From Gautieria morchelliformis (taxonomy: Eukaryota; Basidiomycota; Agaricomycetes; Gomphales; Gomphaceae): a stretch of DNA of 64,000 nucleotides. The translations under genes were made by a program, and so were the position numbers. The notes under the pieces are model-generated. The model saw only the letters and a program-made list of their open reading frames with translations. It did not search any database and was not told the DNA's origin. The stretch lies in assembly GCA_015179125.1 (NCBI GenBank), contig WHVA01000319.1:62001-126000 (forward strand), given 5' to 3'. Positions 1-64,000 of this stretch are shown piece by piece; position 1 is the first letter of the stretch; the number at the start of each line of letters is the position of its first letter.

Positions 1-481
1 ATCTCCTTCACCAGCTCGTCTACTTCGGACGGTCTTTCGAACGTTTGGTCGACCACCTCCTTGACCTGCAGCATTTTCCGAAGCTCCTCCTAGACCTCAT
101 CGTTGAGGGAACAAAAGCTAATAAAAGAAAGAGCGGTACTCACTTGAACTCCTGCCGCATCGACCAACCACTGCTCCACATCCCCACGCGACTCTCCCCG
201 AAGCTCTGGCCTAACCCTCTACACGGTCTGCGATCAATTGAGGAGAACTGAGTACCCAGGTGTCATCATAGGGGCAGTACGCTTGGCTGGGGTGCTTAGA
301 TGGGTCCCATAGCCCCGTTCCGCGCCGCGTTTTTAAACAGAAAAAGAAGTTGTGCACGGGCCACGCAGCTACACAGGGCCCAGACTTCAGAGATCCCATC
401 GGGGGACCCATTACATCTTTAACGGTTCCGCCCCATCATAGGACGCAGCGTCGTTGGACTCCGAAGCTAGGAGGGGGGTAC
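1..481 (+). mobile_element. Gypsy-B/LTR1 element, 3' internal end (fossil)
   Basis: This is the last part of the internal region of an LTR1-flanked gypsy element, cut by the window edge. It aligns with 32160-32641. A purine tract (about 469-481) stands directly before the 3' LTR, as expected of a polypurine tract. On the minus strand the stretch 1-240 is coding-like and shares the short motif FER(P/A)SEVD(E/D)LV with the antisense reading frame near 32.2 kb. A GT-AG intron-like gap of about 50 bp lies in it. It is part of the antisense gene described at 31020-32463. The copy is incomplete. Confidence 0.65.
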
Positions 482-1481
482 TGTCATGACCTGTCTATTT
501 CTCTTACCCCACTGTCTCTATGTTCCCCCTCGTCACTCCCTAGCATCTTCGCCAGAGTTCGCCTCACCCTCCGACCACTCCTCCTCTACGTCCACTCTAT
601 CCGCTGTTCCCCCCATTCTCCAAACCGCTATTCGCTGCTCGCACATTTCGCCAGCAGGCACACCATCAAATACGATCGATATCATTTACCCGGCGCGATG
701 GTTCATCACTAACCCCATCATCTTCTTAATCCAACCCCTTTGGGTGTTCATATGGCCAAAGTGTGTTTGTGGGACGTCCCTTCCGTAGGTCGTGTGGGAT
801 CAACCCAGTAAACAAAGAGCCCGTGCAGGGTAGCACGTATGCGGGTCCCAAGACATGGTTTTGTCCATAAGTGCCTTCGCTCCCTTTACTCTCCATCGTT
901 TCATGTTCGCACTCTTCCCTCACTCTATTGTATGTTTATTCCATCTACTTGGTATCATGACTGCGCACCCCTATCCAACCCTGACTCACGATGGCCTCTT
1001 TCCTATTCGCTGATACCTTACGAGCATTCGAATAAGTAGTTTACATTTGCATGTATATTCCCCAGTTCAATTATCATACGTCGTCCATCTTGTGCAAACT
1101 TGACCTTGGTGTGATCCACGTCTTGAGCCTTCTCCTGGAGATTTCTATCTTCGACCAGAAGAGGACTTAGGCATCACTGGTGAGTTCTCATACTTCATCT
1201 TTGTTACCTTAGCCTTTGAAATATTTTCTGTGCTGACGGCGAAGGGATTGTCGCTACTTAGACAACCCTTCCATGACACCTTGTACGTTACATCGTCAAG
1301 TGCCACGGGCGATTTCGCTATGCCTGTAGATAGGGCGAGCTCCGCTCGGGCAGCCCTCTTATCTTGTGAACATTTATTGGGTCACCTATTCGCCAAATGG
1401 CATACTTATTCGCACAAGTTATTCGGGCATTTGCTGTGTTCACTAATACATGATATTAACGCCTAAAAACCAATCTTGACA
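482..1481 (+). repeat. LTR1, 3' LTR of the element at the left edge
   Basis: A 1000-bp LTR that starts TGTCATGACC and ends CTTGACA, so its termini form the short inverted repeat TGTCA/TGACA. The purine tract just upstream shows that it is a 3' LTR and not a solo LTR. A TATA-like GATATAAG box, seen in other copies, lies in its second half. The same sequence recurs at 4514-5533, 26295-27636, 40365-41367 and 54188-56649. Confidence 0.85.
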
Positions 1482-2506
1482 GCGCTCCTTTGGAGCCCTT
1501 CGCTGACAGCACAGAAAATAGTTCAAATGCTAAGGTAACAAAGATGAAGTATAAGAACTCACCAGTGATGCCTAAGTCCTCTTCTGGTCGAAGATAGAAA
1601 TCTCCAGGAGAAGGCTGAAGACGATGATCACAGCGAGGTCAAGTTTGCACAAGATGGACGACGTATGATAATTGAACTGAGGAATATACATGCGAATGTA
1701 AACTACTTATATCGAATGCTCGTAAGGTATCAGTGAATAGTAAAGAGGCCGTCATGAGTCAGGGTTGGATAGGGGTGCGCAGCCATGATACAACATAGAT
1801 GAAATAAACATACAATAGAGTGAAGGAAGAGTGTGAACTGAAATGACGGAGAGTAAAGGTGGCGAAGGCACTTACTTATGTATGAAACCATGTCTTGGGA
1901 CCTGCATACATGCCACCCTGCACGGACTCTTTGTCTACTAGGTTGATCCCACACGGCCTGCGGACGGTACGTCCCGCGAACACATCCTGGCCATATGAAC
2001 ACCCAAAGGGGTTGGATCGAGAAGCTTATGGGAGCAGTGACGAACCATCATACCGGGTAGGGGATGTCGATCGTGTTTTGATGGGGTGCCTGCTGGCAAA
2101 TGATGCGAGCAGCAAATAGTTGTTCGGCGAAATGCGAGGAAGGGTGAACGGAGATGACATAGGGGAGGAGTGGTTGAAGTGGGGGGTGAAGCCGAGCGAA
2201 CACGGGGGAGGAGTGGTGAAAGGGGAAACGGGGATAACTAGGTGCAGGAAATACACGAGTTGTGACAATCTGGTCATAGGAACAATATCGAAAGAGGGTT
2301 GATTAGAGGAGGTGTTAGGACCAGTGATGAACCACCAAGTCGGTCCAAAGACATCAATCGTGCTTTGATGGTGTGGTTATCGTGAATGGCACGAACAGCA
2401 AACATCGGTCGCCGAACACGGCAAGGGCGATCGGAGCGAACACGGAGGTGGAGTGGAGAATGGGAGGACAGAGCATCTGAGTATGGGAAATAAACACGTC
2501 ATGACA
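1482..2506 (-). repeat. LTR1 long subtype, truncated, inverted
   Basis: The reverse complement of LTR1, lacking about the last 200 bp of the LTR. It abuts the previous LTR directly, so the element at 1-1481 probably inserted into this older copy. It carries the roughly 235-bp extra 5' segment of the long subtype, also present at 26055-26294 and 43950-44187. It sits inside the third ORF of Gypsy-A copy 2. Confidence 0.75.
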
Positions 2507-5500
2507 GTGAACTAACCCCACCACCGGTGGCAAGTCTATGTGGGGGCCAATGTACTGGGCCCCGATCGCAGCTAACTGCCGTTGCAAGGCAGGGTCGTTG
2601 ATTGTGTGCGACAGTGACGCTGTTAGGTACATACTGATTGTGTATTCCTTCACAATGGCCAGGACATTGTGTGTGTTGGGGGTGCCGCGCAATTTCTTGC
2701 ACTTCTTTTTGGGCTTTTCAGCTATGCACTCAGCCCTGTCCGGGTCTTGGAAATTCCAGACAGAGGAGGCAGACTGCCATCCATCAGGGATGTCATCATG
2801 CGCCACATCGGATGGCACGCTCGGTCCCTCCATCGATGTTGGGGTGGGGGCCCATATTTGGGAGGCTAGTCCCGAAGCTGCATGTGCTGGTAATGGTACC
2901 GTCGCATGTGGTGAAGATGGGCCAGCTACTGATTCAGTGGCTTGGTCCTGGTATGGCCTTTTTGAGGCTGCATGTATGTGCTGGAGAGTCCTAAGCTGCT
3001 CCTCCAGCTCTTTTATTTTGACGGGCTCACCGTTGAGCATGTCGTCACAGTCTTTGACCACACATTCTAGATCCTTGACCTCCTTCTTGAGGTCGTGGAT
3101 ATCCCACAAGGGCTCCACTTGCTCATCGTGCATGATGGCCCTGGGGAACCACCCCAGGCCGCATCGATGCCGTTGCCGACATCTTCATCTTTCAGCTTCA
3201 CCTTGCCGGTGTGCCGTGTACACTGCGCAGGTGTTGCAGTCATCCAGGTGGACGATTGCCAGGGCATCCACCCATCCTACGATCATCCAGTGTTCCTGAT
3301 CGACTGGTGCTCCTAGGATGTTGGCGGCCCCTTGCTTTGGGGTGGATGAGCGTGGCTCAGACGTTGACAGATAAATGTCCATCCCATCCTTGGATGGCAT
3401 CATCTTCATTGGGAGATGATGGTGGTGGTGGTTGCTTCTAGGAAGCAATGCGCCTTGGAAAGATCTGAGGTGAAAATTTATCTGCACCATGGCCAGTGCA
3501 TCATGTGGTATGCACGTGCTAGTGACATTTGGGCAGGTCGCGTGGCTTGCAAACTCCCTAGAGCTCTAGATAGTGATCAAGAGCTTTGAGCTCCTTACAG
3601 GATGACATGGGGTCCCCATGTCATGTCGCCTAGGGTCCAGCGGACCTGAGCTCCAGGTCCATTGAGTTTATCCATTGGTGTGCGATAATCCCGTTGACAA
3701 GCCACTCTTCATCGTCATTTGATCTGCAGTTGTGGAAAAACTTGACTTCACGGTGAGGACACAGCTCATCATTGTTAGCCTCATATTGCCATACAAGGCT
3801 TGAGTGGAAAACCAGTGAAATATGGCGGCTTTTCAGCTCATCAGGTAGCGCTAGGGTCACCATCAAGGCTTCATTATGTGCCTCGATCACGCAGTATGGT
3901 CCAATATACCATGGCACAAGTTTTCTGGCACTTCCCTTTGGCAGAGTCAGGTTTTGAGTTGACAGGTAGACGCAGTCGTTGGCTGCATACATGTCGCTTG
4001 CTGTACGTTTCTTGTTCACATGAAATGTTTGCGTCACTCAATGCCTGCATCGTGTGCTGCCATCAGGTTCCATCATGCCTGATGTGTGAATAAGGACACT
4101 CCCCTAAACGGGGTGTCCCTGGCTATGGGCAGGTCTATCCGCAGCATGTAGCCATGGTTCAGCTGAAAGGGTGTGAACCCTGTGGTTGCCCTGATGTTGC
4201 TGTTGAGGGCTACCTTGACCATTGGGCATTTTGCTGCCAAGTCCTTTTGGTCGTCTCTGACTACAGCACGTAGTGTCTGGCCGATCGAGTGGTTTGCGTG
4301 CTCGGTCGCTCCATCCATTTGGGGATGGAAGGCAGTCGACATGAGGAGTTTAGTCCCCATGAGTCGCTGCTGTTCACGCCAGAAGATAGACGTGAACTTC
4401 GAGTCTCTGTCCAAGATGATGGAGTCCGGGACTCCATGGAGTCTGATGACTTCCTTGATGAACAGCCAGGCTACTCCCTTGGCCAACACACTCATTGTTG
4501 TTGGGATGAGGTGTGTCAAGATTGGTTTTTAGGCGTTAATGTCGTGTATTAGTGAACACAGCGAATGCCCAAATAACTTGTGCGAATAGGTATGCCGTTC
4601 GGCGAATAGATGAACCAATGAATGTTCACAAGGTAAGAGGATTGCCCGAACAGGGCTCGCCCTATCTACAGTCGTAGCGAAATAGCCCGTGGCACTTGAT
4701 GATGTAACGTGCAAGGTCTCATGAAAGGGCTGTCTAAGTTTCGACAATCCCTTCGCCGGCGAAGGTGCTCCTTCGGAGCCCTTCGCCAACAGCACAAAAA
4801 ATGGTTCCAAGGCTAAGGTAACGAAGATGAAGTATGAGAACTCACCAGTGATGCCTAAGTCCTCTGCTAGTTGAAGATAGAAGTCCCCAAGAGAAGGCTT
4901 AAGACGATGACCACAGTGAGGTCAAATTTGCACAAGATGAACGACGTATGGGAATATACATGCGAACGTAAACTACTTATATCGAATGCTCGTAAGGTAT
5001 CAGCGAATAGGAAAGAGGCCGTCGTGAGTTAGGGCCGGATAGGGGTGCGCAGGCATGATACTAAGTAGATGGAATAAACATACAATAGAGTGAGGGGAGA
5101 GTGCGAACATGAAACGACGGAGAGTAAAGGGAGCGAAGGCACTTATGGACAAAACCATGTCTTGGGACCCGCATACATGCTACCCTGCACGGGCTCTTCA
5201 TTTACTGGGTTGACCCCACCCACGGCCTATGGAAGGGACGTCCTGCGATCACATTTTGGCCATACGAACACCCAATGGTGTTGGATTAAGAAGATGATGG
5301 GGTTAATGATGAGCCATCATGCCGGGTGAATGGTATCGATCATATTTGATAGCATGCCTGCTGACGAAATGCGTGAGCAGCGAATAGCGGTTCGGAGAAT
5401 GGGGCGAACAGCGGGTAGAGTGGACGTAGAGGGGGAGTGGTTGGTGGGTGCGGCGAACTCTGGCGAAGATGCTAGGGAGTGACGAGGGGGAACATAGAGG

Positions 5501-6065
5501 TAGCGCGGTAGGAGAAATAAACTGGTCATGACATGGACATGCGATGTTAGTCAGTCAATGACTACCATTAGGTAGTCACAGTCATTCGACTTGAGCAGGG
5601 GTCCCATGAATTCGATGGCAATAGACTGCCATGGCCTATCGGGAATTGGCAGGCTATCTAGTAGGCCTTTGGGCCGTTGTGGCCCAGTCTTGTTCGTCTG
5701 ACACTTTGCACACAATGTGCAGAATGACTTGATGTCTGGGTTCATACCCGCCCACCAGTATGACCTTTGAGCATAGTTTGATGTCTTCAGATGGCTGTAG
5801 TGACTGACTATCTGGTGTGCTCGATAGATAATGATTTCGATCAGCCTCCTTCCCCCTTGAAGAACAGATTGGGGGATGGCGATGATGTCTCTCCAGAGCT
5901 GATTCTTTGTCCAAATCAGTCCGTCCCGGATTCCGAATCTCAGGTGTGCGTCCTGGTGCTCCATACTTTTTGAGAACATGGGGTCCTTACAGTATGGGTT
6001 TCTCAGGACCTTAGAAAGGTCTACGCCTTGTTCGACACTCTGGTGCAGTGGTGTGCTGTCATTGC
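2507..6065 (-). mobile_element. Gypsy-A chromovirus copy 2, partial and broken
   Basis: A minus-strand Ty3/gypsy fragment collinear with the copy at 32642-42827. From its 5' side it holds the integrase zinc-binding part (about 5980-5750), the start of the integrase core up to 5534, then after an LTR1 insertion the rest of the core, the integrase C-terminus and a chromodomain-like tail (to about 3600), and the third ORF (about 3470-2507). Gag, protease and reverse transcriptase are absent. It is clearly broken, with several breaks, and looks older than the LTR1 inside it. Confidence 0.85.
4514..5533 (-). repeat. LTR1 solo LTR inside the Gypsy-A integrase
   Basis: A 1020-bp LTR1 in reverse orientation, TGTCAAG to TCATGACA, that splits the integrase core of Gypsy-A copy 2. 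The sequences on its two sides correspond to adjacent sequence in the copy near 35975-36000. A clean 5-bp target duplication is not visible, so small changes at the junction are likely. Confidence 0.8.
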
Positions 6066-6115
6066 GGATTTAAACACTCCCCAGATACTATTGCAAAGCC
6101 ATGATACATTGGACC

Positions 6116-6552
6116 TGTTGGGTGTATTTATGCTCCTGCACCAAAATCAAGCATAATATGTTCAATTTATTGTGTGGTGTTTCCAATTGTTTCTCACATT
6201 GTTCTTGTACCATGCATCCATTTCTCTGCTTATTTTCGAAATTTTCCAGTCACTCCCTATCTCTCCATTCCACTTTGTTATTTCTATTTTCACAGGCGGT
6301 TGCACCCAGCGGAGTTTGAAATGACTTCGACGCGCGAGCCCTTGGGCGCTAAAGGGTCGGGTGCACGTATATGCCTTCTGAGACAGGATTGTACTCCTCT
6401 CTCAGTGACAATAAATTCACTGAGAGAGGCGAGTAGTATCTTTCATATTTACATAGCATGTTGACTGAAAATCATGTAGTGTATTTGATTCTAGGTATTG
6501 TATTAATATAACAGTGACAATAAATTCACTGAGAGAGTGTATTTGATTCTAG
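6116..6552 (+). repeat. Dispersed hairpin-ended repeat, copy 1
   Basis: A roughly 315-bp unit that begins GTTGGGTGTATTTATGC and ends in a perfect hairpin at 6396-6429 (13-bp arms, 8-base loop). A tail to TTCTAG at 6552 contains a second half-copy of the hairpin. Near-identical units occur inverted at 24991-25432 and 61033-61344. It separates two Gypsy-A pieces. It has no coding potential that I recognise. The class is unknown: a SINE, a Helitron-like or another non-autonomous element are all possible. Confidence 0.6.
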
Positions 6553-7084
6553 CTTTCTAAGAACTCTACCGAACCTTACCTGCCATAGCCCCTAGTTGCT
6601 AACAGGACCGTATCATGTGATCGAGGCCCACAATGAGGCCTCAACAGTAACTCTCGAGCTACCGGACGAATTGAAGAACAGGCATGTCATGCCCGTCTTC
6701 CACACCAGCCTTGTACAACGGTACGAGGCCAACAATGACGACCTATTCCCCCGTCGAGAAGCGAAGTCATTCTACAACTTTGGCACGAACGACGAAGAGG
6801 AATGGCTCGTCAACGAAATTTTATCCCATAGATGGATAAATTCCAAGGACCTGGAACTTCAGGTCCGATGGACACTGGGTGATGTGACATGGGAGCCCAT
6901 GTCAGCGGCCAAGGACCTGGAAGCTCTAGATCACTACCTAGAGCTCCGAGGCATGAATAAACCATGTGAGCTGCCTAAAAGACACCAGCTCACGTAGGTC
7001 ACGTGCAGATCACATGAGATGCCAGACCCTGCCGACCGCGTCGCTTAAATTTTCGCCTCGGATCTTTCCGAGGCGCATCACTTC

Positions 7085-9142
7085 TTGAGAAGCAACCACC
7101 ATCACCCCCATCATCTTCTCTCGAAGGTGATGCCAGCCAAAGACAGAATCGATGTCGATCACTCGACGTCCGCAATGCCGCCCGCGGCCCCCAAGCAAGG
7201 GGCCGCAGCAATCCTCACTGCTCCGACCGCAATGGAGGAGCACTGGATGATCATGGGATGGAGGAATGGCATGGCCATCGTCCACCCCGACAGGTGTGAC
7301 AACTGCGCGTGGTTCACAGCACACCTAAAAACTGCCACCGACGCCAACCACATCCAGTTGGCGGAAAAGGATGTTGGCACCTCCATATACACGGCGTGGC
7401 CAACGTGGGTCGACAAAGTCGAACGCCACGCTGCCAAGAAAGTGCAGTTGGCGACACGTTACCTGCGCGATGAGATTGGTGTCCTGAAAGATGATATCAG
7501 GGCCCTCGACAGCGCGCTCGAAACTGAGCCCAGCAGAAGACTGGACCTGGGCAAACTAGTCCAGGACCTACAGCGCAAGCTTGCTAAAATGAAGCGAGCA
7601 GAGCCTGCCCTATGACCAGTGGCGGGCTCATCATCTCGCGTGATGGCCCCATTGCCGTCGTGCACTAAAACAGGGTTGGCGGATCGAATCGCCGCCCCTA
7701 ACCCCAACCCGGGTCAACCCACGCCAGGCCTTAAGGCGTGGATCACCAGCCCACCCAGCCCGTCATTAGCGGGCCCCAGCGAGCCCCCGGCATTGTCAGT
7801 CGACATTCCTGAGGGCTTCTACTCAGACGACCCGGATCTCGAACACTACGATCTGGACCGCACACGGCACGTCTCAAAGAAGAGACACACCATCATCACA
7901 TACGACCCCATTGGTGACCTGCGCAATCGCGTCACCGATGACTACCTGGCGCAGGCACCGGGTCGTAGCACAAACGACCCGGCGCTGGGACTGGGGCTGG
8001 CCACGGCTCAGAACAAGTACCTCACAGCCGAGCAAGAAAGGGCCTGACGAATGGTCCTGAGGCCCGCGCCATCGGTGTCATTGCCCCCACTGGCGGGAAC
8101 AGTTCCCAACCCTCTCCTGGGGGAAGGGGAGCTCATGCCCCTCGGGGACCCTCCGTTCGCCATGACGGGCCGCTTGCCGCCGCCCCTGGGGAAAAGGACA
8201 CCGTTGTGAGCCGAATGGTTCAACCTCTGCAAAACTACAGAGCAGAGGTTTCAGGACCTCCTAAAGGAAGCCAGGGAGACGCCAACGGGCTCTCACACAT
8301 GCGGGATGGTGACCGCGATGAGACGAGCCCAGGAGGAGGCCCGAGCGAATAGCCATAGGGCCAGCTACTTCCTCATCAGCGAAGGAACCGCCAATGACAT
8401 TCAAGTTGTTCTCCAGGGTTGGCTATGCAACCCTGAAGGCATACCATCGGCCATCCGTGATGAGCCGTATCGCAGCATAAACATCCACGACGTGGATGTA
8501 TGGATGTGGCTGAGGATGCTTGCGCCCAAGAACCCCAAGCCTCCCGCTCCCCTCAGGAGGCGGATATATGAACTATTCCGCATCACTGGCCAATGGAAGG
8601 ACCTTGTTCCAGCCAACGAGGTCCGGTATGCCGTCAGCAACACCCTAAGGGCATCGATCATGGGGATGTTCCTCATCCGAGGGCGTTCGCCCCGGGACAT
8701 CCCTCTGGATGAGGTCGCCCGCTGGCTCGCCAGATACGACAGTGTGAATCAGGACAGCGCGCCCCAGATTGAGGAGTTCATTCAGCGCAAACTATCCGGG
8801 TCGACGTTTAGTGCGCCTGCCCAAATAGGGCAGGAGAGACTGCAGATGGCAGCCCTTCGGGGCTGCCACAAGGCAGCGCTCGCGGCCGAAGAAGCATCGG
8901 CCGCCACTCACGCACAGCTAGACCAAGAACTAGCTGTTACACGTGGCCCCTTGCCGGTCACCGATCCGGTCGTGGAAGCGACCTTCTGGCAAGACATGGG
9001 TATCAACTCCCCGCCCCATGTACCCGCCAGCGACGTGGCGCTCTTGACGGACCTGCATCCACCGCTGGCCCGGTACACCGACATACCAGTGTCGGATGCG
9101 GACTCCGAGGACCTCACCAGGTCCATTTATGAGGAGGTTTGA
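7085..9142 (+). pseudogene. Third ORF of Gypsy-A (envelope position), unknown protein
   Basis: A region of about 2 kb between the chromodomain and the 3' LTR, coding-like in the sense direction. I do not recognise the protein. The N-terminal part (7130-7615) has the conserved core EHWMI.GW...AIVHPD.C..CA and a predicted helical stretch. The middle is rich in proline and acidic residues. The C-terminal part (8306-9142) contains NPEGIPSAIRD and DVDVWMWL, which also occur at 33500-33620 in another copy. There is no hydrophobic signal peptide or membrane anchor, so this is not an obvious envelope protein. The region is broken in a few places. A structural, nucleic-acid-binding or host-interaction role would be speculation. 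Confidence 0.6.
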
Positions 9143-9163
9143 GTTGTCCATAGAGGGGGAGGG

Positions 9164-9374
9164 TGTAAATACGCTATTTACCCGCATTGCCCTTAAGGCA
9201 ATGCGCGCTACTGGATTGCTTAGATAATCACTGTATAGTTCTTGCGTGGGAACCGCGTGGCGGTTCCCCAGATCTTACCTTACAACTGTCACTATGTAGC
9301 ACATGAAATTACCACACATTGGTCGAGTTCCACTTGCCCTTGTGACACAAGGCAATAAAATTCACAATCTTACA
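9164..9374 (+). repeat. LTR2, 3' LTR of Gypsy-A copy 3
   Basis: A 211-bp LTR, TGTAAATACGC to CTTACA, directly after a G-rich purine tract. It matches the LTRs at 32642-32853 and 42615-42827 with moderate divergence, which suggests an older or separate subfamily. Confidence 0.8.
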
Positions 9375-9463
9375 CATCATCTTGAGGCTAATACCTTTAC
9401 CGCCAAGCCCCTTCACAGAGTATGCTAGAAATTTCCCCTCCGGCTTCACTTTTACTCCAATAC

Positions 9464-9862
9464 CACTGGAGACATTTAAAGATTTTCTGGTCTGAAAAAC
9501 TGTTCAAAATACTGTAAATATATTCCAATTTTTTTTAGTGTTTTTAATGTAAAAAACTTTAACATAATTTTGTATTTTTGTTAGAATTTGTTGAGCAAGA
9601 AATTTGTAAAAAGTTTAAAGTTTTTTGCAGGGTTTTTTTATGTCTTTTTAAAAGCTTCTTTGTTAAAACACAAAGAAACCCATAAAAACCCTGAAAAAAA
9701 CTTTGAATTTTTTTAACAATTTTCTTGCTCAACAAATTCTAATAAAAACACAATATTTTATTATAGTTTTTTTTACATCAAAAACACTAAAAATATTTGG
9801 ATTATCTTTACAGTTTTTTCAACAGTTTTTCTGACGAAAAAAACTTTTATATGCCTGCAGTG
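9464..9862. mobile_element. Foldback CACTA-like MITE, copy 1
   Basis: A 399-bp AT-rich palindrome whose two halves are reverse complements over almost their whole length. It is bounded by CACTG and CAGTG and flanked by the 3-bp direct repeat TAC. Terminal CACT(A/G) and 3-bp target duplications are the hallmarks of the CACTA (En/Spm) superfamily. It has no coding capacity. The same element lies at 47706-48108, where an empty site proves the boundaries. Confidence 0.75.
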
Positions 9863-10941
9863 TACACCCCATTGCTTCATGAATCATGCTTATAGCTACT
9901 GCAAATGGTGTTGATGACTTCATGGTAAGTCACTGGGAACCCCCTGAGTTGGAATGGCCATCAGATACAATAACCACCAGTGCTAAATGAGGACGGTCAG
10001 TACACTGATCAATCTGTCGAAGTTTTATTTACTCACTCCCTTCTTCACAGACGACTTTGCTGGAGGTTCCAGCTCCTCTGTGCTCGGAATTGACACATCT
10101 GCGATAGACTCAGTGTCGCTGACAGCCTCAACGGTTTCATTTGGAATGAAATCAGAGCCTTCTTCAGTTGAGTATTCAATGTCGCTACTGATCTGGCATA
10201 TAGTATTGAGGGCTTCATCAAGTTCAACTGTTTTCTTTGGCTGACTTGATTCCCTCCTCTCAGGCTCCATGGGTTCTGGACTTCTGACAGCCTTTTGCTT
10301 GCCATACTTGACTACAGCTTATTTTCCTGCAGGCTCGTCTTTGCCCCTTCAAGAATGCCTAGTTTTAGTCATGCTGGAGGAGGTTTTTGGCGATAGCTTT
10401 TGGTGTGGGAAGAAGATAGGATGACCATTTCACATTCTCACCTCATCTCATACTCAAGCAACTCATCATTATCACAGGTTTTTCCAAGGTTGATACATCC
10501 TTGAATTCATGGCTCCACATCAACATCTATGTAAGTCATGTGTTTTGTTAGACATACAAAACTCATCAGTCCTTTGATTACAGTGACAAGGCAGGCCACT
10601 CTGTACTGGCACAAGGTCACAGAGTAGTCTCAATTGCATGTGAAGCCGGCAAACACCCCTCCGCCTATGCTTGGTATTGGATATCGTTCAAGACAGCTCA
10701 CCTTCTACAGGAAGCCGATTTCTCAATGGATCTCCAACAAGCATGAGATGCTGCATGAGGAAATTACCTCCCGCCACAGTGAGGGACCGAAGATCAAACC
10801 AGATTATGTTGTTTCATGTGAAACTGACATTGAACAAGAGGCTGTTCATCAAGAAAAAGCCGCTCAAGCGACTATGGCATGTTACAAGGAGTGATTCTCA
10901 AATTTCCCCTCCCTGTCATGCCCTCGCTGTTATGGGGGTTA
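9863..10941. other. Low-copy stretch with two unrecognised coding-like segments
   Basis: No match to the LTR or Helitron families of the window. On the minus strand, 10320-10025 reads as an acidic, serine-rich peptide ending VKKGVSK. On the plus strand, 10580-10894 reads as a charged peptide with YRKPISQWISNKHEML. A GTAAGT...TTACAG intron-like segment lies at about 10533-10581. These may be exons of a decayed gene or of a DNA transposon; I cannot name a family. The rest appears non-coding. Confidence 0.35.
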
Positions 10942-12108
10942 CTAGGTGGGTACCCGCGCTTCGCGCGGGGGTGTAGGCCAAACGCCTCAGTAAGGGCAAG
11001 TGAAGCAGTAAGGTCAAGTGCATTGGGGTAAATAGGATCATGCAAAATATATCCCTGTTCATATAGTATCATGAATCATGTATGCACCCATGGAACAGCC
11101 GAACATGCAGAGCTCTCTCTCAACCTCTGGGATGGCCCTCCCAGCGACTCTAGACATGAAAGTGGTAATGGTCTTGACTGAATCATCAGAGATTATAAGA
11201 TTGCGCCTATTGTCATAATCCACAGGTTTCAAAGCTCGTGCATTGTGAAATAGACCCAATAGTGATCTTGGGGATCCTGAATTTTGACAATGTGGTTGTA
11301 TCAATATGCCAGCCGATCCTCCGGGGACACTCTCACAGAACCAGAAACAATACCAAAATCAGAAATGGGGGAAGACCCAAAGTGCAGTTGGATAGCATGT
11401 CCTCACACATAACGTGCCCTCACAGGTAGCGTGTCCCCACACATAATGTGTCCCCACAGGTAGCATGTCCCCACATGTAATGTGTCCTCGCTGGTAGGTA
11501 GCATGTCCTCACAGGTAGCGTGTCCTCACAGGCAGCATGTCCCCACACGTAATGTGTCCTCACAGGTAGCGTGTCCCCACATGTAATGTGTCCCCACAGG
11601 TAGCATGTCCCCACATGTAACGTGTCCTCACAGGTAGCGTGTCCTCACACATAACATGTCCCCACAGGTAGCATGTCCTCACACGTAACGTGTGCTCACT
11701 GGTAGGTAGTGTGTCCTCACAGGTAGCATGTCCTCACAGGCAGCGTGTCCCCACACATAACGTGTCCTCACAGGTAGCGTGTCCCCACACATAACATGTC
11801 CCAACAGGTAGCGTGTCCCCACACGTAACATGTCCTTACAGGTAGCATGTCCCCGCATGTAACGTGTCCTCACAGGTAGTGTGTCCCCACACGTAACGTG
11901 TCCTCAAAGGTAGCATGTCCTCACACGTAACGTGTCCTCACAGGTGACATGTCCCCACAGGTAGTGTGTCCTCACACGTAACATGTCCTCACCGGTCACG
12001 TGACCTGGAACGCTGCTGCGCCGCTCGCGCGCTCCGCTGACAAACTAATGACCAAGCATTGGTCAGCGGGCCCACAACCACCCACCCCCCGCGTTTAACT
12101 CTTAGAAA
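10942..12108 (-). mobile_element. Non-autonomous Helitron with internal minisatellite
   Basis: On the minus strand the right part (12107-12000) resembles the 5' end region of the large Helitron (18269-18150). The left end carries the same 3' terminus: a hairpin at 10953-10969 followed by CTAG at 10945-10942 and then T. Subterminal motifs such as caaacgcctc.gtaagg and caagtgcattgggg are also shared. It contains no helicase. A large minisatellite fills half of it. It stands directly downstream of the 3' end of the large Helitron, so the two are in tandem. Confidence 0.65.
11400..11997. repeat. Minisatellite, roughly 19-bp units in 38-bp pairs
   Basis: About 600 bp of tandem units of the forms gtgtccccacacgtaac and atgtcctcacaggtagc, which alternate with small variations and produce long open frames on the minus strand (repeats of RTRYV.GH). 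The frames are a by-product of the period and are not taken as a gene. It lies wholly inside the short Helitron. Confidence 0.85.
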
Positions 12109-12119
12109 CTAGGTGGATA

Positions 12120-12136
12120 CCCGCGCTTCGCGCGGG
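12120..12136 (-). other. Helitron 3'-terminal hairpin
   Basis: A 6-bp GC stem (CCCGCG/CGCGGG) with a five-base loop, placed shortly before the CTAG end on the minus strand. In Helitrons this hairpin is the termination signal for strand transfer. An identical hairpin is at 10953-10969. Confidence 0.8.
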
Positions 12137-12270
12137 GGTGCAAGTCAAACGCCTCGGTAAGGTCAAATGCATCAGTAAGTCTAACACATCGGTAAGTCTA
12201 ACATATCAGTAAGGTCAAGTGCATTGGGGAAAATCAAAGCAATCAATTTGCATCAAGTAGATATCAGAAA

Positions 12271-15200
12271 TCAAGGAGCTCTAAGTAATACATCTTTATA
12301 TACAATGTTGGTTGTGTTCAAACCCTCCTCAAGCAAGACCTTCACTTTGTTCCAGCTTGTTCCCCTTGAAACACCAACATACAACTGACCATGTCCAAAC
12401 ACTGGATATCTCAGGTCCAGCCCAACTGTACCCAAAGACTGTCCCTGAGACTTGTTGATGGTCATTGCAAATGCCACACGCACTGGAAACTGTCTCCTCT
12501 GCAGCACAAATGGTAATTCCCCCTCTGATGGTGAAATGGTGATCCTGGGGATGAAAGCAGTATTTCCTGCACGTGGACCTGAGATGATCCTGACCTCCAA
12601 CACTCTATTCCTCATCCTCACCAACCGCAACCTTGTCCCATTGCATAGTCCTTGCTTCTTATCCAAATTGCGCAACATCATCAGAGGCACTCCAGGCTTG
12701 ACTTCCAAGTGAGCAGGAGGAAGACTGCCCATCTCTATGGAATTCAGATACTCAACAGGATACTGCTCTGCAAAGTCGGTTTCCTTGACAGAATCTGCAC
12801 AGTGGAAGACCTGAGCATCACCTGGAAACTGCCTCAACACCATGGAATTGATCTCATTGACCTCAATATTTCTGGGACAGAGGATGGCCCGCTCCAAGAA
12901 ATAATTGTCCTGGGCAGGGATTGCATTGCCAATGCCAGGGTATATTTCCTGGATCAGCTCTGCAATTCCAGGGCCACAAACCATGTGTTGAGGGAGTGAG
13001 AACGTATGATCTAGTGGGAGATCCTTTCCCTGACCCACATTCTGCAGCCATTCTGCAAACCTGGCTCTGTCAGGGTCATTTCTCACCCGCATGTTCTCTG
13101 TCAGATGGAGGACCTTGATCTTTGGCCACAGATATGACTTCTGAAGGGTAGCTCCCACGATATCCTCCTTGGAGCCTTTGGGGACAATTGGGAGAGTCTG
13201 CTGAAAGTCACCTCCAAAGGCAACCGTGATGCCACCAAAGGGTCTGTCAGGCTGGTCAAGGAAATCCCTCAGTGTCCTGTCAATGGCCTCTACGGCATGG
13301 CGATGCTGCATTGCAGCCTCATCCCAAATGATGAGCCTGGCCAGTCTCAGCATATCAGCCTGGTCAGAGTTCTTTTTGATGGAGGAGAGAGAGCCCTCAT
13401 GGACAGGAATTGGAATTCCAAGCATGCTGTGAGAGGTTGTCCCATTAGTGAGGATAAGTGCAGCCATTGCAGATGAGGCTACAGCAAGCACAATGAGACT
13501 CTCCGCTCTACAGGAGTGGATTAGGGTGTTCCATGTGAATGATTTCCCAGCGCCCCCTGATCCAGTGACAAAAAACATTTGTCCATTAGGTTTCCCCTGA
13601 GCATCTATGTCCAGTGCTGACCGTAATATCTGATCATGCGCAGACCTTTGCCCCTCATTCAGCTTGGGAACCTCCTCATCAGCCATCTGCCTCTCTTGAA
13701 CAGGGTCATAGTCCCTCTGCTCAGCTATGAACCTGTTTCCAATCAGGACCTCCCACTCGCCTACCACCCGAGGCATATCTTTAAAGCTGCTCAAGGACAT
13801 TCCATTACGCTGAAGGAGTTTATCCAAGAGAAAGAGGCCAAAATCATAGACCTGATCATCCTGTGGCTCTTGGATATTGTGTCTGGTTTGGAGCCGATGT
13901 CTGAGATCATCACATATGTGCTCCTTGAAGGCGTCCCATAGTCTGTCAGGTTGTGAGGGAATGCAATGGCCAAGGATGGTGGCAAAGAGATGTCTGAGCT
14001 GAGCGCCTGTTTTCATGCCACTGGCTTCCTGGAGACACAACCTCCACTCCTGATCATCCTCCAGAAGTCCCCTGGCAAGACAGGCCTCCTTGTAAGTAGC
14101 ACATTGTATGCCATCCACTGTCCTAAGCTCCTCAAAGGATCTGGCCCCCTTGACCACCGTGAGGAGAGTGCGCAAATAAAATCTCTCTCCTGATTTTGGG
14201 CTTGCAAAGTGAAGGCGTCCAATGCTATATCCCCTTTGACGTGGTGTCCATACCCTTTCCTCTTTTTTCCAGGTAAAATGCTCAGGAAAATCCACATAGA
14301 GCACATCGCGTGCATGAGGATAGGCAGCATTGGCCTCAAAGTAAGCCATGAGCGCTGTCTTTGACCCCTCCACCCTGTTCATGATGGTGAGTGGATCAGC
14401 ATCAGGATTGAAAATGACTGATTGCTGGTCTTTTTCATGGACTGGCAGTGCCATGACTGCAGGCACCTGGGTGTGGATTTCCCGCTCCAGCAACCTCCAA
14501 CAGGCCTCATGAGCACTGACATAGCGAGCGTCCAGGTACTTCTTTCTCTCATCGTGGTCGACACCAAACTCCATCGTGGTCCGATCGTGGCCCTTGTATA
14601 GATACTTGTGGATATACTTGACGCACCTCACACTGAAGGTGAATTCAAGGTTGATGTGACACCGGAGTTTGAGTAAGAGCAGAGGAGAGTATGGCACAAC
14701 CCATCTGTTGTCCAGCATGTCACCTCTGACATTGTGCAGCCTTCCATCATTGCGACGACGATATTTTGGATATCCATCTACATTCACAATGGTCTCCTCA
14801 CAGAATGGCTTTGGGAAGCCTTTCTTGCACTTGCCATTTTCCATGCAGGGTGCATTTGGATTCATTTGTCCACAGGGACCATGTGTCATCAGCTCACAGA
14901 CCAACTGGTAGAGGACAGGATGTGTCTCTGGATCAGGGAACTCTGCTGAAATCATAGAATCCACCTCATGTGGATGTTTGACCTTGGACTCCCTATCGAA
15001 CCAGCTAAGCAGGTGCATGTGTGGGAGCCCCCTCTTCTGGAATTCAATAGTGTGAACGCGAGCGACGGTTTCTCCAAAGATCTTGTCCTTGACGATCAAG
15101 TCAATGAGGTATTTCTTTTTGAGGTGAAACACCCGCGACACCAGGTCAGGTCTGTCCTGAGCAGTTTGTCCAGGGAGCAACTCGGCCACTATCTCATCCC

Positions 15201-17324
15201 ACTTTGGATTGGCAGTCATGGTAATAAATAAATCAGGGGGACCCTTCTTTGTTGCAATGGCCAGGGAGTTCTGGCAGTTTTGATTCATGTCCCGTGTACT
15301 TCCTTGAAATGTCGCAGGCAGAATGACTTTTATGCCCAAGCTGTTTGCATCTCCAATGTCATTGTCCAAGCCTCCATATGAATCTACCATCTGGTTATAC
15401 TGCTCAGCACGCAGAGTGTGTTGATTGGCCCTGATCCACCTCAGTCTGCTTTGCTCTGCAGCAGCCCAGGAGTCTACAATGTACTGCTGGAACAATTTAC
15501 CACCACGCAGGAGTGTTGTAGGTTCTCTCGCTCTCTGGAACAGACGATACGCATGGTACTGTATTTGGGTGACCTGTGTCCGTCTGTTTTGATTGGGATT
15601 GGCCTGCCGAGCACGCTCTGGCTCATGATAAGGAATACCTGGTTCCCATCCCAACTCTCCCTTGGGAAAGAGCAAGACATAGTGCAGCGAGGCATAGTTT
15701 GCATTGGTATCCAATACCCTTCTGAAAGGTCCACCTCTGAGCTGGACAATAATATCCCTAGGTCCAGGGTCGATGCCATCTCCAGGAAGAACGACTGCAA
15801 TCTCATCTGCAGTTGGGACATTATATCTCCTAGGATCCCTGTGTGCCCTGTACGTGAGCCTTGCCTGGATGTCACCATTCTGTTCTTGAGCTCTGAGCCT
15901 CTCAGCTGCTTGTTTATATGTGCGCACATGAGGATTGCATAGCAGGAGCATTTCCTGCAAGTCTCCCATGATAGTTGGAGACAGACGCTCATTACGATTT
16001 TTTCTCTTTGCCAAAGCCAGTGCAGGATCATATATGTAAAGCTGGGCATACTTTGGATCGTCTTCATTGTCAGGGAGGAGAGAGCCATGGAGATGATACA
16101 GTTCACCCTGTAGCTTGAGCACATATGGACCACGACCCTCCCGAAGCAAATCTTGGTCAAAGTCGGCCCCCACAGAAATGAATGCAAACGCAGCATTATA
16201 CTGCCTGATATTCTGGTGAAATCCTTTTGCCTCAGGGTCCTGGCCTTCTAAGAGCTGTTTCAATGGCTGAGGGGGCTCTGGCAGGTCTTCCAGCTGCACC
16301 TTTCCTTCCATACAGCAATCACCAAATCTGGGCCGCACATTTGAGGATTTCTGCAGACGTTCTGCCCTCCAGTGTAATGCTCCACAGTCAGGGCAGGGAA
16401 TAACCATGGGACCCAAATCATGACGCTGCACATCTGCCTCAATTATTCTAGAGCGACCCAGTGGAAGAGGAGGAGGAGGTCGCTGAGGACGCTGCCGAGG
16501 TACAGGGAGCGGCTGAGGAGGTGCAGGGAGCGGCTGAGGAGGTGCAGGGAGCAGCTGAGGAGGTGCAGGGAGCGGCTGAGGAGGTGCAGGGGGCGGCTGA
16601 GGAGGTGCAGGGAGTGGCTGCGGAGGCTGCAGAGGTGCAGGGAGCAGCTGAGGAGGTGCAGGGAGTCGCTGAAGAGGCCGCAAAAGCGCAGGGAGTAGCG
16701 GCGGCATTGGTCTTATTGCATTGGCCTGAGCACGCAATGCTGCCACTCCTGCAGAACCTACTACAGGAGGATTAGCTGCCTGTCTACCCCTTCCCAATTG
16801 CTGCAATATAGCAGACTGCTCAGCAGCCTGAGCACGCAACTGTGCAATTCCTGCAGAACCAACCACAGGAAGATTGGGAGGTGGCTGTATTGGCTCCTGC
16901 CTGTATCTTCTCAAGGGCTGTGCTGGCTCAGCAGCCTGAGCACGCAACTGTGCAATTCCTGCAGAACCAACCACAGGAAGATTAGGAGGTGGCTGTATCG
17001 GCTCCTGCCTGTATCTTCTCAAGGGCTGTGCTGCTGGGATTGCTGCTAACTGAGCACGAAGGGCTGCCACCTGCTGTCCAGGACTGGGATCAGGAGGACG
17101 TAATGGCTCTGCAGCAGGTTGTTGAAAAGGATCAGCCACATTGCTTCTAGGAGGAGGGTGAGGGATGGCAAAAGGAGGTGGTGGAGGGGGTGGCTGGTTC
17201 CGAGCTCTGGCAGCTGCCACAGCAAGGGCGACCTCATACGACCCTCCTGCTCCTCCCTCGCCCTTTCACGCTCCTGCTGACGATTTCTCTCTGGAGTAGA
17301 AGGATCCCTGAGAAATGCAGGCAT
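12271..17324 (-). CDS. Helitron Rep-PIF1 helicase (RepHel)
   Basis: This is the transposase of the Helitron. The long frame runs from 17220 to 12271 (about 1650 residues), within the usual size for fungal RepHel. In order it has: a proline-rich N-terminus with repeats (residues 1-270), a CPDC...CC zinc-finger-like segment (about 273-310), the Helitron N-terminal domain, the rolling-circle HUH motif GLPHMHLL (about 731-738), the catalytic tyrosine motif YIHKYLYKGH (about 867-876), Walker A GSGGAGKS (about 1220), Walker B LIIWDEAA, GGDFQQTLP, and the C-terminal helicase motif TINKSQGQSL. The long frame has no ATG near its start. A good ATG (17324, MPAFLRDPS) lies in another frame and overlaps it, so a single-base frameshift near 17235 is likely. 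Otherwise the gene looks whole. Confidence 0.85.
16490..16690 (-). repeat. 21-bp minisatellite inside the Helitron gene
   Basis: Tandem copies of a 21-bp unit (ggaggtgcagggagcggctga and variants) that encode PPQPLPAPP-type repeats in the N-terminal linker of the helicase. The units vary slightly in the middle. Length changes here keep the frame. Confidence 0.8.
16795..17035 (-). repeat. Direct duplication, about 120 bp, in the Helitron gene
   Basis: Two nearly identical units encode LRRYRQEPIQPPP followed by NLPVVGSAGIAQLRAQAAE in the N-terminal region. A third, diverged VGSAGVAALRAQ unit follows. The near identity points to recent duplication. Confidence 0.8.
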
Positions 17325-18393
17325 AAGCTTAGAGGAACAATCAAGCTACCCCACTTCAACTTACATTTGCAAGCAGATGCTGCTGTTGTTAATTTTTCTT
17401 GGGCAAAGTCAGGGGAATTTATTAATTTCTAATTAAATCAATGTCAGACAGCTCACACCAGACCACAGAGAAATACATACATACCAAGGAAGGGACAGGG
17501 AGTCTGTTTGTTAGGCAAAGTCAGGGAATTTATTTATTTCTATTTAAAAAAATAAAATAAAAAAATGTCAGATGGCTCACACCAGACCACAGAGAAATAT
17601 ATGTACCAAGGAAGGGATGGGAAATTTTTTTGATGAAAATATCCAAGTCTTCTTCGGCTATCCAACTGGAATAATTCCAGTAAAAGGTCCTGGTCCTGGT
17701 CCTGGTCCTGGTCCTGGGGAGATGTCTTCTTCAGCCACCAGTAGTGCAAGTCAACACTGAAAGAACTGCAATGCAATTGTGGCTCCCTCTAAGGCAGCCT
17801 GGGATGACTACCTGGCTCCTTAGCAGAGAAAAAGCTGCCCCACTGAAGAGGTCAACCCCAATAGTTCACTGCAGAGATCTCCCTGGGAAGAGATCTTTTG
17901 TGTACTACACTATATAGGCTATCTATTAATTCACTCTCACGCAATTTTTATTCTATCTAGTAGTGGGCAGAGAGGAGAGGAGAGGAGGGTGGTGGTGGAG
18001 TGTGCAAAGCGGCTGGCTGCGCAGCGATCTGCCAGCGCAGCGCTGCTTTGAGCGCCTGAGCCGGCAGACCGGCCTAAACCGCTCGCGGCTGCGCCGCTCG
18101 CACGCTCCAGAACGCTGCGCAGCACTGGAGCCGGAAGAGTGGCGCAAACCGCTGGTGGGGCTCGCGGCTGCGCCACTCGCGCGCTCCGCTGACAAACTAA
18201 TGACCAAGCATTGGTCAGCATTGGTCAGCGCGCCCACAACCTCCCACCGTGCTGCTTTCACCTATAGGAATGCTGACAATAACTTGTGAGTTGTGTCACG
18301 AGACATATCTGAATTTCCACTGAGCTGGTTGCAGGCATTCAGCTGTGACCGTAAACTTTGAATTACAAGATTGGCCTGGTCTCGTGTGCTTCC

Positions 18394-18887
18394 TGTAAGG
18401 GCAACCCTGGCTGGTTGTGGAGATCGCACTACCACACAACTGACTGACAAGGGCAAATCCAAAGTATGTATAAATTAATAGAGTATACAAGAGAGGGGAT
18501 TCTCACCTGACAAGGGGAAATCCAAAGAGAAAGGTCTAAGGACCCCCAATGTCAGCGAGCCCGTATTATACTACGCTGCGCAGCCAGGGACAACACTTGG
18601 CACCTGCCATCAACCCTGCATCCCCCTGACCTCCCTGCCCCTTGATGGACCCTTGATGCCACCTATTATGCGAGTCGCTTGATTTCCGACACTGTTCCAA
18701 GAGTGGAAGTCGAAAATTGGAGTGGAACTGGCAAAGCGAACAGAACTAGTGGAAGTTCTCCCAGAAGTGGAATCATTTCCGAAAGCGGAGGCGGAGATGG
18801 AATCGGAAGCGGAAGCGGAGTCGGAAATGGAATCGGAACTGGGTGTGGTGTCGGAACTGGAAATGGAAAACAGGGTGTCCCCTGACA
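18394..18887 (+). repeat. LTR3 solo LTR with CTTCC target duplication
   Basis: A 494-bp unit, TGTAAGGGCAACCC to CCCTGACA, flanked on both sides by CTTCC. The last 150 bp are an imperfect GGAA/GGAGTCGGAA-type purine repeat. Related copies lie at 49490-49976, 57210-57692 and 63857-64000. No internal coding region is attached. Confidence 0.85.
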
Positions 18888-20860
18888 CTTCCATCTCATG
18901 TTGTGGCATATTCTGCACTTATCTCTCACAAGTGGTTCATGAGATGCCGTCACCTTCAAGACCCTCCACTGTTGTTATTGTCTTGGCTCCTTTTGCAGCT
19001 CACCCCTAGGGCTGCTTCAATACCCTGATATGGATTCCAGAAGAAATTTTTGTTTTGTACATTGTGTCTCTCCTCTCCAGTGTGCCGTTCTACTAGATAA
19101 GGAAGGAAGGAATATCTGGCTACCTGCATCAGAAATGGTCATTTTATCCTCAATAGTATTTATCACATTGCCTTGCTTTGTACCCTCTTGTTTACTTTTG
19201 GACACACTCTTCTGGTATGTATGCTCACAGATTCAGCCTTCTCCTGGGTATCGCCACGCTTTCTGCTAGCCCGACAGCTCATGAATGTGCATGTGGTGAG
19301 CGAGAGGACCTCAAACTCGACCCCCACGCAGGTCATGGCCATTCACATGGTGATCAGCTGCTGCTTGGCTATGTGCAGTATCCATGGCAGTCTTACCAGA
19401 CCCATGTCACATACCCAGGAGATGAAGAAGGTCTGCAGCATCCTAGGATCAAGGCCGTTTGCTGATGTCTCACACAGTAACCGCTGACTCTGTGTTCAGC
19501 GGGATCACTACACCAGCTGATGTTTGTTTATAACAAGAGGGTAGCGGAACCCATGTCAGGGTGAGTGGCTCATTATATGGAAAGTCGTTATGCATGTCTC
19601 TACCCCTGAATTCCTGGCTAATGATTCAGGATATGGGTGCGTTTTATACTCCCCTTTTGTCATGTCTAGCTCTGATAATTAGTTTTATTTAGAGCACCTG
19701 CTCATGTGTATGCTGGTACATAGCCCATACATAGCCCACTTCCCTGTCTTTTTCGGTGTCTTCACCCACAATTCTAAGTCCCAAAGCAAGGAGTTTGAGT
19801 TTCGTCAGGAACTTCTTGGTGAAGGGTCCCAAGATTCAGCCTTGGAAGGAACAAGCTGCTGTTAGAGGCGTGTGCACGCACAGTTTCAACTGCTTCTCCT
19901 CAGTGTTATGCTTGCCAACAAGTGGCTTGATGACAACACGTTTTCTAACAAGACATGGTGTGTTATTTTGCCTTGCCTATAGTCTAGTCTAGTATGTTTG
20001 AACACATCAATAGGCATCAAGTATCTGGCGTTCCCATGTGTGCACTGAACAGATGGTCTTTTCCATGACATGCCGATGCTTCCCCAGGCATGGGAACAGT
20101 GGCTCGGTCACCTGCAGATATACCATCGTCCCTGCCCCTGCATCTCCCGCTGCCCTGGCTGTGGCTGCTCCTGTCTTTAATGATTCCTACTTGCCCATTA
20201 GCACATTCCTGCCAGTGGTGCAGTGGGGACGATAAGCCCGACAATCTTATCTTACAAACCAACAGGGCTATGGGGCACCTACAGGGATGAGGAGGGTTAG
20301 ACATAATGTCAGAGACCTCTGTGCCACATTGGTCGACATCGTGGTTCTAGAACTAGATCCAGCTCCCCAGCTCCCCACTTGCCAGCGTACATGTGCATCC
20401 GACACCTCAAGGATAAATAGCTAGAGCTCACTATACAACAGCACTTCCAACCTTGCACAAGCTTCTGGCATCTATGAACCATGTTGCAGGGCATGCGGTT
20501 CACGCACCTCGCAAACATTGGACCTAGAACAGGTAGCCACACAGCATTTCGTTTTGATGATCAAGGGCACCTTTTAGTCGCCTTGTGACAGTTGTAGTCA
20601 TTGAGCCAGTTGATAAGAGTGCATATGTTAACTCACTTGTGTGCGAAATTGAGTGCTGTGCGTGTTGTGATATACACAACTATATTATTTAAATCATCCA
20701 TATATATACAGAAACTAATAAAATAAACAAAAGAAGAATTTATCAAAGAATAGGAACGACACTCATGACATCACAGACATCGATACGCGCAAGCGGCACA
20801 TGACATCACGATCACGTAGCTATCTTATCTACCAATTAGATACGATACAGGAACGAAGGC
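18888..20860. other. Low-copy stretch, no recognised gene
   Basis: I find no match to the repeat families of this window and no protein family I recognise. Short open segments exist on the minus strand (19500-19180 and 20542-20309) with coding-like composition, among them LDPRMLQTFFISW and VLGPMFARCVNRMPC. They are too short and interrupted to name. They could be exons of a decayed host gene or transposase. Confidence 0.3.
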
Positions 20861-20880
20861 ATCGGCCACATGTGGCCGAT
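20861..20880. other. Perfect 20-bp palindrome
   Basis: The sequence ATCGGCCACATGTGGCCGAT equals its own reverse complement. It stands alone in low-copy DNA. It may be a chance palindrome, a binding site for a dimeric protein or the trace of a small element. Confidence 0.6.
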
Positions 20881-22083
20881 CAGAGACAGCGCGCCTGTTG
20901 GCAGATGGCATTGGCCATGATGTCAACAGGCGGCAGGTCACAGGCACCGAGGAGGTGCAGGCACCAAATGCCGCAGAGGTATATAGACTGCACAGGAGCA
21001 TCGGATGTTATGGAATGACGATAGAACATCATTCCAAGCATGTATGCTCGATCAGCGGCCCCATCACCAAGCGCAGCATTTATGCTGCACAAGAGAAACT
21101 TAATTTCCATTTTCTATTGAGCTCCATGACATGACCGGCTGATTACTAGCTTAACATCATGTAGACGGAGCTTTGTATAGGCGGATGCTCACAACTTTTT
21201 ATTACCTGTAGCTTCACCCATTTTATTCTCAAATTATAGAAAAGAAGAGGACGAAAGTACATGCCAATCTTATTGTTGGGATATAAATAAATTTTCTTTT
21301 GTCCCTCCCCGAACGGCGCTCCACCGACGAGAATGCCTCTTCTTATTTTTACGCCTCTTCTTATTTTTTCTACCCACTTTTAATATACACTATATCATTA
21401 TAACTATTTATATATATTACAAATATCTACACAACTACTATTACTCCATATGGTAGTCTAATACTCTCTCATTATAACTAGTCATACTAATACTCCTACT
21501 CATATCTGTTACAAGTATCTCTCCACGTATCTGTTACTCTATCTTGTAGTCTAATACTCTCTCATATGTATATATATCTTCGAGATGTTTAAATATATAC
21601 AGAATCATCTAATAACATCTATTATTCTCCTTATAAATACTACTATATATTCCTATATGCTGTTATTAATACTCTTATAGTATATATTATATACTCATAT
21701 ATGCTGTATTACATAACCATTATGATTATCCTCCCTAAACTATCTCAAAAGCAAAGCCTTTTGAGACAGCTGTTCTCTAGATCAAACCCATTTCTCCATC
21801 GACACGGTCACGTGACCACCAGCCATAGCCATCCACGCATAGCTTCAAGGCTCTTTGGTTCGTATGTGGCGCTTGAGACCGAAACAAATTCATCACATTC
21901 ACATGCAAATATTTAAAACCAGATATCATCAGGTGAAAATCAAAGCGGTGTCTTGTGAAACGTGAAGATCTACGCACCTGTACGCGGTGGTAAACATTTC
22001 ATTTTGTTGAAATCACGGCTCCGGCTGGTGGAAGGTAAACACCATGAGTACAAATTTGACCAGTAGTTCTCGACCCCACCTCC
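20881..22083. other. Non-coding, AT-rich stretch
   Basis: No supported gene. The part 21340-21760 is strongly AT-rich, with short imperfect repeats, for instance tagtctaatactctctcat at about 21455 and 21548. It resembles degenerated simple sequence more than coding DNA. Confidence 0.5.
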
Positions 22084-22890
22084 TCACAGACCAATTAATA
22101 GTCGTACATTGGCGGTAATCCAGCGAAATTCTTCAGGTGTCCGCTTGATGGGTGAGACAAGTAACAGCCCAATCTGTTCTAGTTGCAGCTCAACACATAC
22201 TAAGACCATATTTACCTCATCCATGCTATCATCTAATTTTCTCCTAGTAACTTCAGCCTGCGTGCAGGCCTTCGCTTCCCCATGCCCGAACCCGCCAAGT
22301 TTCTCCAGGCCCATGATGGTCAGCGTAAAATAGTCATATGGGGAACCCCAAGCAAGCACAGGAATACTTCTTCTAGTCACATATCTAATATGTTGTAAAA
22401 TGGGAAGAAGGAAAAACTAAAATGTCAATCATGGTCATGGCAATATGAAAGCACTTACGTCAAGAACCACAGCTGTTGGTTTCCGAATTGCCTAGAAGGT
22501 ATGGTTGGTCTCGAGACACTGGACAGATTTAGAGTTTACCAGCTTGTCATAATAATCCGGAAACTCTTGTACAATCATCAGCACCAATGCAGCAAGGTTC
22601 CCGCTTGTACATATTGATGAGTCTAGGGAAAGTTCTAAGTCAAATCATACAAGAGGATTTCAGGTTCGAGTACCTTATATTGGCCTCAGCCCTGAAGTCT
22701 GCCTCGCCACCTGAGAAGTATCTACTTATCTCGAGTTCCATTCGTTGACCATATCCTCCCACTCTCAGCAGAGTGACAGCAACATTGGAGCGCTCCTTTA
22801 CAACCTTGGCTGCAAGTGCGCAGAACGGCCTGAGGTGTCCTAAAGCAGCAGATATAAGATTAACTGGTCCTCTACCTGCCAAAGCTTAAC
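22084..22890 (-). pseudogene. UDP-glycosyltransferase (GT1) fragment
   Basis: Minus-strand exons resemble fungal family-1 UDP-glycosyltransferases, which transfer sugar from a nucleotide sugar to lipids or small molecules. Exon 1 (about 22880-22674) carries GHLRPFCALAAKVVKERSNV, typical of the N-terminal acceptor domain. Exon 2 (22622-22459) includes FPDYYDKLVNS and ends in KPTAVVLD. After a 74-bp GTAAGT...TTAG intron (22458-22385), exon 3 (22384-22216) reads LTIMGLEKLGGFGHGEA. The frame does not carry cleanly from exon 1 to exon 2, and the sugar-donor (C-terminal) half with its HCG motif is not seen, so I call it a pseudogene fragment. Assignment rests on pattern memory only. Confidence 0.5.
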
Positions 22891-23129
22891 GTGAACCTTC
22901 TGTCAGTCGGATGAATGACCACTGCCAATGTCGATGTTATTTTTAGCATGGAAAGGTTGTGTAATAGTAACAATCCTTTCGCTGGCGAAGGTAAGATAGC
23001 AGCCATCCAAACTCAGCTACGCTTACCTGCCCATTATCCCTAGTTAACCCTATTACATAAGCGGCCAAAATCGATAGTTCAGATTTGGGGTTTAGGTATT
23101 TAATTGTAATTATAATAGTTCTACACTGT
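22891..23129. other. Short intergenic spacer
   Basis: No gene or repeat is seen, apart from a short ctttcgctggcgaagg stretch that resembles the palindromic segment found inside LTR1. Confidence 0.4.
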
Positions 23130-23945
23130 GCTGGCATTGTAGGCTTGTTCCAGTGATTTGAGAATACTCTCTGGGATGACCCGATGCACCCTGTACTTTT
23201 TATTCACCCAGGCAGCCTTCTCACCATCCAGTCCCTTTCAGTAAACATCCATAAAACATGCAGAACGATTGGCAAACCTGTGGTTGTTAAAATAAGTACA
23301 GAGAAAGTAGTAAATGTATATCTCACCTGCATATCTGGAGCATGGTCACTGAATCAAGGCATTCTTTAACATTATGCTCCATCTCCTCAATACTTTTTGT
23401 TGGTGGTAGCATATGGTAGGAGTACTTAGCCCGGCCCCAGCATTGTTCAATAAAATTCAGTTCACAGTGGAACTTCAGATAAAAAAAATGCAATGTGGCC
23501 GTGAGCTTCCACAAGCTCAAACAGTGCTGGTTTCTGGTTCTGGAAATCTGGCTGATTGAAAAGAATCTGATGGCAGCAACAGGCCCCTTTGGATTAGCAC
23601 ATTTAAAACCTTTACACTCGGCACGAAGGTTAGCCTCTTCTTTGAAACCATGCTCTGAAATAATCACACAGATACCCATGAACCATCCAGGCATTGTCGG
23701 ATGGTCCTCTGGATAATAAAAAACGTGCTGTTTGCCATTGGGAAGCTTGCCAGGTCACATTTTACACTTTCCATGCCTCCCATTCCTGATCTTGGCATTC
23801 TTTGGTATGTGATGTGCCGAAAGGGCATCATCTGCTCATTTTTGATGGCCTGGTGCATTGTCAAATCCAAATGCAGCAATCGCAGTGCCACCAAAGTTGT
23901 CTTCATGAAGTTCAATGGCAAGTTCAGTTTGTAGGCAGAGATCTG
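23130..23945 (-). pseudogene. DDE-superfamily transposase, N-terminally truncated
   Basis: This resembles a DDE transposase often seen in mushroom genomes. On the minus strand one finds MGGMESVKCDLASFPNGKQ, then YYPEDHPTMPGWFMG, AECKGFKC, and KFHCELNFIEQCWG, the last being the usual context of the third catalytic acid. After a 49-bp GTGAGA...CACAG intron (23326-23278) the C-terminal exon reads RFANRSACFMD and HRVIPESILKSLEQAY. The frame changes between the first and second block (near 23690) and a stop lies in the C-terminal exon, so the gene is dead. The N-terminal half is lost where an LTR1 fragment joins at 23946. Terminal repeats of the transposon were not found. Confidence 0.7.
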
Positions 23946-24152
23946 CACCTTGTACGTTACATCGTCAAGTATCACAGGCTATTTCGCTACAACTTTAGAT
24001 AGGGTGAACTCCGTTCGGGTAGCGCTCTTACCTTCTAAACCTTTCTTGGCTTGACCTTGTTTGCTGAACTACACACTTCATTGCACAAGTCGTTCGGGAA
24101 TTTGCTGTGTTCACAAATACATGATATTAACACCTAAAACCCAACCTTGACA
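23946..24152 (+). repeat. LTR1 fragment, 3' end only
   Basis: The last 207 bp of LTR1, ending CCTTGACA. It connects the broken transposase to Gypsy-A gag sequence. It is more diverged than the other LTR1 copies, so it is likely older. Confidence 0.75.
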
Positions 24153-24990
24153 CTTCCTTCTGCTGCAAGTGTGTGGCTTTGAGCTCTAGGCTCTCCACCA
24201 TGACCTCAGAGTCTGGCTCTGAGATCACTTGTTCTTGGATGATATGTTGGATCATCTTGTGGCCGCCTGTGGGGCAGCCAGCTCTGTGTGTGATTCATCC
24301 CTGAATCGTATGTCCAGCACACTAGGAGCAGCCGGCAGTGGTATGTGTCATGTGTCGTGTGTCCCTTTCCTCACTTTGCTGCAACCTATGATGATGCTGT
24401 TCATTCCATTGATTGATTTCTCAAACCTCATCCTAATGCAGATGAGCACCGATTCACCCCGTTGCCGTTCTGCCTCTGTTATCTTGACTTCATGGATAAG
24501 ACCTTGCACATCAGCTGTGAGGTTGCAACACATGGCTGCCAGATGGCCTACATTTGCACTCACATACTTGTATGTGGCAATGGCATTTGCATTTTGCTCC
24601 ATCGCCTCATGCATCTGAGTGTTCAGTCTTGGTGTCATCATGGCCTCTTTGGCAGTGTTGGCTCTCAAGCTCTTCTGACTTGAGCTCAAGTATTCTGAGC
24701 CCTGACTATTGTCAGGTGCTCTTTTTTTGTGCCATTGGTCCCTTTCAGGAACAACAGTTGCTCGACTTCAAGCTTGTCTCGACATCATGTTAGCCTGTGC
24801 TCCTCTGCCATCTGATGATGGTGAGGCTTCTCTGCCCTTGCCTTTGTCCATGGGCAAGGGGGGATGGGATGGGGATGCTGGAATGTTGCTTGGTGAAACC
24901 TCATCCTCTACCACACTTGATGACATGTGGTCAGTGTAGAGGACAGGAATTATAGGCAGTAGGTATGGACTTGTGGCTCAAAAGAATAGA

Positions 24991-25432
24991 CTAGAAATTA
25001 ATTCACTCTCTCAGTGAATTTAGTTGTCACTATAAATATATTATACACTACCTAGAAATTAATTCACTACAGAGGATTTCTAGGTCAATAAATCGAAAGA
25101 ACACTAGACTAATTTACTCGCCTCTCTCAGTGAATTTAGTTGTCACTGAGAGAGGGGGAAATCTGTCTCACTGTGCATGTACTACTACCCGGCCCTTTAG
25201 CGCCCAAGAGCTCGCGCGTCGAAGTCATTTCAGACTCCGCTGGGTGCAGCCGCTTGTGAAAGTAGAAATAACAAAATGAAATGGAGAGGTAGGGAGTGAC
25301 TGGAAAACTTCGAAAATAATCAGAGAAATGGATGCATGGTACAAGAACAATGTGAGAAGAGATTGGAAAACCATACAACAAATTGAATATATTATGCTTG
25401 ATTTTGGTGCAGGAGCATAAATGCACCCAACA
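24991..25432 (-). repeat. Dispersed hairpin-ended repeat, copy 2
   Basis: The same unit as at 6116-6552, in reverse orientation, with the main hairpin at 25121-25155 and the same tail bearing a second half-hairpin and ending CTAG on the minus strand. It interrupts Gypsy-A between leader and gag. Confidence 0.65.
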
Positions 25433-25583
25433 GTCAGGGGCTTCTCTTCGATTGTGTGGGATCGTCTCAGGGTCAATCAACAGTAGAGGGCTACTGGAGG
25501 GTGTTCAATGGTGAACAGTTGTTGAAGGAGCAATCTTTTTCAAGATCATGCAGATTCCACAATTCACAGGAAGTTCAAAAAGG

Positions 25584-25961
25584 TGTAAAAGATGTGATCT
25601 CAATACCTTGTATCAGAAGGGCAACAGAACTCAACCAATATGTGGTATTCTGGTGCTATGTAGTGACAGTGTAAGGTAAGAGATAGATGGGGAACTGCTG
25701 GCCAGTTACCATGCAAGAATGTTGAGATGCAAGCGATATCACATCGGCATCATCTTGCATCACTCATAGCGTCAGGCCAAAATATAGTATATGCATTAGA
25801 ACCAATCTACATTCTCCCCTTGCATAGTTGTAACTTGCTACCATCTCACTTGTTCTCTAACAAAGAACTATACAGTGGGTGCTTGTGGACCCAGTGGCAT
25901 TAGCTAATATACCACTAGTGCACACTGCCTTAAGGGCAATGTGGGTAAATGTTCATTTACA
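25584..25961 (-). repeat. LTR2 with internal extra sequence
   Basis: Ends TGTAAAAGATG and CATTTACA match LTR2. About 145 bp in the middle (roughly 25715-25860) have no counterpart in the 212-bp LTRs at 32642 and 42615. Confidence 0.7.
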
Positions 25962-26054
25962 CATGTGCTCATGGTTGGTTGGTGTTGGACAAGGACCATG
26001 GGTTGTGCATCATGACTGATGAGTCAATGAGGGACTGCAAGTACATTGGCAGGA

Positions 26055-27636
26055 TGTCATGACACGTTTGTTTCCCATACTCAGATGCTCAGTTTTCCTA
26101 TTTTCTCACTCCACCTTCGTGTTCTTTCCGATCGCCATTGCCATGTTCAGCAACCAATTCTCACTGTTTGTGCCAATTACCATAGCCACACTGTCAAACG
26201 CACAATCGACGTCTTTGGACTGACTCGGCAGTCATCGCTGGGTCTACCACCTCCTCTGCGCAACCCTCTTCCGATGCCGTTCGGGTCATTGGATTGTCAT
26301 GACCTGTGTATTTCCTGCACCTTGTTATCCCCATTTCCCCTTTCGCTACTCCTGTTCCGTGTTCGCTCGTCTTCGCCCTCCACCTCGACCACTCCTGCCC
26401 TATGTCATCTCTGCTGGCCCTTCCTCGTATTTCGCTGAACGGCCATTCGCTGCTCGCATCATTCGCCAACAGGCACACCATCAAAACACGATCGACATCC
26501 GGATCTGGCAGAATGGCTCGTCAGTAACTCCATCAGCTTCTCGATCCAACCCCCTTTTGGTGTTCATATGAGCAGGGTGTGTTCGTGGGACGTCCTACCC
26601 GTGGGTTGTGTGGGATCAACCCAGTAGATGAAGAACCCGTGCAGGTCAGGGTATATGCGGGCCCCAAGTCATGATTTCGTACATAGGTGTCTTCGCCACC
26701 TTCACCCTCTGTCGTTTCATGTTCACCCTCTTCTCTCATCATCATTCGCCAACAGGCACACCATCAAAACACGATCGACATCCTGATCTGGCAGAATGGC
26801 TCGTCAGTAACTCCATCAGCTTCTCGATCCAACCCCCTTTTGGTGTTCATATGAGCAGGGTGTGTTCGCGGGACGTCCTACCCGTGGGTTGTGTGGGATC
26901 AACCCAGTAGATGAAGAACCCGTGCAGGGTAGCATGTATGTGGGTCCCAAGACATGGTTTTGTCCATAAGTGCCTTCGCCACCTTTACTCTCCGCCGTTT
27001 CATGTTCCCCCTCTTTTCACATTCTATTGTATGTTTATTTCATCTATGCTGTATCATGACTGCGCACCCCTATCCAACCCTGACTTGTGACGGCCTCTTT
27101 CCTATTCGCCGATACCTTATGAGCATTCGATATAAGTAGTTTACATTCGCATGTATATTCCCCAGTTCAATTATCATACGTCGTCCATCTTGTGCAAACT
27201 TGACCTCGCTGTGATCATCATCTTGAGCCTTTCCTTGAAGATTTCTATCTTCAAACAGCCAAGGACTTAGGCATAACTGGTGAGTTTTTCATACTTCATC
27301 TTCGTTACTTTAGCCTTCGAACAATTTTCTGTGCTGTTGGCGAAGGGCTCTGAAGGAGCACCTTCGCCAGCGAAGGGACCGTCGAAACTTAGACAGCCCT
27401 TCTGCGAGAGACTTAGACAGCCCTTCCGTGAGACCTTGTACGTTACGTCGTCAAGTGCTGCGAGCTATTTCGCTACGACTGTAGATAGGGCGAGCCCCGT
27501 TCAGGCAACCCTCTTACCTTGTGAACATTCATCAGTTCACCTATTTGCTGAACGGCATACCTATTGGCACAAGTTATTCGGGCATTTGCTGTGTTCACTA
27601 ATACATGATATTAACGCCTAAAAACCAATATTGACA
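26055..27636 (+). repeat. LTR1 long subtype, 5' LTR of Gypsy-B copy 1
   Basis: 1582 bp from TGTCATGACACG to ATTGACA. A second LTR-like start (TGTCATGACCTG) lies at 26295, where the short subtype begins, so the first 240 bp are the extension of the long subtype. An internal tandem duplication of about 277 bp (26469 onward, repeated from 26746) adds to the length. Gag begins 47 bp downstream. No target duplication was recognised. Confidence 0.8.
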
Positions 27637-27682
27637 GTATAATTGAACTAACAGCTACAGTCAAAGCATTACCCTATTTTTC

Positions 27683-29841
27683 ATGTCATCTACACAACAA
27701 GAAAACCCTGTTGTCCATAGAACCCGCTTGACAGGTCCAGTTCCTACCCCAGCACCACTCCAGAAGCGAGCAGCTTCTGCCTCGTTCCCTTCGCAAAACC
27801 CCACAGAGGACATCATCCCTTTCTCCCGCCTCGTCGCCATGTCTGCATCTCGGCCTACACCATACCACCCGGTCCCCGAGCACGCATCACCGCCTCTTTT
27901 CGACGTTCGACGGCAGCTGACTCCAGGCGAACAGCATTTCTCCCCTCAGCGACCACTTTCAGCCAGCACCCCCATATCTGGTCATAGGCCTGGTGCCGAT
28001 TCTTTACGCCGCTTATTCGCCCCTAATTCGCCCAGCGGTCGCCCACAGAACCCTAGCACATTTCAAGAACCTTATCCTTCTAGGCTCCCTCGGACTGCCG
28101 GTGCTTCAGGACTCCGATTACAATCGGCCTTCGCACGACCACACTTGCCACCTGCTTCGCCTAGTCACACTCCGAACCCTTTTCTCGACGTGCACTACGC
28201 CCAGCGTCCTCTTAACCCCCATCCTACATCTCCTCTCAATTCTATTCTAGGCATACCACCCCTACACACACCTGCTTCGCACAATTCTTCATCTCATTTG
28301 CATCACTCACATGCTTCTTCGCACTCTTCGCAGGCTCTTCGCAGTCTTCACCATTCGGTACATAGCGACCATACTCGAGTCAGCTCTCAACCTACCCCCC
28401 CTCGCGAGGCACCTTTGGCGGACCAGGGACATCACGCTGACCCTGCGCCCGAGCAACATCTTGGCTATCCCGTTACTGGCATTCCCTATTATGACCCGAA
28501 TGCTTTACCTTTCGGCAGTGCCCCCCCTCTATTCGCAGGGCAACCTCACCCGTTTATGGGACAACCTCCCCTGTACCACCCTCCAGCCCAGATTCCTGCC
28601 CCACCTGGAGGGCCTGTGCCTCTTCCATTCGCGGGACAACCTCCCCCGCAACAGCCCCCGGCCCAGATTCCTGCCCCACCTGGTGGGCCTGTGCCTTTTC
28701 CATTTACGGGACAACCTCCCCTGCAGCAACCTCCGGCACAGATTCCTGCCCCACCTGGCAGGCCTGCACCGCCTCCTCCACCACCCCTCGGGCCACCATT
28801 TCCCCATTTCGGAGTGCCTCCGATCAGGCCTCCTGGGCCACCCGGGCCCCCTGGACCTCCTAGCCCACCTCCGCCCTTTGGTGGAGGGCCTTGGCCGCAA
28901 CCAGGGTTCCCGTGGTATCCCTATTATCCCTTTCCTTTCGCCTACCCTCAGGCCGTCCTTGATGGTGACTCCGACGCTGTGAAACCTGACAAATTCACTG
29001 GGAAAGAACCCCACCTTCTCCGAACATTCATCGCTAGTTGTATTATGGTCTTCGACAACAAGCCCCGAAAGTTTCAGCAGGAGCGACAGCGGGTCTCCTA
29101 CGCAGCATCCTACCTCAGCGACATAGCCTTGATTTGGTGGCAACCCTTTCTCATTCAGTTCCCAGGACCTCCCATTCGGAGCAACTGGCTTATCTTTGTC
29201 GACGAACTTAATCTCTTTTCGGTCAGGCCGACATCATCCAGGTATCCGAGGGACCTATTAGCAGGCTCAAGATGCTCGATACCCATCGTGTCAATCGCCA
29301 CATGACCACATTCACTGAGTTGTCCTCTTACGTCGAGTGGAACGATGCCGCCCTTTACGACGCTTTCTACAACAGCCTCCCCGAGCGCATCAAAGACCAC
29401 ATGCTCTCCTACGAACGTCCCGAAAGCCTCGACAATCTCAAACGTCAGGCTCTTCACATTGACAATTGCTACTGGGAGCGCCAAGGTGAAAAGCAGATTA
29501 CAACCTCTATTCGTCCCCCTTCCTCTTCCGAACCTTCTTCTACACGATGTGCTAACGCTCGACCCAGACCCTCTGCTGCAGCCAAGCCCGACGAACAGAA
29601 AGATCTTTCCGGTATCCTCGATGCTACCGGACGTCTGACTGAAGCCGAGAAAGGGCGACGAAAAACCAAAGGCCTTTGCCCTTATTGCGGAGAAACCCCC
29701 ACACATCACGCGAAGGGGTGCCGCTTTCAAGAGTCTGCCTCAACCACTGGCAGAGCTATCTTCACTCTCGAAGGCGACCCTCAGGTTGCGATTCTCGAAG
29801 AGGTCCCCGAAGATAGCGAAAGCTTTCCCACCCAAGACTAA
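27683..29841 (+). pseudogene. Gag polyprotein of Gypsy-B copy 1
   Basis: A structural protein of the LTR element. The N-terminal 300 residues are rich in proline and serine, with a repeated AQIPAPPG unit. The capsid-like domain follows (about 28970-29460), with KFTGKEPHLLRTF, SYLSDIALIWWQP and YNSLPERIKDH. The C-terminal part has a zinc-knuckle-like CPYC...CHH-type segment (about 29685-29730) and an acidic tail. It is close to complete but not intact. Confidence 0.75.
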
Positions 29842-30194
29842 GCTCGCGATCCCTCTGTGGTGCGAAGAACGGATCGTTTTACTCCTTAGAACAACGACCT
29901 TACCCACTCTGTATGAATCCCTGTATCCATTCGCTTCCAATATTCTGTCCCCATCCATGTACACCTTCTCAGTCTCCGATTCCTCCCCCTCTCATCCTAG
30001 TTCTCAAAATTCATCGCCCCAATTCTCGAACAATGTCTCCTTCTCCTTCTCCTTGTTAGCACACTAGCCACTACTCATCTCGTTCGCCGAACACATAGAT
30101 CTTCGTCTCATTCAGTATACTCCACTTCGATAGATATTTCAACCACATAAACACCCTTTAGTCACCTTCAACACACATTCCAAGAACTCATCCC

Positions 30195-30700
30195 CACTAT
30201 CCTTGGTTTACGCCCCGAACACGGCGATCGGACCACTCTATTACACCTTGGCCCTTCCACCAGGTGTCGTTTCTTTCTTCGCCCTTTCCTATCCCGAATC
30301 TTCCTGTTTTCGCACAGACGTTCGACATGGACGGCAAACTATTCGCTCCCTCAGCAAAAGTCTATCGAGCATCACTCTATCGAGTCCTCCATAGCGCTGC
30401 TTTATACTTGTCCCCGCTATCCTTGGGTTATGCCCCGAACACGGCGATTGGACCACTCTATTACACCTTGGCCCTTCCACCAGGTGTTGTTTCCTTCTTC
30501 GCCCTTTCCTATCCCGAATCTTCCTGTTTTCGCACAGACTTTCGACATGGACGGCAAACTATTCGCTACCTTAGCAAAAGCCTATCGAGCATCACTCTAC
30601 CGAGTCCTCCATATCGCCACTCGCTATTTCGTCCCCACTATCCTTGGGCCATGCCCCAAACACGGCAATTGGACCATTCTATTACTCTTCGACGTCCGAC
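30195..30700 (+). repeat. Tandem repeat, about 220-bp period
   Basis: Two full units and part of a third, each with cccgaacacggcgat, ttccaccaggtgt and ttcgacatggacgg. They start at about 30205, 30425 and 30647. The array stands where pol should be in Gypsy-B copy 1. Confidence 0.8.
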
Positions 30701-31019
30701 ACGGATAGCGAACCATTCTGTCTCCCAACAGCGTCCCGAACCATCCCAACGCATTTTACCCGTCGGGGTGACGTGTACCATAAAGGGGGGGGATGAGTGC
30801 TTAGGCATTATACAAACCCTCACAACCCCTACATTCGGAAGACTCGGCGATCACTTCGCACAAACCTCGCGAACACCGCCTCCAGTTGAATTCGCTTATA
30901 GCCACTTTCACCTACTTTCACGCAAAGCCCCCGAAGAGACCTAAGGCTTGGGACATCATCTAGCTCTTCAAGAGACACAATGCTTCTATGTTCACAAAAA
31001 AAATTACCACAGACTCTAC

Positions 31020-32463
31020 TCTATTTCGTTAGCTTCCTGATCATCGCCTGAACCCCCTCTAGTTCTAATACCTCTCCGCTTAAATCGTTCAACTTCCGGG
31101 ACACACTCCTCATCAGCTCCTCTGACCTCTCCACCAGCTCCTCCATTCTCTCCTCGCCGACCAGTGTAGACATTCGGGTGCCTTCAGAGGTATCTGGGAA
31201 TCAGCCAAAGATGCTCGGAAGAGGGGCACAACAGGCTTACCAAGGACGCCCTTCGACGAAATCGAGGACGGACCTGTCGTCGACCCTTTGTCCTTCGCCT
31301 TCCCCTTGCTCATCCCCTTCGAACCTCGCTCCTTCACCTCCGGCTCTCAACCATCCTTTTCATCCTTCGCCACATGTACTCTAGAGGAGGGACAAGGACT
31401 CCACATGAGTTCGGACGGTGTAGGAGGAATGGAAAAAGAGGAGACTTACCCTCTGCCGCGACACAGCCCTGGCGATCACGAATGCATCGCCCACACATCT
31501 TCCCTGCCTCGCCACTGCAGGTGTGACCATAGCGAAGGCATCACCCACACTTCGCAGGCCTCTTCAGTACCTCGTGCTACGGAGAAGCACACAGTCAGCG
31601 GGCGAATTACTCCAACAAAAAAAAAAAAAAGCTATGCTGCTTACCCCGTTATAAATCAGCCAGCCGAGCAAATACGCATGCTCGGGGTAACCATGCTTTG
31701 CTACTGATTGTGGAACCTTGTCCGATTCGCTAACCAGCGCATTCGCCCGCCCCTTGCGACATTGGGCAGGAGTCGGCTCGACTGCGACCATCTCTGGCGA
31801 AGGACTCCGTGGGCATTCCTTCCAAGCCTTCTTCGGTGTTCGGGTATTTTAGCCTTCGTCTTTGGACGACAGGAACATGGGTCGCCGTTTCATCCGCACG
31901 GGCTGGACTGTGGCCGATTGTCCAGGTGATCCAGCGATAGGCTCAGCTGCGCGAGCGTGTCCTTCAAGAGAACTTCAAGTCAGGAGGCCAGCGAACAAAC
32001 AAGTGTCACGTACTTTCAGACTCCCGCATACTGTCCCCCTCGGCTCCGGCTCATTCGTAGCACCCCCCACTACCTCGGGTTCCTTCAACGGACCTCGCAA
32101 CGCTATCGGTTCTGACACCACGTTCATCCCTGCATCAAGGAATTCTGGGCTAACTAAGAAACCCACACTCCCGAGCCACTCTTTCGCTTCCTTCACCTCC
32201 CTCACCAGGTCGTCCACTTCCGACGCACGTTCGAAGTCGGGGTCCACGATCGCTTCGACACGCAATGTGGTACACAGCTCAGCCTGTGATGAGGTGGTCA
32301 GCGAAATTCTTGATGAGGGAGCTCTCTTAACTGGAGTTCTTCAGCTTCGGCAGCCCACTGCTCCACCTCTTCGCGCAAGGCTCCCCGAAGGTCAGGACGA
32401 ACCTTCAACTTGACCCGCGTTCGCTCAATGAGCACAGAGAGAGAGGAGGGCTCGTTAGGGGCC
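31020..32463 (-). pseudogene. Antisense gene of Gypsy-B copy 1, Zn2Cys6-like
   Basis: On the strand opposite to gag, between the pol remnant and the purine tract, lies coding-like sequence. From its 5' side: a start near 32463 (MAPNEPSS), an N-terminal part with FERASEVDDLV, a six-cysteine block at 31549-31463 with spacing C-x2-C-x6-C-x7-C-x2-C-x6-C, a lysine-rich segment (about 31330) and a heptad-like, probably coiled-coil end (about 31160-31020, EERMEELVERSEEL). This is the spacing of fungal Zn(II)2Cys6 transcription-factor clusters. The copy is broken, with several breaks. Function is inferred from the pattern only. Confidence 0.5.
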
Positions 32464-32641
32464 ATAAGGAATCAAATAGTGGAATGAACCCGTCGCCTCA
32501 CGTCGCACTGCCTTTTAAAGCCCAGGGCTGAGCCGTGCATGGACCAAGCGGTGAGAGATCGTATCGGGGGCACTATTACGTCCTCAGAGTCGTCCCCCAT
32601 CCCAGAGCACTACGTCATTGGACTCCGAAGCTAGGAGGGGG

Positions 32642-32853
32642 TGTAAAGATGTCTATCTTAAGCCTTAAGTCACAAGAGCACGACAGAACTTGACCAGGTG
32701 TGGTATTCTGATGCTACATAGTGACAGTGTAAGGGTAAGATGCGATGGGGACCGCTAGCCGGTTCCCACGCATAAACTATACAGTGGCTCCCTAAGGGGC
32801 CCACTGGGATTATGTAATAACTAATGTACATGTAGATACACGGGTTATTTACA
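32642..32853 (-). repeat. LTR2, 3' LTR of Gypsy-A copy 1
   Basis: 212 bp; on the plus strand it begins TGTAAAGATG and ends TTATTTACA. A purine tract (ccctccccctct on the plus strand) lies immediately inside it. Confidence 0.9.
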
Positions 32854-32889
32854 CCCTCCCCCTCTATAGATAACTATAGGGGTTAACTA

Positions 32890-34865
32890 CTACTCATAGA
32901 GGTCGTCCATGAGGGAGTCCTCTAGAGTGGCCGATACGATGACGTCGTCGTCGTACGGGGCCGGTGGAGCACGTGACTCCTCCGGTGGCACCTCCACGTC
33001 ATCGGTGGTGATTGGGTGAGGCTGGTCGGCCTCACCACTAGCGGCGGTCTCCGCTTCGGTGCTGGGGCCCGTGTCCTCGCGGAGCATGGCCTCAACGGCC
33101 GGGTCCTCAGTTTGAGGAGGGGGCCGGAAGCGTGCCAGCTCTCGGTCGAGCTGGGAGTGAGTTAGGGGTCGCGGCACCGCGGCCCTCATGTGGCTGGTCT
33201 CGATGACCTTTTGTTGGCCCTCGCAGGCAGCGGCACTGAATGCCGCGCCGGTGATGCTGTGTTGAACATAATGTTCAATGCGCGCCACCCGCTCGCGAGT
33301 GACTCCTGCGTAGCGGGCCAACAATCTCGCGATCTCCGCGAGTGGGATGTCGGGGCCGGCTCGGCCCTCCACAGGGAATGGGCCCGTGATTGAGAGCCGC
33401 AGGGTGGTGCTCTGAGGCGTCAGCACTTCCCTGGCGTCGACGAGGCTCGACCATTGGTCTGTCGAGCCGAAGAGGTCGAGTAGCCTTGCCCTGAGAGGTG
33501 ATGCGACCCCTTTGACCCGGGGCGCAAGGGCCTTCAACCACATCCAGACATCCATGTCGTCTAGGTTGAAGGTGCCATCCACGTTGTCACGGATGGCGGA
33601 TGGGATCCCTTCAGGGTTGTGTATCCAACCCTTCAGGATGGCCGCGATGTCATGCGGGGTACCGCCCGCTATCACGAGACAATCCCTTTTGGGATTGCGA
33701 GCGCGTTGTTCGCGCTCGATGCGTTTGAATATGCCGATCATCTCGCGCATACGCGCGAGCTGCGGCGTTTCTTTTGCCCGCGCTATGAGTTCGACGAAGC
33801 GTGGGTCGTCGAGCGGGAAGACGTCGTACCATTGAGTACGATGCTGTTGGGCCTTTCCTACCGGCCGTGGTAGGAGGCCCATCTCGGAGATTGGTGGGTC
33901 TCTGAGTGGTATGATCACTCCCTCCCCCAGGTAGGGAGGGTGAACTGTCCCCGCCGGTGGAGGCAGGGCCATGCCAGGCCCAATGTACTGGGCCTCGATC
34001 TGTGCTACCCGCCGCTGAAGGGCGGGGTCGTTGATGGTGTGTGACGGTGACGCCGCTAGGTAAGTGCTAATCGCCTTTCCTTCGCAATGGCTAGCCCATT
34101 GACGGTGTGGGGGGAGCCGCGCAATTTCTTGCACTTTTTCTTTGGCTGCTCTGCCAGCCGCTGTGCCCGTTCGGGGTCGTACGTCTTCCAGACGGATGAG
34201 TCGGACTCCCATCCATCTGGGACGCTGTATGCAGAGTCGGAAGGTGCACGCTGCCCTTCCGTTGTTGTTGTTGTCGGGGTCGGCGCCGACAATCGGGACG
34301 CTAGCCCTGATGTTGCGCGCGCCGGTAACGGCGCCGTCGCGCGAGGTGATGATGGCCCGGCCACTGGGTCCGTGCTGGGTCATGTCGCGGCCTTTTTGAG
34401 GCGGCGTGGACCAGGGTAACCTGGAGCTGGGCTGCGCTCAGATGTTGCTCCAGTTCCTTGATCCTTGCACGCTCGGTTGCGAGCGCGTCGTCGCGGTCCT
34501 CGACCGCGCTTCCAGCTCCTTGACCTCCTTTTTAAGGTCATGGATGTCCCGGAGGGGCTCCTCCCGCACGTCACGCCGATCCCCGTGGGAGCCATCCCCA
34601 GGCTGCATCGACGGCGTCACCGATGTCCTCATCCCGCAATTTGACCTTGCGGGTGCCGGTCGCGGCCCTAAGGTGCGCGGCGTAGTCCGCACATGCTGCG
34701 CAATCGTCCGGGTGGACGATGGCGAGGGTGTCCTCCCAGCCCACGATCATCCAGTGCTCCTGGTCTATTGGAGCACGGAGAATGTCTGCGGCCCCTTGTC
34801 TCGGGGCCGATGTTCACGTTGTGGACGTTGACGGGTCAACGTCCATCCCATCTTTGGGGGGATCA
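32890..34865 (-). pseudogene. Third ORF of Gypsy-A copy 1 (envelope position)
   Basis: The same unknown protein as at 7085-9142, here on the minus strand. The N-terminal part has EHWMIVGW and AIVHPDDCAACADY with a C-x2-C pair. The C-terminal part is a long open stretch (34383-32890) with NPEGIPSAIRD, DDMDVWMWLKALAP and an acidic, proline-rich end, LEDSLMDDLYE. It starts 70-130 bp after the chromodomain frame ends and stops just before the purine tract, so it fills the envelope position. I see no signal peptide, fusion peptide or membrane anchor. Broken in its first half. Confidence 0.6.
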
Positions 34866-34935
34866 TCTTCGTGGGTAGATGATGGTGGTTGCTTCCAAGA
34901 AGCGATGCGCCCTCGGAAAGATCCGAGGCGAAAAT

Positions 34936-36280
34936 TTAACCGTGCCGTGGCCGGCGTGTCACGTGGTCTGCACATGACAGACGTCTAGGGCGTCTGGGGA
35001 GGTCGCGTGGCTTGCCCACCCCCCGAAGCTCTAGATAGCTATCTAGGGCTTCAAGGTCCTTGCAGGACGACATGGGTTCCCATGTCACGTCGCCTAGGGT
35101 CCAACGGACCTGGAACTCCAGGTCCGTCGAGTTTATCCATCGATGTGCGATAATCTCGTCGACGAGCCACTCCTCGTCGTCATTTGCTCCGAAGTCATAA
35201 AATGACTTGGCCTCACGACGAGGGAACAATTCATCGTTGTTAGCCTCGTATCGCCGTACGAGGCTGGAATGGAAGACCGGTGAAATGCGACGGCTTTTCA
35301 GTTCGTCGGGAAGATCGAGGGTCACCGTCGAGGTGTCGTTGTGAGCCTCGATGACACGGTACGGTCCGATGTACCGCGGGACTAGCTTTCTGGCTCTTCC
35401 TTTCGGGAGAGTTAGGTTTTGTGTCGAAAGGTAGACGCGGTCGTTGGCCGCGTACCTGTCGCTCGCCATACGTTTCTTATTTGCGTGAAACGTTTGCGTC
35501 ACTCGATGCTCTATGATTGCATCGTGTGCCGCCATCAGGTTCCATTTTGCCTGATGTGCGAACCGGGCCACCCCCTTGAACGGGGTGTCCGCGGCTATGG
35601 GGAGGTCTATCCGCGGCATATAGCCGTGGTTCAGCTCGAAAGGTGCGAACCCTGTGGTCGCACTGACGTTGCTGTTGAGGGCGACCTCAACCATTGGGCA
35701 TTTCACTGCCCAATCCTTCTGATCGTCTCTGACGACCGCGCGCAATATCTGGCCGATCGAGCGGTTTGCCCGCTCGGTTGCTCCATCCGTTTGTGGATGG
35801 AAGGCAGTTGACATGAGGAGCTTAGTCCCCATGAGTCGCTGGAGTTCACGCCAGAAGATCGACGTGAACTTTGAGTCCCTGTCCGAGACGATGGAGTCGG
35901 GAACTCCTGTAGTCGGATGACCTCCTTCAGAAACAGCCAGGCTACTCCCTTGGCTGACACGCTCGTCGTGGTTGGTACGAGGTGTACGAGCGACATTAGT
36001 CGGTCGATGACTACCATCAGGTAGTCACAGTCGTTGGATTTGGGCAGGGGCCCCATGAAGTCGATGCCAATCGACTGCCACGGCCTATCTGGAATGGGTA
36101 GGCTGTGTAGTAGGCCTTTGGGCCGTTGTGGCCGGTTTTCATCATCTGACACCTGCGCACGATGTGCAGAATGCTTCTATGTCTGGGTTCATGCCCGGCC
36201 ACCAATATGCTCTTCGAACGTAGTTCGAAGTCTTCAGATGGCCGTAGTGGCCGACTATCTGATGTGCCCGATCGATGATA
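34936..36280 (-). pseudogene. Integrase with C-terminal chromodomain, Gypsy-A copy 1
   Basis: The integrase of the element inserts the cDNA into the host genome. The zinc-binding HHCC part (AHQIVGHYGHLKTSN to CTSC) lies at about 36290-36150. The core follows with SIGIDFMGPLPKSNDCDYL and FHPQTDGATERANR. The C-terminal domain contains GPYRVIEAHN. The end (about 35182-35025) is chromodomain-like: EEWLVDEIIAHRWIN and VRWTLGDVTWEPMS. Such tails steer chromoviruses to particular chromatin. Broken. Confidence 0.8.
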
Positions 36281-38336
36281 ATTTCGATCAGCTTCCTTCC
36301 CCCTTGAAGAACAGAGCGGGGGACGGCAATGACGTCTCTCTTGAGCTGATTCTTAGTCCAGATCAGCCCGTCCTGGATCCCGAATCTCGGGTGCGCGTCC
36401 GGGTGCGCCATGATCTTTGTGAACATGGTGTCCCTGTGGTACGTCTCGTAGGACCTTAGACAGGTCACGCCTTGCTCGACGATCCGGCGCAGGGGTGCGC
36501 CGTCATTTCCTGCGGCGATGGCTCTGACGTCATCGTCGTCGTCGCGGGACGCGGCACGTTCGGGCTCTGGTGAGCCCTCGTTTAATGCGGCGGCTTCCGT
36601 TACTCTCGCCTCTGTCTTCTCAGCGAGGCGTTTAGAGCGTCTTGTCGCCGCTGTTCGCAACTCGACATACCGGTCGGTGGGCAATAACTCACCGTCCGGG
36701 TCTAAACGCGCATCCGCGTTCACGAAGACGTGGTCCGGGTGATTGTCATCACTCGTGTCGCTCTCGTAGTAGCGCGACAGGCAGTCCGCTACCTTGTTCT
36801 CTACACCGTCTACATGAACGGTGTTGAAATTGAACCGGGATAGAAACTCCCACCATCTGACCTGTCGGTCAGATAGGCTCTTTTGGGTCTCGAAGTACTC
36901 GAGCCCCTTGTGGTCTGTGACGAGGGTGAACCTTCGCCCCAGCAGTTTGTCCTCCCATTTCATGAGAGCCTCGAGCACCGCGATCGTCTCGTGCTCGTGA
37001 GTCCGGTAGTGTTGCTGAGCAACGCTGAACTTCTTTGACAAGAAGCCGGCTGGTCGACAAGTTTTCCAGTCAGGACCTTGGCCGTAGACCGCACCGACGC
37101 CGGCTTTTGATCCGTCGGTGATCACCCAGATCGGCTCTGGGCACCTTGCGTCTACTGGACGCAGGATCGGGGCCTTACAGGCCAACGCCTTAATGCTTTG
37201 CCAGCATTTGTCGAGCAGTGGTGTCCATCGAATGGAGGTTATTACGCGCACAGCCGATAGTGGGGTGGTATATGCGCTAACATCCGGCATGTAGTGTGCC
37301 AGATACTGTACCAGCCGAGGAAACGCTGGACGTCGTTGAACGTCCGTGGCCTGCGCCACTCGCGGATGCGTTGCATCTTATCCTCGTCGGCATGTACCCC
37401 TCGGCCATCGATCATATGGCCGAGGCACTCCATTCGGATGGAGTAGAGGTCCACCTTTTTCTTGCTCAGAAAGAGGTGGTTCTTCCTCAGTCTGTCAAAG
37501 ACGATGTAGAGGTGCTCTTCATGCTCTTGTATTGAGAGCGAGAATATGAAGATGTCGTCCATGTATACATGGACGAAGCGACCTATGCAGTCGCGGAAAA
37601 TGGCTGTCATCAGCCGTTGGAATGTTGATGGGGCGTTACAGTCCCCCATCTGTATCACCTGGCTCCTGAAGGTGCCGAGGATCGTGGCAAAGGCTGTCTT
37701 TGCTACGTGATCCGGATGAATCCGGATCTGCTCGTATGCTTCTGACATATCGAGTTTTGTTCGATATTGGCAGCGAGCCATGTCGCTGCGTATGATATCT
37801 TGATCCGGGAAGGGCGTGACGTCCTTCACCGTGTTCTCGTTCTGCTGGCGCAGATCGAAGACGGTTCTCAACGTACCATTCTTCTTCGGCACACACAGCA
37901 TGGGCACTGCCTGCTGCGCTACTGCCGGAATCCACCACTTTGCAGTGGTGTATCGTTCTATCTTTGCCGACAGTTCCTCTCGGAAGTGTTCGGGGCATTT
38001 CGGTAGTCGATACCGCATGTGCTTGTTGGGATCGATGAGGTTGATCTCATGGTTGATCTCCCGCAGTGGCGGGAGTTCTAATGGAATTCCACTGACTAGG
38101 TCAGTGATTCTTTCCATCCATTCCTCGCGGAGGCGAGGAAGGTCATCATCCGTGAGGATGATGGTAGTGGTTGGCTTAGATGCCATTAGGCGCTGTTGGC
38201 GTCTATTAGGTCCCGCGGCGCGCGGGCCCGCTTTCCTCTTTCCCATCGCTTTCACCGTTAGGTGAGAGCGTCTCTCCCTACGGCTGTAGGGTGAGTTCGA
38301 GGACGAGTCGTCCGCGACTCGTCCTCCTGGCTTCAA
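36142..38336 (-). pseudogene. Reverse transcriptase and RNase H, Gypsy-A copy 1
   Basis: The polymerase part of pol copies the element RNA into DNA. The RT domain runs from VPKKNGTLRTVFDLRQQN through LDMSEAYEQIRI to the YMDD box at 37565-37554 (VYMDDIFIFS). RNase H follows with WVITDGSKAGVGAV, HEHETIAVLEAL and LVTDHKGLEYF. The domain order and sequence place it in Ty3/gypsy. Broken. Confidence 0.85.
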
Positions 38337-38970
38337 TGAGCCAGGTTCGGCTTCGGCGCCTGGGTGATCATGCTCACCCGTGGCCCTTTGTCCTCGTTCT
38401 TCGATTCGTCGTCGTCGAATGAGACCTTGCCCGTGGGGATCACTTCGTTTCCCTTGCGAATCGTCCCTGGGCTCGAGAAGTCCAGGGTTATGCCGAATCT
38501 CCTTAGGAACGGTGTCCCTAAGATCGCGTCGTAATATTCGACGTTTGCTACGTCGAAATATTCGTCGTATGTCCCACGACCAAACTTGATGGTCGTGTTC
38601 GTTCCATAGTTGATCGTGGAACGGCTGCCTATGCAGGCTAGCTGCAGCGCGATTGGTTGCTCCAGGGAGAACGTCTTCATCCCTGTAGCTCGCGTGAATC
38701 GGGGGACAGCAGTACCCCTTCGCTGCCGCTATCTAGCAGGCAGTGGGCTTTTATGCCGTTTATTTCCCAGTACCCCGATAGGGTACGGTTCTCACTGCGC
38801 GGACGCGTTGGCCGCGTCCTGTGTTTGCTTCGGTGGTGATACACCGGCTCGGCCGCCTTGTCTGGCGTGATCGATGTGCGTGCCGCCATAACCTTCATGG
38901 CGGTCTCGTCTTCCAGCGCGAATCTGATCGTGCTGGACCTGTAGGTGGTATTTCCACCTCCTCGTCCCAT
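38333..38970 (-). pseudogene. Aspartic protease, Gypsy-A copy 1
   Basis: Retropepsin-like. The active-site motif is LLDSGSEGVLL (about 38740-38710) and the C-terminal part has YYDAILGTPFLRRFGI. It matures the Gag-Pol polyprotein. It follows gag and precedes RT. Broken. Confidence 0.75.
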
Positions 38971-39145
38971 TCATAGTATTGGGACGGCTCTGGGTCCCAT
39001 TCTTCAGTGGGCGCCTCTCCGTTGTCCGGAGTGTCGTTGGGTTGGGGATCACCCTCCCCCTCTTCGTCAATTTGTTGAAGAGAGTTTTGACCGAGATCCG
39101 TTTCCGGATCCTCGGCTTCATTGTCGTGCCTCACGGCCGCTGTCC

Positions 39146-42100
39146 TCATACCGGACCTAAGCCGGGGGCACTCTGCCTTCTTGTGGCCAGGTTGGCCGCA
39201 TTCAAAGCATGTGGAGTTGCTTTGGCTGCCGCTGGGCCTGTCGTTGGGCCGGCCCGACGTTTTCGTCGGTGGGGCAGGTCGTGGGGACGACCCTGACGCT
39301 TGAGGCTGTTTAGCTTCAGGGGGCGTCCAGCTTGTGCTGGGCGTGAGGGCGGTAGCCGTAGTCCTGTTCCACTTCTTGCGAACAGGCTGGGCCTGGTCAG
39401 GCCCGTTTGTGTCAACGGCTTGCTCCCTGTGAGCCGGGCAGCACTTGCCGTTGCTGCTGCGCTTTCTGCGCGGCGCATCCCCATGTTGTATCGGGATGCC
39501 TCCTCGATCATCCGGGCCGTCTCGAAAGTTGCTCTATTGAGCTGCTCTCGCATTATAGCCCTTTTTGAGGACTCGTTGGCAGCGTTTCGTGCAGCGCCGA
39601 TACGAACCGTCTCCGGAACGTGTACTCGTCTGGCGCTGTATCATACGTGCTGCGTATTTCGTGAGCTCGTTCAGCATCTCCTGAATGGTTTTCATCCCTT
39701 GCATGACCGCGTCGAATTTATTCGATGCGTGATGGTATGTCAGTGTGTGCAGGAACCTCTTTTGAAGGCCTTGCATCACAGATTCCAGCGTCCAGCTGCG
39801 GACCTGGCGATCGAAGCATTCAACGTTTCGAAGGAACCACTCCTGGGCTTCACCGGTGAGGCGAGTGCCCACATAGCCGACCTGCGTGTCAATGCTGGTT
39901 GGCCCTAGGAGGCAATTCATTTTTAGCCATCGTAGGATGGCTGCCACGAAGATTTCAAATTATTCGAGGTCTGATCCCCCTGCATATGGCTCGGGGTGGG
40001 CCAATTTTACGCCGGCCTTCGCTAGCACAGACTTCTCCGGGTCTGTGTCCGCGGCGTCTGCTAACCCACGCGGATCATCCGTGTGATCCCGTCGTACGGC
40101 TCCATTGGTACGACGTTGGCCTGGTCAGGGATTCCCTGGCCTTCCGTTGGGGCCATGGATCGCTCGCGCGGTTGTGACGCTGCGCGGGGCAGGCTGTTAT
40201 ATGCCCTGACGGGCCCCGGGCCCGGGTCGGGCTCGGGCTCGGGCTCGGGAGCATTGTGTGCTCTCGGTTCCGGGGGCGTTTTGTGCCTGGTGTCCTCAGT
40301 TAGTCCCGCGTTGCGGATCCGTAGCCTTCTGTTGTAGGCTGCGCGCGCTTGCCGTGCGTCCTGTTGTCATGACCGGTTTATTTCTCCCACCGCGTTACTT
40401 TCATGTTCCCCCTCGTCACTCCCTAGCATCTTCGTCAGAGTTCGCCGCACCTACCGACCACTCCTCCTCTACATCCACCCTACTCGTCATTCGCCCCATC
40501 TTCCGAACCGCTATTCGCTGCTTGCGCATTTCGCCAACAGGCACGCCATCAAAATATGATCGATACCAGCCACCCGGCATGAGGGTTCATCATTAACCCC
40601 ATCACCTTCTTAATCCAACCCCATTGGGTGTTCGTATGGCTAAGGTGTGTTCGCAGGACGTTCCTTCTATAGGTCGTGTGGGATCAACCCAGTAAACGAA
40701 GAGACCGTGCAGGGCGGCATCTATGCGGGTCCCAAGACATGGTTTTGTCCATAAGTGCTTTCGCCCCCTTTTACTCTCCGTCGTTTCATGCTCGCATTCT
40801 TCCCTCACTCTATTGTATGTTTATCCCATCTCCTTAGTATCATGACTGCGCACCCCTATCCAACCCTGACTTGTGACGGCCTCTTTCCTATTCGCTGATA
40901 CCGTACGAGCATTCGATATAAGTAGTTTACATTCGCATGTATATTCCTCAGTTCAATTATCATACGTCGTCCATCTTGTGCAAACTTGACCTCACTGTGA
41001 TCATCGTCTTAAGCCCTTCCCTGAAGATTTCTATCTTCGACCAGCCAAGGACTTAGGCATCACTGGTGAGTTCTCATACTTCATCTTCGTTACCCTAGCC
41101 TCCGAACTACTCTCTGCGCTGTTGGCGAAGGGACTGTCGAAACTTAGACAGCCCTTCCACAGTATCTTGCGCGTTGCATCGTCGAGTACTGCGAGCTGTT
41201 CCGCTACGACTGTAGACAGGGCGAGCCCTGTTCGGGCAACCCCTTTGTTTCGTGGACATTTATCGGTTCACTTATTCGCCGAATGGCATATCCCTTCGCA
41301 CAAGTTATCCGGGCATTCGCTGTGTTCATTAATACACGATATTAACGCCTAAAAACCAATCTTGACACCTGTATGGCTTGCGTGAGCTGCTCGTCGGGCA
41401 GCTGAGCGGTGTGGCTGTGGGCCCCTGTCTCTTCAGCGTTCTTCGCTAATAGCTCGAGTGCCCGTGTGTGGTGGCGCGCGGGTGCGGCTTCTTTACGCTG
41501 CCAGTGTGCGACTTCGAGCTCTAAGCTCTCGGTCGTCATTTCGGAGTCAGGCTCTGAGGCGACCTGATCCCTAACGATCTGTTCGATCATTTTACGGCTG
41601 TCCGTTGGGGCAGCCGGTTGTTCCTGAGGTTCGTTCCTGAACCTTACATCCTGTTCGACCGGGACGGCTGGCGGCGGCATTCACTTCTTGTCTCGCTCCT
41701 TTCGGCACGGGTCTTCTACGTCGCGACTGCGCGCGTTGGCTGCGGACTGTCGCGAGCTCGGACGAGTTGCGTCGTGTTCCCCACGTGGGTGGAGTGCTTT
41801 CTGGACGTCCTCCAGCGTGGCTGCGTCTTGCAGCCTGACCTCCTCCGCCTGGTGAAGTTCCTTGCCGATTGCCATTAGGGCGGCGGCGGCGTTGTCAAGC
41901 TGCGATGCCAGCTGATCGTGCTTGTGGCACGTCAGCGTACTTCGGTGCAGCGCAGCCTGCACCTGTTTGTTCAGGGCCTCTGGGGTCTCGTGGTCGATGG
42001 CGTGAGCCCTCGAGCTCTTGCGACTAGAGCTCGAGTATTCTGAGTCCTGACCATCATTTGGGGCTCGTCTCTTTTGCCGTCGTCCTCCTTCAGGGACGAT

Positions 42101-42475
42101 CGTCGTCACTCTACTTCATGAGCATCGGTTTGAGTCGTGGCTCTGTGCCCGCCTCGACGTTGGTGCTCTGCCGTCCGATGACGGCGAGACTTCTCTGCCC
42201 TTTCCTTTGTCCTTGGGCAGAGGGAGATGGGGGGGCGGCGCCGGCTCGTTGCCCGGCATCGTCTCTTCTTCGGCCACGCTCGACGAGACATGGTCAGGGT
42301 TTTCCTCATCCTCTACTGAGGGGACGAGGGCGGTGAGATCTATGATCTCTCCTTCTTCTATCGTCCTGTCCTCTTGGTCCAGGATAGCGTCAGCCGTCGT
42401 GTCGCTGGGCTGCGCCTGGGGTGTGGACCTCGAGCTCGTCGCTCGTGTCCGTCTTCGACTGCGTGGAATCATCAT
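39146..42475 (-). pseudogene. Gag, Gypsy-A copy 1, split by an LTR1
   Basis: The N-terminal part (42475-41368) is acidic and rich in serine with helical stretches. The capsid-like domain (39947-39534) has GEAQEWFLRNVECF and LQKRFLHTLTYHHAS. A zinc knuckle, CFECGQPGHKKAEC (CX2CX4HX4C), lies at 39209-39168. The region is interrupted by the solo LTR1 at 40365-41367. A run of proline-acid dipeptides (about 40210-40255) reflects a GC-rich hexamer repeat. Broken. Confidence 0.8.
40365..41367 (+). repeat. LTR1 solo LTR with CCTGT target duplication
   Basis: 1003 bp, TGTCATGACC to CTTGACA, flanked by CCTGT at 40360-40364 and 41368-41372. It splits the gag of Gypsy-A copy 1, so it is younger than that element. 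A perfect duplication and a full-length LTR without internal region indicate LTR-LTR recombination. Confidence 0.95.
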
Positions 42476-42614
42476 GCTCGCAGCCGACAGTAGAAGGTCT
42501 ACTGGAGGGTCTCAACGATCGTCAGTCGTCGACGTAGCGATCTTTTTTCAAGATTGCTTCGAATCCACTATCGGTTGGTTGCGTGGCGATCAACCGCAGG
42601 ATAGTTCAAAAAGG

Positions 42615-42827
42615 TGTAAAGATGTCTATCTTAAGCCTTGAGTCACAAGAGCACGACAGAACTTGACCAATGTGTGGTATTCTGATGCTACGTAGTGACA
42701 GTGTAAGGGTAAGATGCGATGGGGGCTGCTAACCGGTTCCCACGCATAAACTATACAGTGGGTCCCTAAGGGGCCCACTGGGATTATGTAATAACTAGTG
42801 TACATGTAGATACATAGGTTATTTACA
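42615..42827 (-). repeat. LTR2, 5' LTR of Gypsy-A copy 1
   Basis: 213 bp, the partner of 32642-32853, about 95 percent identical by eye. Confidence 0.9.
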
Positions 42828-42952
42828 CTGATGGTGATATCCACCCGATCGCCTTCTATTCGCGAGGAATGGCACCTGCCGAAATGAACTATCAGATCTA
42901 TGACAAGGAGCTGCTCGCCATCTTTTGTGCCTTCAAGCAATGGTGAAACTAC

Positions 42953-44187
42953 TGTCAAGATTGGTTTTTAGGTGTTAATATCGTGTATTAGTGAACACAG
43001 CGAATGCCCGAATAACTTGTGTGAATAAGTATGCCGTTCGGCGAATAGGTGAACCAATGAATGTTCACAAGATAAGAGGGTTTGCCTAAACAGGGCTTAC
43101 CCTATCTACAGTCGTAGCGAAATGGCCCGTGGTTCTTGACGATGTAACATGCAAGATCTCACGGAAGAGCTGTCTAAGTCTCGACAATCCCTTCGCCAAC
43201 AGCACAGAAAATGGTTCGAAGGCTAAGGTAACGAAGATGAGATATGGGAACTCACCAGTGATGCCTAAGTCCTCTGCTAGTCGAAGATGGAAATCTCCAA
43301 GAGAAGGCTTAAGACGATGACCACGGCGAGGTCAGAGCTGCACAAGATGAACGATGTATGATAATTGAACTGGGGAATATACATGCAAATGTAAACTACT
43401 TATATCGAATGCTCGTAAGGTATCAGCGAATAGGAAAGAGGCCGTCACAAGTCAGGGTTGGATAGGGGTGCGCAGTCATGATACAACATAGATGAAATAA
43501 ACATACAATAGAATGTGAGAAGAGGGAGAACATGAAACGACGGAGAGTAAAGGTGGCGAAGGCACTTATGGACAAAACCATGTCTTGGGACCCGCATACA
43601 TGCTACCCTGCACGGACTCTTGGTCTACTGGGTTGATTCCACACCACCTATGGAAGAGATGCCCTGCGAACACATTTTGACCATACGAATGCCCAATGGG
43701 GTTGGATTAAGAAGACAATGGGGTTAATGATGAACCATCATGCCGGGTGAATGGTATCGATCGTATTTGATGGTGTGCCTGCTGGCGAATGATGCGAGCA
43801 GCGAATAGCTGTTCAGCGAAATGCAAGGGAGGGCGAACAGAGGTGACATAGGGGAGGAGAGGTGGAGGTGGAGGGCGAAGCCCAGCGAACACTGAGGAGG
43901 AGTAGCGAAAGGGGAAATGGGGATACCAAGGTGCAGGAAATACACAGGTCAACTATCAGAACACCATCGGAAGAGGGTCGAGCAGAGGAGGTGGTAGACC
44001 CAGTGATGACTGCCAAGTTAGTCCAAAGCCGTCGGTCGTGCGTTTAATGGCGTGGCGATGGTAATTGGCGCGAATCAGCGAGTGTCGGTTGCCGAATCAT
44101 GACATTGGCGATCGGAACAAACATGAAAATGAGGTGAGAAATGGCAGGACAGAGCACCTGAGTATGAGGAATAAACGCGTCATGACA
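42953..44187 (-). repeat. LTR1 long subtype inside Gypsy-B copy 2
   Basis: 1235 bp in reverse orientation, TGTCAAGATTGG to GTCATGACA, with the long-subtype extension at 43950-44187. It separates two parts of the RNase H domain. Some pol sequence at the junction appears to be lost, and a target duplication is not visible. Confidence 0.8.
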
Positions 44188-44480
44188 GACAGGTCCCTTG
44201 GTCCGAACACCTGTCAGGGTTCAATTACATCATTCGCTACCGAGCTGGGTGACTTGGCACAAAGCCGGATGCATTGACCCGTCGGGGCGACGTGTACCCT
44301 AAAGGGGGGGATGGTGCTTACATATTGGCGAATCCCCACAGCTTCCAGTCGATGTTTAAAACCGGGCAAGTCATTCGTGCCATCATCCTTGACTCTGCAT
44401 CACTGTTAACATCCATCCAACAGGGCCAGTTGACTGATCCCTTGTCCTCAGCCCACATCACCCGTCTTCAAGCGTGGGGG

Positions 44481-44758
44481 TCGCTGTGGCATGCAGAAAG
44501 CTTGAGGTGGTTGTGGATGTGTTGTGGATGTATACTGTGACTCGCACGTGATGTAATGTTTTAGTCTCATGGTATATAAGGTGTACATGTGGGGTGTTGG
44601 TGCTCAGTAACTATTCAGCCTGTAAGTCACGTGATCACATTACTAATAAAATGGCCGGCTTCCCCGCATCGCCATATTTTTGTGACAGTCTGTCCATTGC
44701 ACAGGACAGACATGCAATGTCGGTGACCGAAATGTGATATGAAATGACATTATTCATT
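44481..44758. other. Spacer with TATA-like box inside Gypsy-B copy 2
   Basis: Joins the pol remnant to the antisense gene. It contains a TATATAAG box (about 44573) with ggtgtacatgtgg after it, and AATAAAA at about 44645. It could be a small solo LTR or a local promoter. Nothing decisive is seen. Confidence 0.3.
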
Positions 44759-45860
44759 TTAGCAAGTAATACACTGCACTGCATGAAATCGGCCTGCACG
44801 TTCCATGTGTGGGTCATTTCGCTGTTGTAGTCGCTTGTTCAGCCTGGAATTGTGCCGCTTGATCTGCTGCACAAAGTCCAAGACTCCCCGGAGCAAGTGG
44901 TTGCTCCGCTCCAGCTGCTCGTTTTGACGAATCAGCAAGTCCTTGACCATCCAAGAAACCTCGGCTCCCAAAAACCCATCGGGTTTTAACCCTTTTAACC
45001 CTGCTCCCAACGGCCCCGCATGGATGTCTACCGTTGGTATGGCTCCTGACGGCTTGACTGGAGACATCTTGGCCTTCTTCGGCCCCGGTCCCTCAGTCGC
45101 ATCCTCATCCTTTCGTTTCTGTTTCCCGTCCAGGAAACTGCACCAGACCTTTTGGTCCACGCATTGCTGGCATGCGGTTTTTCTCCTGCGTAGACACCAG
45201 GTTTGGCGACACCTGCACGCATCGCAAGGTTCACGCTGAAAAATAAACATAAGTTGTAGCCAAACTGACCCAAGGACTCACCTCTTCATCTGACTCCTCC
45301 TTGTCTGACTCCTCGGTCATCTTCCTCTTTTTCGAGCCCGAGGATTTCGGCTTCTCTTTAGCCGCACGTCTTTCAGCTGCATGTTTCATGGCCAGAATCC
45401 GAGCCTGCAGGGTTGCCGAATCCACAATAATTGGCTCGGGCGACGGGATGTGGTAGTTCTGATCCACGTCGGCTTGTTGAATCGATTCAGCTTTAAGTAT
45501 ATCCAAAAGCCACTTTTGCTCACATTTGAACACCAGTCCCATCGCTTTCCGAGCCTCGTCAGCTTTCACCTTCAAGGCCCGCTTCTCCACCTCCCGCGCT
45601 TCTTTGGCTTTCCAAGCCTCTTCAGCTTTCTTCACTTCTTCCGCTACCCGTGCAGCTTCGGCCTGCGTCTCCTGCTCCTTCCGTTTCACCTCGGCTTTTT
45701 CGGCATCCTCCCGCCGCTTCTTCTCTGCAGCTTCTTTGCGCTCCTGTGCAAGTCACCGTTTTTCTTGCAATTCCTTCATCTGCTCCGCAGCTTCGCACTC
45801 AGCTTGCATGAGCTCAGCATCAACCTCGTCAACCTTGCCAATGGAGATTTCACGTGCATC
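44759..45860 (-). pseudogene. Antisense gene of Gypsy-B copy 2 with Zn2Cys6-like cluster
   Basis: On the strand opposite to the element's pol. The N-terminal part (45860-45285) is highly charged and probably coiled-coil (KRKEQETQAEAARVAEEVKK), followed by a basic, then acidic stretch (SGSKKRKMTEESDKEESDEE). A 45-bp GT-AG intron-like gap follows. The next part begins with a six-cysteine block at 45226-45140 with spacing C-x2-C-x6-C-x7-C-x2-C-x6-C, the exact pattern of the fungal Zn(II)2Cys6 binuclear cluster. A basic linker (GKQKRKDEDATEGPGPKKAK) and a heptad-like end (LIRQNEQLERSNHLLRGVLD) complete it. It is better preserved than the copy at 31.0-32.5 kb. A DNA-binding role is inferred. Confidence 0.6.
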
Positions 45861-46000
45861 TGACATGATCTGTGATTTCTGATGATGATGGGAGAAGACA
45901 AGAAGCAGAACGTGAAACAAAGCTTATGTAACTTCCCTGACCTGGCAATCTCTGGGATCTCGCTTATGGCCTCATGGGTTCGGCCATAAGGGGGAGGTAC

Positions 46001-46459
46001 TGTTATGACCCGTTCCCGAATCCAGACCGAAGCTCAGCTTCAGCTCTCATTCGGGAACCTCGGGTTATTCTCAGCTTCCTTCAGGTTTCCCTTCGCACTT
46101 CCCATCACCCCTGATTTCCTTTTCTAGTTAGTTCCCCATTTGCCTGACCCTTGTTTCCCCTGACCGTTGATCCAATCATGTTCTCTTCACGACCCTGCAT
46201 GCTACTTTACTATATAGAGCTCCAGTCCATGTACAGTGGCTCCCCAGTTGAGATATCGAATTAGCTTATGATACTTGAGACCCTCTGCTTGATATCGAAA
46301 CCCACATCTCAGCTTATAGCCGAGACCTCTCCCGAAATTAGGGCGGAACATAGAGTGGGCGCAACCCAAGAGGTTGAAGCCAAGCCCTCTGACCCGAGAC
46401 CCGAGACCCGAGTTCGGCTTCGGTATAGCCGAACTACAGTACAAACACAAACCTTAACA
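46001..46459 (+). repeat. LTR4, 3' LTR of Gypsy-B copy 2
   Basis: 459 bp, TGTTATGACCCG to CCTTAACA, right after the purine tract AAGGGGGAGG. The same LTR (inverted, with an LTR3 inside) is at 56989-57850. It is joined directly to a TPR coding sequence, so the element inserted into a TPR gene. Confidence 0.85.
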
Positions 46460-47029
46460 GCCATCGGCAGCCTTGCTACAACCTATCGTAGTCTGGGACA
46501 GTGGAAGGATGCTCAGGAGCTGCAGATTAAAGTCATGGAGACAAGCAAGAGGGTCCTTGGTGAGGAGCACCCTCACACACTGACTGCCATGAACAACCTT
46601 GCTACAACCTATCAGAGTCTGGGCCAGTGGATGGATGGTCAAGAGCTGTATGTGAAGGTCATGGAGGCAAGCAAGAGGGTCCTTGGTGAGGAGCACCCTC
46701 ACACACTGACTGCCATGGACAACCTTGCTACAACCTATCAGAGTCTGGGCCAGTGGATGGATGGTCAAGAGCTGTATGTGAAGGTCATGGAGGCAAGCAA
46801 GAGGGTCCTTGGTGAGGAGCACCCTCACACACTGACTGCCATGGACAACCTTGCTACAACCTATCAGAGTCTGGGCCAGTGGATGGATGGTCAAGAGCTG
46901 TATGTGAAGGTCATGGAGGGAAGCAAGAGGGTCCTTGGTGAGGAGCATCCTGACACACTGACTACCATGGGCAACCTTGCTGCAACCTATCAGAGTCTGG
47001 GCCTGTGGAAGGATGCTCAGGACCTGGAG
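46460..47029 (+). pseudogene. TPR-array gene fragment, left arm (about 5 repeats)
   Basis: Four and a half 42-residue TPR units of the kinesin-light-chain/NLR type (consensus SKRVLGEEHP.TLTAM.NLA.TYQSLGQW.D.QEL). In fungi such arrays usually form the C-terminal sensor region of NB-ARC or NACHT proteins, but no nucleotide-binding domain is present here. The three central units are almost identical at the DNA level (126-bp period). The 5' side is cut by LTR4; the open frame actually begins inside the LTR at 46268, a chimeric frame. At 47030 the TPR joins unrelated sequence in mid-repeat, so the gene is truncated at both ends. Confidence 0.75.
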
Positions 47030-47705
47030 CAAGTGTGATAACATTATAAAAGATAAGTGCAAAACGCTATAAGAAACCCTTGTCAAAGTTATATTCTAAA
47101 AAAGAAAGATTGACAATTGGATCTTGTGAGTGTAGGGGAACAACTGAGACCCTATGGGCTCACATCCAGTCCAGAGCAGCTGGGCCAGAGTTGGTAGTAT
47201 AAGGGGAAGTTAGGTCAGCATCCTCTGCCCAAGCATCATTCATTGGGGAAAGGAGTGTTAGACAGCGGTTGGATGCTGTTACGACACAATCCTTCAGAGG
47301 GGGGTTGGCCGAGCTTGGGGACAAGACCTGAGGCAAGGTCTGAGGTTATAGAATTAGGTTCAGAGAGGGAGGTCAGTGTAAGAGCCTAGCCTCTGGCTGG
47401 TTATTTACCAGTGATACCTCTAGCTGTCCCTCCGAGGCTTATGAATGCCATACCCTAGCCTTGTGATTATAAACCCAAGCCCAAGCTCATGGGAGGATGT
47501 TCAGGATGTTCAGATTGACAGTAATGTACATTCTTCTAGGATATATTAGATTAGTCTTCTGTTACGCATACGACATGTAAAAGTTTGTGTTCCTTTGCAT
47601 ATGCTTTACCCTGTTTTCCTCCCATGTGACATTGTGAGACAATGCTTACTCTTTGTTTCATGGGATATCCTTTGAGACAATTGTTACTAAGTATTTGTGT
47701 CATTG
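47030..47705. other. Left arm of inverted duplication, non-coding
   Basis: 47030-47105 matches the reverse complement of 58890-58955; 47107-47560 that of 57851-58275; 47560-47705 that of 56820-56988. I see no gene. Compared with the right arm it lacks about 590 bp (58277-58866) and an LTR4. Confidence 0.75.
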
Positions 47706-48108
47706 CACTGCAGGCATATAAAAGATTTCTTGTCTGAAAAACTGTTTAAAAAACTGTAAAGATTTTCCAAATATTTTTAGTGTTTTTTATGTAAAAAAAA
47801 CTTGAATAAAATTTTATGTTTTTGTTAGAATTTGTTGAGCAAGAAAATTGTAAAAATGTTTAAAGTTTTTTTGTAGGGTTTTTTATGTCTTTTTATAAGT
47901 TTCTTTGTGAACATACAAAGAAACCCATAAAAAACCCTGAAAAAAACTTTGAATTTTTTTACAATCTTCTTGCTTGACAAATTCTAATAAAAACACAAAA
48001 TTTTACTATAGTCTTTTTACATAAAAAAAAAACACTAAAAATATTTGGAAAATCTTTACAGTTTTTTGACAGTTTTTCAGACCAGAAAACCTTTCTATGC
48101 CTGCAGTG
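47706..48108. mobile_element. Foldback CACTA-like MITE, copy 2
   Basis: A 403-bp near-perfect palindrome with ends CACTGCAGGCATATAAAAG and CTATGCCTGCAGTG, flanked by TTG on both sides. The opposite arm (56811-56830, reverse) has the uninterrupted sequence TCATTGGTTACTTATG with a single TTG, the empty site. This fixes both boundaries and the 3-bp target duplication. Confidence 0.9.
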
Positions 48109-48182
48109 TTGGTTACTTATGGGCATACTGTGCACTTTGCATATGTTTTACCCTGTTTTCCTCCCATGTAACATAGTGAGAC

Positions 48183-48716
48183 TGTAAATAACCTATGTAC
48201 ATTGTATCTTAGCTAATGCCAGTGGGCCCCTATGCACCCACTGTATAGTTGGTGCATGGGAACTGTCCGGCAGTTCCCCATCTTACTCTTACCTTACAAC
48301 TGTCACTACGTAGCATCCAGAATACCAAAGTTCTGTCTGCCCTTGTGACACAAGGTCTTAGGATCATACTTCCTTACACCTTTTTGAACTAGCCTGCAGT
48401 TGATCACCAAGTGACCAACTGATTGTGGACTCGGAGTGATCTTGAAAAAGAATGCTACATCAATGACAATTCATCGTTGAACCCTCCAGTAGACCCTTCT
48501 ACTGTCGGCTGCAAGCGTGATGATTCCATGAAGTCGAAGATAGTTGGGAGCCTCGAGCTTGTGGCCCCAACCCCAGGTGCAGCCTAGTGACATGACGGCT
48601 GATGCTACCCTGGGCTCCAAGCCCAGGGACCCAGAGGTCTTATACCTCACCATGCTTATCCCCCAATCGAGTGTGAGGAAGCACCCAATCACATGTTGCT
48701 TTGTGGCCAATGGGTG
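48183..48716 (+). mobile_element. Gypsy-A copy 4: LTR2 and gag start
   Basis: An LTR2 (48183-48379) is followed by the Gypsy-A leader (cctttttgaactagcctgc) and gag N-terminal sequence. It breaks off at a hairpin near 48717. The same LTR in the same flanking sequence occurs inverted in the right arm (copy 5), so both are duplicates of one insertion. Broken. Confidence 0.75.
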
Positions 48717-48761
48717 TGCAAGCATCCCTGTCAGAGGATTCCTCTGACAGAGATGCTTGCA
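48717..48761. other. Near-perfect 22-bp inverted repeat (hairpin)
   Basis: Two 22-bp arms beginning tgcaagcatc, with one mismatch and a one-base loop. It lies exactly where Gypsy-A copy 4 stops and could mark a fold-back repair junction. Confidence 0.8.
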
Positions 48762-49450
48762 CGACAGGGGATGGGGAGCGAGACAAGGTGGTGAACTGGA
48801 GTGCTCCTGCATGCTTGGGGGACGTTGGTTGGCACTGTAGTGTATGTTGTGAGACGTGGCAATGGTGTCGGTGGTGTGGGTGTGGTTCCGGCTAGTGCCG
48901 TAGGGCAAAGAGGTGGAAGAGCTGTTGTTGTTTGAGGAACATCATGATTTCGAGTTCAACGTTTGACTAGCAGACATGGTGGTGGTTGGAGGGAGCAGAA
49001 TATGCGTCAACTGCATGGTATGTAGTATCAGACCACGTTATGTGAGCTCGCATGTACAAACCATCAATGTGTCCATAGGCACCCTTGTAGTGCCGTACCC
49101 ATACCATTGAGCAGTTTTATTACCCAGGATATGGTACGGATATGGTACAGAGCCAACTGTAAGTTGGCCATATGACATATGGCTGTAACCATACACCGTA
49201 CGGCACTGAGCCCTAATGGGAGCTTTAGCTTGTGTCCAGTGATGTACAAAAGATGAAAATTTTATAGTGTTCAATTGCATGAATACAAATATGAGCTTGT
49301 TGCTTATTTTTTGTGGAGTCATTTTACCAAAAAATCATGCTATTTGAAGTAGAATTTAGCTCACAATTGCACTCGCAAGGTAGGTATTTTTTTCAAACTC
49401 AGAAAATGTGCATGCCTTATGTCATGCAAAGAGCTGTAACTAGTTTATTT
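48762..49450. other. Non-coding spacer between the two arms
   Basis: No gene recognised. It includes a roughly 119-bp unit (49089-49207) with AGTGCCGTAC inverted at both ends and an inner palindrome around ggccatatgacatatggc, possibly a tiny MITE; no target duplication is visible. Confidence 0.4.
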
Positions 49451-49489
49451 TTTGAAATGTGTCAATGATGTGACCCAGGCACTCCATTC

Positions 49490-49976
49490 TGTCAGGGGAC
49501 ACCCTGTATTCCAGTTCCGACAGCACCCTAAGTTCCGACTCCATTTCTGACTCCACTCCCAGTTCTGCTTCCATCTCCAACTCTGCTTTCAGAAATGATT
49601 CCGCTTCTTGGAGAACTCCCCCCAGTTCTGTTTGCCTTGCCAATTCCACTCCAATTTCTGACTTCTGCTCTCGGAACAGTGTTGGAAGTCAAGTGACTTG
49701 CGTAGTATGTGGCATCAAGGGTCGATCAAGGGTCAGGGAGGTCAGGGGGATGCAGGGTTGATGGCAAGTGCGAAGTGTTGTCCCTGGCTGCAGACTAGCA
49801 TAGTATAATACAGGCTCGCTCACATTGGGGGTCCTTAGACTTTTCTCTTTGGATTTCCCCTTGTCAGGTGAGAATCCCCTCTCTTGTATACTCTGTTCAT
49901 TTAAACATACTTCAGATTTCCCCTTGTCAGCTGTGTGGTAGTGTGGCCTCCACAGCCAGCTAGGGTTTCCCTTACA
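49490..49976 (-). repeat. LTR3 solo LTR with CATTC target duplication
   Basis: 487 bp, TGTCAGGGGACACC to CCCTTACA on the plus strand, flanked by CATTC at 49485-49489 and 49977-49981. It interrupts the reverse transcriptase of Gypsy-A copy 5; the intact order is seen in copy 1 near 37425-37450. Confidence 0.95.
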
Positions 49977-50989
49977 CATTCTATGTGAATAGAAGTCCAC
50001 TTTCTTCTTACTCAAGAAGAGGTGGTTCTTCCGCAGCCTGTCAAAAACTATGCCAAGGTGCTCCTTGTGCTCTTCAATTGAGTGTGAGAAGATGAAAATG
50101 TTGACCATGTATACATGGATGAAGCGACCTATACAGTTGCAGAAGATTGCCATCATCAGACATTGGAACATCAATGGCGCATTGCAGTCTCCCATCTGTA
50201 TTACTTGGCTCCTAAATGTGCCAAGTATCATAGCAAAAGCCGTTTTTGGTATGTCTTCCACGTGGATCCATATTTGCTCATATGCCTCAGACATCTTGAG
50301 TTTGTTTGATACCTGCAGCACCCCATGTCGCTGCAGATGATGTCCTGATCCAGGAGGGGTGTGATGTCCTTCACAGTATTCTCATTCTGCTGTTGCAGAT
50401 CGAAGACGATATGGAGTGTACAGTTCTTTTTTGGCATGCGCAGCATAGGCACTGCTTGGTGTGTGGCTGCTGGTATCCACCACTTTGCAGTGGTGTAATG
50501 CTTGAGCTTCACGGATAGCTCCTCACGAAAGTGCTCTGGGAACTCGACTCACCCTTGGGCCTTGGTCATCATTCAGTGGCCCTTTGTCATCGAACAACAC
50601 CTTCCCTGTGGGGATGATCTCACCCCCAAGATCACCCCTGGGCTGAAGTCCAGGATTATGCCTAGCTTCATCAAGAATGGTGTCCCAAGGATTGCATCAT
50701 AATATTTGATGTTTGCCACATCGAAGTACTTGTTGTGAGTCTCACAACCAAGCTTGATGGTCGTGTTCATTCTGTAGTTTATTGTGGAATGACTGCTAAT
50801 ACAGGCCAGTTGCAATGCAATTAGCTGGTACAGGGTGAATGTTTTCATGCCCTTTGCCTGTGTAAACTCCGGGGATATTAGTACTCCTTCACTCCTGCTG
50901 TCGAGGAGGCAGTGGGCCTTCACACCATTGATCTCCCAGTACCCCAAGAGGGTACAGCTCTCATTGTGCAGCCGTGTGGGCCACAATCT

Positions 50990-51339
50990 TGTTAAAAGGG
51001 TACAAGGGGGGAGATGGAGACAGAGACGGAATGGAACACAATGCGCAATGCGCGAGACGAAACACTAGTGAGGACTGCTGTTAACTCACTCAACCGGACT
51101 CAAGCTATGTGAGTGGACGGGCTGAAACCGATCAATTCAATGTAACTAATGGTCTAGCTACTTATACAAGTCTGTCATAGGGGTGGGATACCGGCAGAAA
51201 GTCTTGGAACATGAGCCGGTATTATGACCGGTGATGAGTCACGGAAGTAGCACATGGATGTGACAGCAGACAGATCACTAGCTAGAAGAGTGGGGAAAAT
51301 ACTAGAAATCATGGGAAAAATACTACTGGATTCACAAAA
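50990..51339. mobile_element. Unclassified 350-bp insertion with AATCT duplication
   Basis: It interrupts Gypsy-A copy 5 between protease and gag, compared with copy 1 at 38805-38840. AATCT flanks it on both sides (50985-50989, 51340-51344). It starts TGTTAAAAGGG and ends TTCACAAAAA. The A-rich end fits a retroposed element; TG...CA near the ends would fit a short LTR. No coding potential. Confidence 0.55.
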
Positions 51340-54300
51340 AATCTCTGTTTGGTCTGATGGTGATACATCGGTTTGGCTGCCTTGTCTGCAGGAGCTGCTG
51401 TATGTGCCGCCATTAATGTGGTGGCTGTATCATCATCTGGCATGATTCTGATCATGCTGGACCAATAAGCAGCATGATTATCCACTCTCTCCTTGTCCCA
51501 GTTGTATACTAGGACAGTTCTGGGTCCCACTCATTGGCAGGGCCTTCTGCCTCTCCCTGGGCCTTGGTATCTCGAGGCTCACTCTCCCCCTCTTCATCAA
51601 TTGGCTGAAGAGAGGCGTGGCCGGGATCCGTTTCCGGATCCTCATCATCGTCCTGCCTTGTGGCCCCCGTCTGTATGCTGGACTTAAGCCATGGGCATTC
51701 CGCTTGCCTATGGCCCATTTGGCCACACTCAAAGTAGGTAATATTGCTTTGGGTGTTGGCAGGTCAATCCAGTGGCAGACCCATAGGTTTGGGTGGGAAG
51801 CTTGGCTTAGCTGAGCTTCCCATCACCTGAGGTTGTTTGACCTCGGGCCGTCATCCAGCTGGCGCTGGGCGTGGAGCCTGTGAGCATTGGAATGTCCTGC
51901 TCTTCAACAATGATACAGGCCTGCTTGGGTCAGTTTGTGACACTGGCTTGCTTGTTGCAAGCTGTGATGTGCTGGCTGATGTGGCCACAATCTCAGCCCT
52001 GCACATCCACATGTTATATTGGGATTCCTCTTCTATCATGCAGGCTGTCTCATAGAGTTGCTCGATTGATCTTGACTCTGCATTGTAGCCCTTCTTGAGG
52101 ATTTCATTGCACACTGTCTCACGCAATGCTGATGAACCATTCTCTGCAACATGTAATCATCTGGTGGCTGTATCATATGCACCACGTATTTTGTGAGGTC
52201 ATTCAGCATCTCCTGAACAGTTTTCATACCTTGTATGACTACGTCAAATCTATTTGATGCGTTGTGATATGTCAGTGTGTGTAGGAACCTCTTTTGCAGT
52301 CCCTGCATCACTGTTTCCAATGTCCAGTTGCGGACTGGGCGATCAAAACATTCTATGTTTTGGAGGAACCATTCCTGAGCCTCCCCTGTGAGGTGCATGC
52401 CTACATATCTGACCTGCATGTCTACACTGGTCGGGCCTAATAGGAAATTCATTTTGAGCCACTTCAAGATGGCTGATATGAAGACCTGGAACTATTTGAG
52501 GTCCAACCCTCCCGCATATGGCTCAGGGTGTGCCAGCTTTACTCTGGCTTTAGCTAGCATGGACTCGGGTCCATGTCTGCAGCGTCTGTGGCCATGCAGA
52601 TCATCCATGTGATGCTGTTGTATGGCTCTTGTGAGCCATATGTTTGGTCTGGTATGCCCTGACCTTCAGTTGGGGCCATCAACCATTTGTGTGGCTTTGA
52701 TGCTGCATGAGGCGGGTCATTATATGACCTGCTGACACAGGCCCAGGATCTGGGGCCTCTGGCCTGCGGGTGTCAGGTGGGGGCCCATGATGGGTGTCCT
52801 CCATTATTCCCACGTTGTGGATGTGCAGCCTGCCATTGTATGCTGTGCAGGCCTGTTGTGCTTCCTGCCTGGCGCGTGCAGGCTGCTCGTCCAGCTGCTG
52901 AGTGGCATGGCTCTGGGCCACGGCATCTTCTGCATTTTTTGCTATCAGCTCAAGGGGCCGCACTGGCTTCCTTTCACTGCCAGTGTGCAGCTTCGAGCTC
53001 TAAGCTCTCTGTCATGGCCACAGAGTCAGGCTCTGAGATGACTTGTTCCCTGATGATCTGTTGGATTGTTTTGTGGCTGCCCATCAGGGCAGCTGGTGCT
53101 GTGTGCAATTCATCTCTGAACCATATGTCTTGTGCCCTGGGAGTGAGGGGTGGCAGCATGCATCATCTGTCTTGCTCTTTGTCTCGTGGCCTCTGTGCCA
53201 GCACATTTCATTCCTCAGTTCACTCTCTCGAACTTCAGCTCGGACACCCTCAAGCACTGCTGTGCCACATTGTCATTTGTCCTCAGCTTCTTGCACCTCA
53301 TAGTCCAGGCCCTTGACATCTTCTGTGAGGCCACATTGGGTGGCCTATCCTTGCATTCACATTTTTTGTTTGTGGCAAGGGCGGCAGCGTTCTGTTGAAT
53401 TGCTTTGTGCATCTGAGTGTTTAGTCTCAGTGCTGTTATGGTCTTGTAGGCCAGGGTAGGTCTCGAGCTCTTTCTGCTGGAGCTCAAGTACTCAGAGTCC
53501 TGACTATCCTCAGGTGCCCACTTCTTGTGCCATTGTTCCCCTTCAGGCATGACTGTCACTCGACTCCTCGAGCGTCAACCAGATCTTTGACTGTGAGGTT
53601 GTCTCAATGTCTGGTCTGACTGAGACCCTCTGCCATCTAATGACAGTGAGGCTTCTCTGCCCTTGCCTTTGTCTCCAGGAAATGGGGACTGGGGCAGTGA
53701 CACCAACTGGCTTCCAGGTGGCACCTCATCCTTGACCATGTTGGGCGACATGTGATCAGGGGCTTCCTCACCCTCTATTGAGGGGACGAGCATGGTGAGG
53801 TCTATGACCTCTCCATCCTCTGGGTCCCTGGGCTTGGAGCCCAGGGTAGCATCAGCCGTCATGTTGCTAGGCTGCACCTGGGGTTGGGGCCATGGGCTGG
53901 AGGCTTGCATCTGTCTTTGACTGCATGGAATTGTCACGCTCACAGCCGACAGTAGAAGGGCCTACTGGAGGGTTCAACCATGAATGGTCACTGACGTAGC
54001 AATCTTTTTCCAGATCACTCCAAGTCCACAATCAGTTTGTCACTTGGTGATCAACTGCAGGCTAGTTCAAAAAGGTGTAAGGAAGTGTGATCTTTAGACC
54101 TTGTGTCACAAGGGCAGACAGAACTTGACCAAGATGTGGTATTCTGGATGCTATGTAGTGACAGTTGTAAGGTAAGAGTAAGATGGCTGTCATGACCCGT
54201 CTATTCCCCTTACCTCTCTGTCTCTACGTTACCCCTCATTGATCCTCCTGCATCTTCACCTGAGTTCACCTTACCCTTCGACCACTCCTCCTCTATGTTC

Positions 54301-54539
54301 GCCCCATTCACCGAAAGACCATTCGCTGCTCGCATCATTCACCAGCAGGCACGCCATCAAACACAATCGACACCCTCTACCCAGCATGATGGTTCATCAC
54401 TGGCCCCATCATCTTCTTGATCCAACCCCTTTGGGTGTTCATATAGCCGGAGTGCATTTGCGGGACGTCCTACCCGTAGGCCGTGCGGGATCAACCCAGC
54501 AGCCAAAGAGTCCATGCAGGATAGCGTATATGCAGGTCC

Positions 54540-56036
54540 TGTTTCGGAACCCTTCAAGACTTTGGTGTTATTGCTAACACTTCAATCTATCAGAACGTGT
54601 CGTTTACGAGACTCAAAGAATATTAAACAATGCTGCAGCACAACTCCGGAAATAATTTAATATTTGTACCTTGGTTGCAATCCGCGTAAAAACTAGTCCA
54701 AGTTAATACGGATGGAAGGCAATGTGTTTCTTAGCAGCACTGAACAATAAACTAAAAGACTGTAGGTTCAAGGACACTATCGGGGTCCAAGCGTATTCCA
54801 AAATATAAAGGAATGTACTTAGCAGGCGAGTTTATAAATGGACTGCCCTGATAATCTACCAGCACACAGCAATAAAACGAGAGGCAAAGAATAGAATCTA
54901 AAGCGGCTTTTACAAGTAACAGGAATTGACTTGTGAAAGATATTAACCAGGAAAATCAACTGATCAACTCTCTCGGGTATTGGAGTGCGAATGGCAAGAC
55001 TATCAATTGACAGACTCACTCTGTAGAATTACACCCGGAGGATTAGTCTAGGTGGCTAAGCAGAAAGGTATCTACTTAACAAGGAATTAGACACTAAAGT
55101 AAGTGAATAACCCTAGCTGGGGTTAGCAGCTTAGTAAGATGCAAGTCACACGAGTCACGTGTAGGATAGAAGCAGTAGATTGCTAGATTGGATTATTATC
55201 CTAGGGGGTCAGAATGGCCTCCTTTTATATTGTAAATTACACAGGATTATGTAAAATGGGGAGCTTCTATCTATTAGGCGAGTGATGTCATAAGTAAATA
55301 TTTGCGCAGCTAAAACACACCCTCGTAACTATAGTGGTGTGTTTGTGCGAGGAAATTAAGAATAGATAGCCAATCACCTTCCCCGATCTGCACAGCCCGG
55401 CATAGCCTTACACAGCCCTGCATAGCCTTGCATAGCCTTGCATAGCCCTGCACAGCCCTATGATGTCAAGGGTCCTATTTCAGGGGTTGTAGCCCTAAAC
55501 TTGGAGGCTCAGCATCCAATAAGATTGCTTGATTATGCACCCTAGTTTTGGCTCTGCATATCATTGGGCAGTCTTGCACACAGCCTTACACAGCCATGGT
55601 TGCTATGAAGCAAGTCATGTGTCTGCTGGGTTTGAACTATATTTAGGTGTACAGGCTTGTGTAAGCTGCACCGGATATTCCCAATCTCACCAGCTGAGAT
55701 TGAAAGAGCCAAAGTGTCGGAGTTGTGGGTGTTTGAGGACGTGCGGCTGCATAAGCACGTTCGAGGTTCACTCCGGTCAGAGTTTGAAATTGAGCGCCAA
55801 TGACAAAGTTATGGACTCTCATGGGTTCATAACCTTTGTCAAGCAAAATACGGCGGTTTTGAGCCAAGGAGGTCAGAAAAATTGGCGAGAAAATGCCAGA
55901 AAATTCAAGGAATATTCTAAATCCAGTTCCCCATCAAATCTGCGTGTATTGGCTGAGGTCAAGATGGGAAAAAGGTTTTTTACAGACTTTTTAATGCTTT
56001 TTTCGAGGTTTTTAGACTAGAAAGATGGTTCCTACA
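54540..56036. mobile_element. 1.5-kb insertion, LTR-like ends, inside LTR1
   Basis: Bounded by CAGGTCC on both sides (54533-54539 and 56037-56043). The ends are TGTTTCGGAACC and GGTTCCTACA, an imperfect inverted repeat. A TATAAAA box lies on the minus strand near 55230. No convincing gene. TG...CA ends and promoter-like content suggest a solo LTR read on the minus strand, but a 7-bp duplication is longer than usual. Confidence 0.55.
55394..55465. repeat. Short tandem repeat, cagccctgcatagcctt type
   Basis: About seven degenerate 10-11 bp units of the form cctgcatag, inside the 1.5-kb insertion. Related words recur at 55575-55595. Confidence 0.7.
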
Positions 56037-56649
56037 CAGGTCCCAAGGCGCATTTTCGTACATAAGTACCTTCGTCCCCTTTCCTCCCTGTCATTTCACT
56101 TTCGCACCCCTATCCAACCCTGATTCCAGACGGCCTCTTTCCCATTCACTAGCATCATATGAGCATTCGATATAAGTAGTCTACATTCGCATGTATATTC
56201 CTCAGTTCAACTATCATACATCTATCTTGTGCAAAACTTGACCTCACTGTGACTATTGTCTTGAGCCCTCTCCTGTAGATTTCTATCTTCAACCAGAGAA
56301 AGACTTAAGCATCACTGGTGAGTTTTCATACTTCATCTTTGTTACCTTAGCCTTCGAACTATTATCTGCACTGTCGGCGAAGGGCTCCAAAGGAGCGCCT
56401 TCACTGGTGAAAGGATTGTTGCTGCTTAAACAACCTTTCCGTGACACCTTGCACATTACATCGTCAAGTGCCATGGGCTATTTTGCTACAACTGTAGATA
56501 GGGCAAGTCCTGATTGGGCAGCCCTCTTATCTTCTGAACATTTATTGGTTCACCTTATTTGCCAAACAGAATACTTATTTGCACAAGTATTCGGGCATTC
56601 ACTGTGTTCACTAATACACGATATTAATGCCTAAAAACCAATCTTGACA

Positions 56650-56988
56650 ATGGGGAACCGCCAGACAGCTCCCATGCACTAACTATACAGTGGGTCCATA
56701 GGGGCCCACTGGCATTAGCTAAGATACAATGTACATAGGTTATTTATAGTCTGACTATGTCACATGGGAGGAAAACAGGGTAAAACATATGCAAAGCACA
56801 TGGTGTGCCCATAAGTAACCAATGACACAAATCCTTAGTAATGTTTGTCTCAAAGGATAGTCAATGAAACAAAGAGTAAGCATTGTCTCACAATGTCACA
56901 TGGGAGGAAAACAGGGTAAAGCATATGCAAAGGAACACAAACTTTTACATGTCGTATGCATAATAGAAGACTAATCTAATATATCCTA
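56650..56988. other. Right arm: end of LTR2 and flanking sequence
   Basis: 56650-56748 is the remainder of the LTR2 of Gypsy-A copy 5. 56749-56988 is the reverse complement of the sequence around the MITE in the left arm, without the MITE. The motif gtcacatgggaggaaaacaggg occurs twice within it. Confidence 0.8.
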
Positions 56989-57850
56989 TGTTAAGACTAT
57001 ATGTCGTACTGATGTTTGGCTCTAAACCAGAGCCGAATTGGGATCTCAGAACAGAGGGCTTGGCTTCAACCTCGTGGGTTGTGCCCACTCAGTGTTCCAC
57101 CCTAATTTTGGGAACAGGCTTGGCTATAAGCTGAGAATCGGGAGATATAGTAAAGTAGTATGCAGGGTCAGGGGGATCAATGATCGGAACTAGTGGACAA
57201 GGGGAACAATGTCAGGGGACACAATGTTTTCCAGTTCCAGCTCCATGTCAAGTTCCAACTCCATTTCTGACTCCACTTCCAGTTCTGCTTCAATTTCCAA
57301 CTTAGCTTTTGGAAATGGCTCCGCTTCTGGGAGAACTTCCACCAGTTCCATTTGCCTTGCCAATTCCACTCCACTCTCTAACTTCCGCTCTCGGAATAGT
57401 GTCAGGAGTTGACTCATGTAGTAGGTGGCATCAAGGGTTGATCAAGGGTCAGGGAGGTCAGGGGGATGCAGGGCTGATGGCGAGTGCTGAGTGTTGTCCC
57501 TGGTTGCAGACTAGGATAGTATAATACAGGCTTGCTGACAGTGGGGGTCCTTAGACTTTTCTCTTCAGATTTCCCCTTGTCATGTGAGAATCCCCTCTCT
57601 TGTATACTCTGTTCATTTATACATGGTTCAGATTTCCCCTTGTCAGTTGTGTGGTAATATGACCTCCACACCCAGCTAGGGTTTCCCTTACAAACAAAGG
57701 GTTGAACATACAGGGAACTAACTAACAAGGGGAATTAGGGTTGGTGGAAAGGTATGAAGAGAACCTGAGGAAAGCTGAGTGAAACCTGAGGTTCCCGAGG
57801 AAGTACCCAAGCCGAGGCTTTGGGACAGGGCTTGGGAATGGATCATAACA
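56989..57850 (-). repeat. LTR4 solo LTR with TCCTA duplication, carrying an LTR3
   Basis: LTR4 on the minus strand, flanked by TCCTA at 56984-56988 and 57851-57855. The left arm at about 47535-47550 (TTCTAGGATATATTAG) is the matching empty site. An LTR3 (57210-57692) lies inside. Confidence 0.9.
57210..57692 (-). repeat. LTR3 solo LTR with AACAA duplication
   Basis: 483 bp, TGTCAGGGGACAC to CCCTTACA on the plus strand, flanked by AACAA at 57205-57209 and 57693-57697. Inserted into LTR4. Confidence 0.95.
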
Positions 57851-58955
57851 TCCTAGAAGAATGTACATTATTGTCAATATGAACATCCTTCCATGAGCTT
57901 GGGCTTGGGTTCATAATCACAAGGCTAGGGTATGGCATTCATAAGCCTCGGAGGGACAGCTAGAGGTATCACTGGTAAATAACCAGCCAGAGGCTAGGCT
58001 CTTACACTGACCTCCCTCTCTGAACCTAATTCTATAACCTCAGACCTTGCCTCAGGTCTCATCCCCAAGCTCGGTCAACCCCCCTCTGAAGGATTGTGTT
58101 GTAACAGCATCCAACCGCTGTCTAACACTCCTTTCCCCAATGAATGATGCTTTGGCAGAGGATGCTGACCTAACTTCCCCTCACACTACCAACTCTGGCC
58201 CAACTGCTCTGGACTGGATGTGAGCCCATGGAGTCTCAGTTGTTCCCCTACACTCACAATATCCAATTGTCAAGACTCATTTCCTCCTATCATGCAATCT
58301 ATCTGCCACAGTTTGCTTAATGGCAGTAGATACTTAGTTATATCTCGCATAGTATAAAGTGCATCGTAAGCATCTGACACTTAGAGCACTATAATTGATA
58401 CTCTCTGTCTCTCACAGAAGTGGTGGTGTTGCAGTTGGCAGGACTTGGTACACAGCATAGTCATAACAGTTCCTATGTGAGATCAATTCTCTCCTGTTTT
58501 GAGAGTAGGTGGGCAAGGAATGTGGAAGGGAATGTGCCCTTGGTGGTCACAAATCAACACAAATTCCATTATATAAATTATGTGTGTGTGTGTCCCTTCT
58601 AATCTTCGGCATTGAGGTATATATACTATATAACATTGAGTTTTCTAATTGTGAACTACAATTCTGTAGTGGAATGAGCATGAAAAAAAAAAGAATGAAA
58701 ATATAGTAGCCTTTCAAAGAGCTTTAATAATGACAAAAACAATCAAGAGCATGAATTTTTAGATTAAAAGTACCGACAGAAGCAAAAGCCCAATTATTGT
58801 TTTAAATTTTGGTTACTACATTTCTTGGTGAGTTTTTCTAGTATTATGGAAGCAGCTAAATATATTTACTTTCTCTTTCTTTTTTAGACAATAACTTTAA
58901 CAAGGGTTTCTTACAGCTTTTTGCACATATCTTTTAAAATGTTATCACACTTGCT
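57851..58955. other. Right arm of the inverted duplication, non-coding
   Basis: 57851-58275 and 58890-58955 match the left arm in reverse. The 590 bp between (58277-58866) are missing from the left arm; they hold an AT-rich stretch with a TG repeat near 58585 and end with ctttcttttttag. I see no gene. Confidence 0.7.
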
Positions 58956-58974
58956 TGGGATTGAGAAAACACTA

Positions 58975-59092
58975 AATTTGGTGAAAGTGTTTTGTTACAC
59001 GAAAGACTCCTAAAATTTTTGGGAAAATCTTGGCTGTCTTTTAAACAGTCTTTCACACCAAAAATTCTTTATACAGCCAGTATTGTGAAAAG
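58975..59092. mobile_element. Remnant of the foldback MITE, one end
   Basis: Resembles the right half of the foldback elements (gggaaaatctt, ctgtcttttaaacagtc, caccaaaaattctttata). It is strongly decayed, and the other half is not recognised. Confidence 0.4.
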
Positions 59093-59104
59093 CCTAGCCT
59101 GTGT

Positions 59105-59534
59105 CTATCCATAGGTGTGGGCTTGTGTCAGTATGTTGGGATGCTCTTCACCAAAGACCCTCCTCCTTATCTCTATGACTTGAACCTCCAGGTCGTGAGC
59201 ATCCTTCCACTGGGCCAGACTCCGATAGGCTGCAGCAAGGTTGCCCATAGTAGCCAGTGTGTCAGGATGCTCCTCACCAAGGACCCTCTTCCTTGCCTCC
59301 ATGACTTTAATCTCCAGCTCCTGAGCATCCTTCCACCGGCCCAGACTCTGATAGGTTGCAGCAAGACTGCCCATAGCAGCCAGTGTGTCAGGATGCTCCT
59401 CACCAAGGACCCTCTTCCTTGCCTCCATGACTTTAATCTGCAGCTCCTGAGCATCCTTCCACCGGCCCAGACTCTGATAGGTTGCAGCAAGACTGCCCAT
59501 AGCAGTCAGTGTGTCAGGATGCTCCTCACCAAGG
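59105..59534 (-). pseudogene. TPR array, minus-strand arm (about 3.5 repeats)
   Basis: Three full 42-residue TPR units and part of a fourth, of the same NLR/kinesin-light-chain type, ending EEHPNILTQAHTYG. It is the right-arm counterpart of the TPR at 46460-47029 and reads away from a palindromic junction at 59535. No start, no nucleotide-binding domain. Probably the C-terminal end of a former NLR-like gene. Confidence 0.7.
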
Positions 59535-59561
59535 ACCCTCTTCCTTGGTGAGGAGCATCCT
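59518..59561. other. Palindromic junction between two TPR arrays
   Basis: Reads ggatgctcctcaccaagg, eight bases, then its exact reverse complement: an 18-bp stem. Each arm is the GEEHP-coding part of a TPR unit, so the two arrays are joined head to head here. Confidence 0.85.
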
Positions 59562-61032
59562 GACACCCTGACTGCCATCGCAAACCTTGCTGCAACTCAT
59601 CAGAGTCTGGGCCATTGGAAGGATGCTCGGGTGCTGGAGATTAATGTTATGGAGGCAAGGAAGAGGGTCCTTGGCGAGGAGCATCCTGACACACTGATTG
59701 CCATGGGCAGCCTTGCTGCAACCTATCAGAGTCTGGGCCAGTGGAAGGATGCTCAGGAGCTGGAGATTAAAGTCATGGAGGCAAGCAAGAGGGTCCTTGG
59801 TAAGGAACATCCTGACACACTGACTACCATGGGCAACCTTGCTGCAGCCTATCGGAGTCTGGGCCAGTGGAAGGATGCTCAGGAGTTGCAGATTACAGTC
59901 ATGGAGGCAAGGAAGAGGGTCCTTGGTGAGGAGCATCCTGACACACTGACCGCCATGGGCAGCCTTGCTGCAACCTATCGGAGTCTGGGCCAGTGGAAGG
60001 ATGCTCAGGAGCTAGAGATTAAAGTCATGGAGGGAGGCAGGCAGATCCTTGGTGAGGAACATCCTGACACACTAAACGCCATGGGCAGCCTCGCTGCAAC
60101 CTATCAGAGTCTAGGCCAGTGGAAGGATGCTCAGAAGCTGCAGATTAAAGTCATGGAGGCAAGCAACAGGGTCCTTGGTGAGGAGCATCCCAACACAGTG
60201 ATCACCATGGCCAACCTTGCTGCAACCTATCGGAGTTTGGGCCAGTGGAAGAATGCTCAGGAGCTGGAGATTACAGTCATGGAGGCAAGCAAGAAGGTCC
60301 TTGGTGAGGAGCATCCTGAGACACTGACTACTATGGGCAACCTTGCTGCAACCTATCAGAATCTGGGCCAGTGGAAAGATGCTCAGGAGCTGCAGATTAA
60401 TGTTATGGAGGCAAGGAAGAGGGTCCTTGGCGAGGAGCATCCCAACACACTGACCGCCATGGGCAGCCTTGCTGCAACCTATCGGAGTATGGGCCAGTGG
60501 AAGGATGCTCAGGAGCTGCAAGTTAAAGTCATGGAGGCAAGCAAGAAGGTCCTTGGTAAGGAGCATCCCAACACACTGATTGCCATCGGCAACCTTGCTG
60601 AACCCTATTGGAGTCTGGGCCAGTGGAAGGATGCTCAGGAGCTGCAGATTACAGTCATTGAGGGAAGCAAGAGGGTCCTAGGTGAGGAGCATCCTAACAC
60701 ACTGACCGCCATTGCCAACCTTGCTGCAATCTATCAGAGTCTGGGCCAGTGGAAGGATGCTCAGGAGCTGGAGATTAAAGTCATGGAGGCAAGGAAGAGG
60801 GTCCTTGGTGAGGAGCATCCCAACACACTGACCACCATGGCCAGCCTTGCTGCAACCTATTGGAGTCTGGGCCAGTGGAAGGATGTTCAGGAGCTGCAGA
60901 TTAAAGTCATGGAGGGAAGCAAGAGGGTCCTAGGTGAGGAGCATCCTAACACACTGACCGCCATCAACAACCTTGCTGCAACCTATCGGAGTCTGGGCCA
61001 GTGGAAGGATGCTCAGGAGCTGGAGATTAAAG
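59535..61032 (+). pseudogene. TPR array, 12 units, plus strand
   Basis: Twelve consecutive 42-residue TPR units (126 bp each) in one open frame. The consensus is RKRVLGEEHPDTLTAMGSLA followed by ATYRSLGQWKDAQELEIKVMEA. Each unit should form a helix pair; long arrays form a superhelical ligand-binding surface. In fungal NLR-like proteins they follow a nucleotide-binding domain, which is missing here. The frame opens inside the palindrome and ends by running into a hairpin-ended repeat at 61033, which supplies a foreign C-terminus up to 61172. Alternating unit types (RKRV/SKRV, ELEI/ELQI) suggest growth by pairs. Open and long, yet lacking a credible start, so I call it a fragment. Confidence 0.75.
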
Positions 61033-61344
61033 CCTCTCTCAGTGAATTTATTGTCACTGAGAGAGGAGCACTATCCTGTCTCAGAAGGCATATACATGCA
61101 CCCGGCCCTTTAGCGCTCAAGAGCTCGCGCGTCGAAGTCATTTCAAACTCCGCTGGGTGCAGCCGCCTGTGAAAATAGAGATAACAAAGTGAAATAGAGA
61201 GATAGGGAGTGACTGGAAATTTTCGAAAATAATCAGAGAAGTGAATGCATGGTACAAGAACAATGTGAGAAGAGATTGAAACACCATACAATAACTCGAA
61301 CATATTATGCTTGATTTTGGTGCAGGAGCATAATGCACCCAACA
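61033..61344 (-). repeat. Dispersed hairpin-ended repeat, copy 3
   Basis: The same unit as at 6116 and 24991, reverse orientation. Its hairpin (61033-61066) is joined directly to the twelfth TPR unit and its other end (GTTGGGTGCATTATGC reversed) lies at 61344. There is no extra tail here, so the hairpin is the true end of the unit. Confidence 0.7.
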
Positions 61345-61760
61345 ACCTTCGCATCCCACCACTACCTAAAACAGGGCCCATGAATGCCCACTGGAAGCAA
61401 GCTGTGCATGACTGGCAAGAGCAGGACCTTTCCTGAGGCCATTCCATCACCCTCAAGGACTGGCAGCCGACCTGGTATAGCGGAGCGAACGGAGAGGCTT
61501 TCAGCATGCAGTACAGGAAACGGAAGCTGATAGCACTAGAGTTTTTAGAGAGGTGAGAGCACACAGTTCTGTCCTGTAGCATAAAGGGCTGACAGAGTAC
61601 AACTGACCATAGCTGCAAGGGAGACGAAAATGAATTCCTGTGCAAATGGCCGGTAGCAGACTCTGGCAGCCCGACCAAGCTGCTCAAGGCAATCCACTGC
61701 GCGTGAATCGAGTCCGGCTCCGCGAAGCGCCGCAGGACTAAGGAACCTAAGGAATGACGT
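61345..61760 (+). pseudogene. Two-exon coding-like fragment, unknown family
   Basis: Exon one (about 61360-61552) reads HWKQAVHDWQEQD and LKDWQPTWYSGANGEAFSMQ before a 60-bp intron (61553-61612, GTGAGA...CATAG with a CTGAC branch point). Exon two reads CKGDENEFLCKWPVADSG and KLLKAIHCA. This resembles a small conserved protein type of mushroom genomes that I cannot name. In-frame stops in both exons mark it as decayed. Confidence 0.4.
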
Positions 61761-61959
61761 CCCGTCGTTGGCCAGCCAGAGTGAAGGAGCCAAAGTGTAC
61801 AAGAGGAACACAGGGAGGACAGCAGAGAATTCACCAGCGCAGTTTTTTTGAGTTACACTTAAGAATCTCAAGAATGATCTGTATATTTGTTCCTTTCTGA
61901 TAGTTTACATATGGGGACACACAAAGAGGCCGGCCAAAGGAGGGCCTATGATTGTCTTG

Positions 61960-63136
61960 TGTTACGTATCGAGATTTCCGCTAAGTCGGAACTGTTATTA
62001 TATGGCAGAAGGACATTTCCCAGTCAGGACATTCATCATCTTATTCATTTCATCATGAACTATTTTCCTATCTATCATTTCACAAGCTATGACCTCATAC
62101 TCCTATTATCATCATCATCATCTATTCAGCTCTGCTGATATATTATGCATATAGGAGCATGCAGCATCATTATTGACATCATTATGCTCCTATCCCCTAG
62201 TAACATCATAGTTCACATGATTATTTCCCCCTGTTCTGTACTGCTTAAATACTTGGACTTTACACCAGAATAAATGAGCGACTTAACAATCTTTTTCCTT
62301 AGAGCTTCGAGTTATAAGCTTCTTTGGACTATTATTGTTTCCTCCTCAACTCTTACTCTAAGAACACTGCTCAATTCTAGAACTCTAGAACATTGCTTTT
62401 ATCCTTTACCAGAACATTGCTTAAATCTCTGTTACACCATTGTTCATTCAACCTCGACCTCTCAATCCAATTCATATTAGGAACTGGAAAGGACAGTGGC
62501 TTCAACTTGTAGGTTGCGCCCCCAATGAACTATCGTCCTAAGTATTTCGGAAATGAGTCGGAAGTCGGAAAGTACTGAACTAGAGGTTGGTCGGAACTTG
62601 AGTCGGAACTGAGGCGGAAGGCGGAAGATGGAAGGCGGAGAGACTGAGGTCTTGCTAGACTCGCTGTGCTAAGACCAGGAGATGGAGCGAAGGAAATCAA
62701 GTATCGAAGGTGATTATCTGATTGCAGAATAACAGACATACATGAGGGGGTTTTATACAAAGAGCAGAAACAACAAGTAATGGTATGATACTAAGCAAGT
62801 TCCGGAGGGTGCGGGAATCAGATAGACATATGGGGTAAGTAACTAATACGGAACAATGGGTGACAAGGGGGGTGCAGGGTAGGGTAAGTACAATGGCAAA
62901 GAACAAGGCGGGTAAGTACAATAGGCATCGGAAGAAACGGAACTACGGAAATGGTATCTTGCTGTGCTCAGGGTCGAGTACGGGGGCCGGTATCTGGAGG
63001 TTGCCAGGGGTACTGAAAGAGCAAGGGAGGAGGGTTGCGGATATTGCGGATGTCGGAATAGAGTCGGAGGTGGCGCGGAGGTGGCGCGGAGGATGTGCGG
63101 AGGTGGCGGATATGGTTGATCAGAACAGTCGTAACA
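61960..63136. repeat. LTR5-like solo unit with TCTTG duplication
   Basis: 1177 bp, TGTTACG to CGTAACA (the ends form a 7-bp inverted repeat), flanked by TCTTG at 61955-61959 and 63137-63141. It has a TATA-like tgcttaaatac (about 62243) and AATAAA (about 62271), and a run of GGAA/GGCGGAAG-type purine repeats (62545-62640). Without coding sequence it fits a solo LTR of a fifth family. Confidence 0.75.
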
Positions 63137-63141
63137 TCTTG

Positions 63142-63856
63142 TAGGTCCTTGGCGCGGTCAAGTAAGCAGAGCTGGGAAGGGAGTGGGGGCGGACAGTCAC
63201 GGTGCACATGCCAGCCACACCGTAATTCAGACACGCGACCCTGGAGCAGAGAGACGGACCGGCCAAAAAGGCGAGGGTCCTATGATCACCTTGCCCAGTG
63301 CGGTCAGGCAGGCAGAGGTCCTCAGAGCCAGGGGGGGAGGCACCATCATGCGGACTGTCCTCCCATCTCTGATCTCGGGGGATCTGCCCGCCCCGCCTGC
63401 TTGACCGCGCTGAGGACCTACAAGGGGATCATAGGTCTTCCCTTTGGGGCCGGCCCCTCTCTCTCTCTGTCGCAGCCTGACAGGGTCACGCGTCCGGCGG
63501 GTTGACAAGCCCGAGGGGACGGTGCGTGTGACCGTGCAAGAGTCGCGAACCCCACGGCAGCGCCCCCCTGCGCCTGCTTTGACCGCGGGAGATTCTAGGT
63601 GCTGCTCAAGGTGCTGCTCAGTGCCGCGGTCAAAGGATCGAGAGCGAGAGTGCCCATGCATGTGACCATGGCCGTCGCCTGGCAGCGCGGCACGCTGCCT
63701 GGCGCACGCCTAGTTTGGAACCTCGACGTAAACCTGGCGAAGTAAGTAAGTATTAAAATGTATCATTGTAGATCTTGTAAGAATATATGGACTATACGAT
63801 AACACTCAGTAAATGCTTTGATGCAAAGTACTATAATATTTTACCTATACGATAAC
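63142..63856. other. GC-rich spacer, no gene seen
   Basis: Markedly more GC-rich than its neighbours up to about 63730. Open frames on both strands follow the base composition and show no domain. Nothing supported. Confidence 0.4.
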
Positions 63857-64000
63857 TGTAAGGGCAACCCTGGCTAGTCGTGGAGATCACACTACCACAC
63901 AACTGACAAGGGGAAATACAAAGTATGTATAAATGAACGGAGCATACAAGAGAGGGGATTCTCACCTGACAAGGGGAAATCCAAAGAGAAAAGTCTAAGG
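63857..64000 (+). repeat. LTR3, cut by the window end
   Basis: The first 144 bp of LTR3 (TGTAAGGGCAACCC onward), preceded by ATAAC, which should recur after its 3' end if this is a solo LTR. Confidence 0.8.

Follow-up and report, generated by a model that had tools for sequence, protein, structure and literature searches.

A spliced antisense gene with a Zn(II)2Cys6-type cysteine cluster in Ty3/gypsy elements of Gautieria morchelliformis

Ty3/gypsy elements of Gautieria morchelliformis carry a spliced gene, antisense to gag-pol and placed between the end of pol and the 3′ LTR, which bears the codon signature of selection and encodes a cysteine cluster of the Zn(II)2Cys6 type; genes of like build are present in more than one basidiomycete gypsy lineage. 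The window, the whole stretch of 64,000 nucleotides that was analysed, holds a dead copy of this accessory gene, in which exon 1 contains a stop codon and exon 2 is shortened. From the sequence comparisons described below, we think it reasonably probable that the gene encodes an element-borne regulator, likely DNA-binding, which would be made from an antisense LTR transcript and would act on the element's own transcription.

The following features of the gene were located in the window:
45282..45866, minus strand: exon 1 of the antisense gene, with its ATG at 45866, from the sequence and third-position divergence among 16 copies
45236..45281, minus strand: phase-0 GT-AG intron of 46 bp, from the sequence, common to other copies
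44826..45235, minus strand: exon 2 of the antisense gene, its 3′ part lost, from the sequence and homology to other copies
45140..45226, minus strand: six-cysteine cluster, from a pattern search, conserved cysteines and a profile match to host Zn(II)2Cys6 domains
45068..45127, minus strand: basic linker (GKQKRK...PKKAK), nuclear-signal-like by eye, from the sequence and inference
44819..44968, minus strand: long helix 3′ of the linker, a coiled-coil candidate, from an AlphaFold2 single-sequence model

A first-pass annotation of this DNA had reported an exact six-cysteine spacing on the minus strand. The pattern C-x2-C-x6-C-x7-C-x2-C-x6-C was indeed found at 45140-45226, as the sole match in the six frames of the window, and the mean number of matches in 60 dinucleotide shuffles of the window was 0.0. 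The gene-like region proposed around the cluster was upheld as an antisense gene, but consists of two exons, at about 45866-45282 and from 45235 onward, separated by an intron at 45281-45236. Exon 1 encodes a charged helical region followed by a basic/acidic end, and in the window is broken by an in-frame TGA at 45755-45753. Exon 2 retains about 136 of about 231 codons; homology to other copies stops near 44826, and the frame continues through unrelated sequence to a stop at 44759. The basic linker described earlier was seen after the cluster, whereas the heptad-like end is weak in the window copy, its pattern being equalled by 153 of 5000 shuffles (192 for L011 and 286 for L030, two other copies). 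In an AlphaFold2 model of the window exon 2, made from the single sequence, residues 90-139 form a helix, 33 model residues have a pLDDT of at least 90, and block means of pLDDT over residues 101-140 are 89-97. The cluster was not folded in this single-sequence model, and a Foldseek search with it gave no match at E≤0.001.

Searches of the same 122-Mb genome gave at least 151 matches to exon 2 and at least 153 to a query from sub-family B, the two lists overlapping. The layout of the copies was examined at 20 loci of about 9 kb. In complete copies the integrase lies on the opposite strand, convergent with the gene, an LTR lies upstream of the gene, and conservation starts at the LTR outer edge wherever the LTR is whole. 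The same antisense region is thus found in complete copies elsewhere in the genome, as expected from the earlier claim of an antisense gene inside a gypsy element. The copies fall into two sub-families, A and B, which share about 38% identity in the antisense protein and 84% in the integrase, and the two B loci have the same layout as A. Among the matches listed, 61 of 79 A/B integrase matches (75-100% identity) have an antisense gene match within 2.5 kb of the pol match; a same-strand gene match was seen beside none of these 79, and for 18 no gene match is listed. This count is a lower bound, covering all 79 integrase rows at 75-100% and part of the cluster-gene rows. The gene-match rows outside the placement counts add, by eye, no antisense match to the rows counted as having none.

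With two LTRs, a gag CCHC knuckle and an RNaseH-integrase region, the carrier is a Ty3/gypsy element. One copy, C150, has the same LTR at both ends (92.9% identical over 449 bp) and a gag ORF in which a CCHC knuckle was seen by eye; traced in two pieces to its 5′ LTR, it measures about 8.1 kb edge to edge. The integrase region of L031 matched PF24626 above its cut-off and PF00665 at 28.6 bits, against a cut-off of 32.6 bits. A chromodomain-like tail was seen by eye in L019, L030 and L031, and PF00385 was not reported for L031 at E≤10.

Around the gene, the window contains the following:
46001..46459, plus strand: LTR (the 3′ LTR in the pol sense), 459 bp, TGTTATGACC...CCTTAACA, from edge conservation among copies, with exact placement
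45990..46000, plus strand: polypurine tract GGGGGAGGTAC, just inside the 3′ LTR, from the sequence
46211..46216, minus strand: TATATA within the LTR, a candidate antisense core promoter about 350 bases upstream of the antisense ATG
about 44190..44470, plus strand: pol fragment of a different, abundant gypsy family, from 93-95% identical matches elsewhere

The polypurine tract, whose complement is present in 10 of 12 copies searched, and the orientation of the LTR indicate that the sense strand of the element is the plus strand. The first-pass annotation had placed the gene between a pol remnant and the 3′ LTR, and its placement beside the LTR holds. The remnant at 44190-44470 was rejected as part of the gene's own element, since matches of 93-95% identity at 39 or more places besides the window's own mark it as belonging to another gypsy family. 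Two reverse-transcriptase ORFs and a gag ORF that were checked in the window lie on the minus strand, the gene's own, and are ORFs of other elements. As these ORFs are on the minus strand and the pol remnant is foreign, the antisense status of the gene rests on the LTR, the polypurine tract and the complete copies elsewhere. The earlier picture was right, though the window by itself could not have shown the antisense layout. An open tetratricopeptide-repeat frame (46265-47038, plus strand) crosses the outer edge of the LTR, and many further matching tetratricopeptide-repeat units lie at 59.1-61.0 kb of the window. A repeat of about 1 kb is also present in several copies on both strands, at 482-1481, 4514-5533, 40365-41367, 42953-43951 and other places.

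Codon comparisons between copies indicate that purifying selection acts on the antisense protein. Divergence at codon positions 1, 2 and 3 was 0.135, 0.132 and 0.333 over the first 405 bases of exon 2 (20 copies) and 0.170, 0.148 and 0.313 in exon 1 (16 copies), with a weaker pattern in the second part of exon 2 (0.159, 0.211 and 0.282; 17 copies); the exon 2 counts leave out L013, L026 and the B rows. The intron (0.20, 0.25 and 0.21) and the leader (0.14, 0.14 and 0.16) are nearly flat, with little codon pattern. Across 24 rows (22 A and 2 B), the median dN/dS of the gene was 0.194 for the 231 A-A pairs (dS about 0.8) and 0.297 for the 44 A-B pairs, and the only B-B pair gave 0.108; the copies were drawn from the top of similarity-ranked lists, a choice that can lower dN/dS. 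Of the three findings that the first-pass annotation had offered as grounds against its reading, two, ratios near neutrality and six cysteines that vary between copies, were not found. Of 23 A/B copies, 19 retain the full set of six cysteines and the other four have each lost one, the interrupted 24th row, L026, being left out of this count.

The integrase gave a dN/dS of 0.342 within A (dS 0.265) and 0.125 between A and B (dS about 0.7), calculated from the 169 of 231 A-A and 38 of 44 A-B pairs with 60 shared codons. The value within A is above that of the antisense gene, indicating that decay of copies touches all genes. Integrase dN is equal within A (0.087) and between A and B (0.085), which suggests that most of the amino-acid divergence of the integrase is decay after insertion. 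At synonymous sites the antisense gene has diverged about three times as far as the integrase in A-A comparisons, and more than twice as far in A-B comparisons. An exchange of six-cysteine modules between pol lineages had been considered for the contrast of 38% and 84% identity and was rejected, as a difference in rate suffices, dS being higher in the gene. A donor could be recognised in 21 rows; in 15 of these exon 2 stays open for at least 200 codons, and in only 2 are the 200 exon 1 codons before the donor free of stops. By eye and among the matches listed, stops in decayed copies appear mostly to be TGA, as CpG decay of CGA would yield.

Zn(II)2Cys6 domains follow the consensus range C-x2-C-x6-C-x5-12-C-x2-C-x6-8-C, and their usual function is sequence-specific DNA binding. 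The spacing of the window copy, and of the 19 of 23 A/B copies with all six cysteines, falls within this range, and the cluster of sub-families A and B probably belongs to this domain. PF00172 was the only Pfam family matched at E≤10 in all eight of the other A/B exon 2 copies scanned, at 7.5-18.3 bits; the curated cut-off of 21 bits was reached by none of the A/B copies scanned. The window copy gave no PF00172 match at E≤0.1, its only Pfam match being HSA, below its cut-off. None of the 17 places listed by a genome-wide PF00172 search is an element copy. A profile of the element cluster, built from 14 of the 23 copies, was aligned with a PF00172 profile of the host, built from 8 of 11 domains fetched from those 17 places, giving an hhalign score of 38.4 and a probability of 96.0. 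In shuffles that left the cysteine spacing unchanged, the mean score was 18.1 and the maximum 30.1, and 0 of 60 shuffles reached 38.4, indicating that the similarity to host Zn(II)2Cys6 domains exceeds the cysteine spacing. In a search of the PDB with the element profile, only three sequences were matched at E≤1, all of them Zn(II)2Cys6 proteins (CBF3 subunit B, and LEU3 twice); these matches are weak, with a best E of 0.14, and each of the two alignments shown spans about half of the cluster. The Gal4-type membership suggested by the first-pass annotation, and the PF00172 match it had looked to, were therefore borne out in part: the host-domain profile agrees and PF00172 is the sole family in the other copies, but every score is below 21 bits and the window copy has none. 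The order of cluster, basic linker and helix is that of the Zn(II)2Cys6 DNA-binding class.

Protein-database searches gave six matches, all to hypothetical proteins of Gautieria morchelliformis (Agaricomycetes, Gomphales). One of the searches scored only the 7994 candidates sharing most words, and a query with exon 2 alone, for which full-length spliced relatives were too long to qualify, gave no match. No relative of the antisense protein was found in the viral contigs scanned. By eye, the annotated protein P0002 reads as spliced at the same intron and has a cluster without one cysteine, and P0003 and P0004 are without the middle of the cluster; Pfam gave nothing for P0002 and PF00172 at 7.6-7.8 bits for P0003 and P0004. 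Some fungal proteins now annotated as hypothetical, P0002 among them, may on this reading be retroelement genes.

The intron is at the same place in 22 of 24 A/B rows, the two without it, L013 and L026, being rearranged there; 21 of the 22 have a GT donor, 21 an AG acceptor and 20 both. As the intron is antisense to the genomic RNA, it would survive retrotransposition, which fits its wide presence. CGG-N2-CGG repeats were counted 19 times in 1165 intron bases (L013 and L026 left out) versus 9 times in 27060 exon bases. They occur in the introns of 14 of 22 copies, and 0 of 2000 mononucleotide shuffles gave as high a count, the copies not being independent. Tandem TCGGG-like repeats are seen in introns of both A and B copies, for example L011, L016 and L030. 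CGG is the usual half-site of the Zn(II)2Cys6 class, making self-regulation a natural guess. The intron repeat may be a candidate binding site, or it may be a simple pentamer repeat or a splicing signal. In the LTR, the TATATA is kept in 10 of 12 copies searched, and in the two exceptions, L014 and L018, the portion in common with the window copy does not extend as far as the hexamer. The TATATA is a candidate antisense promoter; it is palindromic and could be used by either strand.

The next integrase relatives, at 68-71% identity, form family C, which has near-identical copies and open pol frames of up to 1249 codons and is recently active. Its elements have a similarly built antisense ORF in the corresponding position relative to pol and the 3′ LTR. 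In L043 a GT-AG intron of 46 bp separates exons of 69 and 295 codons, the latter bearing the cluster C-x2-C-x6-C-x15-C-x2-C-x6-C. At least 139 matches were found; the best 17 of these are 97-100% identical over the whole exon, with the 295-codon frame open, and numerous copies keep an open frame, down to about 81% identity. An antisense match accompanies 38 of the 71 integrase matches listed, 35 of the 38 standing 120-151 bp from the pol match; none is on the same strand and none is listed for 33, a lower bound drawn from the 71 integrase rows and part of the 139 or more gene matches. The dN/dS was 0.189 (91 pairs) in a sample of L043 and 13 further copies, all 14 picked for open frames, which can lower dN/dS, and the looser cluster pattern is intact in 13 of the 14. 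The heptad pattern of the family C helix is strong (0 of 5000 shuffles as good) and exceeds that of the window copy, L011 and L030. The 15-residue middle loop places the cluster outside the Zn(II)2Cys6 spacing range, the protein has no Pfam match, and the cluster profile gave no clear match to host Zn(II)2Cys6 domains. Profile similarity between family C and A/B is weak (probability 10.9), and a search of the PDB with the family C profile gave one unrelated chain, a hemoglobin linker, at E 0.59. Homology of the A/B and family C genes, and membership of family C in the Zn(II)2Cys6 class, are on these comparisons unproven.

In the model that we favour, the gene, which complete elements carry opposite the gag-pol strand, after the end of pol and before the 3′ LTR, would most likely be driven by an antisense promoter within that LTR and its transcript then spliced. 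The predicted product is a nuclear protein of about 430 residues, with a charged helix, a putatively zinc-binding Zn(II)2Cys6 cluster, a basic linker, a helix and an acidic tail, that would most likely bind DNA as a dimer through CGG triplets. Its target would be the element's own transcription, at the LTR or at the gene itself, as for HBZ in HTLV-1; the first-pass annotation had likewise thought of the LTR or of host genes, either of which such a protein could regulate. The intron, antisense to the genomic RNA, would stay in place through each round of retrotransposition.

The main alternative to a transcriptional regulator accepts a real, selected accessory gene and assigns the cluster to contact with protein or RNA, for anti-silencing, for escorting integrase or Gag, or for steering integration. 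The protein diverges far faster than the integrase between A and B (38% versus 84% identity), which would suit conflict with the host, the cluster scores below the PF00172 cut-off and that of family C is looser; against this, the cluster resembles host domains in more than its cysteine spacing, as the profile match shows, and the order of cluster, linker and helix is that of the DNA-binding class. We regard such a contact role as unlikely, though worth keeping in mind. A functionless passenger, descended from a host Zn(II)2Cys6 gene captured once, would explain why many copies, that of the window included, have decayed. It is difficult to reconcile with the third-position divergence of both exons, a dN/dS of 0.19 at a dS of about 0.8, the same arrangement in sub-families with an integrase dS of about 0.7, or the many family C frames open down to about 81% identity, and we give it very little weight.

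The sheer number of matches might instead point to a host multigene family into which gypsy elements had inserted by chance. Among the matches listed, however, antisense placement is constant, in 61 of 79 for A/B and 38 of 71 for family C (35 at 120-151 bp), and conservation begins at the LTR outer edge in copies with a whole LTR, so that this origin appears highly improbable. Least credible of all is a chance cysteine spacing in a non-coding antisense frame. The window copy, without a PF00172 match at E≤0.1, might have been read in that way, but matches averaged 0.0 in the 60 shuffles, and a chance motif is ruled out by the codon pattern and by conservation of the cysteines in other copies.

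Taking the regulator reading further, several fungal gypsy lineages may share a spliced antisense regulator of Gal4 type that reads CGG repeats in its own intron and LTR, balances gag-pol against antisense transcription as a fungal counterpart of HBZ, and evolves fast through conflict with host silencing or with host Zn(II)2Cys6 networks; this is a tentative extension, on which we would not insist. Because the domain class has a well-understood usual function, and the gene stands at well over 100 places with selection on it that can be measured, the idea that the antisense genes of retroelements serve as regulators can be put to a direct test.

Plants and Botrytis are already known to have antisense genes at this position, between pol and the 3′ LTR. 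Among the titles of the best-ranked open-licence papers, none concerns an LTR element carrying a Zn(II)2Cys6 gene in antisense. In 2011, Zhao et al. reportedly described brtn, which Boty-like gypsy elements of Botrytis cinerea carry as an additional antisense gene. A mention of brtn also appears in PMC8365987, and a passage of PMC4227169 gives the gag-pol of its element a CHROMO domain. The Gautieria gene is like brtn, as so described, in being an additional antisense gene of a fungal gypsy element.

Additional antisense ORFs between pol and the 3′ LTR are described for the plant elements Retand (TRP28), Grande (gene23), RIRE2 and PvRetro13, with a DNA-binding role predicted for that of Retand, in passages of PMC11963269 and PMC7264820, where the roles of these ORFs are called unknown. 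The relevant passage of the 2020 review finds the plant proteins to be without clear similarity to database proteins (PMC7264820), and the 2025 paper, in its account of TRP28 (PF04195), gives it as apparently confined to flowering plants (PMC11963269). The Gautieria gene shares the place and orientation of these ORFs, lying between the end of pol and the 3′ LTR in the fractions of listed A/B and family C matches given above, and like them is kept in most copies; unlike them, it bears a Zn(II)2Cys6-type cluster and is carried by a fungal gypsy element.

HBZ of HTLV-1, a well-studied instance of this layout, is described in part of PMC10186651: it is an antisense gene with spliced forms, expressed from the 3′ LTR, whose product is a nuclear bZIP protein that reduces viral expression driven by the 5′ LTR. 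Its likeness to the Gautieria gene is in layout only, HBZ being a retroviral bZIP protein, and homology is not claimed. With fungal Zn(II)2Cys6 transcription factors of the Gal4, Leu3 and Cep3 type (PF00172), the A/B protein shares the six-cysteine spacing, the basic linker, the helix and the profile match; it differs from them in that the cluster lies mid-protein after a long charged helix, the gene is antisense in a retroelement, and the domain scores below the Pfam cut-off.
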